Below are positions 1 through 64,000 of a stretch of DNA of 64,000 nucleotides, piece after piece. Source of the stretch: Gammaproteobacteria bacterium (GTDB taxonomy: Bacteria > Pseudomonadota > Gammaproteobacteria > Steroidobacterales > Steroidobacteraceae); the NCBI GenBank assembly GCA_025358295.1, contig JANYJY010000029.1:1-64000 (forward strand). The letters are read 5' to 3'. Position 1 is the first letter of the stretch. Each line of letters opens with the position of its first letter. The notes under the pieces are model-generated. The model was not told the origin of the DNA and searched no databases. It saw only the letters and a list, made by a program, of their open reading frames with translations. Made by a program: the position numbers and the translations under genes.

Positions 1-214
1 GGTCGGGCATCAAAATCATGTCCGACTCATTGATGCCCTTCCAGCCCGCTATCGAGGAGCCGTCGAACATCTTGCCGTCCTTGAAGAACCCCTCGTCCAC
101 CAGGCGCGTCGGCACGGTTACGTGTTGCTCCTTACCTATCGTGTCGGTAAAGCGCAGATCGGCGAATTTCGCCTCTTTTTCTTTGATCAATTTCAGAACA
201 TCGGCGGGAGTCAT
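1..214 (-). CDS. glnA: Glutamine synthetase type I, N-terminal part (runs off window)
   Basis: Glutamine synthetase condenses glutamate and ammonia with ATP and is the central ammonium-assimilation enzyme in the cytoplasm. The visible 71 codons start at the ATG at 214 and read [10 protein letters not shown]. They contain the conserved beta-grasp start of the family, including FDGSSIAGW at residues 50-58 followed by NESDM. This matches the beginning of gammaproteobacterial GlnA with no gaps. The catalytic domain lies outside the window. A sigma-54 promoter sits about 60 bases upstream of the start, so expression is probably NtrC-controlled. Only the N-terminus is seen, but the motif match is specific. 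Confidence 0.95.
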
Positions 215-272
215 TTGCGTCCTCGCGTGGTTAGCTATTTGGCCCGGCCTTCTGCCCGGGTACTGTCGGCAA

Positions 273-288
273 TGCAGTTACTGTGCCA
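273..288 (-). promoter_or_regulatory. Sigma-54 promoter of glnA
   Basis: Read on the minus strand, these bases are TGGCACAGTAACTGCA. This matches the sigma-54 consensus TGGCAC-N5-TTGCA with both invariant GG (-24) and GC (-12) dinucleotides at the correct 12-base phase. Transcription would start near 262, giving a leader of roughly 48 bases before the glnA ATG at 214. Sigma-54 control of glnA is well established in proteobacteria. The match is read directly; activity is inferred. Confidence 0.85.
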
Positions 289-452
289 GTCAGGTGCCCC
301 GTCAAGTCATATACGGATCAACCACTTGCCGCGAGGCAGCAAAACTTCGTGCATCATTATGGATCAAACCATCTCAGATGGCGCCCTATAATAGTGCATT
401 TCTAAGGGTCGAGGTCAGTAAACTCGCTGATTTTGGGGATCTCTGTCGTCCA

Positions 453-469
453 TGTACGAATTGGGTGCA
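453..469. promoter_or_regulatory. Candidate NtrC enhancer site
   Basis: The 17 bases TGTACGAATTGGGTGCA resemble the NtrC dyad TGCAC-N7-GTGCA and are off by one base in the left arm. The site lies about 190 bases upstream of the predicted glnA transcription start, within the distance over which NtrC can act by looping. A weaker dyad (TGTGCC-N5-GGTGCC) overlaps the -24 element near 282-298. The remaining glnA-glyQ gap (215-539) holds no gene that I can support. Confidence 0.5.
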
Positions 470-480
470 CGGTGAAGCTT

Positions 481-509
481 AGGACACATTAGAGTGGCGT
501 CGCTATACT
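481..509 (+). promoter_or_regulatory. Sigma-70 promoter candidate for glyQS
   Basis: AGGACA (481-486) and TATACT (504-509) are separated by exactly 17 bases. They match the -35 consensus at 4 of 6 and the -10 consensus at 5 of 6. Initiation near 516 would leave a leader of about 25 bases before the glyQ ATG at 540. A second isolated TATAAT at 387-392 has no good -35 partner. Confidence 0.5.
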
Positions 510-539
510 CGCGGCCTTTGCTGATCTCGCGAGCATCCG

Positions 540-1469
540 ATGGCCCCCGCTCTATCCAAGCCGCCCCGCACGTTTCAAGAGCTAATCTTTGCGCTCCAGA
601 AATATTGGTCCGACCAGGGTTGCATCATCCTGCAGCCCTACGACATGGAAATGGGCGCCGGTACTTTCCATTCAGCGACGTTTCTGCGCGCCGTGGGCCC
701 GGAACCTTGGAGTGCGGCCTATGTTCAACCCTCGCGGCGGCCGACCGACGGACGCTATGGGGACAATCCGTTCCGGCTGCAGCACTACTACCAATTTCAG
801 GTTTGCATCAAACCATCGCCCGATAATTTTCAAGAACTTTACCTGGGTTCGCTGCGCTCTCTCGGCTTCGATCTGCTGACTCACGACATCCGCTTTGTCG
901 AGGACAACTGGGAGTCGCCCACCTTGGGCGCCTGGGGCCTGGGATGGGAAGTCTGGCTGAACGGCATGGAGGTTTCGCAGTTCACCTACTTTCAGCAAGT
1001 AGGAGGTCTGGATTGCCGCCCCGTAATGGGCGAGATCACCTACGGACTCGAGCGCCTCGGCATGTACATCCAAGGCAAGGAAAGCATTTTCGATATCGTC
1101 TGGGCCGACGGCCCCTTCGGCACGGTGACCTACGGTGACGTGTTTCATCAAAACGAAGTGGAACAGTCGACTTATAATTTCGAAAAGGCCGATACGGCCG
1201 TGTTGAGCCTGCAGTTCGACGCGCATGAAATCGCCTGCCGGCGCCTGCTCGACGATAAACTGGTGCTGCCCGCCTACGAACAGATGGTAAAGGCATCGCA
1301 CACATTTAATTTGCTGGACGCGCGACATGCCGTCTCGGTCACCGAGAGGCAGCGATTTATCCTTCGCGTGCGCACCTTGGCGCGCGGCGTGGCCGAGGCC
1401 TACCAGTCCAGCCGCGAGGCATTGGGTTTCCCTCTGTTGAAGAATCTCGCGGCGGAGCATGTCGCCTGA
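540..1469 (+). CDS. glyQ: Glycyl-tRNA synthetase alpha subunit
   Basis: The alpha subunit of the bacterial alpha2beta2 glycyl-tRNA synthetase carries the class II catalytic core that activates glycine and charges tRNA-Gly. The 309-residue product is close to the E. coli length of about 303. It keeps the family blocks [53 protein letters not shown] and [11 protein letters not shown]. The start at 540 fits the family N-terminus; the upstream Shine-Dalgarno is weak. The stop overlaps the glyS start by one base (TGATG), so the two subunits are translationally coupled. Confidence 0.97.
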
Positions 1470-3538
1470 TGAGCGCGCAAGACTTGCTGTTCGAACTGGG
1501 CACCGAAGAATTGCCGCCGCGTACTCTGCTGGGTTTGTCGACCGCACTGACCGAGGGAATACTGAAGGGCATCGATACGGCGGGCATCCCCCACGGAAAG
1601 GCGCAGGGCTTTGCGACACCGCGGCGCCTCGCCGTGTGGGTAAGGAAACTGGCCGAACATCAGCCGGACAAAGAAGTCGAGCGCCGTGGACCGCCGCTCA
1701 AGGCGTGCTTCGACGCTCAGGGAGCGCCCACGCAGGCAGCGACGGCTTTTGCAAGAAATTGCGGCGTGCCGGTGTCAGAACTGGCTCAGCTACAAACCGA
1801 TAAGGGCGCCTGGCTGGTGTTCCGCGGCATCGAGCGCGGCGCCGCGACCACGAGCTTGCTCGCGGGCATCGTCAATCAAGCCATTGCCGCATTGCCTATT
1901 GCGAAGCGCATGCGCTGGGGCACACGCACCGCGGAGTTCGTGCGGCCGGTGCACAGCGTGGTTCTTCTTTATGGGGAGACAGTGGTTCCGGCCCAGGTGC
2001 TCGGCCTTCAAGCAGGGCGAATAAGCTTCGGCCACCGCTTCCATGCGCCGCGGCCCATTACCCTCAAGTCAGCCAAGGGCTACGAGAGCCGCTTGCAGCG
2101 CGCCAAGGTGATCGCGGATTTTGCCAAGCGCCGCGAGAAAATTCGAGCCGGCGTCAGTGTTGCCGCCGCCGCGGGAGGCAGCGGTGGGAGCGCACTGATC
2201 GAGGAGGCCCTGCTGGACGAGGTCACCGCCTTGGTTGAGTGGCCGGTGCCCATCGCCGGCCGGTTCGAGCAGCGCTTCTTGAGCCTGCCGCGCGAGGTCG
2301 TGATTGCGACCATCCAGGACCATCAACGCTATTTCGCGGTGCAAGGCACCGACGGGCAGTTGACCGGTTGGTTCGTTACCGTCAGCAATATCGAAAGCCG
2401 CGATCCGTCCAAGGTGAGAGAAGGCAACGAAAGAGTGGTGCGACCGCGACTCAGCGATGCCGCGTTTTTCTGGGATCAGGATCGCAAAATTCCGCTCGAG
2501 GCGCACGCGGCAAAACTCAGTGGCGTGACGTTTCAAACCAAGTTGGGCACTTACGCCGACAAGACCTTGCGCGTCAGCGCGCTGGCGCAATTGATCGGCG
2601 CTCGCATCGGCGCGGGCGGCGACGTGGCGCGCGCTGCCGAACTTGCCAAGGCCGATCTCATGACGGCGATGGTGGGCGAGTTTCCGGAACTCCAGGGCAC
2701 CATGGGCCGTTATTACGCGCAGGCTCAGGGCTACCCGCAGGAACTGGCGCTGGCGTTGGAAGAACACTATCGGCCGCGATTCGCCGGCGACTCGTTGCCC
2801 ACATCAACGATCGGACAGGCAGTGGCGCTAGCCGACAAGATCGATACTCTGGTGGGAATTTTCGCCATCGAGCAGAGACCCACAGGCACTAAAGATCCCT
2901 TTGGCCTGCGTCGCGCAGCCTTGGGATTGCTGCGCATACTGCTGGAAGGCCGGCTGGATTTGGACTTGTTTGAGTTACTGTCGCAGTCCGCTGCGGCGCA
3001 GCCGGTGCAGAGGCCCGGGGTCATCGATGAGGTGTATGACTTCATCGCCGAACGGCTGCGCGGCTTACTGCTCGAAGAGGAGGGCACCACCATCGAGATG
3101 CTGGACGCCGTATTCGCCAACCGGCCGCGATCGCCTCTCGATGCGGTCACGCGTCTGCAAGCACTCAAGGAGTTCCTGTTGCTGCCCGAGGCCGGCATTC
3201 TCGCCGCCATCAACAAGCGGATTGCCAATATTCTGAAGAAGGCGACTCTGCCCGATGATCTGGCCGTCGATGCCGGCGCGTTGAGCGAAGACGCCGAACG
3301 GCAGCTCTACCAGGTCTTGAGCGATCTGCGCCAGCCCGTACAAGATGCGACGGCGATGCGTCTCTATGCGCAGGGTCTGAAGACCTTGGTCGCCTTGCGG
3401 GCGCCGGTGGCTGAATTTTTCGAACGCATCATGGTGATGGACGAGAATCTCGGACGGCGCAACAACCGCCTAGCCTTGTTGCGCGATGTGCAGATGCTGC
3501 TCAGTGGTGTCGCCGACTTGTCGCGCCTACCGGGCTGA
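1469..3538 (+). CDS. glyS: Glycyl-tRNA synthetase beta subunit
   Basis: The beta subunit binds tRNA-Gly and is needed for charging together with GlyQ. The 689-residue product starts with the typical LLFELGTEELPP block. It has the internal QDHQRYFAV and NIESRDP motifs and the metal-binding HD-like region around LADKIDTLVG, followed by GTKDPFGLRR. The C-terminus has the anticodon-binding DALR-like region, ending near NRLALL. The length is the usual one for gammaproteobacteria. It overlaps glyQ by one base. gmhB, often found between glyS and plsC in Pseudomonas, is absent here. Confidence 0.97.
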   Translation: MSAQDLLFELGTEELPPRTLLGLSTALTEGILKGIDTAGIPHGKAQGFATPRRLAVWVRKLAEHQPDKEVERRGPPLKACFDAQGAPTQAATAFARNCGVPVSELAQLQTDKGAWLVFRGIERGAATTSLLAGIVNQAIAALPIAKRMRWGTRTAEFVRPVHSVVLLYGETVVPAQVLGLQAGRISFGHRFHAPRPITLKSAKGYESRLQRAKVIADFAKRREKIRAGVSVAAAAGGSGGSALIEEALLDEVTALVEWPVPIAGRFEQRFLSLPREVVIATIQDHQRYFAVQGTDGQLTGWFVTVSNIESRDPSKVREGNERVVRPRLSDAAFFWDQDRKIPLEAHAAKLSGVTFQTKLGTYADKTLRVSALAQLIGARIGAGGDVARAAELAKADLMTAMVGEFPELQGTMGRYYAQAQGYPQELALALEEHYRPRFAGDSLPTSTIGQAVALADKIDTLVGIFAIEQRPTGTKDPFGLRRAALGLLRILLEGRLDLDLFELLSQSAAAQPVQRPGVIDEVYDFIAERLRGLLLEEEGTTIEMLDAVFANRPRSPLDAVTRLQALKEFLLLPEAGILAAINKRIANILKKATLPDDLAVDAGALSEDAERQLYQVLSDLRQPVQDATAMRLYAQGLKTLVALRAPVAEFFERIMVMDENLGRRNNRLALLRDVQMLLSGVADLSRLPG

Positions 3539-3547
3539 TTCTCAACC

Positions 3548-4288
3548 GTGCAGCTGTTTCGGTCGCTGATCTTTACCACCTACATGATGTTGTCGGCATG
3601 CGTGTTCGGCGCAGCGATGGCGCTCGGCTTCTGGCTGCCCTATCGCGCACAATTTTCGATCGCGCGCAGCTGGGCACGGATTTTGTTCTGGGTTCTCGAC
3701 CATTTGTGCGGCCTAGACTTCGTCGTGGAAGGCCGCGAACACATTCCGCCCGGCAATCACGTCATCATGAGCAATCACACTTCGGCTTGGGAAACCGTTG
3801 CGCCCTTCCTTCTCTTCCCGCCCCTGGTCTGGGTGCTGAAACGGGAATTGCTGTGGATTCCCTTCGTCGGCTGGGGACTGAAATTGCTGCGGCCGATTGC
3901 CATCAACCGGGGCGAGGGGCACCGCGCGGTGAATCAAGTGATCGATCAAGGCAAGACACGCCTCGCGGACGGGCTCTGGGTGGTCATTTTTCCCGAAGGC
4001 ACCCGAGTGGTCGCCGGCACGACACGCAAGTTCGGCGTGAGCGGCGCGCTGCTGGCCATCGCCGCCAATAAATATGTAGTTCCACTGTCGCACAACGCCG
4101 GTGTGTTTTGGCCAAGGCGCGGCTTCGTCAAAAAGCCAGGTACGATTCGTGTGGTCATCGGCGCGCCCATTGCGTCCGTCGGCAAAGATCCCCGCAAGCT
4201 CAATGAGGAAGTAAAGCAAGCGATCGAAGCGGGCCTTGCGAAGATTGCCCGTGAGGCGGCCGGCCTACCCATTGCGGGCGCGCGCTGA
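3548..4288 (+). CDS. plsC: 1-acyl-sn-glycerol-3-phosphate acyltransferase (PlsC family)
   Basis: PlsC acylates lysophosphatidic acid at position 2 to give phosphatidic acid at the inner membrane. The 246-residue product begins with a hydrophobic N-terminal segment (about residues 7-30). It carries the acyltransferase block as NHTSAWE, an H-X4-E variant (H77, E82) common in proteobacterial members, and the FPEGTR block at residues 148-153. The start is a GTG nine bases after glyS, and no better start lies inside the conserved region. It is probably co-transcribed with glyQS. The family call is firm; acyl-chain specificity cannot be read. Confidence 0.9.
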   Translation: MQLFRSLIFTTYMMLSACVFGAAMALGFWLPYRAQFSIARSWARILFWVLDHLCGLDFVVEGREHIPPGNHVIMSNHTSAWETVAPFLLFPPLVWVLKRELLWIPFVGWGLKLLRPIAINRGEGHRAVNQVIDQGKTRLADGLWVVIFPEGTRVVAGTTRKFGVSGALLAIAANKYVVPLSHNAGVFWPRRGFVKKPGTIRVVIGAPIASVGKDPRKLNEEVKQAIEAGLAKIAREAAGLPIAGAR

Positions 4289-4308
4289 GGCCTTGGGCGG
4301 CGGCCTTA

Positions 4309-5256
4309 TCATGTCCAAGGCGGAAGTCCCGCCAAGAATTCCAGCAGCGTGTCGTTCACTCGCTGCGGACGCTCCTGCTGGATGAAATGTCCGGCCCCGT
4401 CGATGAGCAGGGTGCGCCGCAATCCGGGCACCGTTTGGGGAAGCGCCTGAACGGCCGTGGCTCCCGAACCGAACTCGATGATCGGATCCATGCTGCCGGC
4501 GATGAAAAGAGCCGGTTGGTGAATCAAGGCGCCGGCCCAGGGCGCCGTGAGTTCCCAGTTGCGATCGATGTTTCTGTACCAATTCAGCCCGCCACGAAAC
4601 CCGCTGTGCGCGAATTCGGCCGACATGTGATCGAGATCTGCTTCGGCTAGCCACGCCGGGAGATGGTCGGGATCAATGGTATTGGCGAGCCAGCCCTTTC
4701 CAGGCTGCAGAGTCAGTGACCTGGTCTCGAGGGGTGCCTCGCCAGAGATCGAGTAGAGAACGCGCCTCAGAGTGGCGCGCGGATCGCGCTCGAATTCTGC
4801 TTCGGCCGCACCGGGCTCTTGCAGATGCAGCCAATAGTGCGTGACTTGGCCGGCTTTGCGCAGCATCTGCAGTGGCGGCGCGGGACCACGCGGGCGAAAG
4901 GGAACGCTGAGAGCGGCAATCGCAGTAAACACGTCCGGACGAAACAGCGCGCAGTGCCAGGCGAATTTCGCCCCCCAATCGTGTCCCACAACGGCGGCAC
5001 GACTCTCTCCCAGCGCGGCGACTAATCCAACCATGTCGCCGACGATATCGAGAATTGAATACGAAGAAATTTCCGCCGGTGCGTCGGTGCCACCGTAGCC
5101 GCGCATATCCGGGGCCACTGCATGATAACCAGCGGCGGCGAGTGCTCGCAGTTGATCACGCCAGGAATACCATCCCTCCGGAAATCCGTGACACAACAGG
5201 ACCAGTGGTCCGGTGCCCTGCTCCGCGATGTGCACGCGAATCCCGTTGGCCCACAA
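4309..5256 (-). CDS. Alpha/beta-fold hydrolase, soluble epoxide hydrolase-like
   Basis: The 315-residue product has the epoxide hydrolase layout. There is an oxyanion HGFPE motif (residues 23-27), a nucleophile elbow GHDWG with Asp93, a cap domain with aromatic residues that could donate protons (HYWLHLQ and NWYRN), a late Asp in GSMDPII and the catalytic His in GAGHF. An Asp nucleophile is what separates epoxide hydrolases and haloalkane dehalogenases from esterases. The first usable start is a TTG at 5256 that fits the usual ANGIR N-terminus; its ribosome site is weak, so the start is uncertain. It converges on plsC with only 20 bases between them. No signal peptide is seen, so it is cytoplasmic. 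The substrate is unknown. Confidence 0.8.
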   Translation of the reverse strand: MWANGIRVHIAEQGTGPLVLLCHGFPEGWYSWRDQLRALAAAGYHAVAPDMRGYGGTDAPAEISSYSILDIVGDMVGLVAALGESRAAVVGHDWGAKFAWHCALFRPDVFTAIAALSVPFRPRGPAPPLQMLRKAGQVTHYWLHLQEPGAAEAEFERDPRATLRRVLYSISGEAPLETRSLTLQPGKGWLANTIDPDHLPAWLAEADLDHMSAEFAHSGFRGGLNWYRNIDRNWELTAPWAGALIHQPALFIAGSMDPIIEFGSGATAVQALPQTVPGLRRTLLIDGAGHFIQQERPQRVNDTLLEFLAGLPPWT

Positions 5257-5352
5257 GTCACGTTGTTGAATCGTATTCAGCGTCCGGTATCTCGGTTGAG
5301 GAGCCGGCCAGCGCCTGGCGCGGCGAGTCCGTATCGTATACTCCCGGCGATA

Positions 5353-6339
5353 ATGCTCACAGCAGTTCTATTCTTGGGTTCAGCTGCCGCGATCTACATC
5401 GCGTGCGAATACTTCGTCAACGGTGTCGAGTGGCTGGGGCGCAAGCTGGGCGTCGGCGAAACCGCCACCGCCACGATACTGGCGGCGTTCGGCACTGCAT
5501 TGCCCGAAAGTGCCGTTACCTTCGTGGCCGTGGTATTCGGACGGGATTCCGCGCAGAAAGATATCGGCGTCGGTGCCGCGTTGGGTGGACCCATGGTGCT
5601 CGCCACCATTTCTTATGCCGTCGTCGGCATTGCGATGCTGTGGAACTACCGGCGCATGGGCCGCGCGACGCAAGCCATCGAGTGCGATCCGATACGGTTG
5701 CGGCGGGATCAAGCGTGGTTCCTATCGATATTCGTCGCTAAGATTGCGCTTGGGCTGCTGGTATTTCGATACAAATCCTGGCTCGGCGCGGCGTTCCTAC
5801 TTGCCTACGCGGTGTACCTGGTGCGCGAACTACGCGGCGAGCAAGTCGTGGCCGAAGCATCTCTGGAGCCCCTGAAACTGCATCCCAAAGGAGATCCGGG
5901 GTTGTGGTGGGCGCTCCTACAAACGGGTCTTTCACTGAGCGCCATTGCGATTGCGTCTAAGATATTCGTCGGCCAGCTCGAAGCCATCGGGACCTGGGCC
6001 GGGCTGTCGCCGCAACTCGTGGCACTCCTGTTGAGCCCGGTGGCCACCGAGCTGCCGGAAACCATGAACGCGCTCATCTGGGTTCGACAGGGCAAGGAAC
6101 GTCTCGCACTGGCCAACATTTCCGGCGCGATGATGATACAAGCCACGATTCCGACGGCTCTCGGCTTGTTTTTTACATCTTGGGTGTTCTCGCGCGAACT
6201 GATTGTGTCCGGCGTGATTACCATGGCGGCCGTCGCCGTACTGCTCTGGGTGTTTTCGAAGAAGACGGTCAACGCGCGCGCCTTGGTGCCGCTCGTGGGG
6301 TTGTATGCCGTGTTTGTAGCCGTCATCGTCCTCTGGTGA
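5353..6339 (+). CDS. Sodium/calcium-type cation antiporter (CaCA family membrane protein)
   Basis: The 328-residue hydrophobic protein carries the two alpha-repeats of the Ca2+/cation antiporter superfamily: FGTALPES near residue 50 in the first half and SPVATELPETMNA near residue 230 in the second. Both contain the cation-binding Glu. About ten membrane segments can be traced, with a short charged cytoplasmic loop between the halves. I chose the ATG at 5353 because it precedes the first membrane helix; the open frame extends upstream to 5122 but that part has no membrane-protein character. Ion specificity (Ca2+, Na+, K+ or H+) cannot be read from sequence. Confidence 0.8.
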   Translation: MLTAVLFLGSAAAIYIACEYFVNGVEWLGRKLGVGETATATILAAFGTALPESAVTFVAVVFGRDSAQKDIGVGAALGGPMVLATISYAVVGIAMLWNYRRMGRATQAIECDPIRLRRDQAWFLSIFVAKIALGLLVFRYKSWLGAAFLLAYAVYLVRELRGEQVVAEASLEPLKLHPKGDPGLWWALLQTGLSLSAIAIASKIFVGQLEAIGTWAGLSPQLVALLLSPVATELPETMNALIWVRQGKERLALANISGAMMIQATIPTALGLFFTSWVFSRELIVSGVITMAAVAVLLWVFSKKTVNARALVPLVGLYAVFVAVIVLW

Positions 6340-6372
6340 GAATCGACGCGGAGTACTTGAGCGGCGAACGGC

Positions 6373-7362
6373 CTAGGCAGCCGGCGGCGTAACACCGCGG
6401 AGTACCTGCATGAACCGCGCACGTTCGATGTTGCCGCCACTCAGAACCACCGCTACTTTCTTGTTGGCCATGCGATGCCGATCCTGCAACAGCGCGGCAA
6501 GCGGGGCGGCGCCGGCACCCTCCGCGACCTGGTGGGTGTCATCAAAGTAAATTCCCATCGCCTCGGCGATGGCGTCTTCGCTGACCTCGATCATCCGTGC
6601 AGCGCCGCGGCATAGTGTCGCAATGGCTTCGGCGTTGGGCTCCCGAGTGGCGAGACCATCGGCGAAGGTTCGTGCCGACGGCGCGCTGATCGCGCGTCCG
6701 GCGGCAAACGAAAGCGCCGTGGCGGGGGCCCCGGCCGCGCCGACGCCGATGATGTCGGTCTTCAGCCCGAGCAAGTCCCGCACGGCAATCAACCCGGCGA
6801 TGCCGGAACCCATGCCCACTCCGACATACACGGCATCCAAGTCGCCCACCGAACGGAACAACTCGAGCGCGTAGGTTGCAACGCCGGTAACAAGGTCGCG
6901 GTGGAACGAAGGAATGAAGTGCAGGCCTTCGGCGGCCGCGACTCGAAAGGCCTCATGTTTGGCCTCATCGAAATCCTTGCCGAATTCGACCAGCCTTGCA
7001 CCATGAGCCGTGATGGCGGAATTCTGGTCAAGCGAATTGTTGTGCGGCACATAGATGGTGGCCGGCACGCCGCAGCGCGCGGCAGCAAAGGCGATGGATT
7101 GTCCGTGGTTGCCGCGGGTCGCCGAAATTACGCCAGGGATGCCCGGGCTCTCGCGGCAAAGCCGATCCAAGTACACGAGTCCACCCCGAACCTTGAAGGC
7201 GCCGGTGGGCGTTTGGTTCTCGTGCTTCACCCAGACGGTGCATCCGGCACGCCTTGCAAGTTTCGGCCAAGCGTATTGCGCAGTCGCGGGCATCACACGA
7301 TGGACCAACGTGGCGGCGCGCCCCAAATGTGTCATATCGAGAGCGGCTTCATGCGAGTGCAA
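6373..7362 (-). CDS. PLP-dependent threonine/serine dehydratase-like enzyme
   Basis: This is a fold-type II PLP enzyme of 329 residues, probably deaminating threonine or serine to a 2-oxo acid. The cofactor lysine lies in TGAFKVRGG, the substrate-loop motif is TRGNHGQS, a Gly-rich phosphate cup is seen as GVGMGSG, and the C-terminal VLSGGNIE binds the pyridine ring. There is no C-terminal ACT regulatory domain, so it is a catabolic-type or racemase-like member rather than biosynthetic IlvA. The TTG start at 7362 is favoured because a strong GGAGGT (7369-7374, minus strand) lies six bases upstream; an ATG at 7335 is the alternative. It lies 135 bases downstream of gyrB on the same strand. Confidence 0.8.
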   Translation of the reverse strand: MHSHEAALDMTHLGRAATLVHRVMPATAQYAWPKLARRAGCTVWVKHENQTPTGAFKVRGGLVYLDRLCRESPGIPGVISATRGNHGQSIAFAAARCGVPATIYVPHNNSLDQNSAITAHGARLVEFGKDFDEAKHEAFRVAAAEGLHFIPSFHRDLVTGVATYALELFRSVGDLDAVYVGVGMGSGIAGLIAVRDLLGLKTDIIGVGAAGAPATALSFAAGRAISAPSARTFADGLATREPNAEAIATLCRGAARMIEVSEDAIAEAMGIYFDDTHQVAEGAGAAPLAALLQDRHRMANKKVAVVLSGGNIERARFMQVLRGVTPPAA

Positions 7363-7497
7363 GGCATTACCTCCGGGACAGAGAAGGATCTTCGGCCTCG
7401 AGATGGACCGTGGCGATTACTCCATCGGCCTTTTGCAGTATCTCCCGGACGTATCCCAGTGGATGGCAACCGTGTACCACGCCACCTTCCCGATCAA

Positions 7498-9972
<2,475 letters not shown>

Positions 9973-10084
9973 TCACGCAAAAAAGGTGTATGAAATCAAT
10001 TGGTTGTGCGCGGCGACTGGGTTGTTCTATCGCAATGGCGGTTTCGGATCAACGCCGCGCTACCGCCAAGTCCTGCAAAAATGA

Positions 10085-10100
10085 CGTTCCACGTGGAACA
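10085..10100. other. parS site 1 (ParB binding site)
   Basis: CGTTCCACGTGGAACA differs from the Pseudomonas-type parS palindrome TGTTCCACGTGGAACA only at the first base. It lies in the recF-gyrB gap, just past the recF stop. The cognate parA and parB genes are at 30.8-32.6 kb in this window. Confidence 0.9.
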
Positions 10101-10103
10101 GCG

Positions 10104-11168
10104 CTAGGCGGTGCGTATATCCCCGCCTACGATTCGGTATTGCAGTCCCGGGGCACCGAACTCGGAGAACTCTGGGTGAAGCGTCGTGACGACGAGTTGC
10201 GTCGTCTGAGCGGACACCTCACTAATCAGGGTGGTCAGACGCTCATTATCCAGTTCGGCCGCAGGGTCATCCAAAAGCAGCGTGGGCTTAATGACTGAAT
10301 CCGCCGGAAATAGCTTCACTTGAGCCATGAGCAGGGCCGCGGCCAGCAGCTTCTGCTGCCCCCGCGAGATCCGGTCCTTCACGCCAAGACCGTTCAACCG
10401 AATGCTGAGCTCGGCACGATGCGGACCTACTTGGGTGGCGCCGCTCTCCTGATCGCTGCTCCAACTGTGCTGCAACGCCTCCGCCAAGCTGGAGTCTCGG
10501 GGCCAGCCCGATCGGTAGCCCACGCTCAGCTCCATCCCCAGCAAATTGCGGGCGCTGGTCACCGCATGCGCCATTAGCAACTCAACGTAGCGGGCGCGGG
10601 CCGCAGACATGCACTCGCCATAACGCACAAAGTCCGCATCCCAGGCAGCCGTCACCGCCCGTGGCAGCCGTGCCTTCAGCGCGGCATTCCTTTGCTTAAG
10701 GGCCTGTTGGAACCTCTGCCAATCCTCCACGAACCTAGGTTCCACGTGGAACACTCCCCAATCCAAAAATCGGCGCCGACGGCTGGGCCCCTCCTCGATG
10801 AGCCGATGTATTTCAGGATCGATGATCTGTACCGGCAGCCAGGGCGCCAACTCGGCCAAGGACTTCACCTTGTCGCCACCCAGCTTGGCGCGAACACCGG
10901 CTGCTGAACCTTCCACTCCGAGGGAAACCCGGCGTTCAAAAGAGTCGACTTCGCCGAAAACAACAAACCGATCGCTACCGCGGCGAATCAAGTGCTCCAG
11001 GCGTCTTGTTCGAAAGGATCGACCGCGGCCAAGCACATAGATGGCTTCCAGCAAACTCGTTTTGCCGGAGGCATTGGCGCCGCTAATCAGGGTAAATCGG
11101 GGATCAAGCTCAAAAGCCGCCGAGTGCAAGCAGCGGAAATCCGTTACTTGCACTCGACGAAGTGACAC
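10104..11168 (-). CDS. recF: DNA replication and repair protein RecF
   Basis: RecF is an SMC-like ATPase that helps load RecA at gaps and restart forks. The 354-residue product has the Walker A motif GANASGKTSLLEA near residues 30-42, the signature region SRGQQKLLAAAL and the Walker B LLLDDPAAELD near the C-terminus. The start is a GTG at 11168, three bases after the dnaN stop, which implies coupled translation with dnaN. The coding region contains the second parS site. It acts in the cytoplasm on DNA. Confidence 0.96.
   Translation of the reverse strand: MSLRRVQVTDFRCLHSAAFELDPRFTLISGANASGKTSLLEAIYVLGRGRSFRTRRLEHLIRRGSDRFVVFGEVDSFERRVSLGVEGSAAGVRAKLGGDKVKSLAELAPWLPVQIIDPEIHRLIEEGPSRRRRFLDWGVFHVEPRFVEDWQRFQQALKQRNAALKARLPRAVTAAWDADFVRYGECMSAARARYVELLMAHAVTSARNLLGMELSVGYRSGWPRDSSLAEALQHSWSSDQESGATQVGPHRAELSIRLNGLGVKDRISRGQQKLLAAALLMAQVKLFPADSVIKPTLLLDDPAAELDNERLTTLISEVSAQTTQLVVTTLHPEFSEFGAPGLQYRIVGGDIRTA
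10738..10753. other. parS site 2 (inside recF)
   Basis: GGTTCCACGTGGAACA keeps the whole 14-base palindromic core GTTCCACGTGGAAC of parS. It lies within the recF coding sequence, about 650 bases from parS site 1. Two such cores this close are very unlikely by chance and mark this side of the origin as the ParB loading zone. Confidence 0.85.
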
Positions 11169-11171
11169 GGC

Positions 11172-12269
11172 TCAAAGCCTCATCGGCATCACAACATAGC
11201 GGGCGGTTGCATTCCCGGGTGAGCGAATCAAGCAGCTGCTGTTACTGTCCGTCAGTCCGAGCTCTACATCTTGACCGTCGATGGCGGCTAAGGCATCCAG
11301 CAGGTAATTGACGTTGAAACCCACCTCGAGGTCAGCACCTTCGTAGCTCACCTCGAGTTCCTCTTCGGCCTCTTCCTGCTCAGGATTATGGGCTTGGACG
11401 GTCACGACATTCTTCTTCACCGTGACCCGAATACCTCGGTACTTCTCGTTCGATAGAATGGCGGTGCGCTGCAAAGCCTGACGCAAAATATCCCGGTCGG
11501 CACGGATCGCACTCGCCGGTGCCGGCGGGATAACCCGTGAATATTCTGGGAAACGACCATCAATTAGCTTTGAAGTGAAGCGAACATCACCGATCTGGGC
11601 ACGAACGTGATTCGTGCCGATCGCCAAATCTGCTACTCCTTCTGCCGTCAGCACGCGCTGCAACTCCAACACACCCTTGCGCGGCACGATCACTTGCTGC
11701 GAGGTCTTAGCCTTAGCCGCCAGCGTGGTTTCGCACAACGCCAGACGATGCCCGTCGGTCGCCACTGCCCGCAGCACCAACCCGTCAATCTCCAACAGCA
11801 TGCCGTTCAGGTAGTAGCGAACGTCCTGCTGCGCCATGGAAAAATGCGTCTTTTCCAACAACCGCAGCAATTCCTTGCGCGGCACTTGGACCGTTTGCTG
11901 CGAATTAATATCCTCGATCACGGGAAATTCCGCGGCGGGCAGGGTGGAGAGGCTGAAGCGGCTGCGGCCCGCCTTGATGACCACTTTTTCGCCCTCGACG
12001 CTCAGCGACACAGAGAGTTTCTCCGGCAGCGCGCGCAAGATATCCAGAAATTTACGGCCTGGAACCGTGATATCGCCCGCTTCCTGGACAGCGACTTCGG
12101 TGGAAGCAACTAACTCCACCTCGAGATCCGTTGCCGTAATCGACAATTGTCCCTCGCGTACACCCAGCAACACGTTGGCCAATACCGGCATGGTCTGGCG
12201 CCTTTCGACGACTCCGATCACCGCCTGCAAGGGGGCCAATAATTTCTCGCGCTCAGCCGTCAATTTCAT
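11172..12269 (-). CDS. dnaN: DNA polymerase III beta sliding clamp
   Basis: DnaN forms the dimeric ring that tethers DNA polymerase III to the template. The 365-residue product matches the standard length. It shows the three-domain clamp pattern: the N-terminal MKLTAEREKLL and VVERRQTMPVLANVLL, the middle domain TDGHRLALCE, and the C-terminal end YVVMPMRL typical of the clamp. It starts with ATG at 12269 immediately beside the AT-rich origin region and is followed by recF after three bases. Confidence 0.98.
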   Translation of the reverse strand: MKLTAEREKLLAPLQAVIGVVERRQTMPVLANVLLGVREGQLSITATDLEVELVASTEVAVQEAGDITVPGRKFLDILRALPEKLSVSLSVEGEKVVIKAGRSRFSLSTLPAAEFPVIEDINSQQTVQVPRKELLRLLEKTHFSMAQQDVRYYLNGMLLEIDGLVLRAVATDGHRLALCETTLAAKAKTSQQVIVPRKGVLELQRVLTAEGVADLAIGTNHVRAQIGDVRFTSKLIDGRFPEYSRVIPPAPASAIRADRDILRQALQRTAILSNEKYRGIRVTVKKNVVTVQAHNPEQEEAEEELEVSYEGADLEVGFNVNYLLDALAAIDGQDVELGLTDSNSSCLIRSPGNATARYVVMPMRL

Positions 12270-12488
12270 GGAAACACCCGTCTGCCAATCTTAGATTTAG
12301 ATTCTTAAATAAGATTATTACTATGATTATGAAGCAAGCGCCTTTCCGGTATAACTTCAATAAATATATAATAATCAGAAACTTACAAACACTGAAACCC
12401 TCTTATCCTCCTGTCAAGTGGCTGCCCGGATGTTGTCATCAAGCTGTGCGTATCTTTATCCACAGCGTCATCCACAGCTTTTCCTACC
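12270..12488. other. oriC: Putative replication origin (oriC) in the dnaA-dnaN gap
   Basis: This 219-base gap stands out from its GC-rich surroundings. It has two AT-rich blocks (about 12291-12332 and 12351-12390) on the dnaN side and two DnaA boxes on the dnaA side. Boxes next to an AT-rich unwinding element, flanked by dnaA and dnaN, is a standard bacterial origin layout. The 173-base dnaA-rpmH gap has no exact DnaA box, so the dnaA-dnaN gap is the better candidate. The strand switch in gene direction occurs nearby, at dnaA-rpmH. Confidence 0.75.
12456..12476 (+). other. Two DnaA boxes in tandem
   Basis: TTATCCACA at 12456-12464 is a perfect DnaA box. TCATCCACA at 12468-12476 differs at one base. 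The two have the same orientation and a 12-base period, so they could bind adjacent DnaA protomers on one face of the helix. Confidence 0.85.
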
Positions 12489-13847
12489 CTATCCCGCCAG
12501 GGTTCTCAACAGGTTCATATAGTCCTCACCGATGCGTCGCTCCGTCTCTCTCAATTCCTTGATTCGCCTACACGCGTGCAGCACCGTCGTATGATCCCGG
12601 CCGCCAAATGCGTCGCCGATTTCCGGCAGGCTGTGATTCGTCAACTCCTTCGCCAATGCCATCGCAACCTGACGCGGCCGCGCGATGGAACGGCTGCGAC
12701 GTTTCGATAGTAGATCCGCAATCCTGATTTTGTAGTATTCCGCGACCGTCTTCTGAATATTTTCCACTGTCACTAACTTTTCTTGCAGGGCCAACAGGTC
12801 TCGCAACGCTTCCTTGACCAACTCCAGGGTGATTGGGCGACCCAGGAAATTCGACGTTGCCACCACTCTACGCAGCGCGCCCTCGAGTTCACGAACGTTC
12901 GAACGAATGCGCTTGGCGATAAAAAACGCCACATCTTCGGGCAAATCCACATGCGAAGCGGCGGCCTTGCTCAGCAAAATCGCCACACAGGTTTCAAGCT
13001 CAGGCGGTTCGATCGCCACCGTCAAACCCCACCCAAAGCGCGATTTCAAGCGTTCCTCGAGTCCGTCGACCTCCTTCGGATACCGATCGCAGGTCAGGAT
13101 CACTTGCTGCTGGCTCTCCAGCAGCGCATTGAAGGTGTGGAAAAATTCTTCCTGTGACCGGTCCTTTCGCGCAAAAAACTGGATATCGTCAATCATCAAG
13201 GCATCCAGAGAACGGTACGCCGTCTTGAATTCGTTGATGGTGTTGTGCTGCAGCGACTTGACCATATCGCCTACGAAGCGCTCGCTGTGAACATAGGCCA
13301 GCCGGGCCTCGGGGTTGTTTTCCTTGATTTTATTGGCAACCGCATGCATCAGATGGGTCTTGCCGAGGCCGACGCCACCGTAAATGAACAGCGGGTTATA
13401 GGCCTTCCCCGGGTTTCCGGCGACTTGAATGGCCGCGGCCCTGGCCAGCTGATTGCTCTTACCTTCGACGAAACTGTCGAAAGTGAAGGCCAAATTAATG
13501 GGTCCGCCGAGGACTGAGGGGGCAAGCCGGCGAGTTTTGGCGCTGGCGCCGTTGGCCGCAACTTGCTCACCGTTAACGGCGACTACGGGAGCCAAAGACC
13601 CAGCCCGAGTACCCACGTCCAGCACCAGTTCGGGGGCTGGGTCTTCCGCAAACGCCCGGATCAATTCCTTGATCCTAGGCAGGGAATTCTGGCCCAGCCA
13701 CTCGATAACATACCGATTGGGCGCCAGGAGCCTCAATTCGCCGTTGCGTTCGATCGCCTGGAGGGGTCGCACCCAGGTGTTAAACTGCTGCTCCGGGAGT
13801 TCGCTCTCGAGCACGCGCAGACAGCGGTTCCATAGCGTCTCCGGCAA
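12489..13847 (-). CDS. dnaA: Chromosomal replication initiator protein DnaA
   Basis: DnaA binds DnaA boxes and melts the origin in its ATP form. The product has domain I ([25 protein letters not shown]), a short linker, the AAA+ domain with Walker [14 protein letters not shown] and Walker [10 protein letters not shown], and domain IV with the DnaA-box-reading [15 protein letters not shown] near the C-terminus. I place the start at the TTG at 13847 because GAGGAG lies six to seven bases upstream and the next residues (PETLWNRC) match the usual family N-terminus. A second TTG 11 codons earlier is less supported. The length is 452 residues, which is normal. Confidence 0.96.
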
Positions 13848-13928
13848 GAGCGCTCTCCTCAGCAATGGGCAATGGGGCAAATAATCGAAAAGGGCAGCGA
13901 GTCTAGCTCCAACTTAGAGGGGCGTCTA

Positions 13929-13957
13929 TTGACACGTCCATGCTTGCTCAGTACCCT
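13929..13957 (+). promoter_or_regulatory. Promoter candidate for rpmH-rnpA
   Basis: A perfect TTGACA (13929-13934) is followed after 17 bases by TACCCT (13952-13957), a poor -10 match. Initiation near 13964 would give a leader of about 57 bases before rpmH. The rest of the dnaA-rpmH gap shows no other feature that I can support. Confidence 0.5.
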
Positions 13958-14020
13958 TGCCGCCTTTCGTAAATCTCCCAATCTATTGATTTACCCCGTG
14001 GTTTTTGTTCGAGTTGCGCT

Positions 14021-14155
14021 ATGAAACGTACTTTCAATCCCAGTAATCTACATCGTGCCCGCACCCACGGCTTTCGCGCGCGCATGGCCACCAAGAGTGG
14101 CCGCAATTTGCTCGCCCGTCGTCGGGCGAAAGGCCGCAAGCGCCTCTGTCCCTGA
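14021..14155 (+). CDS. rpmH: 50S ribosomal protein L34
   Basis: This is a 44-residue basic protein beginning [19 protein letters not shown] and containing the RMATKSGR and [12 protein letters not shown] blocks of bacterial L34. L34 is a structural protein of the large ribosomal subunit. Its position between dnaA (divergent) and rnpA is conserved across bacteria. The start is the ATG at 14021 and the stop TGA ends at 14155. Confidence 0.98.
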
Positions 14156-14179
14156 CACGATTTTCAGGACTGTCTAACG

Positions 14180-14530
14180 ATCCGTAAACTGACGTTCGAG
14201 CCGCGCAAGCGTTTGCACCAGCCGGCCGAATTTCGCGACGTGAAGCGGCACGGCAAGAAGTTTGTCGACGCGTTTTTCAGTTTATCGGTTCTTGCCAATC
14301 ATGAAACCGTTCCTCGATTGGGTTTGAGCATTGCGACGCGAACCTTCGGCACGGCCGTCGCGCGCAATCGCATTAAACGCATCACTCGCGAGTCCTTTCG
14401 CTTGAATCAACATTCTCTGCCTCCGGTCGATGTCACTGTGTCCGCGCGCGACGCGGCGCGCCAAGCCAAGCCCGGGGATTTACGCACGAGTCTGGATAAG
14501 CACTGGAAGTCGATTACGCAAAAATGTTGA
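14180..14530 (+). CDS. rnpA: Ribonuclease P protein component, apparent AUC start
   Basis: RnpA is the protein cofactor of RNase P, which matures tRNA 5' ends. The product keeps the [10 protein letters not shown] and [14 protein letters not shown] blocks that bind RNA. The first conventional start is a TTG at 14213, but that would cut off the conserved F-x4-RL-x5-F segment at the N-terminus. In frame upstream, [12 protein letters not shown] aligns residue for residue with the E. coli start (MVKLAFPRELRL), placing an ATC codon at 14180 where the start codon should be. AGGA (14166-14169) lies ten bases before it. The coordinates use this inferred start; a CTG at 14189 is another option. It overlaps yidD by seven bases. 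Confidence 0.85.
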
Positions 14531-14763
14531 GACCACGCAATATTTTGATGTGGATAATCCGCGGCTATCAGCTGCTGCTCTCCCCCTGGCTTGGCGCCAA
14601 TTGCCGCTTCTATCCCAGCTGTTCCTGCTACACCCATGCGGCCATCGAGCGGCTTGGCGCCGTGCGAGGCATCTGGCTCGGCCTACGCCGCCTACTACGC
14701 TGTCATCCCTTCAACAAGGGCGGCTACGACCCTGTGCCGGACAAGAGAATGATCAATGCCTAA
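14524..14763 (+). CDS. yidD: Membrane protein insertion efficiency factor YidD
   Basis: YidD is a small membrane-associated protein that helps the YidC/Sec insertion pathway. The 79-residue product has the family blocks [23 protein letters not shown] and [12 protein letters not shown], with the three conserved Cys residues in the first half. It overlaps rnpA by seven bases and yidC by eight, in the conserved rpmH-rnpA-yidD-yidC-mnmE order. Confidence 0.96.
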
Positions 14764-16477
14764 TACCCGCATGCTGCTTTGGATAGCGCTCGCCGCCATC
14801 CTGTATATGAACTACCAAGCGTGGATGCACGACTATCCGGCCCTGGACGCGCAGGGCACAACGGCCAGCGCGGCCGCTTCCGGCGCGCCGCGCACTCTCG
14901 GCGATTCCGTGCCGCAGGCCGCCGCTCCTGCCGCGGCCGATTCAGGCGCATCGACCGCACCGGCGGTCACTGCGGCGGCTGATGCATTCGCGGCTCCGCC
15001 GACAAGCGCCACACCGGCGCAAGACTCGCCCTCTTCGCAGCCGCTGCACGTCACCACCGATGTGCTCGACATCGTGATCAATTTGAAGGGCGGCGAACTC
15101 TCGCAAGCCGATCTATTGAAATATCCGCTGCGCAAAGACGCACCGAATGTTCCGGTCAGGTTGTTGAGCCACGATCCCCCGGACTCGTTGTATCTCTTGC
15201 AGACGGGGCTCAGCGGTGCGGCGGGCGAAGCCGCGCCGACTCACCTCGCTACCTGGACGTCCGCGGAGAAGACTTTCGCACTCTCCGCCGGGGCCAACGA
15301 ATTGCGCGTGCCGCTGACATGGACGGACGGCGCGGGCCTCAATGTCACCAAGACCTTCGTTTTCACGCGCGGCCAGTATTCCATCGACTTGATTTACGAT
15401 GTGCAAAACACCGGCGCCGCGCCGCGCCGGTTGGCGTCTTATTCGCAATTCTTGCGCCACTGGGAACATGCGTCACGTTCCTACTTTGACGTCGAGACCT
15501 ACTCGTTCAAGGGACCTGCGGTCTGGATGGGCACGAAGTCCCGCGACCTCAATGTGGAAAGCGACACCGACAGCAAGTTCTCGGAAACCATTACCAACGG
15601 TTGGCTGGCAACTCTCCAGCATCAATTCGTGTCGGCCATCGTGCCGACAGCCGACCAGCCCTATAGTTACCGTCTGCAGGTCCTCGATAAACAATACCTG
15701 CTGAGCGCCACAGGCCCCTCCGTCGAAGTGGCTGCCGGCGCCAAGTCACAGTTCCATCAGAAGCTGTTCGTCGGGCCGAAATTGCAGTCACAGCTGGCGG
15801 CAACCTCCCCGAACCTGAGATACACCGTCGACTTCGGCGTTCTGACCGTGCTCGCGCAGCCACTGTTTGCCACTCTAAATTGGGTGCACGGAATCATCGG
15901 CAACTGGGGCTGGTCCATCATTGTCGTTACCGCCCTGATCAAATTGCTGTTCTATCCCCTGAGTCAGGCCAGCGGTCGATCAATGGCCAAGATGCGCACG
16001 GTGGGGCCGCGCATGAAACAGATTCAGGAAACCTTCAAGGACGATCGCGAAAAACTCGGTCGCGCCATGATGGATCTGTACAAGAAGGAAAAAATAAATC
16101 CTTTGGCCGGTTGCCTGCCCATGCTGGTGCAGATTCCGTTTTTCATCTCCTTCTACCGGGTGCTGCTCGAGAGCGTGGAAATGCGCCAGGCGCCGTTCCT
16201 GCTCTGGGTCAACGATCTCTCCGCGCGCGATCCGTTTTTCGTGCTGCCGTTGCTGATGGGCGGCGCGATGTTCGCGCAGTTCAAGCTGAATCCCGCGCCG
16301 CCGGACCCGACGCAGGCCAAGATCATGCAATTCATGCCCTTGATCATGACGGGCATGATGGCGTGGTTTCCGAGCGGCCTGGTGCTTTACTGGCTGACCA
16401 ACACGCTGTTGACCATAGCGCAGCAGTGGCGCGTCAACCAGGTAGTCGAGGCCGAGGCCGCCAAGCCGCGCTCGTAA
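14756..16477 (+). CDS. yidC: Membrane protein insertase YidC
   Basis: YidC inserts and folds inner-membrane proteins, including ATP synthase subunits a and c encoded later in this window. The 573-residue product has the Gram-negative layout. There is an N-terminal membrane anchor, an Ala/Pro-rich linker (about residues 30-95), the large periplasmic domain and the conserved five-helix insertase core. The core has [20 protein letters not shown], the cytoplasmic helical hairpin [15 protein letters not shown] and the end helix [16 protein letters not shown]. It starts within the yidD coding sequence. Confidence 0.97.
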
Positions 16478-16484
16478 TGCGGCC

Positions 16485-17852
16485 GTGAGTTCGCCGGATA
16501 CCATCGTCGCCCTGTCCAGCGCTCCTGGACGGGGCGCCGTCGGCGTCATTCGGGTGTCAGGCCCCGGCGTTCCGCAGATCGCGGCCGGCATCATCGGCGG
16601 CTTACCCACTCCGCGCCTCGCCCGACTATCGTGCTTCCTCGACGCGCAAGGCAGAAGCCTCGACCAAGGACTGGCGCTGTATTTTGCGGCGCCGTCGTCG
16701 TACACCGGTGAACACGTCCTGGAACTACAGGGTCACGGCGGCGCGATCAGCGTCGATCTTGTGGTGAGCCGCCTGCTCGAACTCGGCTGCCGCCTGGCAC
16801 GGCCGGGCGAGTTCAGCGAGCGTGCCTTTCTGAACGGCAAAATCGACATGGCGCAGGCAGAGGCAATTGCGGACCTGATCGATGCCGGCACCGCGGCCGC
16901 CGCCCGCGCCGCGGTGCGGTCCATGCAGGGCGAGTTTTCCGCCCGCATTACCGATTTGAAAACGCGAATCACGGACTTGCGGGCCTATGTGGAAGCCGCC
17001 ATCGATTTTCCGGATGAAGAGATTGATTTTCTCTCTGACAGCGCATTGAGCCAACGGCTAGCCGCCGTGTTTACCGCATTCGCATCCATCGCCGCCGCCG
17101 CCCACCAAGGTGCATTGCTGCGTGAAGGTCTGACGGTCGTGATCGCAGGCCTGCCAAACGCCGGAAAATCCAGCTTGCTGAACCGCCTGGCGGGCGATGA
17201 CATTGCCATCGTCACGGATGTGCCCGGCACGACGCGCGACGTGTTGCGCCAGCAAGTGCATCTCGACGGCCTGCCCTTGAATTTGGTCGACACCGCGGGT
17301 CTGCGCCCTACCCTGGATGTGGTCGAGGCCGAAGGAGTCCGGCGCGCGCACCAGGAGATCTCTCGAGCCGATCGAGTGCTGTACATCGTGGACGCCGCCG
17401 AGCTGGACCCCCGGGCCATCGGCGACCCGGCGCCCAAGGTGGAAGGCATCGAGAGTCTGCCGGCGGGGGTGCCGGTCACCATCGTATTCAACAAGATCGA
17501 CCTGATCGGCGCGCCGGCGCGGTTGGATGATGGCGCCGACCCGCCGCGACTATTCTTGAGCGCTCGATCGGGTGCAGGGATGGAGCTGCTGCGTGCTCAT
17601 TTGCAGGCGGGCGTTGGATATCTGAAGGCGGAATCCGGGGCGTTTATCGCCCGCCGCCGGCACCTCGATGCATTGAAACGTGCCCGGCAGCATGTGCAAG
17701 ACGCCGCCGATATCCTGAGCGGTACGCGCGCATTCGAGCTATTTGCCGAGGATTTGCGGCTCGCTCAGCACGCCTTGGGGGAAATCACCGGAGAGTTCAC
17801 CAGCGACGATTTACTCGGCGAAATTTTCGGGAGCTTCTGTATCGGAAAATGA
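16485..17852 (+). CDS. mnmE: tRNA modification GTPase MnmE
   Basis: MnmE works with MnmG (24.0-26.0 kb in this window) to install the cmnm5 group on wobble uridine in certain tRNAs. The 455-residue product has the N-terminal folate-binding domain starting DTIVALSSAPGRGAVGVIRVSG. The central GTPase domain has G1 GLPNAGKSSLLN, G3 DTAGL and G4 NKID. The C-terminal CIGK provides the Cys-Gly-Lys end motif. The start is a GTG at 16485, eight bases after yidC. Confidence 0.97.
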   Translation: MSSPDTIVALSSAPGRGAVGVIRVSGPGVPQIAAGIIGGLPTPRLARLSCFLDAQGRSLDQGLALYFAAPSSYTGEHVLELQGHGGAISVDLVVSRLLELGCRLARPGEFSERAFLNGKIDMAQAEAIADLIDAGTAAAARAAVRSMQGEFSARITDLKTRITDLRAYVEAAIDFPDEEIDFLSDSALSQRLAAVFTAFASIAAAAHQGALLREGLTVVIAGLPNAGKSSLLNRLAGDDIAIVTDVPGTTRDVLRQQVHLDGLPLNLVDTAGLRPTLDVVEAEGVRRAHQEISRADRVLYIVDAAELDPRAIGDPAPKVEGIESLPAGVPVTIVFNKIDLIGAPARLDDGADPPRLFLSARSGAGMELLRAHLQAGVGYLKAESGAFIARRRHLDALKRARQHVQDAADILSGTRAFELFAEDLRLAQHALGEITGEFTSDDLLGEIFGSFCIGK

Positions 17853-17853
17853 A

Positions 17854-18069
17854 CTAGACGCTTCGATTGCCGTTGTTCATTTCATTCATGTCGGTGTCCA
17901 CGGATCGAGCCAGACGGGCCGACACACCCAGTACCGCCAGGATGCCGATGGTCGCGAGGCCGGTGATCACGGGGTGGCGCCAAAACAGCCATACCATCGT
18001 AACTGCCGATAAGGCCAGAATTGTCCAAAGCGCGGCGATATTCCTGCGCGCGCGCAAATCGTTGGTCAT
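17854..18069 (-). CDS. Small hypothetical membrane protein
   Basis: This 71-residue product has two predicted membrane segments (about residues 12-30 and 34-52), a basic N-terminus and a polar tail ending NEMNNGNRSV. A G-rich ribosome site lies ten or so bases before the ATG at 18069. It converges on mnmE with one base between the stops. I do not recognise a family. Nothing beyond membrane location can be inferred. The 125 bases upstream (18070-18194) hold no other gene. Confidence 0.55.
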   Translation of the reverse strand: MTNDLRARRNIAALWTILALSAVTMVWLFWRHPVITGLATIGILAVLGVSARLARSVDTDMNEMNNGNRSV

Positions 18070-18194
18070 GCCAGCTTTCCCCCCCGGACCGAAGCACTTG
18101 ACTCTGAAGGACTTTATACAGGGTCATTTGCCAAATCACTATAAGGTAAATACCCCTAATACCCTGATAATTGGATTGCGTGTCACTGCCAGGA

Positions 18195-19373
18195 CTATCC
18201 GAGCATGGTTTCTCGCCGCCAATGCCTTGCGGTCAATACCATCAACAGCAATGCCAGCCCCAGCGACGCGGCGGCGGATACGCAGACGTCGAGGGCGGCT
18301 ACCGGCTCGTCCTTAAGCACGCTGGTCATCAACAGATGCTGGCTCAATGAGGGAATAAACATCAAGGAATTGCGTGTTTTTAGCGAGTAAATGCTGGCGA
18401 AGGCAATTGGCAAGGTCGGCACCAACAAGACCGTGGTGAGATAAGTCTGAGCTTCCCGGTAGCTTCGGGTGAAGGAGGCGACGAAGGTCATTAGAGCGGC
18501 GCCTAAGGGTACAAAGGGCAGACAGATCGCAAAGAATATCAATCCGGTGCGCACGCCCAAGTTCGCGCTCATGCCCAATCGTTCGAGGGGGATAAAATAA
18601 AATACGCAGACGAAGGCCCACAGACTCAAAGCCAATGAGATGCACATGTAGGCGCAGGTGGCGAGGATCTTGCCGCCCACCAGGCTCGAACGCGCCACCG
18701 GCAGACTCAGCAGAGCCTCCAAGGAGCCCCGCTCGCGCTCTCCGGCGGTGGTATCAATGGCCAGATACAGTCCGCCCATCAACACAGCGAACAAGACGAA
18801 ATAGGTCATGAACCCCAGCACGACGACGGCCCGCCCGGTGGGTGTTGCGACATCCACCTCGTTCACCGCCACGGGTACGGCGAGAAGCGGGTTTACACCT
18901 CTGATCTGTAATCGCAGCTGCGCGATGCCGCTGGCGTAGCCGCCGAGCAGGATTCTCGCCCGATCCGCGCTCTTGCGGGCTTGAGAATCCGTGCTGTCCG
19001 CAACGAGCAATACCGGCGCCGGGGTGCCCGCGGTGAAGCGGGCGCCGTATTCCGGGGGAATGATGAGCACGATTTGAGCGCTGCCGTTGCGCACCGCGGC
19101 CCGGCCCTCGCCCTCGGTCAAGGTTGCCATTTTCAACTGTGCGCCCTGAGCCTGAAGATAGCGCGTGAGGCCGGGCGCATGGTCGCTGCCCGACACGGTC
19201 ACGCGCAGAGGTTCGTCGGACTCGGCGACGCTCTGATTGAGCATGCGCGAGACCATGAAGCCGAACAGCAGAGGGCCGAACAGCGGCCCAAACAGCAGCG
19301 CGGACAAGAGTGCGCGCCGGTCACGCAGATTCTCCAGGAACTCCTTGCGGAAGACGGTGAACAGAGCGCTCAT
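18195..19373 (-). CDS. ABC-2 type transporter permease (NatB-like)
   Basis: The 392-residue membrane protein has one N-terminal helix preceded by the FRKEFLENLRDRRAL elbow helix typical of ABC-2 exporter permeases. A long extracytoplasmic domain (about residues 45-170) and five C-terminal helices follow. The stretch AIDTTAGERERGSLEALLSLPV matches the NatB/ABC-2 coupling region. It directly follows the ATPase gene (adjacent stop and start), so the two form one exporter. In NatAB relatives the substrate is Na+ or a drug, but it cannot be told here. Confidence 0.85.
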   Translation of the reverse strand: MSALFTVFRKEFLENLRDRRALLSALLFGPLFGPLLFGFMVSRMLNQSVAESDEPLRVTVSGSDHAPGLTRYLQAQGAQLKMATLTEGEGRAAVRNGSAQIVLIIPPEYGARFTAGTPAPVLLVADSTDSQARKSADRARILLGGYASGIAQLRLQIRGVNPLLAVPVAVNEVDVATPTGRAVVVLGFMTYFVLFAVLMGGLYLAIDTTAGERERGSLEALLSLPVARSSLVGGKILATCAYMCISLALSLWAFVCVFYFIPLERLGMSANLGVRTGLIFFAICLPFVPLGAALMTFVASFTRSYREAQTYLTTVLLVPTLPIAFASIYSLKTRNSLMFIPSLSQHLLMTSVLKDEPVAALDVCVSAAASLGLALLLMVLTARHWRRETMLG

Positions 19374-20105
19374 TCAGCTCACCCCTTCCGTTCCGCCCAA
19401 CACCTGCAAGAACGCTTCTTCCAGAGAATTCTTACCGCTGCGCTCGCGCAGTGATTCCAGCGTCGCATCGGCCAGCACGCGGCCGTGGCCGATGATCACC
19501 ACGCGATCGCAGAGCGCTGCCACTTCTTGCATAACATGCGAGGAAAACAATACGCAACGGCCCTCAGCTCTCAAGGCCCGCAGCAGTTCGCGCAAGCTGC
19601 GAATCGCCATTACGTCCAAGCCATTGGTGGGTTCATCGAGCACAATGTTGCCCGGGTCGTGCACCAAGGCGCGTGCCAGGGCCGTCTTGATCCGCTGCCC
19701 CTGGGAGAATCCTTTGGCGCGGCGATCCATGAAACCGTCCAGATCAAGCACGCGGGCGAGTTCGGCGGTGCGCGATATCAGACGCTCCTCGCTGATTCCA
19801 TGCAGAGAGCCGAAGTAGTGGATGTTCTCGCGAGCCGTGAGATTGCCGTAAAGACCGGTGGCGTGGGGCAGCACACCCAACCGGGCACGAGCTTTCGAGG
19901 TCTCGCCGCGGATGTCCATGCCATCAACGCGTGCGGTGCCGTTGTCCGGCGTCAGCACGCCGTACAGCATGCGCAGACAGGTCGACTTGCCTGCGCCGTT
20001 GGCGCCCAAAATGCCGGTAATTTCCCCGTCGCGCGCGACCAAGGAGACATCCTTGACCGCCTCGACGGCACCGAATCGCTTGCTGAGATTCGCCGCCTCG
20101 ATCAT
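19374..20105 (-). CDS. ABC transporter ATP-binding protein (NatA-like)
   Basis: This is a 243-residue ATPase with Walker A GANGAGKST, a Q-loop region around LPHATGLYGNL, the signature FSQGQ (a variant of LSGGQ), Walker B NIVLDEPTNGLD and the switch His in SSHVM. The ATG at 20105 begins the domain; a longer frame upstream is not protein-like. The start overlaps the end of the upstream hydrolase gene by four bases (ATGA) and the stop abuts the permease start, giving a three-gene operon. It energises the exporter at the cytoplasmic face. Confidence 0.88.
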   Translation of the reverse strand: MIEAANLSKRFGAVEAVKDVSLVARDGEITGILGANGAGKSTCLRMLYGVLTPDNGTARVDGMDIRGETSKARARLGVLPHATGLYGNLTARENIHYFGSLHGISEERLISRTAELARVLDLDGFMDRRAKGFSQGQRIKTALARALVHDPGNIVLDEPTNGLDVMAIRSLRELLRALRAEGRCVLFSSHVMQEVAALCDRVVIIGHGRVLADATLESLRERSGKNSLEEAFLQVLGGTEGVS

Positions 20106-21601
20106 GGCGCAGGACCTGTCATGTTGACGAAGAACGGCGCGGCAACGTGTCCATCGAGGCAACCGGCATCGAGTGTGCGTGGCGCCGCCGCATCCAGAAA
20201 CTCTGCCATCAATCGAGGCATACATCCGGTGGCGACCTGACCATGACCCTCGCCGTTTAAGATCAAGTGCCGATGGTTCGTCAGATAGCGCGCCGCGCGT
20301 TCAGCATCGGCGGGCGGAGTCACCGGGTCCGCTTCGCCCGACAGCAGCAGGGTTGGAATGTCGCTGTGCAAGGGACTATGCAGATCGGCGTCCACGGCTC
20401 CTCGCGGCCACAGCTTGCAGACCTCCATCAGCGCATCCAATTGATCCGTACCTTGGTAGGTCCGAGAAATAGCCTCGCGGTCTATGTCGGCGCCGAGGAA
20501 AAAAGGCACGTCTTCACTGCAGATAACGCTGTTCTGCATGCCGCTCGCGAGCTGATCGCCGACCTGGCGGGCGGTCATGACGGTCTGTGCGGCGAGCGGC
20601 GCCGGATCGCCCTCGGCAGCGCGATGGATCAGGGTGGGCAGCAGCGCCGCTTGGGTGGCGTTGTAAGAGAGAAATCTCAAGGAGGCAACCAGCATGGCGC
20701 GGTTGAACTCAATTTTTAGCGGCAGGCCGCTGTTCGGATCCTCAATGGTAATGGCCGATTTTCGGGGTCCGAACTGCTGCAGCAAGCCATCTAGGTTACG
20801 ACGCAATTCAGGATAGGCTGCGGCGCAATCCTTGGACTCCTCGCAGCGGGTCACGATGAGTTGCAACGCGCGCTCGGCGTCGAGCGGTGTAGCGGGGCCG
20901 ATCTTCTGTTCAGGAAAAGTCACGCCGTCCAAGATCGCCGCTTGAACGACCGTGGGGTGGCGGCGCATGTAAAGCTGCGCCACTCGCGTGCCATAGGAGA
21001 CTCCGTACAGATCGATGCTCGCGAATCCAAGCGCTTGGCGTACGGCCTCCAGATCCGCAACGGCCGCGCTGCTGGTGTAGTAGCGCACGCGCTCGCCATA
21101 CTTGTGCAGGCACGTGAGCGTTGCTTGACGCAGCGCCGGCATTGCGTCGTCCTGCGCCAGCCAGTCCTCGGGATATGCGCAGGCAAGCGGCGCGGATTTG
21201 CCGGTGCCGCGTTGATCGACGAGAACGATATCGTGATTGCGATTCAGCCGTGTAAATGCACCAGCGTAGCTGGCATACATCGCCGTGGCGCCCTGGCCCG
21301 GTCCGCCCGCGAGCAGGAACAAGGGCGCCGCCGCGCGCCGATTGAGCGCGGGCACCACGGCGATACTGAGATCGATGGTCGCCCCTCCGGGCTGCGATCG
21401 GTCTTCCGGTACTGTGAGCGCGCCACAACGCGCGGCGATCGACACCAGCCGCAGGGGATGCTCCAGGCGGCATTCGTGCAAGGACAGACCTGTAGCCGGC
21501 GCGGCAGTTGCCGGTCGCGTCCACAGGCAAGCAACGGCCAATGAGCCGCACAGGGCCATCCCCCCGGCGCTCGCCACTGTATTCCTCCACCCACGACGCA
21601 T
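20102..21601 (-). CDS. Secreted alpha/beta hydrolase, tripeptidyl/prolyl aminopeptidase-like
   Basis: The 499-residue product has a signal-peptide-like N-terminus (basic start, hydrophobic stretch to about residue 30, then ATAAP). The fold motifs are HGGPG-type LAGGPGQG, DQRGTGKSAPL, the nucleophile elbow GVSYGTR with Ser near residue 200, the Asp in SGEADPVTPP and the His in GEGHGQ. This matches the family of tripeptidyl aminopeptidases and proline iminopeptidase-like enzymes that act outside the cytoplasm. It is first in an operon with the NatAB-like exporter, so a role in processing or tolerating an exported peptide is possible but unproven. Confidence 0.8.
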   Translation of the reverse strand: MRRGWRNTVASAGGMALCGSLAVACLWTRPATAAPATGLSLHECRLEHPLRLVSIAARCGALTVPEDRSQPGGATIDLSIAVVPALNRRAAAPLFLLAGGPGQGATAMYASYAGAFTRLNRNHDIVLVDQRGTGKSAPLACAYPEDWLAQDDAMPALRQATLTCLHKYGERVRYYTSSAAVADLEAVRQALGFASIDLYGVSYGTRVAQLYMRRHPTVVQAAILDGVTFPEQKIGPATPLDAERALQLIVTRCEESKDCAAAYPELRRNLDGLLQQFGPRKSAITIEDPNSGLPLKIEFNRAMLVASLRFLSYNATQAALLPTLIHRAAEGDPAPLAAQTVMTARQVGDQLASGMQNSVICSEDVPFFLGADIDREAISRTYQGTDQLDALMEVCKLWPRGAVDADLHSPLHSDIPTLLLSGEADPVTPPADAERAARYLTNHRHLILNGEGHGQVATGCMPRLMAEFLDAAAPRTLDAGCLDGHVAAPFFVNMTGPAP

Positions 21602-21701
21602 ACGAATCTCCGATTTCCGACGATTGTAGGGGATTGACTACCATTCGAAGCCCGCGACTTGGTAGATTTGCGGCCCAAGTCGTCTTTACCCAAGGCCAAC
21701 C

Positions 21702-23225
21702 ATGACCGTGATTCGCGAAGCCGATGTGATTGCTAGCGTTGCCGATGCCCTGCAATACATCTCCTACTATCACACTCCGGATTTCATCAGCGCCATGGGG
21801 CGTGCTTATGACAGGGAGCAAAGTCCCTCGGCCCGCGACGCAATTGCGCAAATACTTACCAATTCGCGCATGTGTGCGGAAGGTCATCGGCCCATTTGTC
21901 AGGACACCGGGATCGTCGTCGTGTTCGTCAAAGTCGGCATGGGCGTGCGCTGGGACGCGACCCACGACCTCGAGACCATGATCAATGAAGGAGTGCGGCG
22001 CGCCTACTTGAACCCCGACAACAAGCTGCGCGCGTCCATGGTGTCGGATCCGGCCTTTAAGCGAACCAACACTCGGGACAACACGCCGGCGGTAATCCAT
22101 ACCGAATTTGGGCCCGGCGCCGAGGTCGAGATCACGGTCGCCGCCAAGGGCGGTGGATCGGAAAATAAGTCACTATTTGCGATGTTGAACCCTTCAGATT
22201 CGGTCGCTGATTGGGTGCTCGACAGGGTGCCGGAGATGGGCGCAGGCTGGTGTCCGCCCGGCATGTTGGGAGTGGGCATCGGCGGCAGCGCCGAGAAGGC
22301 CATGCTCTTGGCGAAGAAATCGCTGATGGAGCCCATAGACATCGTCGATCTGATCGCGCGCGGGCCGAAAACCGCCTTGGAAGAATTGCGCTTGGAAATA
22401 TACCAACGCGTTAACGCACTCGGCATCGGTGCCCAGGGCCTCGGCGGCCTCACCACGGTGCTCGATGTGAAAGTACTGGATTACCCGACTCATGCCGCAT
22501 CATTGCCGGTGGCGGTGATTCCAAATTGTGCCGCCACCCGTCATATTCATTTCACTCTCGATGGTTCCGGGCCGGCGATGCTCGAGCCGCCGAATCTAGA
22601 TTTGTGGCCCAAGGTGAAGTGGGCCGCGGATGCCGGGGCGCGGCGCGTAGCGCTCGACGGAATGACGCCGGCTGAGGTTGCGAGTTGGAAGCCGGGTGAG
22701 CGGTTATTGCTCTCGGGCAAACTCTTGACCGGCCGGGACGCCGCACACAAACGCATCTGCGCCCTGCTCGACGCTGGCAAGCCGTTGCCCGCTGGCCTGG
22801 ATTTTCATGGCCGCGTCATTTACTACGTCGGACCGGTCGATCCCGTGGGCACGGAAATAGTCGGACCGGCAGGTCCCACCACCGCGAATCGCATGGATCG
22901 GTTTACCGACACCATGCTGGGCAAAGCCGGTTTGCTGGCCATGGTCGGCAAGGCGGAGCGCGGTCCCGAGACTGTTCAATCCATCGCAAAGTACCGCTCT
23001 GCTTATTTGATCGCAGTCGGCGGCGCCGCATTTCTCGTCTCGAATGCCATTCGCGCCAGCCGCGTGATTGCCTTTCCGGAACTCGGCATGGAAGCGGTGT
23101 ATGAGTTTGACGTGCGCGACATGCCGGTCACCGTGGCAGTGAGTTCCGACGGCATTTCCGTGCATGACACAGGGCCAAAGGCTTGGGCGGGAAAATTCGC
23201 GGGCATTCCGCTGACCGTGGAATAG
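21702..23225 (+). CDS. fumA: Class I fumarate hydratase (iron-sulfur)
   Basis: This enzyme converts fumarate and malate in the TCA cycle using a [4Fe-4S] cluster. The 507-residue product contains both the alpha and beta regions in one chain. The three cluster cysteines are visible in ICQDTGIVV, GWCPPGM and PNCAATRH. The C-terminal half has VGPVDPVG and GPTTANRMD, typical of the beta part. It diverges from the hydrolase-exporter operon with a 100-base gap. The oxygen-sensitive class I enzyme is common in gammaproteobacteria; whether a class II FumC exists cannot be seen here. Confidence 0.93.
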   Translation: MTVIREADVIASVADALQYISYYHTPDFISAMGRAYDREQSPSARDAIAQILTNSRMCAEGHRPICQDTGIVVVFVKVGMGVRWDATHDLETMINEGVRRAYLNPDNKLRASMVSDPAFKRTNTRDNTPAVIHTEFGPGAEVEITVAAKGGGSENKSLFAMLNPSDSVADWVLDRVPEMGAGWCPPGMLGVGIGGSAEKAMLLAKKSLMEPIDIVDLIARGPKTALEELRLEIYQRVNALGIGAQGLGGLTTVLDVKVLDYPTHAASLPVAVIPNCAATRHIHFTLDGSGPAMLEPPNLDLWPKVKWAADAGARRVALDGMTPAEVASWKPGERLLLSGKLLTGRDAAHKRICALLDAGKPLPAGLDFHGRVIYYVGPVDPVGTEIVGPAGPTTANRMDRFTDTMLGKAGLLAMVGKAERGPETVQSIAKYRSAYLIAVGGAAFLVSNAIRASRVIAFPELGMEAVYEFDVRDMPVTVAVSSDGISVHDTGPKAWAGKFAGIPLTVE

Positions 23226-23237
23226 TCGCAAAGCGCT

Positions 23238-23891
23238 TCAGTACTTGATCGAGCACCCGTATGGTCTGGTCACCGGATGTGCGACCGGGTTGCCCTGAGC
23301 CACGGCCAACATGGCTTCCTTGAGGTAGGGTTCGGCATGGGGGATATCGCTCGCATCCGCGGTGGCCAGGCTGTCGATGCCGCCCATGTATTGCAAAATT
23401 CCGTTCTTGTCGATGACGAACATATGCGGCGTGGTTTTGGCGCCATACAGGCGGCCGACAGCGCCTGCCGGGTCCAGCAACACCGCCGTCGGCGCAGCGC
23501 CGCGCGACTGCGTCAGCGCGTCCGCGGCAGGGCCGTTGACATAGCCCTGCTTACCTGGCGCCGACGAGATTACGCTCAACCAGACCACCCCTTGCCGTTG
23601 CGCCAGGGCTTGCAGACTTTGCATGTTGCCGGCGGCGTAGTGTTTGTGAGTGTAGGGGCATTCGGCATTGGTCCACTCCAGCACCACGGTCTTGCCTCGG
23701 TACTGGCTTAATGCGACCGAGCTGCCCTTGCTATTCGTGGCGGTGAATACCGGCGCCGGCTCGCCGACCTGTAATGTGCCGCTCACGGCTGGGGCGGTCA
23801 GTCCTGTGAGGCCTACGCAGAATAGCGCCACCTTCGGCCATGCCCAGACTCGGGCGGATCGAGTTATTTCAATTGACGTATAAGTGCTCAT
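23238..23891 (-). CDS. Secreted redoxin/thioredoxin-family protein
   Basis: The 217-residue product starts with a signal-peptide-like region (about residues 1-37, ending in AVSG). A peroxiredoxin-type fold follows: GEPAPVFTATNSKG, then GKTVVLEWTNAECPYTHKHY, in which the single Cys occupies the peroxidatic position. The C-terminus ends RPYGCSIKY, with a second Cys typical of this subfamily. It probably acts in thiol redox chemistry in the periplasm. It converges on fumA, with 12 bases between the stops. The specific substrate is unknown. Confidence 0.75.
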   Translation of the reverse strand: MSTYTSIEITRSARVWAWPKVALFCVGLTGLTAPAVSGTLQVGEPAPVFTATNSKGSSVALSQYRGKTVVLEWTNAECPYTHKHYAAGNMQSLQALAQRQGVVWLSVISSAPGKQGYVNGPAADALTQSRGAAPTAVLLDPAGAVGRLYGAKTTPHMFVIDKNGILQYMGGIDSLATADASDIPHAEPYLKEAMLAVAQGNPVAHPVTRPYGCSIKY

Positions 23892-24012
23892 TATCGAATC
23901 CCAGGGACTTCGCCCACAGGGTTAGGTGCCCCGGGGAGACGTAGGTTCCCTGGTACTTTGGCAATCAGACGCATAGAGTACGCGCCTCGCGGATAATCGA
24001 GTATTCAGGGTC

Positions 24013-25950
24013 ATGCGCTTCGCCAGGGAATATGGGGTCATCGTAATCGGCGGGGGCCATGCGGGCACCGAAGCCGCGCTGGCGGCTGCACGCATGGGAC
24101 AGCCGACTTTACTTCTGACGCACAATATCGAGACTCTGGGGCAGATGAGCTGCAACCCGGCTATCGGCGGGATCGGCAAGGGTCACTTGGTGAAGGAAAT
24201 CGACGCCTTGGGCGGTGCGATGGCGCACGCGACCGATGCAGCCGGGATCCAGTTCCGTACGCTCAATCTAAGCAAGGGCCCCGCGGTCCGCGCCACGCGC
24301 GCACAGGCCGACCGGCAACTTTATAAGCGAGCGATTCGACGCGCGCTCGAGACCCAGGCGAATCTCACCCTGTTTCAGCAAGAAGCGGCCGACCTTCTGC
24401 TGGAGGGCGATCGCGTGGTGGGTGTCGTTACCCAAAGCGGTATCGAATTTCGGGCTCGCGCCGTCGTTTTGACCGTCGGCACCTTCTTGGGCGGCCGGAT
24501 TCATGTCGGCCTGGAAAGTCATCCCGGCGGCCGCGCCGGCGATCCGCCGTCCATACGGCTGGCGGCACAACTGCGGGAACTCAATTTGCGTGTGGGTCGG
24601 TTGAAAACCGGCACACCGCCGCGGATCGACGGCCGCAGCATCGACTTCTCCGTGATGCGCGAACAGCACAGCGACGAGCCGCGCCCCGTATTCTCGTACC
24701 TCGGCAACCGCGACCGGCATCCCCGCCAGTTGCCCTGCCATATTACGGCGACCAACGAGCGGACCCACGACATTATTCGCGGCGCCAGTTCCCGGTCGCC
24801 GATGTTCACCGGCCTGATCGAGGGCGTGGGACCGCGCTACTGTCCTTCGGTGGAGGACAAGGTCGTACGATTTGCGGACAAACATTCGCACCAGATTTTC
24901 GTCGAGCCCGAGGGCTTGGATACCCACGAGATCTATCCCAACGGAATTTCCACGAGTTTGCCGTTCGACGTGCAGTATGAGTTCGTACGCACCATCGCTG
25001 GATTCGAAAACGCGCACATCACGCGCCCGGGCTACGCCATCGAATATGACTTTTTCGATCCACGCGATCTGAAGTTCAGTCTCGAGAGTAAATTTCTCCA
25101 AGGCTTGTTTTTCGCCGGTCAAATCAACGGTACCACTGGCTATGAGGAGGCAGCGGCTCAGGGACTGCTCGCCGGCGCGAATGCGGCGCTCAGCGCCGAC
25201 GGCCGCCAAGCGTGGTGTCCGAAGCGGAGTGAGGCCTACATCGGCGTGCTGGTCGATGATTTGGTCACGCGCGGCGCCCCCGAGCCCTACCGCATGTTTA
25301 CCAGCCGCGCCGAATATCGTCTGAGCCTGCGTGAAGACAACGCGGATTTGCGCCTCACGTCGCAAGGCCGGGAGCTCGGGTTGATCGACGATGCTCGCTG
25401 GGAGTTCTTTTTGCGCAAGAGCGCGGCCGTCGCGGACGAGCTGTCACGTTTGACCGCGGCAGTGGTGCAGCCCGCCGACGTGGATCCGGCCTTGCTCGCG
25501 AAACTGGGCTCGCCGCTATCGCGCGAGGCGCACGCCCTGGATTTATTGCGCCGGCCGGAGCTCGCCTACGATGACTTGCATCTGGCCGCCCCCTGGGAAG
25601 CCGCTGCGACGAGCGCTGACGGCAGTGCGGATTTGTGCACCGTAGGCACGTGGCGCGATGACGAGTGCTTGGCTGAGCAAGTAAAATTGCAAGTCGACGT
25701 ACAAGCAAAGTACTCGGGCTACCTGAGGCGCCAAAACGAAGAAATCGAACGTCACCTGCGCAATGACGAATTGCGCCTGCCGCTGAATATCGACTATGAC
25801 GAGGTCAGCGGCTTGTCGAACGAGGCGCGCCAGCGCTTGCGCGACGTGCGTCCCGAGACTCTGGGCCAGGCGGCGCGGATTCCGGGCCTGACGCCGGCAG
25901 CGGTGTCGCTGCTCTTGGTACATCTCAAAAGGCGCGACCGCGCGGCTTAG
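24013..25950 (+). CDS. mnmG: tRNA uridine-5-carboxymethylaminomethyl modification enzyme MnmG
   Basis: MnmG is the FAD-dependent partner of MnmE in wobble-uridine modification. The 645-residue product has the FAD-binding [19 protein letters not shown] near the N-terminus, [16 protein letters not shown], the two conserved GIDA signatures (around [13 protein letters not shown] and [13 protein letters not shown]), and the C-terminal MnmE-binding helical region ending in KRRDRAA. The start is the ATG at 24013. The 121-base gap upstream has no strong promoter that I can defend. glutathione peroxidase follows ten bases downstream. Confidence 0.97.
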
Positions 25951-25960
25951 GGACGGAATT

Positions 25961-26440
25961 ATGGCGAATTTCTACGATTTCTCGGTACCGGGTCTCGACG
26001 GCAGCTCCGGTATACTTGCCTCATTGCGCGGCAAAGTAACTCTGGCCGTCAACGTTGCCAGCCATTGTGGCTACACGCCGCAGTACACGGGATTGGAAGA
26101 GCTCTACCAAGAGCTCAAGGATCAGAATTTCACCGTCGTCGGCTTCCCCTGCAATCAATTCGGCGCGCAAGAGCCGGGCACGGCCGCCGAGATCCAGAGT
26201 TTCTGTTCCCTGACCTATGGCGTGAGCTTTCCCTTGGCGGCAAAAATCGACGTCAATGGCCCTCATCGGCATGCGCTCTATGCTTGGCTGACGGCAAAGG
26301 AGAACGGCTTTCCCGGAGACATCGGCTGGAATTTTGAGAAATTCCTGATCGATCGCAGCGGTCGGGTGATTCGCCGATACCCTTCGGGAACCAAGCCGAC
26401 GGATTCCACGTTTTTGCAGGATTTGGCGGACACTTTATAG
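25961..26440 (+). CDS. Cysteine-type glutathione peroxidase family protein
   Basis: The 159-residue product reduces hydroperoxides using thiol donors. The peroxidatic residue is Cys36 in NVASHCGYT, with the active-site Gln in FPCNQFGAQEPG (whose Cys may resolve the disulfide) and the Trp-Asn pair in WNFEKFLIDRSG. The length and blocks match bacterial BtuE/Gpx-type thiol peroxidases. It lies ten bases after mnmG and is probably transcribed with it. No signal peptide is present, so it is cytoplasmic. Confidence 0.92.
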   Translation: MANFYDFSVPGLDGSSGILASLRGKVTLAVNVASHCGYTPQYTGLEELYQELKDQNFTVVGFPCNQFGAQEPGTAAEIQSFCSLTYGVSFPLAAKIDVNGPHRHALYAWLTAKENGFPGDIGWNFEKFLIDRSGRVIRRYPSGTKPTDSTFLQDLADTL

Positions 26441-26448
26441 AGTGCCCA

Positions 26449-26465
26449 GCGCCGGCGCCGGCGCC
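26449..26465. repeat. GC-only palindromic tandem repeat after the peroxidase gene
   Basis: GCGCCGGCGCCGGCGC is a perfect palindrome built from a GCGCCG unit, lying nine bases after the glutathione peroxidase stop. It sits inside a wider arm pair (AGAGTG near 26439 and CACTCT near 26499) that could form a long hairpin before a short T-run. It may serve as a weak terminator or as an mRNA end structure. Confidence 0.35.
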
Positions 26466-26547
26466 GCCGACTTCAAGCGAGTGGCATTTTGCCCGCCCAC
26501 TCTTTAACATCAGCGCACTATTTGAACCTCGCGGCTCGGAGAATTAG

Positions 26548-27177
26548 ATGCTTTCTCGATTGAATGCCTTGACGTGGCTTGGCGCGGCGTTGAGTTTGAG
26601 TTGGTCAATTGGCGCACACGCGGCGGGCGATCCGGCACTCGGAGAGAAGAAATTCTATACGTGCTTCGGGTGTCACGGCATCGAGAACTACAGGAATGCC
26701 TATCCCGACTACAGTGTTCCTAAGTTGCGCCACCAAAACGCGTCCTACATCGTTGCGGCGCTGCAGGAGTATCGCAGCGGTGAGCGGCCGCACGCGACCA
26801 TGCACGCTCAGTCGGCATCGCTATCCGATCAAGACATGGCAGACATCGCTGCCTACCTGCAAGGACCGGAACCGGTGAAGCCGGGCGCTCCCACCGGCGC
26901 AACGGTGCCGAAGCAAGTGGCCGCTTGCGTCGCCTGTCACGGCGAGACCGGTCTCGGCATCGAAGCACCGATGACGCCCAAGCCGGCCGTGATTGCCGGG
27001 CAGCATATCGATTACCTGGAACAAGCGCTGACCTCGTATCACAATGGCCGTCGCAAGAACGTGGTGATGGGCGGCATGTCGCAGCTGCTCACCAGCCCCG
27101 AAGACGTCAGGATTGCGGCGGCATATTTCGCGGGCCAACCCTCTCCCTTGACTACCGCGAAGGTTGGCGGCAAATAA
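26548..27177 (+). CDS. Diheme cytochrome c (c4-like)
   Basis: The 209-residue periplasmic electron carrier has a signal peptide (cleavage expected near AHA, about residue 25) and two heme c sites: CFGCH at residues 39-43 and CVACH near residues 128-132. Each half has a distal Met candidate (for example in MHAQSAS and MGGMSQ). The two-domain arrangement of about 100 residues each matches cytochrome c4, which feeds terminal oxidases in gammaproteobacteria. A GGAG ribosome site precedes the ATG at 26548. Confidence 0.88.
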   Translation: MLSRLNALTWLGAALSLSWSIGAHAAGDPALGEKKFYTCFGCHGIENYRNAYPDYSVPKLRHQNASYIVAALQEYRSGERPHATMHAQSASLSDQDMADIAAYLQGPEPVKPGAPTGATVPKQVAACVACHGETGLGIEAPMTPKPAVIAGQHIDYLEQALTSYHNGRRKNVVMGGMSQLLTSPEDVRIAAAYFAGQPSPLTTAKVGGK

Positions 27178-27201
27178 CTGCGCGGCCGGCGCCGCTCAGC
27201 G

Positions 27202-29145
27202 TTATTTTTCCAGGGTGATCAGGAATTGCGCGAACGCCTTGTAGTAGGCATCGCGGTTTTGCTTTTTCAGAAAACCGTCGCCTTCGTCGCCGCCCATCAA
27301 ATACCAGACATCGTTGCCCTTGCTGCGTAGTCGATAGACCATCTGTTCCGCTTCGTTCATCGTCACGCGCGTATCGTTCTTGCCGTGGACGATGAGCAGT
27401 GGCCGCGTAATGCGATCCGCGTTGGTCAGGGGTGATATGCGCCGTAAGAACGCGCGCATGTCGGGCTCGCGTTCGTCGCCGAATTCGGCGCGGCGCTGGT
27501 TTTGGCTATACGCCGGGGCATTGGCCAGAAAACCGACCCAATCGGCGATGCCGGCAACGTCCACTCCGCCGCGCAGGCGCTCGCTGAAATTAACCATGGT
27601 TGCGAGCGTCAGATAGCCGCCATAAGAGCTACCTGAAACCACCAAATGCTTGGCGTCATACGCGCCTTGCAAACCCAGCCAGACGAGCAGCGCGCCGACA
27701 TCTTTGACGGCATCCTCGCGCAACGTACCGTCGTCGAGCGCCATATAATTTTTTCCGTAACCTGACGAGCCGCGTACATTGGGTGCTACGACTGCGTACC
27801 CGAGCTCATTCACTACGTATTGCAGCCACGGATCGAAGCCGGGCCGGAACTGCCCCTCGGGACCCTCGTGCAAGCTGATCAGCACCGGGTGCGGACCCGA
27901 AGTGGCCGGCTCGTACACATACATTGGAATCTGGCGCGCTTTGCCGTCGCTGCGGTCAAAGGTCGGAAACTGCATGAGTCGCGGTGTCACGAATTTCGCG
28001 GGATCGACGGCGCCGGCCTCGCTGTGGGTCCATGCATCCAAGCGGTTCGCGGCGATGTCGAGAACGTAGGCATCGCGCGGCCGGTTGGATGCGGAAAAGC
28101 CGAAGGCAAGACGAGAGCCGTCGGCATTGAAACTCAAGGAGCCAATGATGCCTGGCGCGGGAAGCCGGGGCGGAATCAGATCTTGATGCGTGCGCAAATC
28201 AAGCACATTGAGCTTATCGATGCCGGCCTCGTTGCTGACGTACGCCAAATAATGCCCATCGCGCGATAAGGCCAATTCCTCTATGTCCCAGGAGACGGGG
28301 CCGGAGATCACGGTCTTCTCGCCCGAAAAGACATTGACGTAGCGGAGTGCGGCAAACTCCGTGTCGCGATCCGAGATCCAATACACGCCCTGACCATCGC
28401 GGGAAAACTTGGCGTCCGTGATTGCAACTTTGCCTGGGGACGGATCGACTTCGCGCTTTTGCCCTGAGCTCAAGTCCACAATGTACAGATACCCCTCGGC
28501 TACCGACACGCTCTTCAACACCAGCAGTTTGCGGTCGTCCGGCGACCAGTCGAGCGGGCGCCACGCCGCGCCATCCCCGCTAACCGCCAGCCGCGGCAGC
28601 GAGCCGGCGTCCGGATCGACGACGTCGATGTCGTAGCTGACCCCATCGCGTGCGGTGCTGAAAAAGGCGACCTCACGTCCCGCGTTCGACCACAGCGGAG
28701 CGCCGTTGGCCCACTTGCCGCTGGTGAGCAGTTTGGCCTCCGGCTCGCCCAGCCGCTGATAATAGAGTTGCGCATGGTCGCCGCCGCCGGCGTCCGTGAG
28801 GTACACGTAGGCGCTGCGCCCGGGGTCGGGCGAAAAGGCGGCGTGTGTGATGGGATCGCGCAGGAAGGTCAGTTGCCGGCGCTCGCCGGCAGGCTGCTCC
28901 ACCAGATGCAGCTGATCAACATCGCCGAAACGAGTGCTGATCAGCAATTGACCCTTCGGCGAGAAACCCAGCGGAGTTGCCTGGCGCGCATTCAAATAGG
29001 CGTCCAGTTTCTCGCTCAATTCCGCTGACGGCTCGGGGATATTGTCGAGGATCAGGTTGCCGCGCTGAACCCGTGGCAGCGGCGCCGCAGCGGCGACCGA
29101 AAGCGACGCCGCCGCCGTCAACAGCAATAAATAAATTCGATTCAT
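27202..29145 (-). CDS. S9-family (prolyl oligopeptidase-type) peptidase homologue lacking the catalytic His
   Basis: The 647-residue product has a signal peptide (MNRIYLLLLTAAASLSVAAAA), a beta-propeller region with several WD40/PD40-like repeats (about residues 45-390) and a C-terminal alpha/beta hydrolase domain. The Ser nucleophile lies in GSSYGGY near residue 505 and the Asp in GKNDTRV near 590. The place normally filled by the catalytic His (DEGHGF) reads DEGDGF here, so the triad looks broken. It may be an inactive or altered relative. The ATG at 29145 fits the signal peptide; the longer upstream frame is not real. It diverges from the gene at 29176. Confidence 0.82.
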   Translation of the reverse strand: MNRIYLLLLTAAASLSVAAAAPLPRVQRGNLILDNIPEPSAELSEKLDAYLNARQATPLGFSPKGQLLISTRFGDVDQLHLVEQPAGERRQLTFLRDPITHAAFSPDPGRSAYVYLTDAGGGDHAQLYYQRLGEPEAKLLTSGKWANGAPLWSNAGREVAFFSTARDGVSYDIDVVDPDAGSLPRLAVSGDGAAWRPLDWSPDDRKLLVLKSVSVAEGYLYIVDLSSGQKREVDPSPGKVAITDAKFSRDGQGVYWISDRDTEFAALRYVNVFSGEKTVISGPVSWDIEELALSRDGHYLAYVSNEAGIDKLNVLDLRTHQDLIPPRLPAPGIIGSLSFNADGSRLAFGFSASNRPRDAYVLDIAANRLDAWTHSEAGAVDPAKFVTPRLMQFPTFDRSDGKARQIPMYVYEPATSGPHPVLISLHEGPEGQFRPGFDPWLQYVVNELGYAVVAPNVRGSSGYGKNYMALDDGTLREDAVKDVGALLVWLGLQGAYDAKHLVVSGSSYGGYLTLATMVNFSERLRGGVDVAGIADWVGFLANAPAYSQNQRRAEFGDEREPDMRAFLRRISPLTNADRITRPLLIVHGKNDTRVTMNEAEQMVYRLRSKGNDVWYLMGGDEGDGFLKKQNRDAYYKAFAQFLITLEK

Positions 29146-29149
29146 AAGA

Positions 29150-29172
29150 CCTATGTTCTCATACGACATAGG
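29150..29172. repeat. Perfect inverted repeat filling a 30-base divergent gap
   Basis: CCTATGT at 29150-29156 and ACATAGG at 29166-29172 are perfect 7-base arms with a 9-base spacer. They lie between the start codons of the S9 peptidase (29145, minus) and an unknown gene (29176, plus). The element could be an operator, or a hairpin covering the ribosome site of either transcript. Confidence 0.6.
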
Positions 29173-29175
29173 ATA

Positions 29176-29556
29176 ATGGGACAGATGGCAGCCTACGAAC
29201 ATCTGCTGAAATCCTACGAGGTCTCGGACCTGCTCGACGATATTGCGAGCGCCGATCCGCCGGCCTACCTGCGCCGCTGCATCGCCGAGGGCTATTCCGC
29301 CGCTTCGCTTTCTTGGCCCCGAGTGCAGCAGCTCGCGGTTTGCGCCATGGTTCTCGATGCCGTCGTCAACGACCGCGACTACGACTTCTTTGAGGCTGAG
29401 TTGATAGCGGATTGGCGCATCCATTACGCGGCCGCATGTCGCAAACTGAGAGATCCCGCAGCCCAAGTTCTGCGCCGTGCTGTGGAGCGCGACCGGCCAC
29501 AAGAGGCGGCAGCGGCCGAACTGGAAACGCTGGCGAACAGCGTGTCTGCGCCTTGA
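29176..29556 (+). CDS. Hypothetical protein
   Basis: This 126-residue, mainly alpha-helical, acidic product has no membrane segment or signal peptide. I do not recognise a family. It starts MGQMAAYEHLLKSYEV, with an AGGA a few bases before the ATG. Its stop TGA touches the ATG of the next gene (29557), so the two are probably translated together. Codon choice looks like that of the neighbours. It lies between an S9 peptidase and rsmG. Confidence 0.6.
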   Translation: MGQMAAYEHLLKSYEVSDLLDDIASADPPAYLRRCIAEGYSAASLSWPRVQQLAVCAMVLDAVVNDRDYDFFEAELIADWRIHYAAACRKLRDPAAQVLRRAVERDRPQEAAAAELETLANSVSAP

Positions 29557-30159
29557 ATGAATAACATCTACCCACTTCCTTCCCGGCAAAGCGCCGCGGT
29601 CGCGGTCCTGCGTCTCGCCTGCTGGGTGGCTTTGTCCGCTGAGTTGCCGGCGGCTTTGTTCGGCTGTCAGGCCTCCTCGCCGCGTGCGGCGGCGGCGGCG
29701 CATCTCTCCCCTGCAGATACGCCATCGAGCATGGATGATTCCTACGATTGGCACGGACTGGTCATTGCGCCGTTCGGCAGCACTCTGAAGGATGTTCCGG
29801 CGACTCTGCACGAAGTGTTGTTGTTTCGAGACGAGCATGGCGGCTCGCCCGATGACTTGGAATGCTTTGCGGGCGATGCCCCGTTTCCCCGTTTCGTCGG
29901 GCGCACGTCGGATGAGTACCTGCTCTGTTTCAAACAGAATCGTCTATCGAGAATTCAAGCGTCCGTGCGCCTGGAGCCAGCGGAAGCCGCCGAGGTTTTT
30001 GCGGCGGCGTGTTCCCTTTGGTTGAACACTGCGGCGCCGATCGGCGACAGTTGCGAGGGGCGCGACAGCGCTGTTCAATACTCCGGCCGGCTGGGTCAGG
30101 ATCCGGACCAACCGCAAATGACCCTCTCTATTACCCTCGACGGCGCCCCCGCTCCGTAA
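29557..30159 (+). CDS. Hypothetical secreted protein or lipoprotein
   Basis: The 200-residue product has a hydrophobic N-terminal stretch ending in LFGC (Cys near residue 37), which could be a lipobox. It is followed by an Ala/Ser-rich linker and a soluble domain of about 140 residues. That domain has Cys residues in DLECFAG, YLLCFKQN, AACSLW and DSCEGRD, suggesting disulfides in the periplasm. I do not recognise the domain. It follows the gene at 29176 without a gap, and rsmG starts nine bases after its stop. Confidence 0.6.
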   Translation: MNNIYPLPSRQSAAVAVLRLACWVALSAELPAALFGCQASSPRAAAAAHLSPADTPSSMDDSYDWHGLVIAPFGSTLKDVPATLHEVLLFRDEHGGSPDDLECFAGDAPFPRFVGRTSDEYLLCFKQNRLSRIQASVRLEPAEAAEVFAAACSLWLNTAAPIGDSCEGRDSAVQYSGRLGQDPDQPQMTLSITLDGAPAP

Positions 30160-30167
30160 ACCACCCC

Positions 30168-30836
30168 GTGACACGAGAATCCGAACGCGAAGTACTGACT
30201 GCGGGGGCGAGCGACATTGGCTTCGCTCTTGCGGCGAGCGACGCTGAAGCGCTGCTGCGCCTCGTGGACGAGCTTGAAATCGGCAACGCCCAATTCAACC
30301 TCACCGCGATCCGCGACCGTCCCGGGATGCTGCGCAAACATGTGCTCGACAGCTTGAGCCTGCAGCCCTACCTGCGCGGCACGCGAATCGCCGACATCGG
30401 TACGGGCGCCGGCTTTCCGGGCCTGCCCCTGGCCATCGTCAACTCGCAGCGGCGCTTTACTTTGGTCGAGGCCACGGGTAAGAAAGCGCGATTCGTCGAA
30501 CAGACGGTCGAACGTTTGAGCTGCGGCAATGTTCAAGTGGCGAACGTTCGTGCGGAAAGCTACAGGCCGTTCGAGCTTTTCGATACCGTCATCGCCCGGG
30601 CTTTGTCCTCGCTGGCGGATTTTGCAGCTTATGCCGGGCATCTGTGCGCCCCGGAAGGGCGGCTCCTCGCCATGAAGGGCAAGCGGCCGGACGAGGAAAT
30701 CTCTGCCCTGCCAAAAACGTTTCGAGTGCTGGCCGTTCACCGGCTCAAGGTGCCGGGACTGGACGACGAGCGGCATCTTGTGGAACTCTCACCGACCCGG
30801 CCGAGGGCGGCTCCGCCTAAATCGAGCAAAATATGA
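30168..30836 (+). CDS. rsmG: 16S rRNA (guanine-527-N7)-methyltransferase RsmG
   Basis: RsmG methylates G527 of 16S rRNA. The 222-residue product has the SAM-binding motif DIGTGAGFPGLPLAI, FTLVEATGKKARF and the VIARALSSL region typical of GidB/RsmG, plus the N-terminal FNLTAIRD block. The GTG at 30168 is chosen because it starts the first protein-like helix; the frame is open further upstream. The stop overlaps parA by four bases (ATGA). The pair rsmG-parAB is a conserved origin-proximal cluster. Confidence 0.95.
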   Translation: MTRESEREVLTAGASDIGFALAASDAEALLRLVDELEIGNAQFNLTAIRDRPGMLRKHVLDSLSLQPYLRGTRIADIGTGAGFPGLPLAIVNSQRRFTLVEATGKKARFVEQTVERLSCGNVQVANVRAESYRPFELFDTVIARALSSLADFAAYAGHLCAPEGRLLAMKGKRPDEEISALPKTFRVLAVHRLKVPGLDDERHLVELSPTRPRAAPPKSSKI

Positions 30837-31618
30837 AGCGGGTCATTGCAGTTGCAAATCAAAAGGGCGGAGTCGGAAAGACTACGACCGCCGTCAATCT
30901 GGCTGCCTCGCTCACGGCCACCAAGCGGCGCGTGTTGCTCATCGACCTGGATCCGCAAGGCAATGCCACCATGGGCTGCGGAGTCGACAAGAATTCCCAG
31001 GCACGAACGAGTTGCGATGTGTTGCTGGGCGACTGCACCGCGGTAGAAGCCCTGGTGCCGGTGGAGTACGGCGGGTTCATGCTGATGCCGTCGAACCAGG
31101 ACCTCACAGCGGCCGAAGTGCGTCTGATGACCATGATCGCCGGACGCGAATTCAAGCTGCGCGGCGCTCTTAAGCCCATACGCGAAGATTTCGACGTGAT
31201 CTTGATAGATTGTCCGCCGGCGCTGAATATGCTCACGTTGAATGCCCTGGTCGCCGCGGATTCGGTGATGGTGCCGATGCAATGCGAGTACTACGCGCTC
31301 GAGGGATTGAGTTCGCTGGTGCAAACCATCGACCAAATTCGCGGCAGCATCAATCCGGATCTCGAGATCGAAGGGCTGCTCCGCACCATGTTCGATCCCC
31401 GCAATAATCTCGCGAATGAGGTCTCTGCACAGCTGATCGAGCACTTCGGCGACAAGGTGTTCCGCACCTTGATCCCGCGCAACGTGCGCCTGGCCGAGGC
31501 GCCGAGTTTCGGCAAGCCGGCGCTGTTTCACGACAAGGAGTCGCGCGGCGCCCTGGCCTATCTGGCCCTAGCGGGGGAGCTGATTCGTCGCGACGATCTA
31601 TCGTCCGCGCCCGTATAA
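30833..31618 (+). CDS. parA: Chromosome partitioning ATPase ParA
   Basis: ParA is a deviant-Walker ATPase that moves ParB-parS complexes over the nucleoid. The 261-residue product has NQKGGVGKTTTAVN (residues 9-22) with the signature lysine, the switch DLDPQGNAT and the Walker B-like DVILIDCPPALN. It lacks an N-terminal HTH, so it is the chromosomal Soj/ParA type. It overlaps rsmG by four bases and is followed by parB after 46 bases. Confidence 0.96.
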   Translation: MKRVIAVANQKGGVGKTTTAVNLAASLTATKRRVLLIDLDPQGNATMGCGVDKNSQARTSCDVLLGDCTAVEALVPVEYGGFMLMPSNQDLTAAEVRLMTMIAGREFKLRGALKPIREDFDVILIDCPPALNMLTLNALVAADSVMVPMQCEYYALEGLSSLVQTIDQIRGSINPDLEIEGLLRTMFDPRNNLANEVSAQLIEHFGDKVFRTLIPRNVRLAEAPSFGKPALFHDKESRGALAYLALAGELIRRDDLSSAPV

Positions 31619-31664
31619 TCTGCTGCGTCCGTTCGTACCGACTTCGTTCACTGAGATTTAAAAC

Positions 31665-32564
31665 ATGTCCGGCAAAAAGCCGTCTTTGGGTCGTGGCCTC
31701 GCTGAGCTAAGCCCGCTGCTCGCCAAACGCGCCGGCAATCCCGCGTTCGAGCCGCCGGTTCTCGCCGGCGACCGCTTGACGAATCTGCCGGTGGATTTGC
31801 TGCAACGGGGCAAGTACCAGCCTCGGACCGATATGCGTGCGGACACCTTGAGCGAGCTTGCAGACTCGATCAAGTCGCAGGGCCTGGTGCAGCCCATCCT
31901 GGTGCGCCCGATCGGCGCCCGCAATGCGGGCGAATCGCAGCGCTACGAAATCATAGCCGGAGAGCGCCGCTGGCGAGCGGCGCAAATGGCTGGGCTTACG
32001 GAGATTCCCGCCGTGATTCGCGACGTCCCGGACGAAGCCGCCGTTTCCATGGCGCTCATTGAGAATATCCAGCGCGAAGACCTCAACCCCCTGGAAGAGG
32101 CCGGCGCGCTGCTGCGTTTGATCGAGGAATTCGGCCTGACCCATCAGGCAGCTGCCGAAGCGGTCGGGCGTTCGCGCGCCGCAGTCAGCAATTTACTCCG
32201 GCTGATGGAGTTGGCCGACGAGGTAAAGGAGCTGCTGGAGCAGCGTCGCATCGAAATGGGCCATGCACGCGCGCTGTTGGGTCTTAGCTCGCGCCGCCAG
32301 CAAATCGAAGTTGCCGGCCTCGTCGCCAAGAAATCCCTGTCGGTGCGGGAAACGGAGGCACTGGTGCGTCGCATCATCACTCCGCACACCCCCGGAGCCC
32401 AAGAAACTGCCGTCGATCCAGATATTCAGCGTCTGGAGCGCGATTTAGCCGATAAGTTGGGCGCCAAGGTTGTGTTCCAGCACACCGCTTCCGGCAAGGG
32501 AAAGCTGGTGGTGAGCTATAACAGCTTGGACGAGCTCGAGGGAATTCTCGGGCATATTCAGTGA
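31665..32564 (+). CDS. parB: Chromosome partitioning protein ParB
   Basis: ParB is a CTP-dependent clamp that loads at parS and spreads. The 299-residue product starts with the typical KPSLGRGLAEL block. The N-terminal CTP-binding domain has GERRWRAAQMAG and ENIQREDLNPLEEA, and a central HTH (about THQAAAEAVGRSRAAVSN) reads parS. The C-terminal dimer domain ends SLDELEGILGHI. The two parS sites at 10.1 and 10.7 kb are its predicted targets. Confidence 0.96.
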   Translation: MSGKKPSLGRGLAELSPLLAKRAGNPAFEPPVLAGDRLTNLPVDLLQRGKYQPRTDMRADTLSELADSIKSQGLVQPILVRPIGARNAGESQRYEIIAGERRWRAAQMAGLTEIPAVIRDVPDEAAVSMALIENIQREDLNPLEEAGALLRLIEEFGLTHQAAAEAVGRSRAAVSNLLRLMELADEVKELLEQRRIEMGHARALLGLSSRRQQIEVAGLVAKKSLSVRETEALVRRIITPHTPGAQETAVDPDIQRLERDLADKLGAKVVFQHTASGKGKLVVSYNSLDELEGILGHIQ

Positions 32565-32597
32565 CATAGGCAAAAAAAAATACTGCTCTGAAACGCC

Positions 32598-32626
32598 TTG
32601 ATGGCGCGGAGCTGCGTCTCTATAAT
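32598..32626 (+). promoter_or_regulatory. Sigma-70 promoter of the atp operon
   Basis: TTGATG (32598-32603) and a perfect TATAAT (32621-32626) are spaced by 17 bases. Initiation near 32633 would lead straight into atpI. This is the best sigma-70 match seen in the window. Confidence 0.8.
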
Positions 32627-32659
32627 GCGCCGGCTATTTTGACTGGCGACGGCTGATAT

Positions 32660-33986
<1,327 letters not shown>

Positions 33987-34003
33987 ATTCGATTCATCAC
34001 TGA

Positions 34004-34306
<303 letters not shown>

Positions 34307-34320
34307 TCGCGGCACGGCAG

Positions 34321-34341
34321 CGGCGTCTCTTCGAGACGCCG
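34321..34341. promoter_or_regulatory. Intercistronic hairpin between atpE and atpF
   Basis: CGGCGTCTC and GAGACGCCG form a perfect 9-base-pair stem with a TTC loop, 15 bases after the atpE stop and about 17 before the atpF start. No T-run follows, so it is not an intrinsic terminator. It probably stabilises the 3' end of atpE mRNA or tunes atpF translation. Confidence 0.65.
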
Positions 34342-34358
34342 TGTACTAGGAGCAGGAA

Positions 34359-34838
34359 ATGGACATAGCAGTAACGCTGGTCATCCAAGGTCTCGTCTTT
34401 TTCGCCGTGGCCTGGGGCGTCATGAAATTCGGCTGGCCGCACATCATTGCGGCCATCGAAGCCCGGCAGAAAAAAATCGCCGATGGCTTGGCTGCCGCCA
34501 ACAAGAGCCAAAAGGATCTCGATGAGGCTCTGGCGCGCTCCAAGGAAATCATCCGTGAGGCACGCGATCGGGCGACGCAAATCGTCGATCAGGCCGGCAA
34601 GCGCTCGAACGAAATTGTCGAGGAAGCCAAGGGCACGGCCGCGAGCGAGGCGCAGCGCCTCGTGTCTCAGGCGCGCGATGAAGTGGCGCGTGAGAGTTCG
34701 CGGGCACGCGAAGGATTGACGCGCGAAGTCGGCAAGCTGGCAGTGGAAGGCGCATCGCGCCTGCTGGGGCGCGAAATCGATCCCAAGACGCACGCCGAGC
34801 TGCTCGATAAATTGGCGGCGGAGATCGCGCGTGGCTGA
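34359..34838 (+). CDS. atpF: ATP synthase F0 subunit b
   Basis: Subunit b is the peripheral stalk. The 159-residue product has one N-terminal membrane helix (about residues 5-25), followed by a long charged coiled coil rich in Ala, Glu, Lys and Arg. That coil contains the conserved [12 protein letters not shown]-like dimer region. The length of about 156-159 is usual for gammaproteobacteria. It overlaps atpH by eight bases. Confidence 0.96.
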
Positions 34839-35373
34839 GCGCGCCACCATAGCGCGGCCTTATGCGAAAGCGGCGTTCGAATACGCGCGCGATGCAAAGG
34901 GGGTTGCCGGATGGTCGCAGGCGCTGAAAACGGCGAGCGAGATCGTCTCGGATCCGCGCGTGGCGGCTCTGACCAAGAGCCCGGCCTGGACGTCCGCGGA
35001 TCTCGTCGGCCTTGTCACCGATGTGGCCGGCTCCAAGCTCGATGCGGGGATGCAGAATTTTGTGCGGGTGCTGGCGGAGAATCGCCGGCTGCTGCTGCTG
35101 CCCGAGATTTCCACGCATTACGAAGCGTTGCGCTCCGCGGTGGAGAACACGATCGATGTCGAGGTCATCTCGGCCGTGCCGCTCGACTCCGCGCAGAAGG
35201 AAAAACTCAGTGCCGCATTGAGCACGCGGCTCAAGCGTCAAGTGCGCATGCAGAATTCGGTGGATTCGACATTGTTGGGCGGTGCGGTAGTGCGCGCCGG
35301 CGATCTTGTCATCGACGGATCGTTGAAAGGCCGTCTCGAGCGGCTGGCCACGGATTTAACAAGTAAGAACTGA
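34831..35373 (+). CDS. atpH: ATP synthase F1 subunit delta
   Basis: Subunit delta ties the peripheral stalk to the top of F1. The 180-residue product starts [17 protein letters not shown], the typical family start. It keeps the C-terminal block [26 protein letters not shown]. The start is a GTG inside the end of atpF, consistent with coupled translation. Confidence 0.96.
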
Positions 35374-35410
35374 TTAGTCGCGGGTACTAAGACCCGCAGT
35401 AAGAGGATAT

Positions 35411-36946
35411 ATGTCCATTAAGGCATCGGAAATCAGCGACCTGATCAAGGCGCGCATCGACAAGTTCCAATCCGCCACCGAGGCGCGCAATGTCGGCACG
35501 GTGGTCAGCGTCACCGACGGCATCGTGCGCATCCACGGTCTGGCCGACGCACGTTACGGCGAAATGTTGGAGTTCGTCGGCAACACCTTCGGCTTGGCGC
35601 TGAACCTCGAGCAGGACTCGGTGGGCTCGGTGGTGCTGGGCGATTACAAGCACATTTCCGAAGGCTCGGAAGTCAAGACCACGGGCCGCATTCTCGAAGT
35701 GCCGGTGGGCCCCGAGTTGCTCGGCCGCGTGGTTGATGCGCTCGGCAATCCCATCGACGGCAAGGGTCCGGTCAATGCCAAGCTGAAATCACCGCTCGAG
35801 CGCGTCGCGCCCGGCGTAATTTTCCGCAAGAGCGTCTCTCAGCCCGTGCAAACGGGCTTGAAGGCCATCGACTCCATGGTGCCGATCGGCCGCGGTCAAC
35901 GAGAGCTCATCATCGGCGACCGCCAGACCGGCAAGACGGCGGTGGCCATCGACACCATCATCAACCAAAAGGGCACGGGCGTTAAGTGCGTTTACGTCGC
36001 CATCGGCCAGAAGCAGAGCTCGATCGCCAATGTGGTGCGCAAGCTCGAAGAACACGGCGCCATGGCGCATACCATCATTGTGGCGGCCTCTGCCTCGATG
36101 CCGGCGGCCATGCAATATCTCGCGCCTTACGGCGGTTGCGCCATGGGCGAGTACTTCATGGACAACGGCGAAGATGCGCTCATCGTCTATGACGACTTGT
36201 CCAAGCAGGCCGTTGCCTATCGGCAGATCTCATTGTTGCTGCGCCGTCCTCCGGGTCGCGAAGCGTATCCCGGCGACGTGTTCTACCTGCACTCGCGCCT
36301 GCTGGAGCGTTCCGCGCGCGTCAACGAAGAATACGTCGAGAAATTCACCAACGGCCGCGTCAAGGGCAAAACCGGCTCGCTGACGGGAATTCCCATCATT
36401 GAAACCCAGGCCGGCGATGTCACGGCCTTCGTGCCCACCAATGTGATTTCGATCACCGACGGGCAGATCTTCCTGGAAACCGACCTGTTCAATTCCGGCA
36501 TGCGTCCGGCCATCAACGCCGGCATTTCCGTGTCGCGCGTCGGCGGCGCTGCGCAGACCAATATCATCAAGAAGCTCGGCGGCGGCATCCGACTGGCGCT
36601 GGCTCAATACCGCGAACTCGCCGCCTTCTCGCAATTTGCATCGGACCTGGACGAAGCGACGCGCAGGCAGCTGGAACGAGGTCAGCGCGTCACCGAACTC
36701 ATGAAGCAGAAGCAGTACGCACCCATGTCGGTGGCCGAAATGGCGCTGTCTCTGTATGCCGCCAACAATGGTTTCTTCGACAAGGTGGAACGTCTCAAGG
36801 TCGTCGATACCGAAGCGGCGCTGCAGGCCTTTGCGCGTAGCACCTATGGTGACCTGCTGAAGGGCATCAACAGCAAGCCCGATCTGTCGGCCGACGTCGA
36901 TGCCGCACTGAAGAAGTGCTGCACCGAATTTTTCGCGTCGCTATAG
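35411..36946 (+). CDS. atpA: ATP synthase F1 subunit alpha
   Basis: Subunit alpha carries the non-catalytic nucleotide sites of F1. The 511-residue product has the P-loop [15 protein letters not shown], the [16 protein letters not shown] block and the signature region [17 protein letters not shown]. The length is close to the E. coli 513. It is followed by atpG after 20 bases. Confidence 0.98.
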
Positions 36947-36966
36947 AAGGGCGGTAAGAGAAGGCA

Positions 36967-37830
36967 ATGGCAGGCGCAAAAGAAATCCGCGGCAAGATCG
37001 CGAGTATCAAGAATACTCAGAAGATCACCAAGGCCATGGAAATGGTGGCCGCGAGCAAGATGCGCAAGGCGCAGGACCGTATGCGCGCGGCCCGGCCCTA
37101 CGCAGAGAAGATCCGCAAGATCATCGGCCACTTGCGCCAGGTGAACCTGGATTACAAGCACCCGTTTACTTTGGAGCGGCCGGTCCAAGCCGTCGGCATC
37201 GTCGTCATCAGCACCGACCGCGGCCTGTGCGGATCGCTGAATCTAAACCTGTTCAAGGCGACGTTGGGCGCAATCCGCGAAGCACAGGCGAAGAATGCCA
37301 AGGTTTACCTGTGCGTCATCGGCACCAAGGCGCTGCAGTTCTTCCGCCGCCTGTCCGGCGTCGAGATCGCCGCCTCCGTCACGCACCTGGGCGATAAGCC
37401 GCACATCAAAGATTTGATCGGCACCACCAAGGTCATGCTCGATTTCTACCGCGACACCAAGGTCGATCAGCTTTTGCTGGTGCACAATGTGTTCGTCAAC
37501 ACCATGACTCAGAAGGGCGTGGTGTCTCAGTTGCTGCCGATTCAGACCATCGATAAGGAAGATCTGCAGGAACGTTGGGACTACATTTATGAGCCCGATG
37601 CAATCGAGATTCTCGACGGCATTCTGATGCGTTATATCGAATCCCAGATTTTCCAAGGCGCGGTCGAGAATGTCGCCTGCGAAATGGCGGCGCGCATGGT
37701 GGCCATGAAGAGCGCCACCGACAACGCCGGCAATCTCATCGACGAGTTGCAACTCATTTACAACAAGGCCCGCCAGGCGGCGATCACGAAAGAGCTTTCG
37801 GAGATCGTCGGCGGCGCGGCAGCGGTTTAG
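36967..37830 (+). CDS. atpG: ATP synthase F1 subunit gamma
   Basis: Subunit gamma is the central rotor shaft. The 287-residue product starts [26 protein letters not shown], the typical N-terminal helix. It has the [13 protein letters not shown] strand-loop motif and ends with the conserved helix [31 protein letters not shown]. The length is the usual one. Confidence 0.98.
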
Positions 37831-39267
<1,437 letters not shown>

Positions 39268-39275
39268 GAGAGAAC

Positions 39276-39695
39276 ATGGCCAGCACCATTCACGTCGATA
39301 TCGTCAGCGCCGAAGGTCAAATCTTCTCCGGCGAGGCGAATATGGTGTTCGTGCCGGGTTCGCAAGGCGAACTCGGCATTGCGCCACGGCATGCGCCGTT
39401 GCTGACCAGCTTGAAGGCGGGCGAGGTCCGCGTACAGGTGGATGGCCAGGACGAACAATCCTTCTATGTCGGCGGAGGCTCGCTGGAAGTCCAGCCCAGG
39501 GTCGTGACCGTGCTCGCCGACACGGCGGCGCGGGCGCATGATCTGGACGAAGCCGCTGCACAGGCGGTCAAAACGCGCGCCGAGGATGCCGTACGAGAGC
39601 ACACCGACAAGATGGATATTGCCAAGGCACAGGTGGAACTGGCCCAGGCCGTGGCACAATTGCGGGCAATAGAGCGTCTGCGCAAAAAGCGCTAG
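39276..39695 (+). CDS. atpC: ATP synthase F1 subunit epsilon
   Basis: Subunit epsilon regulates rotation and binds gamma and the c ring. The 139-residue product has the N-terminal beta-sandwich (HVDIVSAEGQIFSGEA, GELGIAPRHAPLLTSL, the YVGGGSLEVQP strand) and a C-terminal helical hairpin. It ends the F1 genes, and glmU follows after 23 bases as in many gammaproteobacteria. Confidence 0.97.
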   Translation: MASTIHVDIVSAEGQIFSGEANMVFVPGSQGELGIAPRHAPLLTSLKAGEVRVQVDGQDEQSFYVGGGSLEVQPRVVTVLADTAARAHDLDEAAAQAVKTRAEDAVREHTDKMDIAKAQVELAQAVAQLRAIERLRKKR

Positions 39696-39718
39696 GAGCC
39701 ACCGCAAGCGGAACTGTA

Positions 39719-41134
39719 ATGCAGCTTTCCGTCGTCATACTCGCTGCAGGTCAGGGCAAGCGGATGAACTCCGACTTACCGAAGGTGCTGCAGCCGCTCG
39801 CCGGACAGCCGCTGCTCCAGCATGTGATTCATACGGCGCGTGCGCTCGCGCCCGCCCATATCTACGTGGTTTATGGGCATGGCGGGGCGCAGGTGCAGTC
39901 GGCGCTATCCCATGAACCTGTCGAATGGGTGCTGCAGGCGGAACAGCTGGGCACCGGCCATGCCGTCATGCAGGCCATGTGTGTCATCCCGGATGATCAC
40001 ACAGTGCTGGTGCTGTACGGTGATGTACCCCTGATCCGAGCACCCTCGCTGCAAGGATTGCTTGCCTCGGCTGAGGCAGGTGCGCTCGCCGTGTTGACTG
40101 TGGAACTCGACGATGCTGCCGGCTACGGACGGATCGTGCGGGGCGCCGATGGACGTGTCAGCGCCATCGTTGAACACCGCGACGCCAATGCCGACCAGCT
40201 GCGGATTCGCGAGGCCAACTCCGGCGTCTTGGCGGCACCTGCCGGCCGGCTGCGCGAATGGCTGTTGGGTCTGGGCCGGAACAATACGCAGCGCGAATAT
40301 TTTCTGACCGACGTGGTGGCCGGTGCCGTTACGGCGGGGTATTGCGTCGACTCCATAAAAACCGCGCGCTCATCGGAGGTGCTGGGTGTGAATGACAAGA
40401 TCCAATTGGCCCAGGTCGAAGCCCTGTACCGACGCGAACGAGCAGAGGAGTTGATGCTGGCGGGCGCGACCCTGGCGGATCCGGCCCGCATCGACATTCG
40501 CGGCGATGTGCAAGTCGGTCGCGACGTATACATCGATATCAATGCCGTGCTGATCGGCACGGTGCGATTGGCCGCGGGGGTGAAGATCGGCCCCAACTGC
40601 ATGATCATCAATTCACAAATCGAGGCCGGGACCGAGGTGTTCGCCAACAGCATCATCGACCACGCCGTCGTGGCTGAGAACTGCCGCATCGGGCCGTTCG
40701 CCCGCGTTCGTCCCGACACCGTGCTGCACCACGATGTGCACATCGGAAATTTCGTCGAGATAAAGGGCAGCGAAATCGGTGCCGGCAGCAAGGTGAACCA
40801 CCTCAGTTACGTTGGCGATGCCCAAGTGGGCAGCAGCGTCAATGTGGGCGCCGGCAGCGTCACCTGCAACTACGATGGTCACAACAAGTGGCCCACGATC
40901 ATTGAGGACCGCGCTTTCATCGGTTCAGGCAGTATGCTGGTGGCGCCGGTTCGGATCGGCGCGGGCGCCACCATTGGCGCGGGATCGACCATTACCCACA
41001 ATGCTCCGGACGCCGAGCTTACGCTGACGCGTGCCAAGCAGACCACGGTCGCCGGATGGACCCGGCCTGAAAAGCAGAATGTCGACGCCAAAGCAGCCAC
41101 CATAGACGCAGCTCTTACACCGCCGAAAAAATAG
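39719..41134 (+). CDS. glmU: Bifunctional UDP-N-acetylglucosamine pyrophosphorylase / glucosamine-1-phosphate N-acetyltransferase
   Basis: GlmU makes UDP-GlcNAc for peptidoglycan and LPS. The N-terminal half has the nucleotidyltransferase motif LAAGQGKRMNSDLPK and the LYGDVPLI block. The C-terminal half is a left-handed beta helix of hexapeptide repeats, with KGSEIGAGSKVNHLSYVGDA and the acetyl-transfer region NYDGHNKWPT. The 471 residues match the family. It follows atpC in the same direction and ends in a terminator. The downstream pathway partner glmS lies at 49.9 kb. Confidence 0.97.
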   Translation: MQLSVVILAAGQGKRMNSDLPKVLQPLAGQPLLQHVIHTARALAPAHIYVVYGHGGAQVQSALSHEPVEWVLQAEQLGTGHAVMQAMCVIPDDHTVLVLYGDVPLIRAPSLQGLLASAEAGALAVLTVELDDAAGYGRIVRGADGRVSAIVEHRDANADQLRIREANSGVLAAPAGRLREWLLGLGRNNTQREYFLTDVVAGAVTAGYCVDSIKTARSSEVLGVNDKIQLAQVEALYRRERAEELMLAGATLADPARIDIRGDVQVGRDVYIDINAVLIGTVRLAAGVKIGPNCMIINSQIEAGTEVFANSIIDHAVVAENCRIGPFARVRPDTVLHHDVHIGNFVEIKGSEIGAGSKVNHLSYVGDAQVGSSVNVGAGSVTCNYDGHNKWPTIIEDRAFIGSGSMLVAPVRIGAGATIGAGSTITHNAPDAELTLTRAKQTTVAGWTRPEKQNVDAKAATIDAALTPPKK

Positions 41135-41162
41135 CGAGTGCCCGCCGCGGCGCGATTTTTTT
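41125..41162 (+). terminator. Rho-independent terminator after glmU
   Basis: An A-run (AAAAAAT at 41126-41132) and GCG pair with a downstream CGC and T-run (ATTTTTT ending at 41162), leaving an internal GC-rich loop (CCGCCGCGG). The T-run directly follows the stem. The A-run overlaps the glmU stop, so the structure could also work in the reverse direction. It closes the atp-glmU transcription unit. Confidence 0.65.
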
Positions 41163-41278
41163 CAATTCCAGGCTCGAGGCGTGCCGTTCGCCGATACTGT
41201 AACGGATCACAGTAGACGTTCGCGTTGAGTGAACGGATCATTGGAGTCCCTTTTTGGTACGGTCTTGGATTGGCGCCG

Positions 41279-41875
41279 ATGCGTAAGAAAATCCTGTGCG
41301 TAGAAGACGATCTCGAAACCGCGTCGCTCATTGCCGAGGAATTCGAGGAGCGCGGCTATGAGATGGCCCTGGCTCACGACGGCCAGGCCGGTTTCTCGGC
41401 CGTGCTCAAGCTGGAGCCCGATATTGTGCTCTGCGATGTAAGCATGCCGGTGATGGGTGGTTTTGAGTTGCTCGAGCGGCTGACCGAGCTGACGCCGCGC
41501 TTTGCCTCCATGCCCTTCATCTTCCTGACCGCGCTGGGCGATAGAGACCATCAACTCAAGGGCCGCCGCCTTGGCGCCGACGACTATGTGGTCAAGCCGA
41601 TCGATTTCGACATCCTCGACACCATCATTACCGGGCGCCTGGCCAAAGTGGCGCGCACCGAGACCTGGTCGCGGCAAATCGCACTTGGAGACCGCGAGAT
41701 CAAGTGCCTGACCTGGGCCGCCCGCGGCAAAACCTCGACCGAAATCGCGCAGATCATAGGCACCAGCAAGCGCAACGTCGACTTTCACATCGAAACAGCC
41801 TGCCGCAAGCTCAACGTTGCGACGCGCGTCCAAGCGGCGGTCAAGGCGGTCTCGGGTGGGTTGATAGAGCCTTGA
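41279..41875 (+). CDS. Response regulator, REC plus LuxR-type HTH
   Basis: The 198-residue product has an N-terminal receiver domain with the acidic pair in CVEDDLE (residues 9-11), the phospho-acceptor Asp53 in LCDVSMP, and the Lys in VVKPID. A LuxR/GerE-type DNA-binding domain follows, with the LTWAARGKTSTEIAQIIGTSKRNVDFHI helix pair. The ATG at 41279 starts the receiver; a TTG at 41225 would add 18 unlikely residues. Its last four bases overlap the histidine kinase gene, so the pair is a two-component system. The efflux genes behind it are its probable target. Confidence 0.9.
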   Translation: MRKKILCVEDDLETASLIAEEFEERGYEMALAHDGQAGFSAVLKLEPDIVLCDVSMPVMGGFELLERLTELTPRFASMPFIFLTALGDRDHQLKGRRLGADDYVVKPIDFDILDTIITGRLAKVARTETWSRQIALGDREIKCLTWAARGKTSTEIAQIIGTSKRNVDFHIETACRKLNVATRVQAAVKAVSGGLIEP

Positions 41876-43425
41876 GCGGGCCGCGCTCCATTCGCATGGT
41901 GCTTTCCGCCGCGTCGCTGCTGTTTCTCTTGCTGATGATCGGGCTTGGGGTATTCAGCATGCAGCGTCTCGGCGACGTCAATCGCGTATCGGATGAGATC
42001 CGCAATCAATGGCTGCAAGACATCCGCTTGATCGGCGATCTGAATAATTACATGTCCGATTACCGCACGGGCGAGGGCACACAGCTGCTCTCCAGCACGG
42101 CCATGGAGCTGACCGCCAGCGAAAAACAGATCGCGGAACTGGATGCACGGGTCATTCGCGCGCAGCGCTCCTACGAGGCACAGCCACACGAGAATTCGGA
42201 GCGACGGCTCTACGATGAGTTCGCGCGCGCGTGGGCGGAGTACAAAGTCATTGCGGCTCAGGTGCTTGCCCTGTCGCATTCAGGCGTAAAGTCCGACGCC
42301 GTCGTCATGTACATGACGACCTCGCGTCGCGCCTTTGATATGGCAAGCGACACTCTCGGACGCCTGACCGATCAGACCGTATCGAAGGCGCGCGAGGCGA
42401 GTGCGCGCGCCGCCGGCACCTATCTGCAGGACAGTCGCCTCATCGTGGCCGCGATGCTGGTGGCGACCTGCCTGGTGCTCGTAACCATCATTTACATCAC
42501 GCGATCAATATCACGTCCCATGCTTAAGTTGGCCCGGGGTATGCAAGCTCTGGCCGCTCACGATACGAATATCAGCATTCCCGGTATGCCGCGCGACGAC
42601 GAGATCGGGGAGATGGCGCGTTCGGTTGCGGTTTTTCGCGACAACGCGATTGCGCTGGTCAAGAGTCAAAACCGGCTAATCGAACAGACCGCGGCGTTGG
42701 AGGAGACCCTGGAGAACGAACGCCGCGTGACCGCCGAGCAACGCAATTTCGTCACCATGACCTCGCACGAGTTTCGCACGCCCTTGACCGTCATTGACGC
42801 CCAGGCGCAGCGGCTGATCAAGCTCAAGGATAGGCTTAGCCCAAGCGACTTGCTCGAGCGCGCCACGCGAATTCGCAGTGCCGTGACGCGCCTGACCGGC
42901 ATCATGGACAGCCTGCTGGGGAGCTCGCAATTGCTCGATGGACAGGCGGTCTATCATCCCCGCGAAGTCGATCCGGCCGCACTACTGCGCGAAATATGTC
43001 AACTGCATCGTGAAACGTCAGGCCGCACCGATATTCGCGAGGACTTCGGCGAGTTGCCGAGCGTCATCCACGGTGATCCGAAGCTGCTGTTTGCCCTGTT
43101 CAGTAATCTGCTGTCCAACGCCATCAAGTACTCCCGCGCGGGTGACCCGGTCGAAGTCACCGTGACCAGCGTCAACAGCGAAGAATTGACGGTGAGCATA
43201 CGTGACCACGGTATCGGCATTGCGGAAGGTGATCGCGCTCACTTGTTCGAGCGCTACTTCCGTGGGGCCAATGCTGCGGGCGTCACCGGCAGCGGGCTCG
43301 GACTTCACCTGGTTGCCATGGTCCTGGAGTTGCACGGAGGCAGGATCGAGGTCGAAAGTCACGAAGGCGCCGGCTCCAGTTTTGTCGTGCACCTGCCGGC
43401 TGCCGCAGCTTCCGGTGCCGGGTGA
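41872..43425 (+). CDS. Membrane sensor histidine kinase
   Basis: The 517-residue product has a first membrane helix (about residues 10-30), a periplasmic four-helix-bundle-like sensor of about 160 residues, a second helix (about 190-210) and a HAMP domain. A HisKA domain follows with phospho-acceptor His in TSHEFRTPLTVI, then an ATPase domain with the N box NLLSNAIKYS, G1 DHGIGI and G2 GSGLGLHL. The start is a TTG overlapping the regulator stop (TTGA); an ATG eight codons later is the alternative. The signal is unknown. Confidence 0.9.
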   Translation: MSGPRSIRMVLSAASLLFLLLMIGLGVFSMQRLGDVNRVSDEIRNQWLQDIRLIGDLNNYMSDYRTGEGTQLLSSTAMELTASEKQIAELDARVIRAQRSYEAQPHENSERRLYDEFARAWAEYKVIAAQVLALSHSGVKSDAVVMYMTTSRRAFDMASDTLGRLTDQTVSKAREASARAAGTYLQDSRLIVAAMLVATCLVLVTIIYITRSISRPMLKLARGMQALAAHDTNISIPGMPRDDEIGEMARSVAVFRDNAIALVKSQNRLIEQTAALEETLENERRVTAEQRNFVTMTSHEFRTPLTVIDAQAQRLIKLKDRLSPSDLLERATRIRSAVTRLTGIMDSLLGSSQLLDGQAVYHPREVDPAALLREICQLHRETSGRTDIREDFGELPSVIHGDPKLLFALFSNLLSNAIKYSRAGDPVEVTVTSVNSEELTVSIRDHGIGIAEGDRAHLFERYFRGANAAGVTGSGLGLHLVAMVLELHGGRIEVESHEGAGSSFVVHLPAAAASGAG

Positions 43426-43480
43426 CGGCGTTTGCTGCGATGGTCGTCTTAGGATTGAATTTGTCGAACGGGGTTTACGC

Positions 43481-44725
43481 ATGAGCGATGTAGCAAGCGG
43501 CGCCGGACAGCCGCCGAGCGGACAGGAGTCGATCGATCGACGCGCATGGTCGCAAGAACGGCAGCGGCGGGTGGCGGCTCTTGGCGCGGCCGCCGTGATA
43601 GTACTTGTCCTTGGGGTATGGCTGGGTGGGCGCTACTTCGGTAAGCACGACGCGCCGGCTGCAACTGCGCCATCGCCGCCCGGCACTTTCCGAGCTACGG
43701 CTCAGCAGCTGAAGACCTTGACCGTCGAAACTGTCGCGCTTCATGGGTTCGTCAGCGAGGAATTGACCGAGGGCAAAATCGCGGTCAACGGCGATCGCGC
43801 CACACCGCTGTTTTCGCCGTATTCCGGACGCGTGACTCGAGTCATTGCGGGTTTGGGCGATACCGTCAAACAGGGGGCGCCGCTCGCCACGCTCGAAGCC
43901 TCGGAATTCGTGCAGGCACAGAACGACCTGAATACCTCGGCCGCGCAGGTCAAGCTCGCGCGCATCAACGAAACCCGCAAGCACGCCTTGTACGACGCCA
44001 AGGGCGGCAGCCTGCAGGATTGGCAGCAGGCACAAGCCGATCTGACTGCCGCAAGCGCCGCTGCGAACGCCGTGCGCAATCGACTGAGAATACTGGGTAA
44101 GTCGGATGCGGAAATCTCCGCACTCGAGACGGCTGGGACGATAAATCCCGTGGCTACGCTGAGCGCGCCCATTGCCGGTACGGTCGTGGACCGCCAAGTC
44201 GGCCCCGGCCAGTACTTGCAGGCCGGTGCGGGCACGCCGGTATTCACCATTGCCGATCCCTCTAGTGTGTGGTTGCTGGCGAACGTGAGAGAAGCCGATT
44301 CCGGGCTGGTGCACTTAGGGCAGGCAGTGGAAGTCCGCGTGCTTGCCTATCCAAAGCGAGAGTTCAAAGCGCGGGTGACCTATATCGCGGCCGTGCTGGA
44401 TCCCGTTACCCATCGCCTGTCGGTGCGCGCCGAAATCGACAATCGCGATGGGGCGCTCAAACCGGAGATGTTCGCCAACTTCCGTATTCTTACCGGTGAC
44501 GCCACCGAGTCGCCGGCGGTGCCCGAAGCGGCCGTGGTTTACGAAGGTGATGCCGCACATGTATGGGTGGTGGCGGACGATGGCCTGCTGGCTTACCGCG
44601 CGATCCGCATCGGCCGCAGCAACCAGGGCCTGGTCGAGGTGCTCGACGGACTGAAGCTGGGCGAGCGCATCGTCACCAAGGGCGGTCTGTTCATCGATCA
44701 AGTGGCTGTGCCCGCGGCTTCATGA
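43481..44725 (+). CDS. RND efflux periplasmic adaptor (membrane fusion protein)
   Basis: The 414-residue product is an HlyD/CusB-type adaptor. It has an N-terminal membrane anchor (about residues 33-52), a barrel-sandwich lipoyl half (FSPYSGRVTRVIAGLGDTVKQG), an alpha-helical hairpin (about residues 145-200), the second lipoyl half (LSAPIAGTVVDRQVGPGQYL) and the beta-barrel and membrane-proximal domains. It links the RND pump to the outer-membrane channel. The ATG at 43481 fits the membrane anchor. The stop overlaps the pump start by four bases. Confidence 0.92.
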   Translation: MSDVASGAGQPPSGQESIDRRAWSQERQRRVAALGAAAVIVLVLGVWLGGRYFGKHDAPAATAPSPPGTFRATAQQLKTLTVETVALHGFVSEELTEGKIAVNGDRATPLFSPYSGRVTRVIAGLGDTVKQGAPLATLEASEFVQAQNDLNTSAAQVKLARINETRKHALYDAKGGSLQDWQQAQADLTAASAAANAVRNRLRILGKSDAEISALETAGTINPVATLSAPIAGTVVDRQVGPGQYLQAGAGTPVFTIADPSSVWLLANVREADSGLVHLGQAVEVRVLAYPKREFKARVTYIAAVLDPVTHRLSVRAEIDNRDGALKPEMFANFRILTGDATESPAVPEAAVVYEGDAAHVWVVADDGLLAYRAIRIGRSNQGLVEVLDGLKLGERIVTKGGLFIDQVAVPAAS

Positions 44726-47700
44726 ACGCCATCGTCACCTTCGCACTGCGTCAGCGCGTGCTGATGGTGGTGATGCTGCTGATGATGCTCGGCGCCGGCA
44801 TCGCCAGCTTCTTGGCCCTCAATATCGAGGCGTACCCGGATCCCGTGCCGCCTCTGGTCGATGTGGTTACCCAGAGTACGGGGCAATCGGCCGAAGAGAT
44901 CGAGCGTTACATCACCATCCCGCTCGAAATTCAGATGGCCGGTATTCCCAATGTACAAGCGATTCGCACCATATCGCTGTTCGGGCTCTCCGACGTCAAG
45001 GTTCAGTTCACATACGACTTCACTTACCAACAGGCCGAGCAATGGGTGACGAACCGCTTGTCCCAGCTCGCCGCACTGCCGAACGGTGCGCAGCCGCAGA
45101 TTTCGCCCACCAGTCCCATCGGTGAAATATTCCGCTATCGCGTGTTAGGGCCGCCGAGTTACTCGGTCACCGACCTGAAGACTCTCCAGGATTGGGTGCT
45201 GGAGCGGCGCTTCAAGGCCATTCCCGGCGTCATCGACGTGACCGGTTGGGGTGGCAAGACCAAGACCTACGACATTGCCATCGACCTGAGAAAACTGATG
45301 GGCTATGGTTTATCCGTACCGCAAGTTCTGGCGGCACTCAGCAATGCAAACATCAATGTCGGAGGCCAAACCGTCAATTTCGGCGCCCAGTCCGCCGTGG
45401 TTCGCGGCGTCGGCCTGATCCACTCGGCGGAGGAGATCCGTCATACCCTGATTACCAATAATCAGGGAGCGCCGGTGGTCATCGGCGACGTGGCCAGCGT
45501 TACCATCGGTAATCTGCCGCGGCTTGGCATTGCGGGTTTCAACGATTCGGACGACATCGTCCAGGGCATCGTGCTGATGCGCCGCGGCGCGATGAGCGTA
45601 CCGACGATCAAAAGAGTCGAAGCCGAAGTCGACAAGATAAATCAGAGCGGCATCCTGTCGCCCGGCGTCAGCATTCAGCGTATCTACGACCGCAGCGATC
45701 TCATCCACATCACTACTCACACCGTACTGCACAACATGGTCGCGGGCGTGGTGCTCATTTTTCTATTGCAATGGGCATTCCTCGGCAATTTACGTAGCGC
45801 CGTGATCGTCGCCATGACCATACCGTTCGCGCTATCCTTCGCCATCGGTCTCATGGTGCTGCGGGGCGAGTCCGCAAATCTACTGTCGGTGGGCGCCATC
45901 GATTTCGGTTTGGTGGTCGACGCGACCGTCATCATGGTCGAGAATATATTCAGGCACCTGGCAGAGGCCTCGGCACACCTCGGCACGGGACCCAGCTCCC
46001 TGCATAGGATGCGCGCACCCAGCGGCTTTCGCGGCAAGATGGGCGCGATTTCAATTGCCGCGGCTGAGGTCAGCCAGTCGATTTTCTTCGCCGCGGCCAT
46101 CATCATCGCGGGCTTCGTGCCGCTGTTTACTCTGTCCGGCATCGAGGGCCATATATTCGGTCCCATGGCGAAGACTTACGCCTATGCCATTGCCGGCGGA
46201 TTGATGGCAACCTTTACGATAGCACCCGCTTTGAGCCTGATTCTGTTTCCCCAGGTGGTCAATGAGCGCGAGACGCCCGTGGTGCGCGGCATGCGCCGCA
46301 TCTACGAACCCGCGCTAGAGTTCGTGCTCGCCAATCGCATTATCACCTTTACCGGCTTAGGTCTGATCGGGTTATTGGCCATCCTTGCGGTGCGCTCGCT
46401 GGGGATGGAATTCCTGCCCAAGCTCGAAGAGGGCAATTTGTGGGTTCGCGCCACTTTTCCGCAGTCGATTTCGCTCGACGACAGCGATGCCTATGTCAAT
46501 CGCATGCGGGTGCTCATCGCTAAGTACCCGGAAGTCCAATCCGTGGTCTCACAACATGGCAGGCCGGACGATGGAACCGACGCCACGGGGTTCTTCAATG
46601 CCGAATTCTTCGTGCCCCTGAAACCCTTCGACGCTTGGCCGGCCGGTGTCGACAAGGAAAATTTGACGCTGGATATGACCCATACCCTGGAGCAGCAATT
46701 CCCCGGTGTCGATTTCAATTTTTCACAGTACATCCAGGACAATGTCGAAGAGGCTGCGTCCGGCGTCAAGGGCGAAAACTCCGTCAAGGTGTACGGCAAT
46801 GATCTAGAGACTCTGGAAAAGACCGCCAATGCCATTGCCGCCGAACTCGCCAAGGTGCCGGGGATTACAGATCTCGCGGTGTTACGCTCCCTGGGTCAGC
46901 CGACGATTCGAATCGACGTGGATCGCGTGCGAGCCGCGCGCTACGGTCTTGCACCCGGCGACATCAATGCCGTCGTTCAGGCGGCGATCGGCGGTCAAAG
47001 CGCGGGCGACTTGTACGAGGGAACCAGCGATCGGCACTTCCCGATGATGGTCAGGCTGGCCACTCCCTATCGGCAAAACCTCGAGGCGATTCGGCGCATT
47101 CCCATCACGGCACCCTCCGCTTCGGGCAGTGGCGTGATTCAAGTGCCGCTCGCAGATGTAGCGGAGGTGAACTTAGGTGTAGGCGCCGCGTTCATCTATC
47201 GTGAGCAGCAACAGCGTTACGTGCCGATCAAATTCAGCGTCCGCGGCCGCGACCTGGGCAGCGCCGTGCTCGAAGCGCAACACGTGGTGGATTCCAAGGT
47301 TCTGTTGCCCAGCGGCTACCGCCTCGAATGGGTGGGCGAATTCGGAAATCTGCAGGACGCCATCGCGCGCTTGAGCGTCGCCGTGCCCTTCTCGATCGCT
47401 TTGATCGTGCTATTGCTGTACTTGAATTTCGGCAGCCTGCGCGATGCGCTGCTGGCGGCCAGCGTCATTCCGATGGCGCTGCTGGGCGGCATTTTCGCTC
47501 TGTGGGTGACGGGCACGCCTTTCAGTGTTTCTTCGGCCATTGGCTTCGTCGCCTTGTTCGGCATCGCCGCGATGGACGGAATTCTCGTTCTCTCCTACTA
47601 CCACCTGAGTCTGGATTCCGGACTCGATCGCGCCAGCGCCATGCTGCAGACCTGCCGTACCCAGCTGAGACCGGTGATGATGACTTGCATCGTGGCTTGC

Positions 47701-47889
47701 GTGGGGCTGATACCCGCAGCGATCTCGACAGGAATCGGATCACAGGTGCAACGTCCGCTGGCCTTGGTCGTGGTCGGCGGCATGCTGCTTGCGCCGGTCT
47801 TGATATTGTTGGTGCTGCCCGTGCTCATTTTAAAATTCTCCACTGCCCGGGAAATTCCGCTGGAAGCGCCGCGGGAGATTCGCGAGTGA
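44722..47889 (+). CDS. RND efflux pump, CzcA/CusA-like inner membrane transporter
   Basis: The 1055-residue pump has 12 membrane segments and two large periplasmic loops. The first half starts with VTFALRQRVLMVV and keeps the HME-type helix 4 motif GAIDFGLVVDATVIMVEN, with its proton-relay Asp. This places it nearer the CzcA/CusA heavy-metal branch than the AcrB drug branch, where two adjacent Asp occur. Substrate cannot be assigned: the CusA methionine track was not demonstrated. It overlaps the adaptor and channel genes by four bases on each side. Confidence 0.92.
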   Translation: MNAIVTFALRQRVLMVVMLLMMLGAGIASFLALNIEAYPDPVPPLVDVVTQSTGQSAEEIERYITIPLEIQMAGIPNVQAIRTISLFGLSDVKVQFTYDFTYQQAEQWVTNRLSQLAALPNGAQPQISPTSPIGEIFRYRVLGPPSYSVTDLKTLQDWVLERRFKAIPGVIDVTGWGGKTKTYDIAIDLRKLMGYGLSVPQVLAALSNANINVGGQTVNFGAQSAVVRGVGLIHSAEEIRHTLITNNQGAPVVIGDVASVTIGNLPRLGIAGFNDSDDIVQGIVLMRRGAMSVPTIKRVEAEVDKINQSGILSPGVSIQRIYDRSDLIHITTHTVLHNMVAGVVLIFLLQWAFLGNLRSAVIVAMTIPFALSFAIGLMVLRGESANLLSVGAIDFGLVVDATVIMVENIFRHLAEASAHLGTGPSSLHRMRAPSGFRGKMGAISIAAAEVSQSIFFAAAIIIAGFVPLFTLSGIEGHIFGPMAKTYAYAIAGGLMATFTIAPALSLILFPQVVNERETPVVRGMRRIYEPALEFVLANRIITFTGLGLIGLLAILAVRSLGMEFLPKLEEGNLWVRATFPQSISLDDSDAYVNRMRVLIAKYPEVQSVVSQHGRPDDGTDATGFFNAEFFVPLKPFDAWPAGVDKENLTLDMTHTLEQQFPGVDFNFSQYIQDNVEEAASGVKGENSVKVYGNDLETLEKTANAIAAELAKVPGITDLAVLRSLGQPTIRIDVDRVRAARYGLAPGDINAVVQAAIGGQSAGDLYEGTSDRHFPMMVRLATPYRQNLEAIRRIPITAPSASGSGVIQVPLADVAEVNLGVGAAFIYREQQQRYVPIKFSVRGRDLGSAVLEAQHVVDSKVLLPSGYRLEWVGEFGNLQDAIARLSVAVPFSIALIVLLLYLNFGSLRDALLAASVIPMALLGGIFALWVTGTPFSVSSAIGFVALFGIAAMDGILVLSYYHLSLDSGLDRASAMLQTCRTQLRPVMMTCIVACVGLIPAAISTGIGSQVQRPLALVVVGGMLLAPVLILLVLPVLILKFSTAREIPLEAPREIRE

Positions 47890-49370
47890 AGCTCAAGGAC
47901 TCTAGGTACCGCCGCGCCTTGCCGCCATGGGGTATTTTGACCATGGGCGTTTGCGCAGTGCTCGGCGCGTGCGTGGGGCCGAATTTTCACCGGCCGGCAC
48001 CGCCGCGGGTCGACCGTTACACTGCCGAGGCACTGCCGCCCGAAACCGCGTCCGCGCTGGGACCCGGGGGCGCGGCACAGAAATTCCTCAGCGAGCAAGT
48101 TGTGCCGCGGGATTGGTGGACCCTCTTTGGTTCCGCGGAACTCGATACCCTGGTGACCGAGGCGCTGAGGGCCAACCCCAGTGTGCGAGCAGCCCAGGCG
48201 GCACTGCGCCAGGCGCAGGAGAATACGGCGGCGCAGCGCGGCTATTACTTGCCGACCGTACAGGGCAGTTTCGATGCCAGCCGAAATCACGACGCCCTCG
48301 GCGTGCTGTCGCCGACTTTGGCTTCACCGGCATCCTTCTTTAATTTATTCAGGCCGGCGGTTACGGTGAGCTATCTTCCCGACGTGTTCGGCGCCAACCG
48401 CCGCCAAGTGGAATCGCTAGCGGCGCAGGCTGAGGCGAGCCGCTTCCAGCTCGATGCCACCTACCTGACGCTGACCGCGAACGTGGTCACGGCGGCCATC
48501 GAAGAGGCGGGTTTGCAGGCACAGATATCCGGCACGGAGCGCGTCATTGCACTCGAGCGAGAAGCTCTCTCGGTGCTGCGCCGCGAACTCGACCTCGGCG
48601 CAATCGCCGAGGGTGACGTTTTTGCCCAGGAGGCGGCGCTTGCACAGCTGGAAGCAACGCTGCCGCCCTTGAATCGTCAATTGCAACAAACCCATGATTC
48701 GCTGGCCGCGCTGACCGGCCGCTTGCCTGCGGAGCTCAAACCCACCCATGTCGAGCTAGACCGATTGATGCTGCCCACGGAGTTGCCACTGGGGGTGCCC
48801 TCGCAGCTGGTGGAGCGGCGCCCTGACGTCCGTGCCGCGGAGGCGCAGCTGCATGCGGCCACTGCGCAGGTGGGCGTAACCATCGCAAACTTCCTGCCTC
48901 AGTTGACCCTCACAGGCGACATTGGCAGTTCCGCCACTGCGATAAGTGATTTGTTCAAGGCCGGCACGGGCTTCTGGAGCCTCGGCGCCGGTGCGAGTCA
49001 GACGCTGTTTGCCGGCGGCACGCTGGTCCACCGCAAGCGCGCCGCCGATGCCGCCCTCGATCAAGCCGGCGCGCTGTATCGATCGACCGTGTTAACGGCG
49101 TTCCAAAACGTGGCCGATGCCTTGCATGCGCTCAACACCGATGCGGAAGGCTTGAGCGCAGCCAGCCGAGCCGAAATCGCGTCGCAAAAGAGTCTCGACG
49201 TGGTGCGCCACCAGTTGGAGCTGGGCTCCGTGAGTTATCTGGCACTCATCAATGCGGAACAGGCCTATCAACAAGTCGTCGTGTCCCTTGCTCAGGCGCG
49301 TACCAATCGCTATGCCGACACCGCTGCTTTATTCGAAGCGCTGGGCGGATCCATCGCCACAGCGCCTTAA
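47886..49370 (+). CDS. Outer-membrane efflux lipoprotein (TolC/NodT family)
   Basis: The 494-residue product has a signal sequence with a lipobox (VLGAC, Cys29), then GPNFHRPAPP, the typical start of NodT-type outer-membrane factors. Two OEP repeats follow with long helices. The LVERRPDVRAAEAQLHAA block is the classic family motif. The start is a GTG that overlaps the pump stop (GTGA). It completes a tripartite pump with the two genes before it. The gap to the next genes contains a regulator on the opposite strand. Confidence 0.93.
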   Translation: MKLKDSRYRRALPPWGILTMGVCAVLGACVGPNFHRPAPPRVDRYTAEALPPETASALGPGGAAQKFLSEQVVPRDWWTLFGSAELDTLVTEALRANPSVRAAQAALRQAQENTAAQRGYYLPTVQGSFDASRNHDALGVLSPTLASPASFFNLFRPAVTVSYLPDVFGANRRQVESLAAQAEASRFQLDATYLTLTANVVTAAIEEAGLQAQISGTERVIALEREALSVLRRELDLGAIAEGDVFAQEAALAQLEATLPPLNRQLQQTHDSLAALTGRLPAELKPTHVELDRLMLPTELPLGVPSQLVERRPDVRAAEAQLHAATAQVGVTIANFLPQLTLTGDIGSSATAISDLFKAGTGFWSLGAGASQTLFAGGTLVHRKRAADAALDQAGALYRSTVLTAFQNVADALHALNTDAEGLSAASRAEIASQKSLDVVRHQLELGSVSYLALINAEQAYQQVVVSLAQARTNRYADTAALFEALGGSIATAP

Positions 49371-49428
49371 GCTCGGTCGCCATCGCTTTCAGGTACTGAT
49401 CGATCGAACGCGGCGCGCTGCGATTCAT
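49360..49428 (-). pseudogene. Possible 5' stump of a PadR-partner (HAAS/DUF1700-like) gene
   Basis: An ATG at 49428 overlaps the padR stop (ATGA) and starts MNRSAPRSIDQYLKAMATEL, which resembles the first helix of HAAS-domain proteins that usually follow padR. The similarity stops at about residue 23, where the frame runs into the end of the efflux channel gene on the other strand; the following codons are shadow sequence. The rest of the partner gene is missing. This looks like a deletion junction, but a short unrelated coupling peptide is possible. Confidence 0.35.
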
Positions 49429-49787
49429 GGCGAGGTTCCTGTTTTTATGATGCGATCGACGAAGTTTCGCGTGCCGGACCAAATGGCTGTCCACTCCTCG
49501 AGCACGCCACGGCCTTGGTCGGTGATTCGGTAGTAGCGTCGGGGCGGACCGGAATAAGAAGGCACGATGCGGCTGGTGAGCAGATTGGCTGCCGACATGG
49601 CGCGCAGCACGGGATAAATGGTCCCTTCCTTGAAAATGGAGGTGCCCCCGTTGGCCGAGGCCAGTTGCTTGGCGATCTCGTATCCGTACAGGTCCCCCGC
49701 CGACTGGTCGAGTAGGGCCAACAACACGAGCCCGACCAGGCCCCCATTGAGATCCTTTTGAAATTTCTTGCTGCTACTATCATTCAT
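49425..49787 (-). CDS. PadR family transcriptional regulator
   Basis: The 120-residue product is a PadR-type winged-helix repressor. The N-terminal DNA-binding domain has GLVLLALLDQSAGDLYGYEIAKQL, FKEGTIYPVLRAM and the wing GPPRRYYRITDQG, followed by a short C-terminal helix for dimerisation. PadR proteins usually repress a nearby operon and themselves. The gene faces the efflux operon and diverges from glmS. Its usual partner gene seems to be reduced to a stump just downstream. Confidence 0.9.
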   Translation of the reverse strand: MNDSSSKKFQKDLNGGLVGLVLLALLDQSAGDLYGYEIAKQLASANGGTSIFKEGTIYPVLRAMSAANLLTSRIVPSYSGPPRRYYRITDQGRGVLEEWTAIWSGTRNFVDRIIKTGTSP

Positions 49788-49798
49788 AAGCCACTACT

Positions 49799-49808
49799 GT
49801 ATATATAC
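49799..49808. promoter_or_regulatory. Candidate PadR operator
   Basis: GTATATATAC is a perfect 10-base palindrome 11 bases upstream of the padR start, in the AT-rich 147-base padR-glmS gap. An autoregulatory operator is plausible, since PadR proteins bind AT-rich dyads. The rest of the gap contains no gene that I can support. Confidence 0.4.
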
Positions 49809-49934
49809 TAAGAGTGAATAGAAACTACTATAGATAAGTGCTCATTAAATACCTTAACTCAGGAACACTGGATTTCCAATCCGGGTCGGGCACACTAGGC
49901 AGCCTTTTGTTACGTCCGTCGGTGGAGCAGATCA

Positions 49935-51764
49935 ATGTGTGGAATTGTGGGTGTGGTGGCGGAGCGCAACTCGGTTCCCATTCTCATGGAAGGTCTGCGG
50001 CGGCTGGAATATCGCGGCTATGATTCCGCCGGCATCGCGATCCTCAACTGCGGGCGACTTACTCGTCTGCGTACGGTAGGTAAAGTAAGAATGTTGCAGG
50101 AGGCGCTCGATGCCTCCCCGACCGTAGGTCATGTGGGTATCGCGCATACGCGGTGGGCTACTCACGGCGTCCCAACGACCCACAACGCCCACCCTCACGT
50201 ATCGCGTGACGGTGTGGCCATTGTTCATAACGGCATCATCGAGAATCACGAGATCCTGCGCAGTCAGCTGACCGGACTGGGCTACGTGTTCACCTCCGAG
50301 ACGGACACCGAGGTGGTCGCGCACCGAATTCACCTTCACTTGGGCTCTTCGGCCGATCTATTCGAGGCGGTTCGCAAGACCGTGGCCGAATTGCGCGGCG
50401 CCTACGCTCTGGCGGTGGTATGCGAGGCAGACCCGGAGTGCATCGTGGTCGCGCGCGAAGGCTGTCCGGTGGTCGTCGGATTGGGCATCGGCGAGAACTT
50501 CGTCGCGTCCGACGTTGCCGCGCTGCTGCCGGTCACGCGCAGTTTCATGTTTTTAGAAGAAGGCGACGTGGCCGAGATTCGGCGCACGTCGATCAAAATC
50601 CTTGACTCCGGCGGCACGCTCGTTTCGCGACAGGTCAGCGAAAGCAATCTGGCGGCCGACGCAGTGGAGCGCGGTCAGTATCGTCATTTCATGCTCAAGG
50701 AAATTCACGAGCAGCCCCGATCCATCGCGCAGACCTTGGAAGAAAGAGTGGCCGGCGGCAGATTGCTGGATGCGGCTTTCGGCCCGATGGCCCAACAAAT
50801 TTTCAAGAACGTCAAAGCGGTGCACATTGCAGCCTGCGGCACCAGTTTCCATGCAGGACTGGTCGCGAGTTATTTTATCGAGCAAATCTGCCGCATACCG
50901 GCGCGCGTCGAGATCGCCAGCGAATACCGCTATCGGGACCCGGTCACAACTCCGGATACGTTGTTCGTGACCATATCTCAGTCAGGCGAAACAGCCGATA
51001 CCTTGGCGGCGCTGCGCAACGCCAAGCGCGCGAAGTATCTGTCGACGCTCACCATCTGCAATGTCGCCGAAAGCTCCATGGTTCGAGAGTCCGAACTCGT
51101 CTTGCTGACTCGAGCGGGTCCGGAGATCGGCGTGGCCTCGACCAAGGCGTTTACGACGCAGCTGACTGCCCTCGCCCTGTTGACCGTCGCATTGGCCAAG
51201 AACCGGCCGGGCGCCATGGACGAGCAGGCGCTGGTCTCTCAATTGCTGCAATTGCCGGGACTGGTCGAAAAAACACTGAAACTGGACGCGACCATTCAAG
51301 CGCTGGCCCAAGTGTTCGCGGACAAAAATCACGCGCTGTTTCTCGGCAGAGGACCGCTGCACGCCATTGCGCTGGAGGGCGCGCTCAAGCTCAAGGAAAT
51401 ATCCTACATCCACGCGGAAGGCTACGCTGCTGCGGAACTCAAGCATGGACCATTGGCGCTGATTGACGAGGACATGCCGGTGGTAGCCGTGGCGCCGAAC
51501 AATGAGCTGCTGGAAAAGCTCAAATCCAATCTCCAAGAAGTGCGCGCGCGAGGCGGAAAGCTGTTCGTATTCGCGGATCCCCAGGCGGGAATGCGCAGCG
51601 AGGACGGAATAACCGTCATTGAGTTGCCGGCACCCGTGTCCGAACTGCAGGCACCCATCGTGTTCGCAATTCCGATGCAATTGCTTGCCTACCACGTGGC
51701 GGTCCTCAAGGGTACGGACGTTGATCAGCCGCGCAATCTGGCCAAGAGCCTGACTGTGGAGTAG
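49935..51764 (+). CDS. glmS: Glutamine-fructose-6-phosphate aminotransferase (isomerizing)
   Basis: GlmS makes glucosamine-6-phosphate, the first committed step to UDP-GlcNAc. The 609-residue product has the Cys2 nucleophile of the glutaminase domain ([12 protein letters not shown]), [13 protein letters not shown], then two SIS sugar-isomerase domains with CGTSFHAG and SQSGETADT, and the end motif [16 protein letters not shown] ribosome site lies before the ATG at 49935. No glmS ribozyme is expected in gammaproteobacteria and none is seen. Confidence 0.97.
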
Positions 51765-51768
51765 CGAT

Positions 51769-52365
51769 GTGACTCGCAACACGGGCGGCGCTTTTGGGCC
51801 CGATTATTTCAAAAAATATTATTTCAATGCGGCGACCCGAGTTACCACGAGCGCCGAAATGCGCGGCCGCGCGCGCTTGATCGCGGCGCTTCTGCAGCAC
51901 GCCAACGTACCGGTGCGCAGCATCCTCGATGCCGGCTGCGGCATCGGTCTTATGCGCAAGCCTTTTGCGGAGGTCCTGCCTCGCGCCCGCTACGCGGGAT
52001 TGGAGGCCAGCGACTATCTATGCAAACGATATGGATGGCTCAAGGGATCGGTGGTGGACTTCGCGCCGCGCTCGAGCGCCGATCTGGTGGTTTGTTACGA
52101 CGTACTGCAATATCTTGAGGACCGTGCAGCGGCCCGCGCCATCGTCAATTTCGCCAAGCTCAGCCACGGCGCCCTGTATGTGTCCGCGCTGACTCGCGAG
52201 GATTGGCGGGCGAATTGCGACCAATCGCGCACTGATCGTTCGGTGCACCTACGCCCCGGCGACTGGTATCGACGGCGCTTGCGCAGGCACTTCAATTATC
52301 TGGGATTCGGTGTCTGGCTGCGCAAGGACGCGACCGCGATACTCTGGGATTTGGAACGGCCTTAA
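51769..52365 (+). CDS. Class I SAM-dependent methyltransferase
   Basis: The 198-residue product has the SAM-binding motif I as LDAGCGIGLMRKPF, the acidic end of strand 2 in GLEASDY, and motif IV-like DLVVCYDVLQYLED. The N-terminus FGPDYFKKYYF resembles small methyltransferases of unknown substrate. The start is a GTG four bases after glmS, so it is probably co-transcribed. It is cytoplasmic. The substrate cannot be told. Confidence 0.8.
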   Translation: MTRNTGGAFGPDYFKKYYFNAATRVTTSAEMRGRARLIAALLQHANVPVRSILDAGCGIGLMRKPFAEVLPRARYAGLEASDYLCKRYGWLKGSVVDFAPRSSADLVVCYDVLQYLEDRAAARAIVNFAKLSHGALYVSALTREDWRANCDQSRTDRSVHLRPGDWYRRRLRRHFNYLGFGVWLRKDATAILWDLERP

Positions 52366-52389
52366 TTGCGGCGAACGGCTCCGTTGCAG

Positions 52390-53814
52390 CTATAGATTGT
52401 CCAGCATCCAGCTCACCATGGCCGCATGCACGGGCTCACCGGCTCCATAATCCGCGCGAGGGCTATTGACCAAGGACACGAGCACATAGGTTTTCCCCTT
52501 GTTCGTCGTCACGTAGCCGGCCACCCCGCTGACACCGTCGATGTGGCCTGTCTTCAACCGCACCGCGCCCGCAGGACTGGATTTCATGCGTGAGCGCAAC
52601 GTGCCGTCGACGCCGGCCAGCGGCAGTGAGGCGAGAAATTCGGGAGCGTAGGGGCCGCGATAAGCGGCGCTCAGCGCTTGGGCCATCTGCAATGCCGAAA
52701 TCGCAGTGCTGCGCGACAGACCCGAGCCGTTGTCGATCTCTACGCCTTGAAAATCGAGGCCCCGCTCGCGGCTCCAATCGGCAATCGCCGCGACGCCCTT
52801 CTCGAGCGTCGCAGGACCGCCGGAGCGCTCTTTGCCCATGGTCAACAACAGATGCCGCGCCATTAGATTGCTGCTGAATTTGTTAGTCAAGCGAACGATT
52901 TCGCCCAAGCTCAAAGAATCAAACGTCAGCAGCGGCTGTGCATCTGGGGGCGTCGCCTCGATGCGCAGCTTGCCGGTAAGATCTCCGCCCGACTCACGCC
53001 AGAGCTCGACGAAAGTCCCGAAAGCGTACGTGGCCGGCTGCAGCAAGACGCGGGTAAAGCTACGCTCGGCGCAATGCGGCGAGAGGGCGCCGGTGAATTC
53101 GACCCGATCCCAACTCGCCGACGCGACTTTGAAATCGACCCGGCCGGCGGCGCCGCCGCAGCGGCCGGCGGCGAAGCGCACGCGATTCACAATCGATAGA
53201 TTCGCGGGCGCCGGCGAAGCGACGATGTCGATGCGGTGCGCTTCGGCGACTGGAAGCACGCGGAATTCGATGGATTGAAAATTCACCATCAGCGCATCCG
53301 GCACCACATTGTAGGAACGATTCGGCCGGCCATCGAATTCCCCTGGATCTTCCGGCGGCAAGGAGAACGCAGTGTTGTCGATGACCACATCTCCGTGAAC
53401 GGCGCGCAGGCCTTTGGCTCGCAAGGCTCGAACAAAGCTCCACCATCGATCGAGGGTCATGTAGGGATCACCGCCGCCCTGCAGAATCAGGTCTCCGTCG
53501 AGTACGCCGTCATTGAGCACGCCGCGCACCCAGGCCTGCGTACGCCACGTATAGGCGGGTCCGAGGAGATCCAGAGCCGCGAACGTCGTGACTACCTTGA
53601 TCGTGGAGGCGGGACTGCGCGGCGTATCCGGATTCTGTCCCAACACCACCCGCCCGGAGTCCGGGTCGACGACGACGATGCTGACCGAATTTCCCGGCAG
53701 GCGCTGTGCCGCCATGATCTGCGTCACGGGTGCCGGGACCGAACCGGTGCTCGACCAGGCGCGGGGTGCGGCAACACAAAGCAAGGCGAGCGCGATTCGT
53801 ACCAACGGGTTCAC
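52390..53814 (-). CDS. dacB: D-alanyl-D-alanine carboxypeptidase/endopeptidase (PBP4 type)
   Basis: This periplasmic class C low-molecular-weight penicillin-binding protein trims and opens peptidoglycan cross-links. The 474-residue product has a signal peptide (about residues 1-25) starting at the GTG at 53814. The active-site Ser70 lies in STIK, the SxN motif is SSN near residue 316, and the KTG motif is in RLKTGHIDGVSG near the C-terminus. The large insertion between the first two motifs is typical of PBP4. It is 29 bases downstream of the MATE gene, on the same strand. Confidence 0.93.
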   Translation of the reverse strand: MNPLVRIALALLCVAAPRAWSSTGSVPAPVTQIMAAQRLPGNSVSIVVVDPDSGRVVLGQNPDTPRSPASTIKVVTTFAALDLLGPAYTWRTQAWVRGVLNDGVLDGDLILQGGGDPYMTLDRWWSFVRALRAKGLRAVHGDVVIDNTAFSLPPEDPGEFDGRPNRSYNVVPDALMVNFQSIEFRVLPVAEAHRIDIVASPAPANLSIVNRVRFAAGRCGGAAGRVDFKVASASWDRVEFTGALSPHCAERSFTRVLLQPATYAFGTFVELWRESGGDLTGKLRIEATPPDAQPLLTFDSLSLGEIVRLTNKFSSNLMARHLLLTMGKERSGGPATLEKGVAAIADWSRERGLDFQGVEIDNGSGLSRSTAISALQMAQALSAAYRGPYAPEFLASLPLAGVDGTLRSRMKSSPAGAVRLKTGHIDGVSGVAGYVTTNKGKTYVLVSLVNSPRADYGAGEPVHAAMVSWMLDNL

Positions 53815-53843
53815 TTTACACGCTCCGCAAGACAGTAAACTTC

Positions 53844-55268
53844 TCAGGTAAGGGGCAACGCGATGCGCTGCCAGGCGCCGGACCACCAGCGAAGAAACAG
53901 CATCAATCCGAGGCAACACACATAGGTCAAGGCAGCAAACCAGCCGCCGGTCGCGCCCAAGCCGAACTGCGGCAGCCAGCCCACCCAGCCGTTGCCGGGC
54001 GCAAACGTCAGACTATGCGCAAGCGGCACGAACAGCAGCCAGGATAGCGCAATTACCATGATGGCCGGAAGGCGCACATCGCCGGCGCCGCGCAGACATG
54101 CGCTGCTGCTGATGTTGAAGCCGTCGAACAGTTGATATCCGGCAGCGATCCAAAGCAGTTCGCAGGAACGCGCCACCACGCTCGACGACATGGGGTCCGC
54201 GCTATTGGCGAAGAACGGCATCACCCAGGGGCCCGCGGCGGCAAGCAGGGCGCCGATGGCGGCCATGTAGAGCACCGAGATCAAGATGATTCCATTGCCG
54301 ACCTTGAATGCCCAGTCGCGACGGTGCGCACCGATGGCCTGCCCGACCAGCGTGGTTCCCGCCATGGCGATTCCCACCGCCGGCATGTAGCAAAACGATG
54401 TCAGCATCATGACGATTTGTGTAGCAGCGCCGTCGACGGTGCCGAGCCGTACCTGCATCAACTGAAACAGCGCGAAACCAAGGATATCTGCTGCAATAAG
54501 CAGCCCCATTGGAAACCCGAGATTGATCTGACGCAGCAACGCCCGCAGATGCAGGCGCGTAGTGAGATGCGATCTATACTGCTTGCGCGTCGTTCCCGCG
54601 AGGAACGTCGCAGCCGACGCGAGGACACCGAAGAGTTGCGCGACGTCGGTCGCCCACCCGGAGCCGGCGATGCCCATGCCGAAATCGAACATGAAGACCT
54701 GGTTGAGCACGGCATTCGCCACCGCAACGCCGACCGTCACCCACAGAGTGACCATCGGTCGCCCAACACCATTGAAGAATCCGAGAAAGGACCACAGGGC
54801 AATGCCGAGCGGGCCGCCCAGCATGCGTGGAAACCAGTATTCGAGCGCAAGCCCCAGAGTGTCGTCCGGAATACCGAAGGGCGCGAAAATCGTCCGGCCC
54901 GCCAAAGCCAGCAACACAAATATGGGCACCGTGAAAAGGGAAACCCAAATGGCCGTCCAGGTCGCCTGTGATGCGCGCGCAAATCGACGGCCGCCATAGG
55001 CTTGCGCCACTGAAGTCTGCACTGCTAGACCGACGCCGCCGAATAGCAGCACGCATACCAGAATAGGCCAATAAACCGCGCCGATCGCCGATGTCGCGGC
55101 CGGCGACAATCGTCCGATGAACCAAGTGTCGGTGGCATTCAGCACAGCCTGCACCGCGCTGTTCAGCATGAAGGGAAAAGCCAGCGCGACCACGGCGTAG
55201 TAGTCAAGCCGCAGCCTGCCGCTCAAAATCGCCGCCTGTCCGGGCAATAGTTTTATAGATTCGTCCAT
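53844..55268 (-). CDS. MATE family multidrug/cation efflux transporter
   Basis: The 474-residue membrane protein has 12 predicted helices in two related halves. It shows the MATE patterns: AFPFMLNSAVQAVLNATDTWFIG at the start, GGVGLAVQTSVAQAYGGRR, and a second-half PAVGIAMAGTTLVGQAIGAHRRD. It probably exchanges H+ or Na+ for drugs or cations. The start is the ATG at 55268, only 18 bases from the divergent gene at 55287, so promoter elements must lie inside coding sequence. The frame ends cleanly before dacB. Confidence 0.9.
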   Translation of the reverse strand: MDESIKLLPGQAAILSGRLRLDYYAVVALAFPFMLNSAVQAVLNATDTWFIGRLSPAATSAIGAVYWPILVCVLLFGGVGLAVQTSVAQAYGGRRFARASQATWTAIWVSLFTVPIFVLLALAGRTIFAPFGIPDDTLGLALEYWFPRMLGGPLGIALWSFLGFFNGVGRPMVTLWVTVGVAVANAVLNQVFMFDFGMGIAGSGWATDVAQLFGVLASAATFLAGTTRKQYRSHLTTRLHLRALLRQINLGFPMGLLIAADILGFALFQLMQVRLGTVDGAATQIVMMLTSFCYMPAVGIAMAGTTLVGQAIGAHRRDWAFKVGNGIILISVLYMAAIGALLAAAGPWVMPFFANSADPMSSSVVARSCELLWIAAGYQLFDGFNISSSACLRGAGDVRLPAIMVIALSWLLFVPLAHSLTFAPGNGWVGWLPQFGLGATGGWFAALTYVCCLGLMLFLRWWSGAWQRIALPLT

Positions 55269-55286
55269 CCCGCGTAGGATGAACTC

Positions 55287-55697
55287 ATGAAACCAAACAT
55301 GCGACGGAATTTCCCGGGATCGTTCCGCGCCTGCGACCTTGGCGGAGACTCGTGGCGGCTGACTTGCACCGAACCCAAGCCCATCGATGTGCTGGTGAGC
55401 GGAGCGGAATCTCGGACCGTGGATGTGCTTGGGTTGTCATCCATCGCCGATCTCGGCATGGAGTGGGGCGTAAATGCAGTGGTGATGACCATGACCGTAG
55501 CCGGACTGCCGAACACGGTGTTGGCGCGCAGCGTGATCGTGCACGAGCCGCTGCCGCAGCTCTATGACACACTGCCGTTGGCCGGCCTGGACGAGAAGAC
55601 CCGGCGGTTCTGGCGCAAGGTTTTTCGTCTTGTGCGCCTGCCCGGGGGACGCTTTCTGCTCGGTGTCATGGCTCGCCGCAGCCGCGGTGGAAGGTGA
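55287..55697 (+). CDS. Hypothetical protein
   Basis: The 136-residue soluble product starts MKPNMRRNFPGSF, with an AGGA ribosome site about seven bases before the ATG. It has a central beta-rich part (CDLGGDSWRLTC, GVNAVVMTMTVAG) and a basic C-terminal tail ending SRGGR. No signal peptide or membrane segment is seen, and no family is recognised. It diverges from the MATE gene. The following gap (55698-55858) contains no other feature that I can support. Confidence 0.55.
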   Translation: MKPNMRRNFPGSFRACDLGGDSWRLTCTEPKPIDVLVSGAESRTVDVLGLSSIADLGMEWGVNAVVMTMTVAGLPNTVLARSVIVHEPLPQLYDTLPLAGLDEKTRRFWRKVFRLVRLPGGRFLLGVMARRSRGGR

Positions 55698-55858
55698 ATT
55701 CGCGATCTGCGTCACAAGAATCGGCTGATATTGTCATGCTTCTAGGGAAAACCCCGAAAACGTTACGTTGAACTGCGACACTCGTCAAAGCCGAGTCGGC
55801 AGGTTTCCAGCACATTAATCCGTGATTCCAAATTTTCGAATACGCATGGACGGCAGTA

Positions 55859-58117
55859 GTGCTGGAACTAAAATCTGAAGCCATCGAGCGTCCGACCGTA
55901 GATGCCTCGTTTGATCCCTACGGTCGTTTGCTTCGCATGCTCATGCCCAGCTTACGTGCAGTGGTCGTGCACGACGGATTCTCCAACTTAGTATGGTCCT
56001 CTGACGAGTTGGATCTCGTCGAGGATCCGGACATCATCAAAGACGCCATCGCAAATGCGCTGGCGGATTCCGCCGAATTTGCGGGTGTCGTGCGCACTCT
56101 CGACGCGGACCACGCGGTGTACTCCTTCGCCATCCGCGGCGAACACATTGAACTGCTCGGCGTGGTCAGCCTGATCACCCGTCTAACCGGCAAGCAGACC
56201 GAAGCACGGCCGCTGCGGACCGTGCGTCAATTGGTGCAGCCCGCCTTGGAGTGTCTGCGGCGCGAACTGACTCTGCGTTCCAAGTTGGGCTCACGCGAGC
56301 GCGATCTGGACGTGCGCGAGCGCGATCTCGATCTCATGTTGGAGATTTCTTCGCACCAGTCCGCCGCCGCAAGCGATACCGACGAATTCGGACTCATCAT
56401 GAAGACCGGGCTGGAGCGAATGGGATGCGCGCTGGCCGCGTTATGGGTACCCGATAAGAACATCGCCATGTCCTTGACGCGCAGCGGCCAGCCGATGTCA
56501 GCGGAGTCTTTGCAGCGCGCGCAACATCATCTGATGGCGTGGATGCAGCTGCAGCAGCGCACCATCGTGGTCAATCACATTTCCAAGGTGGCGAGCGACA
56601 TCGCGGCGCCCTACAAGATCTTGGCCTGCCCGGTGCGGCACCCCTCGGAGCGCGTCATGGGCGTGCTGGCGATGTTCAATCCCCCGAGCGCGCCGGACTT
56701 CGACCTGCATCAGACGCGCATCGCCGAGGTGCTGGCGAAGCGGGCGACGAGCATAATTCAGGCGCAGTACGATTCCAGCACAGGCTTAATGACCCGGCAG
56801 GCGTTCGAGCGCCAGGCAGCGGCACTGTTCGGGTCAACGACGTCCACGGATTCGCACGTCATTCTCTACCTCGACATCGACCGCCTGCATGTCATCAACG
56901 AAACCTTCGGCATGCATGTGGGCGATGACGTAATCGTCAATGTCGCCGAATGTATGGCAAAATCTCTGCCCGCTGGTGCACTGTCGGCTCGTATATCGGG
57001 CGACCGGCTGGCCGCGCTGATCCCGAACTGCAGCATGGATGCAGCCGCGATCATCGCTGAGAGAATTCGCGCCGCCGCCGCCGCTATTGCGCCTCGTGCC
57101 GGCCAGGGTTCATTTGAGGTTTCCGTCTGTATCGGGGTCGCACCCATCGGCCGCTCCGACAATCCACTCGCGCATGCGCTGGCGACGGCTGAGATTGCCT
57201 GCAAAGCGGCCAAGGATCGCGGCAGGAATCGCGTCGAAATGTTTCAGGATTCGGATCAAAGCATTATTCGGCGTCACACCGACATCTTGGTCATCGGCAA
57301 ACTGCGCGATGCGTTGGGAACCGACAGTTTCCGTCTGGATGCTCAACCCATTCTGCCGCTGCGCGGCAACTACGGCCGTCCACGTTTTGAATTGCTGATC
57401 CGCATGTTGGGTGATCGCGGTGAAATCATCCCGCCGGGAAAATTCCTCTCCGCAGCGGAGCGATACCAGCTCATGCCCACGATTGACCGCTGGGTCGTGC
57501 ACCGCGCTTGTGAGCTGCTGGGCGAACACAGCGCGTCGGTCGGCGAGGACATCGCCCGATTCGCCATCAATCTCTCCGGGCAGTCCCTGCAGGACGAGTC
57601 CTTTTTGCAGTACGTCATCGATGAGATCCGAAACAGCGGTCTCTCGCCCGGTGTCCTGTGCTTTGAATTGACCGAAACCGCGACCATCGGCAACTTGGCC
57701 AAGGCGCAACAGTTCATGCGCAAATTGCAGGATCTCGGCTGTCAGTTCGCGCTCGACGATTTCGGCACGGGCGTCAGTTCGTTGGCTTACCTCAAGGATC
57801 TTTCAGTCAACTATCTGAAGATCGACGGCACCTTCGTCCGCGACGCAATCATCAACGCGCGTTCGGAATCAATGATCAAGGCAATTGCGCAACTGGCGAA
57901 GGTCATGTGCATGGAGACGATCGCGGAATACGTGGAGACCGACCTGCTCCGTGCCAGAATGGCAGACCTGGGCGTCGACTACGGCCAGGGCTTTGCGATG
58001 GGCAAGGCGCAGCCGCTTGAGGAGCTGCTGAAAGTCCTGGAAATTTACGAAGCCACCGTCAGTGACTGGGCCGACGCACCGCAATCGATACCGGAAGAAA
58101 TACCGAGCCGCCACTAG
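55859..58117 (+). CDS. GAF-GGDEF-EAL protein, degenerate GGDEF
   Basis: The 752-residue soluble product has an N-terminal region of unknown fold, a GAF-like domain (about residues 165-300), a GGDEF domain (about 300-465) and an EAL domain (about 480-735). The GGDEF active-site motif reads SGDRL, so cyclase activity is unlikely. In the EAL domain the first motif is ELLIR instead of EALLR, but the catalytic Glu, the INLS Asn, ELTE, DDFGTG, YLKIDG and the late Glu and Gln are all present, so c-di-GMP phosphodiesterase activity is possible. The start is a GTG. It is 99 bases upstream of csrA on the same strand. Confidence 0.88.
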   Translation: MLELKSEAIERPTVDASFDPYGRLLRMLMPSLRAVVVHDGFSNLVWSSDELDLVEDPDIIKDAIANALADSAEFAGVVRTLDADHAVYSFAIRGEHIELLGVVSLITRLTGKQTEARPLRTVRQLVQPALECLRRELTLRSKLGSRERDLDVRERDLDLMLEISSHQSAAASDTDEFGLIMKTGLERMGCALAALWVPDKNIAMSLTRSGQPMSAESLQRAQHHLMAWMQLQQRTIVVNHISKVASDIAAPYKILACPVRHPSERVMGVLAMFNPPSAPDFDLHQTRIAEVLAKRATSIIQAQYDSSTGLMTRQAFERQAAALFGSTTSTDSHVILYLDIDRLHVINETFGMHVGDDVIVNVAECMAKSLPAGALSARISGDRLAALIPNCSMDAAAIIAERIRAAAAAIAPRAGQGSFEVSVCIGVAPIGRSDNPLAHALATAEIACKAAKDRGRNRVEMFQDSDQSIIRRHTDILVIGKLRDALGTDSFRLDAQPILPLRGNYGRPRFELLIRMLGDRGEIIPPGKFLSAAERYQLMPTIDRWVVHRACELLGEHSASVGEDIARFAINLSGQSLQDESFLQYVIDEIRNSGLSPGVLCFELTETATIGNLAKAQQFMRKLQDLGCQFALDDFGTGVSSLAYLKDLSVNYLKIDGTFVRDAIINARSESMIKAIAQLAKVMCMETIAEYVETDLLRARMADLGVDYGQGFAMGKAQPLEELLKVLEIYEATVSDWADAPQSIPEEIPSRH

Positions 58118-58216
58118 AGTCAGCGCAGTCCTACACGGACTCACAGACAATCGCTCATAGGAGTGCGCCGAGTCGCGTGAGTAAATCGGTGCTTACATAA
58201 GCCGGAGGCTATAATA

Positions 58217-58396
58217 ATGCTGATACTTACGCGCCGCACCGGTGAGAGCCTGCGGATTGGCGATGATATTGAAGTGACCGTCATGGCGGTCAGCGGCTTG
58301 CAGGTGCGCATCGGCATCAAGGCACCTCGTAACGTCGTCGTCGACCGCGAGGAAATCGCGGACCGCAAGCAAAAAGAGAGCGGCTTCAAGCCCTAA
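58217..58396 (+). CDS. csrA: Carbon storage regulator CsrA
   Basis: This 59-residue product is a small RNA-binding regulator that blocks or stabilises mRNAs by binding GGA motifs. It starts [22 protein letters not shown] and has the core [18 protein letters not shown], including the RNA-contacting Leu4, Arg6 and Arg44 positions. A strong GGAGG lies at 58204-58208, eight bases before the ATG. Usual neighbours such as alaS or a serine tRNA are absent; a GGDEF-EAL gene precedes it. Confidence 0.97.
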
Positions 58397-58515
58397 CCCA
58401 TCTCCGCCGATTTCGCAAGAACTCCGTGCAAAGCGGATGTTGAATCGTGCGCCTCTTGTAATCCGGGCCAGCTTTGGGCACACAATAGCGAACGGGATCA
58501 ATCAAGAAAACCAAC

Positions 58516-58557
58516 GAAGGAAAAGTGTTGCGGCGCTGAGCTTGCAGCGCGCAACTC
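58516..58557 (+). promoter_or_regulatory. Shine-Dalgarno with a hairpin between it and the start codon
   Basis: GAAGGA (58516-58521) is the only ribosome site near the ATG at 58558 but lies 36 bases away. Between them, 58527-58555 folds into an 11-base-pair stem (GTTGC plus GCGCTG against CAGCGCGCAAC, with one bulged G) and a 6-base loop. When the stem forms, five bases remain before it and two after it, giving the normal spacing of about seven. This matches the known phage T4 gene 38 type of structured spacer. Confidence 0.6.
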
Positions 58558-59061
58558 ATGACTACTTCAACGCACGCCCCAGAACTGCTTGTTCAGACTT
58601 GGTTCAACACCGATCGGCCGCTCCTGCTATCCGGTCTGCGTGGACGGGTGGTGGTGCTGGCTGCATTCCAGGTGCTCTGCCCCGTCTCAGTGAGCGGCGC
58701 GGCGCCGCAGGCGCAAAGAATTTTTGAGACTTTCGAGCCGGATGACGTGGCTGTGATTGGTTTGCACGCCACGTTCGAGCATCATGATGCCTTCAACGCG
58801 GCGATGCTCAGGGCCTTCATCAAGGAATATCGACTGAAATTTCCAATCGCACTCGATCAGCCGAATGCGGCGAGTCCGATTCCGCACACCATGGAGCGCT
58901 ACAAAATGCGCGGCACTCCCACGCTTGTTTTAATCGATAGGCAGGGATTCGTGCGCAAACATGCTTTTGGATTGGTTGACGATCTGCGCATCGGAGCCGA
59001 GATCGGCGCGCTGACGCAGGAGTCCGATGCCGCGTCGTTGACTCGAAGTTCGGCGGCCTAG
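58558..59061 (+). CDS. Redoxin-family protein with a single active-site Cys
   Basis: The 167-residue product has the TlpA/peroxiredoxin-like fold: GRVVVLAAFQVLCPVSVSG, then DDVAVIGLHATFEHHDAF and MRGTPTLVLIDRQGFVRKHAFG. Relatives known to me have a CPGC pair at the first block, whereas here only the first Cys remains (CPVS), so disulfide exchange within the motif is not possible. It is cytoplasmic, since no signal is present. Its stop codon overlaps the stop of the convergent gene in a shared CTAG. Translation start is discussed under the leader hairpin. Confidence 0.78.
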   Translation: MTTSTHAPELLVQTWFNTDRPLLLSGLRGRVVVLAAFQVLCPVSVSGAAPQAQRIFETFEPDDVAVIGLHATFEHHDAFNAAMLRAFIKEYRLKFPIALDQPNAASPIPHTMERYKMRGTPTLVLIDRQGFVRKHAFGLVDDLRIGAEIGALTQESDAASLTRSSAA

Positions 59062-60923
59062 CTGCCGAGAACGAAGCGGATGCGAATGCGGGTGCGCTGG
59101 GCCTTCGCCTGGCCGCCGCGTATGACCGGCTTGAAACGCCATTGTGAGAGGGCCGCGATAGCCGCGTCTTCGAACACACCGGGCGTGCTGGTGGCACGAA
59201 CCGCAATGTCCTGCACCTCACCGCTTTCGCCAACCGTGAATTCCAACTCCACCCAACCTTGGGACTTGTTCAGTTCCGCCTTTTTCGGGTAGATGGGCTG
59301 CACGGATTTGACCAGGGTGAGATCGCCGGCGGCGACGATGCTCGACTGAAACTGATGCTTGGCAACCGCGGCGTCCAGATCGCGGTGGACCGCTTCAGAT
59401 TCGGCCGACGTAAACCCGACGGCCGACGCCTCCTCGAGCCAGCTTCGCGCCGCATCGAATTGCTCGAGAACAAGCGCGCGCCGCGCCTTGGCAACCAGGC
59501 GGGTGCCCAGGTCTTGCATGGCGGCGGGCAGGCCGGAGTTGCCGGGATCCAGGCCGCGCAAGGTCAGCAAATAATACTTGGCGCAGTCGTCGGCCGGTTC
59601 GATCAGCCGATCCTCCTGCAAGCGCTCGGTGCCGCTCTTCAGCAGCTGATTCCAGCCATCCGCTTGCGCCTGCCGGCGTGCCGTCGCGAGCAGGCTTCGC
59701 GCTGCCTGGAGATTGCCCGGCGCCGCGATCCCATCGGCGGCATCGAGCCAAGCGGACGCGTGCGCGAAATCACGGCGATCTACGGCGTTGCGGGCTTCGG
59801 TCAGAACATGCATGGCCCAGGACCTTTTAGTGTCCTGCACGGCTGGGCTGTTCGGATCGAGCCGCAGCGCCTGTTGTAGATAAAAGAGCGCGTTGTCGCT
59901 TGGCGGGTCGATGAGGTGTGCGCTATTCATGCGCCGCATGGTCAGTTCGAGCAAGGGCGTCACTCTGTCGTCTTCTGATTTGGCGTCGTTGCGTACGTGT
60001 GCCGCTGCCTGCGCCGATTTCACGCGCTCGCGCGATTTCGCCAACTGTGCCGTCAGAAATGCGATACGGCCGCTTTCAACCCCGGATTTTCGCGCGGTCT
60101 CGATGGCGGCCCCTGCCTCGTCGAGGCGTTCTTCGAGCAATGCGTTCTCGGCTCTGGCCAGCAAGCGCTCGTGGACTTCCGCCAGCCCGGCGCGGCCCAG
60201 CACGTCCGCAGGGCTTTGTGCCACCGCCTGCAGATACAGTTCGAGCGCATTATCGCCCGCGGGTTCGGTCAGCCGGTTGGCGGCGAGGGCGACGGCGGCG
60301 CGTGTGAGCAGCGTGGATTCGCCGGTGGAGGCCCGGGCTGCCTCAGGTACGGAGTTTTCTTCCGATCGCCTGTGCAAGGCCCACATCGAGACCAGCACGA
60401 TGCCCAAAACGCCGACGGTGCAGCCGATCAGCGCTGGACGATTTGAACTGGAGCGCCGCCTGGCCAATGGCGTCGCCGCGCTGCGCCTGCGTTGCTCTTC
60501 ATATTTCTTGACCGCCGCCTCCGCGAACAATCTTGCCCGGCCCGGCGACATTGGCTTGTGAATGAAGCGATAGACAATGCCCGCGCTGATGAGCCCGGCA
60601 AGGGAGATCTCCGTCTCACGGTTTCCGGCCACGACGACCACAAGATCGGGAAACTGCCGTTTGATTTGTCCGATGAAGACGCTCGACGTCTCATTGAGCG
60701 CCAGAACATCCAGGACCAAAATGCCAACTTCCCCCGCCACCAGGAGGTCGCTGACCTTGTCGGGGGAGGGAACATGCCACAGCCGCCTGGCACTGCCGAC
60801 CGCGTCTCTCAAGGTCTGCAGAAATGCCTCGTCGCTGGTAAGCACTACGAGCTCGACGATATCGCTGGCGAGGCTGAACCGTAGTGCGTCCAGCGAGGCG
60901 CCGTCTTCGCCGGAAGCTAGCAC
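59058..60923 (-). CDS. Receiver-like domain, one membrane helix, TPR-like repeats and TonB C-terminal domain
   Basis: The 621-residue product has an unusual order of parts. Residues 24-125 look like a response-regulator receiver, with D31/E32, D72 in LVLDV and K123 in HKP. Residues 164-183 form a single membrane helix. Residues 205-470 contain three related helical repeats, each with a L-x-E/D-P-x-x-D-N/D-A/C-x-x-Y signature (around 218-231, 337-350 and 440-453). Residues 534-621 are a TonB C-terminal domain (VQPIYPKKAEL, GWVELEFTVGESG, WRFKPVI). The topology would put the receiver in the cytoplasm and TonB in the periplasm. No ExbBD neighbours are present. The start is a GTG. Confidence 0.82.
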   Translation of the reverse strand: MLASGEDGASLDALRFSLASDIVELVVLTSDEAFLQTLRDAVGSARRLWHVPSPDKVSDLLVAGEVGILVLDVLALNETSSVFIGQIKRQFPDLVVVVAGNRETEISLAGLISAGIVYRFIHKPMSPGRARLFAEAAVKKYEEQRRRSAATPLARRRSSSNRPALIGCTVGVLGIVLVSMWALHRRSEENSVPEAARASTGESTLLTRAAVALAANRLTEPAGDNALELYLQAVAQSPADVLGRAGLAEVHERLLARAENALLEERLDEAGAAIETARKSGVESGRIAFLTAQLAKSRERVKSAQAAAHVRNDAKSEDDRVTPLLELTMRRMNSAHLIDPPSDNALFYLQQALRLDPNSPAVQDTKRSWAMHVLTEARNAVDRRDFAHASAWLDAADGIAAPGNLQAARSLLATARRQAQADGWNQLLKSGTERLQEDRLIEPADDCAKYYLLTLRGLDPGNSGLPAAMQDLGTRLVAKARRALVLEQFDAARSWLEEASAVGFTSAESEAVHRDLDAAVAKHQFQSSIVAAGDLTLVKSVQPIYPKKAELNKSQGWVELEFTVGESGEVQDIAVRATSTPGVFEDAAIAALSQWRFKPVIRGGQAKAQRTRIRIRFVLGS

Positions 60924-61059
60924 CGGTTATTTCCGTTCATTGAGACCCTTGCGGCTGCCGTTCGACCTTATTCTAGATTGCACTGCAGCAAATATTGGCT
61001 ACATTCCCATGGCTAGTGTCATTCCCTGGGCGACGCTATACGATACGGAGTCTCGGGCC

Positions 61060-61074
61060 GCAGACAACGTCTGC
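61060..61074. repeat. Inverted repeat upstream of a hypothetical gene
   Basis: GCAGAC and GTCTGC are perfect 6-base arms with a 3-base loop. They lie 22 bases before the GTG at 61097, in the gap between two divergent genes (60924-61096). An operator or a leader hairpin is possible. Confidence 0.4.
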
Positions 61075-61096
61075 TGCACTGCGTCAAGTTAATTCT

Positions 61097-61588
61097 GTGA
61101 CTGGACACTCATTCAAGGGCGAAGATGCCCATGGCGGGGGAGCGTTGAGCAGTTCAATCGGGATTACATCGAAATTGCCCGTAGAGCAGCGTGCCGCATT
61201 GGAACAATTGCTGTTCTTTAACGTCAATCAACATAGGGTCCGGGTCGGGATCCAGCAATCCATCGAAACCTACGGAGTCCCGGAGATTTTCGAGCAGGAC
61301 GGCGGCTTGCGGGTTCGTGTCGGAGACATCGCCGGCGTGCAAACCCTATTCGCGATCTCGGAATTAGGTCGGCCCCTGGGCGTTGCCGTGTTCGTACGTT
61401 CGGCACATGAGAGATTCGCCGTATTGCATCTCGGACTGGAGCCCCGCTTGGGGGCAACGCCCGAGGTGAACACCCGGGTGCTCCTTAAACTGATGCATGA
61501 GATCCGCAGCGCCGCACGCCGCACGCGCGGTGTCGACCGCATCGAATTCGTCTACAAGGACCGCCAAGCCGTGCGCCTGCACGCTTAA
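61097..61588 (+). CDS. Hypothetical protein, GNAT-like C-terminal part
   Basis: The product is about 163 residues from the GTG at 61097; a TTG at 61145 is an alternative start with a G-rich site just before it. The second half (VAVFVRSAHERFAVLHLGLEP, then LLKLMHEIRSAARRTRGVDRIEFVY) resembles the core of GNAT acetyltransferases, but no acetyl-CoA loop is clear. No signal peptide is present. It precedes tag by 18 bases and may be co-transcribed. Confidence 0.55.
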   Translation: MTGHSFKGEDAHGGGALSSSIGITSKLPVEQRAALEQLLFFNVNQHRVRVGIQQSIETYGVPEIFEQDGGLRVRVGDIAGVQTLFAISELGRPLGVAVFVRSAHERFAVLHLGLEPRLGATPEVNTRVLLKLMHEIRSAARRTRGVDRIEFVYKDRQAVRLHA

Positions 61589-61606
61589 ATCGACGATGCA
61601 ATCCTG

Positions 61607-62227
61607 ATGGCCGGTCAACCCAACCGAATGAAGCTCGGAGCGCAACGTCATGCCGACGGCAAGCTGCGCTGCGCCTGGTGTCCTGCGGATCCGCTGTACA
61701 CGGCCTATCACGACACGGAATGGGGAGCAGCCGTGCACGATGACCGGCAGCTGTTTGAGATGCTGTGTCTTGAGGGCGCGCAGGCAGGCTTGAGCTGGCT
61801 CATCATTCTGCGCAAGCGAGAAACCTATCGACTGGCCTTCGACGGTTTCAACGCGCAGAAAATGGCCCGTTATGGTGCCGCCAAGCGCAGGCGTCTGCTA
61901 CTCGATCCGGGCATCGTCCGAAATCGACTCAAGGTGGACGCTTTTATTTCCAACGCCAAAGCCTACCTCGAGATCCGACGCTCAATGACTTCTTTCGACG
62001 ACTATATCTGGCAGTTTACCGACGGCAAGGTGGTGCGCCGCCGCCCCTTGTACCTGGGTGAGATAGCGCCATCGACATCGCAAAGCGACGCCATGAGCAA
62101 GGACCTAAAACGACGCGGTTTTCGGTTCGTCGGCTCGACCATCTGTTACGCCTTTATGCAAGCCGTGGGGATGGTCGATGAACATCAACGCCATTGTTGG
62201 GTGGCACGGAGAGGAAAGAGTCCATGA
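61607..62227 (+). CDS. tag: DNA-3-methyladenine glycosylase I
   Basis: Tag removes 3-methyladenine from DNA in base-excision repair. The 206-residue product has RCAWCPADPLYTAYHDTEWG, FEMLCLEGAQAGLSW and KRGFRFVGSTICYAFMQAVG, all typical of the family. The zinc ligands are visible as the first Cys, the His in YHD, and the late His-x3-Cys in EHQRHC. In Pseudomonas tag also lies near the origin, beside glyQ, which fits an inherited neighbourhood. It overlaps the next gene by four bases. Confidence 0.95.
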   Translation: MAGQPNRMKLGAQRHADGKLRCAWCPADPLYTAYHDTEWGAAVHDDRQLFEMLCLEGAQAGLSWLIILRKRETYRLAFDGFNAQKMARYGAAKRRRLLLDPGIVRNRLKVDAFISNAKAYLEIRRSMTSFDDYIWQFTDGKVVRRRPLYLGEIAPSTSQSDAMSKDLKRRGFRFVGSTICYAFMQAVGMVDEHQRHCWVARRGKSP

Positions 62228-64000
62228 AGGATCGTGAATCGTGCGGCGCACCGCGTTGGCTACGGACGGCCGTGGCGGCCTTTTTTCTCATCGCAATGTC
62301 GCCGCAATGTTTTGCGCAAACCGCCAAGTCCCCTTTCAAGTCCCTCGACGTCTTCGACCTCCAGTGGGTAAGCGATCCGCAAATATCGCCCGATGGCCGC
62401 ACCATCGCCTACGTACGCATGGGCTTCGACATCAAAACGGACCGGCAGCGCGGCGTCGTATGGTTGATCGGGACGGATGGGAAGCACGAGCGCCCTCTAT
62501 CGAGCGCCACGACGAGCACCTCGCCGCGATGGTCGCCGGACGGAACCCGCCTTGCCTATTTAGGCGTGGGTGCGGACGGCTCGACCCAGATGTTCGTCTA
62601 TTGGCTCGACAGCGGAGTCACGGCAGCCATCAGCAATTTCACCGAATCACCATCGGGTCTTGCGTGGTCGCCTGACGGCCATTGGCTTGGCTTTACGATG
62701 CCGGTCGCGGCCGAGCGCAAGCCGTTGAAAGTCGACTTGCCGGAAGCGCCTAAGGATATTCACTGGGCGGACCCACCAAAGCTCATCGACCGATTGGTGT
62801 TCCGTGTGGACGGCGAGGGCTATGTACCGAACGTATTCACTCAGCTTTTCATCGTCGGCGCCGACGGTGGCGCGGCGCGTCAGCTCACGCACGGAGATTT
62901 CGATCACCAGGGCACGCCCGCATTCGACATCGACGGCAAGAGCATTCTGATTTCAGCCAACCGGCGCCCGGATGCGGAGTACGAGCCACTGGACAGCGAA
63001 ATCTTCCGTGTGAATTTATCTGACGACTCCATTCACGCACTGACCGACCGCCGCGGACCTGATCATCATCCGGCCGTGTCCCCCGATGGCAGACATATTG
63101 CCTACTTGGGATTCGATGACAAGCGGCTGGGCTACCAAGCAACACAGCTGTACGTCATGGACAGTGACGGCAGTCACTCGCGCTCACTCACCCCCACTCT
63201 CGACCGCGACGCCGACTCACCTCGCTGGACGGCTGACGGCCGGGAATTGATTTTTCAATTCGATGACCATGGATCGACCAAGATCGCGGCAGTCGACCTC
63301 GGCGGAAAAATGCGCATTCTGGCCGATAACGTCGGCGGCGCAGACGTCAGCCGACCCTATTCAGGCGGTACGTTCACAAGTGCCGCCGCAGTCAAGGGAG
63401 CCAATGTCCGGTTTGCGTATACCAAGGCGGCACCATTCGCGCCGGCGGCGCTCGCAACCGGCACCTCGTCGCGCGACATAGTGACTTTGAAGGTACCGAG
63501 CGACCCGCTGCTCGGCCAACGAACTCTCGGTGCGGTGGAGGATCTGTCATTCGAATCATCGGTGGACCATCGGCGTATTCAGGGGTGGATCGTCAAGCCG
63601 CCGGGCTTCAATGCCGCCAAGAAATACCCGTTGCTGCTCGAGATTCACGGCGGGCCGTTTGCGAGCTACGGACCAAGTTTTGCCGCTGAAATTCAGCTGT
63701 ACGTCGCGGCCGGATACGTGGTTCTTTACCTCAATCCACGCGGCAGCACGAGTTACGGCGAGGAATTCGCGGATTTGATCCATCACGACTATCCGGACAA
63801 CGACTACGGTGACCTCATGTCGGGTGTGGATGCCGTCGTCGGACGCGGCTACATCGATGCCCAGCGCCTGTTCGTCACAGGCGGAAGCGGCGGAGGGGTG
63901 CTGAGCGCGTGGATTGTCGGTCACACCGACAGATTTCGTGCGGCCGTGGTCGTAAAGCCCGTCATCAATTGGACGAGTTTCGTGCTCACCGCCGACATGA
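62224..64000 (+). CDS. S9-family peptidase, 3' end outside the window
   Basis: The visible 592 residues begin with a signal peptide (hydrophobic to about residue 31, ending CFAQ). A beta-propeller follows with several PD40-type repeats (SPDGRTIAY, SPDGTRLAY, SPDGHWLGF, SPDGRHIAY). An alpha/beta hydrolase domain comes next, with HGGPFASYG, NPRGSTSYG and the nucleophile motif GGSGGG near residue 558. The Asp and His of the triad lie beyond the window end. It probably cleaves peptides in the periplasm. The ATG overlaps the tag stop (ATGA). Confidence 0.9.
   Translation, partial: MKDRESCGAPRWLRTAVAAFFLIAMSPQCFAQTAKSPFKSLDVFDLQWVSDPQISPDGRTIAYVRMGFDIKTDRQRGVVWLIGTDGKHERPLSSATTSTSPRWSPDGTRLAYLGVGADGSTQMFVYWLDSGVTAAISNFTESPSGLAWSPDGHWLGFTMPVAAERKPLKVDLPEAPKDIHWADPPKLIDRLVFRVDGEGYVPNVFTQLFIVGADGGAARQLTHGDFDHQGTPAFDIDGKSILISANRRPDAEYEPLDSEIFRVNLSDDSIHALTDRRGPDHHPAVSPDGRHIAYLGFDDKRLGYQATQLYVMDSDGSHSRSLTPTLDRDADSPRWTADGRELIFQFDDHGSTKIAAVDLGGKMRILADNVGGADVSRPYSGGTFTSAAAVKGANVRFAYTKAAPFAPAALATGTSSRDIVTLKVPSDPLLGQRTLGAVEDLSFESSVDHRRIQGWIVKPPGFNAAKKYPLLLEIHGGPFASYGPSFAAEIQLYVAAGYVVLYLNPRGSTSYGEEFADLIHHDYPDNDYGDLMSGVDAVVGRGYIDAQRLFVTGGSGGGVLSAWIVGHTDRFRAAVVVKPVINWTSFVLTADM

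Follow-up and report, generated by a model that had tools for sequence, protein, structure and literature searches.

A receiver-like domain joined to a membrane-anchored, TonB-type protein in Steroidobacterales

Closest described systems and the build of the protein

The nearest precedents for the protein described here are GltG of Myxococcus xanthus, composed of an FHA domain, a membrane helix and TonB_C, and PleD, composed of a receiver and a pseudo-receiver. According to the available text of PMC3169522, GltG, like our protein, carries in one chain a signalling domain on the cytoplasmic side of a single membrane helix and ends in a TonB domain, but the signalling domain is FHA instead of a pseudo-receiver, and a 'proline-rich TonB-like motif' is found instead of TPR-like repeats. 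Pfam gave no FHA hit in our protein. GltG works with an AglRQS-type motor partner, while the gene studied here has no ExbB-like gene among its neighbours. In PleD the phosphorylated receiver is described as acting via the adjacent pseudo-receiver, and in FrzS the pseudo-receiver acts via a partner protein (PMC12632262, available text). Both share with our domain a receiver fold without key phosphotransfer residues, and the PleD arrangement, a receiver beside a pseudo-receiver, is that of the split relatives described below. Their output is a cyclase or polar localisation, whereas here it is an envelope-spanning TonB-like arm.

The classical TonB of E. coli and Pseudomonas shares the fold and sequence of the C-terminal domain, but our protein differs from it in the receiver-like cytoplasmic domain, in a TPR-like instead of a Pro-rich spacer, and in the absence of a mid-membrane His and of ExbB/ExbD neighbours. 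Receiver-less TPR-TonB proteins of Rhodanobacter, Luteibacter and Dokdonella (L091, L102, L113, L116, L120; 341-375 aa) align with the family profile in the membrane helix, the TPR-like region and TonB_C and have no N-terminal receiver. The initial annotation had raised the possibility that the architecture is common and already studied. Of 246 genomes surveyed in the order Steroidobacterales, at least 105 have the domain, but the literature searched yielded no description of TonB fused to a receiver or a pseudo-receiver, nor of TonB with CheX, a CheA-like kinase or gspAB. The homologues and this survey of the order also rule out an architecture unique to this genome.

The window, a stretch of 64,000 nucleotides, carries at 59058..60923 on the minus strand (the strand of all features given below) a real ORF of 621 aa with a GTG start, as judged from its translation and full-length homologues. 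A high-confidence AlphaFold model (mean pLDDT 88.7) shows a chain that begins with a receiver fold, crosses the membrane with a single helix, continues with three TPR-like repeats and ends in a TonB C-terminal domain; together with the Pfam match to TonB_C it supports the fusion proposed from the sequence. The gene stands alone, since the gene upstream points away from it and a redoxin-like gene, which shares the CTAG at 59058-59061, converges on it. Our preferred reading, in which we place about even confidence, is that of a TonB-like arm which is anchored in the inner membrane and spans the envelope; the pseudo-receiver at its cytoplasmic end would have a docking or dimerisation role and no Asp phosphorylation.

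The cytoplasmic domain

The domain covers residues 22-150 (60474..60860), of which residues 24-150 form a (beta-alpha)5 domain in the AlphaFold model. Its best structure match is 2rjn (Z 17.9, 3.1 A over 133 residues). When PDB sequences were searched with the family profile, receivers made up 14 of the 16 hits and IMP dehydrogenases the other two (best E 5.1e-10), and a profile-profile comparison with the intact receivers of relatives gave a probability of 95.6. All three agree on a receiver-like N-terminus, and the opposite possibility, named beforehand, that it is not a receiver is contradicted by them. Pfam Response_reg did not match the window protein and matched 5 of the 24 family rows, a set that includes the window (best E 0.0034).

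The acidic pair, the Asp and the Lys of a receiver had all been considered as retained. Alignment with intact receivers upholds this for the counterpart of the phospho-accepting Asp, D72 (60708..60710), and of the conserved Lys, K123 (60555..60557), but not for the acidic pair. D31/E32, which had been taken for it, directly follow the true positions, and these are occupied by T29 and S30 (T29-S30-D31, 60831..60839), so that the metal-binding pair contains no acid. The conserved Thr is also lost; its counterpart is A99 (60627..60629) by profile alignment or G100 by MAFFT, neither Thr nor Ser. Three of the five key phosphotransfer residues are thus missing in the window protein and, judged from its sequence, the domain is a pseudo-receiver in the sense of PMC12632262, the available text of which defines it as a receiver fold without key phosphotransfer residues.

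The same pattern runs through the 24 family rows. Position 29 is T or S, and non-acidic, in 23 of them, while position 30 is acidic in five; D31, D72 and P124 are each found in 23/24 and K123 in 17/24. A non-acidic DD1 is given for about 20% of the pseudo-receivers surveyed in the available text of PMC12632262, compared with 23/24 family rows here. Thr is present at position 99 in 2/24 rows, and in 4/24 single-receiver rows of another alignment. The strand beta5 and the Lys-Pro loop had the lowest mean entropies among the receiver elements tested. In eight close homologues no other domain is as well conserved as the receiver (63-86% identity versus 51-68% for TonB_C), whereas TonB_C overtakes it in the wider set of 24 rows (mean entropy 1.60, versus 1.94 for the receiver), thus the strong conservation of the receiver is limited to the close homologues.

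Some observations on this domain do not sit easily with the docking model. D72 and K123 are kept, though a pure docking module would not need them, and a few relatives keep the Thr. A paralogue in the same genome has an even more divergent receiver, which speaks against docking, as does the solitary position of the window gene.

Membrane helix, repeats and TonB domain

The single membrane helix that had been expected was found by membrane-helix prediction and AlphaFold at about residues 164-186 (60366..60434), with no His in its core. It is followed by three periplasmic TPR-like repeats, delimited by AlphaFold and repeat analysis: residues 204-313 (59985..60314) with the motif EPAGDN at 220-225, residues 314-423 (59655..59984) with DPPSDN at 339-344, and residues 424-527 (59343..59654) with EPADDC at 442-447. 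Three helical repeats with an E/D-P-x-x-D-N signature had been described; the number holds, and so does the exact motif in repeats 1 and 2, but not in repeat 3. The window protein scored 21.0 bits with TPR_11, under the 26.8 cut-off, and TPR models match some of the 24 family rows (TPR_19 in eight). When the repeats were searched alone, the best Foldseek match was a TPR protein (E 6.8e-4), but with an rmsd of 22.6, and VIA gave Z up to 9.7, but an rmsd of 15.9; none of these structure searches with the repeats returned anything closer than a loose TPR-like arrangement. The repeats vary among homologues, and L061 has none, which, unless its contig is misassembled, speaks against a fixed periplasm-spanning arm.

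The TonB C-terminal domain (residues 529-619, 59067..59339) had been correctly recognised. Pfam TonB_C matches residues 542-619 (E 1.5e-17) and is matched in 24/24 family rows, and in Foldseek the domain matches 6i97_D, TonB bound to FoxA (rmsd 1.4), and 2gsk_B. These matches to TonB in receptor complexes would fit a conventional energy transducer, which works with the housekeeping ExbB/ExbD of the genome, energises one or more TonB-dependent receptors and has a regulatory cytoplasmic end. Such a role is also favoured by the gene content of the genome, which has 50 matches to the receptor barrel versus only 5 to TonB_C and a standard TonB-ExbB-ExbD-ExbD operon elsewhere, at C42. However, a tblastn search of the window, and of its contig as far as base 98000, gave no ExbB/ExbD match, confirming the absence of these genes nearby, and none of 872 neighbour ORFs across 64 loci (50 distinct contigs) matched the ExbB/ExbD queries. 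The membrane-helix His of E. coli TonB serves ExbB/ExbD coupling. The housekeeping TonB helix of the same genome has one His (by eye), whereas none of 42 family helices has a His in the 19-residue core. We consider an energy transducer quite unlikely, the least probable of the alternatives discussed. That energy coupling may be absent, as had been suggested, agrees with the lack of these genes nearby and of the His but is not proved by it.

Relatives, gene neighbourhoods and the proposed mechanism

In 11 relatives the domain is not fused to the arm: a protein of its own carries it after an intact receiver, and a TPR-TonB gene comes next. A histidine kinase gene is directly upstream in 10 of these 11 split loci, and at the eleventh the contig is cut. 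A second fused group has two receivers, both degenerate, joined to TPR-TonB; the first of them is without acidic pair and phospho-Asp in 4/4 examined. The relatives suggest that the switch was once part of a kinase-driven signalling pair. A domain tree of 64 chosen rows (leaving out L060, L061 and duplicate copies of a contig) groups the split pseudo-receivers in one clade (92/97) and puts the window among the 24 rows of a fused clade (100/98). The fused rows need two changes and several long branches meet, and the tree gives no clear sign of whether the split or the fused state is ancestral. In the phylum Pseudomonadota the domain was found in 5 of 398 genomes, and no TonB_C match was found near it in G066 and G975, two of the four non-window genomes of that search. 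A survey of the class with a receiver-plus-repeat profile gave matches in 97 of 369 genomes, mostly one-part matches to generic TPR or receiver proteins, and was excluded from the prevalence.

Other relatives adjoin genes of CheA-like kinases, CheX and Ser/Thr kinases. The Hpt His and the ExxN motif were used as marks of function for CheA-like and CheX proteins, respectively. By eye, in the loci of the relatives and the paralogue, the former is present in 5 of 6 aligned CheA-like proteins and the latter in 7/7 CheX proteins from 6 distinct contigs; in L041 the cheX ORF overlaps the TonB-like ORF by about 10 bases. The CheX-type phosphatase and CheA-like kinase genes beside some fused relatives stand against the docking model. 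Among the scanned neighbours of fused relatives with CheX or CheA-like genes no other receiver was recognised. These genes, together with the near-invariant D31 and D72 and the frequent K123, would agree with D72 still being phosphorylated, via an unusual metal/acid geometry (e.g. with D31), by the paralogue-linked CheA-like kinase and reset by CheX, whereby phosphorylation would gate the TonB arm. However, D72 phosphorylation is weakened because the window protein has lost the Thr and both acids that bind the metal and the first receiver of the second group is without phospho-Asp. Also, the scan of the genes around the window gene turned up neither a kinase nor a phosphatase. We regard this reading as unlikely, though the least so of the three alternatives. 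It follows that the earlier proposal, a cytoplasmic cue controlling an outer-membrane-directed TonB domain, survives as an architecture, with kinase genes adjoining the relatives, while D72 phosphorylation as the means of control has lost ground.

Another possible partner is a second envelope machine, e.g. the type II secretion system, for which the protein would be an assembly or positioning factor, its TonB domain binding a secretin or a peptidoglycan-associated partner and the pseudo-receiver placing it. At a distance of 6.4 kb this genome has BLAST-cluster mates of gspA and gspB, which each recur in 12 distinct contigs, and T2SS_HK is the best-scoring NCBIfam model for the histidine kinase of the split operon L084. 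A described parallel is ExeB, presumably of the GspB type. It is presented as a partner of the secretin in the available text of PMC4098917. However, the gsp recurrence is partly a matter of plain synteny inside a single family, the T2SS_HK score of 240.7 bits is under the curated cut-off of 450, and neither gsp cluster includes any of the 11 split loci. This role seems improbable to us, ranking between the other two alternatives. A GGDEF-EAL gene near the window gene was met again in 11 distinct contigs, most of which belong to close relatives.

In the preferred docking model the pseudo-receiver would not be a phosphorylated switch but a docking or dimerisation module, perhaps via the conserved side formed by beta5-alpha5. 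When a cytoplasmic partner docks, this would set the placement or the oligomeric state of the arm. The periplasm would be bridged by the TPR-like repeats, which may also bind partners, the TonB domain would touch an outer-membrane protein, and the arm would work independently of ExbB/ExbD. A broader scenario, which we put forward tentatively and hold to be rather less likely than the model itself, is that a two-component relay of histidine kinase and receiver plus pseudo-receiver was rewired, so that where other relays end in DNA binding or an enzyme its output became a physical, envelope-spanning arm. The pseudo-receiver would then have been fused to this arm and the phosphorylation chemistry dropped in the fused lineages, leaving a phosphorylation-free docking switch in control of a TonB-like outer-membrane link independent of ExbB/ExbD.

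Since TonB proteins are generally without a cytoplasmic domain (PMC8262864, available text), the regulation of a TonB-type arm from the inside has been little explored, and in the available text of PMC12632262 the switching of pseudo-receivers is called a mystery. The family offers a natural series: a kinase, an intact receiver and a pseudo-receiver beside TPR-TonB; both receivers fused; and the pseudo-receiver alone fused. With this series it can be tested how pseudo-receivers switch and whether two-component signalling acts directly on the link between the inner and the outer membrane.

Domain architecture and receiver identity

The gene at 59058-60923 on the minus strand is an open reading frame of 621 residues with a GTG start. 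In Pfam searches TonB_C was recognized at residues 542-619 (E 1.5e-17, above the cut-off), a TPR match stayed below threshold, and no receiver match was obtained for the protein. TonB_C was found in all 24 aligned sequences of the family, the window protein included, and Response_reg in 5 of them (best E 0.0034). In the AlphaFold model, built from 31 sequences and with a mean pLDDT of 88.7, residues 24-150 are predicted to fold into receiver-type strands and helices; residues 164-186 form a membrane helix, 204-527 are helical repeats, and the TonB domain starts at 529. The first domain was superposed by VIA-align on the receivers 2rjn (Z 17.9, 3.1 A over 133 residues) and 3kcn (Z 17.8, 2.2 A over 134 residues), and the last one by Foldseek on TonB in complex with the receptor FoxA (6i97_D, E 2.0e-5, rmsd 1.4). 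The repeats, modelled alone, gave a mean pLDDT of 93.6. The three of them can be aligned to one another, the motif reading EPAGDN, DPPSDN and EPADDC, and their match to TPR proteins is loose (E 6.8e-4 with rmsd 22.6 in Foldseek; Z at most 9.7 with rmsd 15.9 in VIA).

When a profile of 15 fused first domains was compared with PDB sequences, 14 of the 16 matches at E <= 0.01 were receivers and two were IMP dehydrogenases, the best match being 3hv2 (E 5.1e-10). Against the intact receivers of relatives the profile gave a probability of 95.6 and an E value of 1.1e-8. On alignment with these receivers the acidic pair corresponds to T29/S30, the phospho-Asp to D72, the Lys to K123 and the conserved Thr to A99 (profile alignments) or G100 (MAFFT). 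Since the acidic pair is replaced and the Thr is missing, three of the five defining receiver residues are gone from the window protein; the Thr is kept in a few relatives. Across the 24 family sequences position 29 holds T or S in 23 and position 30 an acidic residue in 5; D31, D72 and P124 are present in 23 each, K123 in 17 and Thr at 99 in 2. A further set of 24 single-receiver sequences gave counts of 24 for D72, 22 for K123 and 4 for Thr at 99. The first domain of the window protein is a pseudo-receiver.

Of all domains the receiver is the one most conserved among eight close homologues (63-86% identity versus 51-68% for TonB_C), with identity in repeat 2 falling to 19%, whereas in the wider 24 sequences TonB_C is better conserved than the receiver (mean entropy 1.60 versus 1.94). 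The lowest mean entropies among the receiver elements tested were those of beta5 (RFIH, 1.17) and the Lys-Pro loop (1.31). In the window's lineage the pseudo-receiver is no decaying remnant. An in-frame ortholog of 289 residues from a genome of the same genus (L061:10001-10867) has the receiver and TonB_C without the repeats; it is either a genuine short version, unable to span the periplasm, or a misassembly.

Split and fused relatives

Genome contigs were scanned and the best 80 of 130 matches, representing 77 loci, were kept. In 11 of these loci a separate tandem receiver protein (longest ORFs 327-449 aa) has the pseudo-receiver as its second half; its first receiver always carries the acidic pair, the Asp and the Lys (and, by eye, the Thr), and the next gene downstream is in every case that for TPR-TonB. 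In 10 of the 11 the tandem receiver gene is immediately preceded by a histidine kinase gene, all belonging to one BLAST cluster, and the contig of the eleventh (L075) ends at this point; the one such kinase checked by Pfam, that of L084, gave HATPase_c at 1.6e-31 and HisKA at 1.7e-4. The genes of the split loci are less than 20 bases apart, or their longest ORFs overlap. The window's own order has similar split genes too (L023, L025, L027), and split relatives may have been the source of the pseudo-receiver domain. Another protein gene stands downstream of the split operon in L081, L085, L089 and L125; the only product scanned (L089:11910-13016) has TonB_C in mid-chain, at 132-205 of 369 aa.

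The fused paralogue of the window gene in the same genome, on contig C45 (L033:8249-10303), is followed by genes for a Ser/Thr kinase, a CheA-like kinase (Hpt + HATPase) and CheX. In this row (L033:8249-14751) a TonB-like protein is surrounded by His/Asp as well as Ser/Thr signalling, an unusual combination. The N-terminus of the Ser/Thr kinase is receiver-like by alignment, and a member of the same cluster in L080 matches Response_reg weakly (E 0.011). A Ser/Thr kinase gene comes immediately after the fused gene in L033, L045, L062 and L080 and, with L033 counted, CheA-like genes accompany fused genes on 7 distinct contigs and CheX genes on 6. CheA-like proteins are characterized by the Hpt His and CheX by an ExxN motif; by eye, the former was present in 5 of 6 aligned proteins and the latter in 7 of 7, from 6 distinct contigs.

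In a second fused group, examined in four genomes of family f7 (G042, G056, G462 and G485), two receivers are joined to repeats and TonB_C in chains of 947-972 aa, and the first receiver has HS at the acidic pair and A at the phospho-Asp in all four. This first receiver is missing altogether in the window's close relatives. L068 has two fused receivers, the first with Asp and Lys and with N-G at the acidic pair, and is an intermediate form. Judging from these residue losses, the fused forms examined lack the standard phosphotransfer residues, and the kinase-bearing split operons retain one intact receiver.

In the order, at least 105 of 246 genomes matched the pseudo-receiver profile at E 1e-14, some candidates per genome being scored. 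In the phylum at least 5 of 398 did so; the window's genome is one of these five, which all belong to one class. The other four phylum genomes (five loci) have tandem receivers with adjoining histidine kinase-like sequence, and in G975 the two receivers form one chain with a Ser/Thr kinase; no TonB_C gene was seen at the tandem-receiver loci of G066 and G975, the two phylum genomes properly readable. One chain, L199:4624-6507, combines a Ser/Thr kinase, a receiver and a pseudo-receiver immediately behind a histidine kinase gene. Within the window's genus, receiver-covering matches are listed for at least 10 of the 22 other genomes, and a broken fragment for G018. The family is real, conserved and clade-centred.

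Gene surroundings and energy coupling

The stops of the window gene and of a converging redoxin-like gene (58558-59061) share the CTAG at 59058-59061, and the upstream neighbour is oriented away; thus the window gene is a single-gene unit. Redoxins usually have CxxC; by eye the AhpC/TSA-like product of 58558-59061 has one Cys at this place. Relatives of the GGDEF-EAL protein at 55859-58114 lie near window-type genes on 11 distinct contigs. Since its GGDEF motif reads SGDRL by eye, its role may be limited to that of a phosphodiesterase or c-di-GMP sensor. At 6.4 kb from the window gene lie BLAST-cluster mates of gspB and gspA (L130:7300-9677; contig C50, 67299-69676), and these clusters recur near fused genes of other genera, on 12 distinct contigs each.

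The window's genome has 6 MotA/ExbB, 5 TonB_C and 50 receptor barrel matches, and a standard tonB-exbB-exbD-exbD operon on contig C42. With the C42 proteins as tblastn queries, no ExbB/ExbD was found in the window, on its contig to base 98000 or within the 20 kb surrounding the paralogue, and not one of the 872 neighbour ORFs compared (from 64 loci on 50 distinct contigs) matched them. The housekeeping TonB of C42 has one His in its membrane helix; the 19-residue helix core had none in 42 family members (26 fused, 11 split, 5 without receiver). The lack of nearby ExbB/ExbD and of a core His makes ordinary ExbB/ExbD coupling of window-type proteins less likely.

Possible role of the pseudo-receiver

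TonB proteins generally have no cytoplasmic domain (PMC8262864). The closest case that works alike is GltG of Myxococcus, in whose chain an FHA domain and a membrane helix are combined with TonB_C and which was named the best candidate to interact with the motor protein AglR (PMC3169522). In PleD a receiver acts on the adjacent pseudo-receiver (PMC12632262); the main text of this review of pseudo-receivers has no occurrence of TonB, TPR or transmembrane. No published description of a protein combining TonB with a receiver or pseudo-receiver was found in the literature covered, which lacks most subscription journals.

The most likely role of the pseudo-receiver is that of a module for docking or dimerisation. 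In the split systems the first receiver would be phosphorylated by the histidine kinase and then act on the pseudo-receiver in a relay resembling that of PleD (PMC12632262), by which the TPR-TonB arm would be engaged. In the window's lineage the pseudo-receiver is fixed to the arm, and the phosphorylated partner would have been lost or act in trans; the arm would then serve to hold, position or pull on an outer-membrane partner. Of this scheme the architecture, the predicted folds, the lost residues, the conservation and the neighbouring genes are observed, and the docking, the partner, the contact with the outer membrane and the force are inferred. The family is a new variant of the signalling-domain TonB-like proteins.
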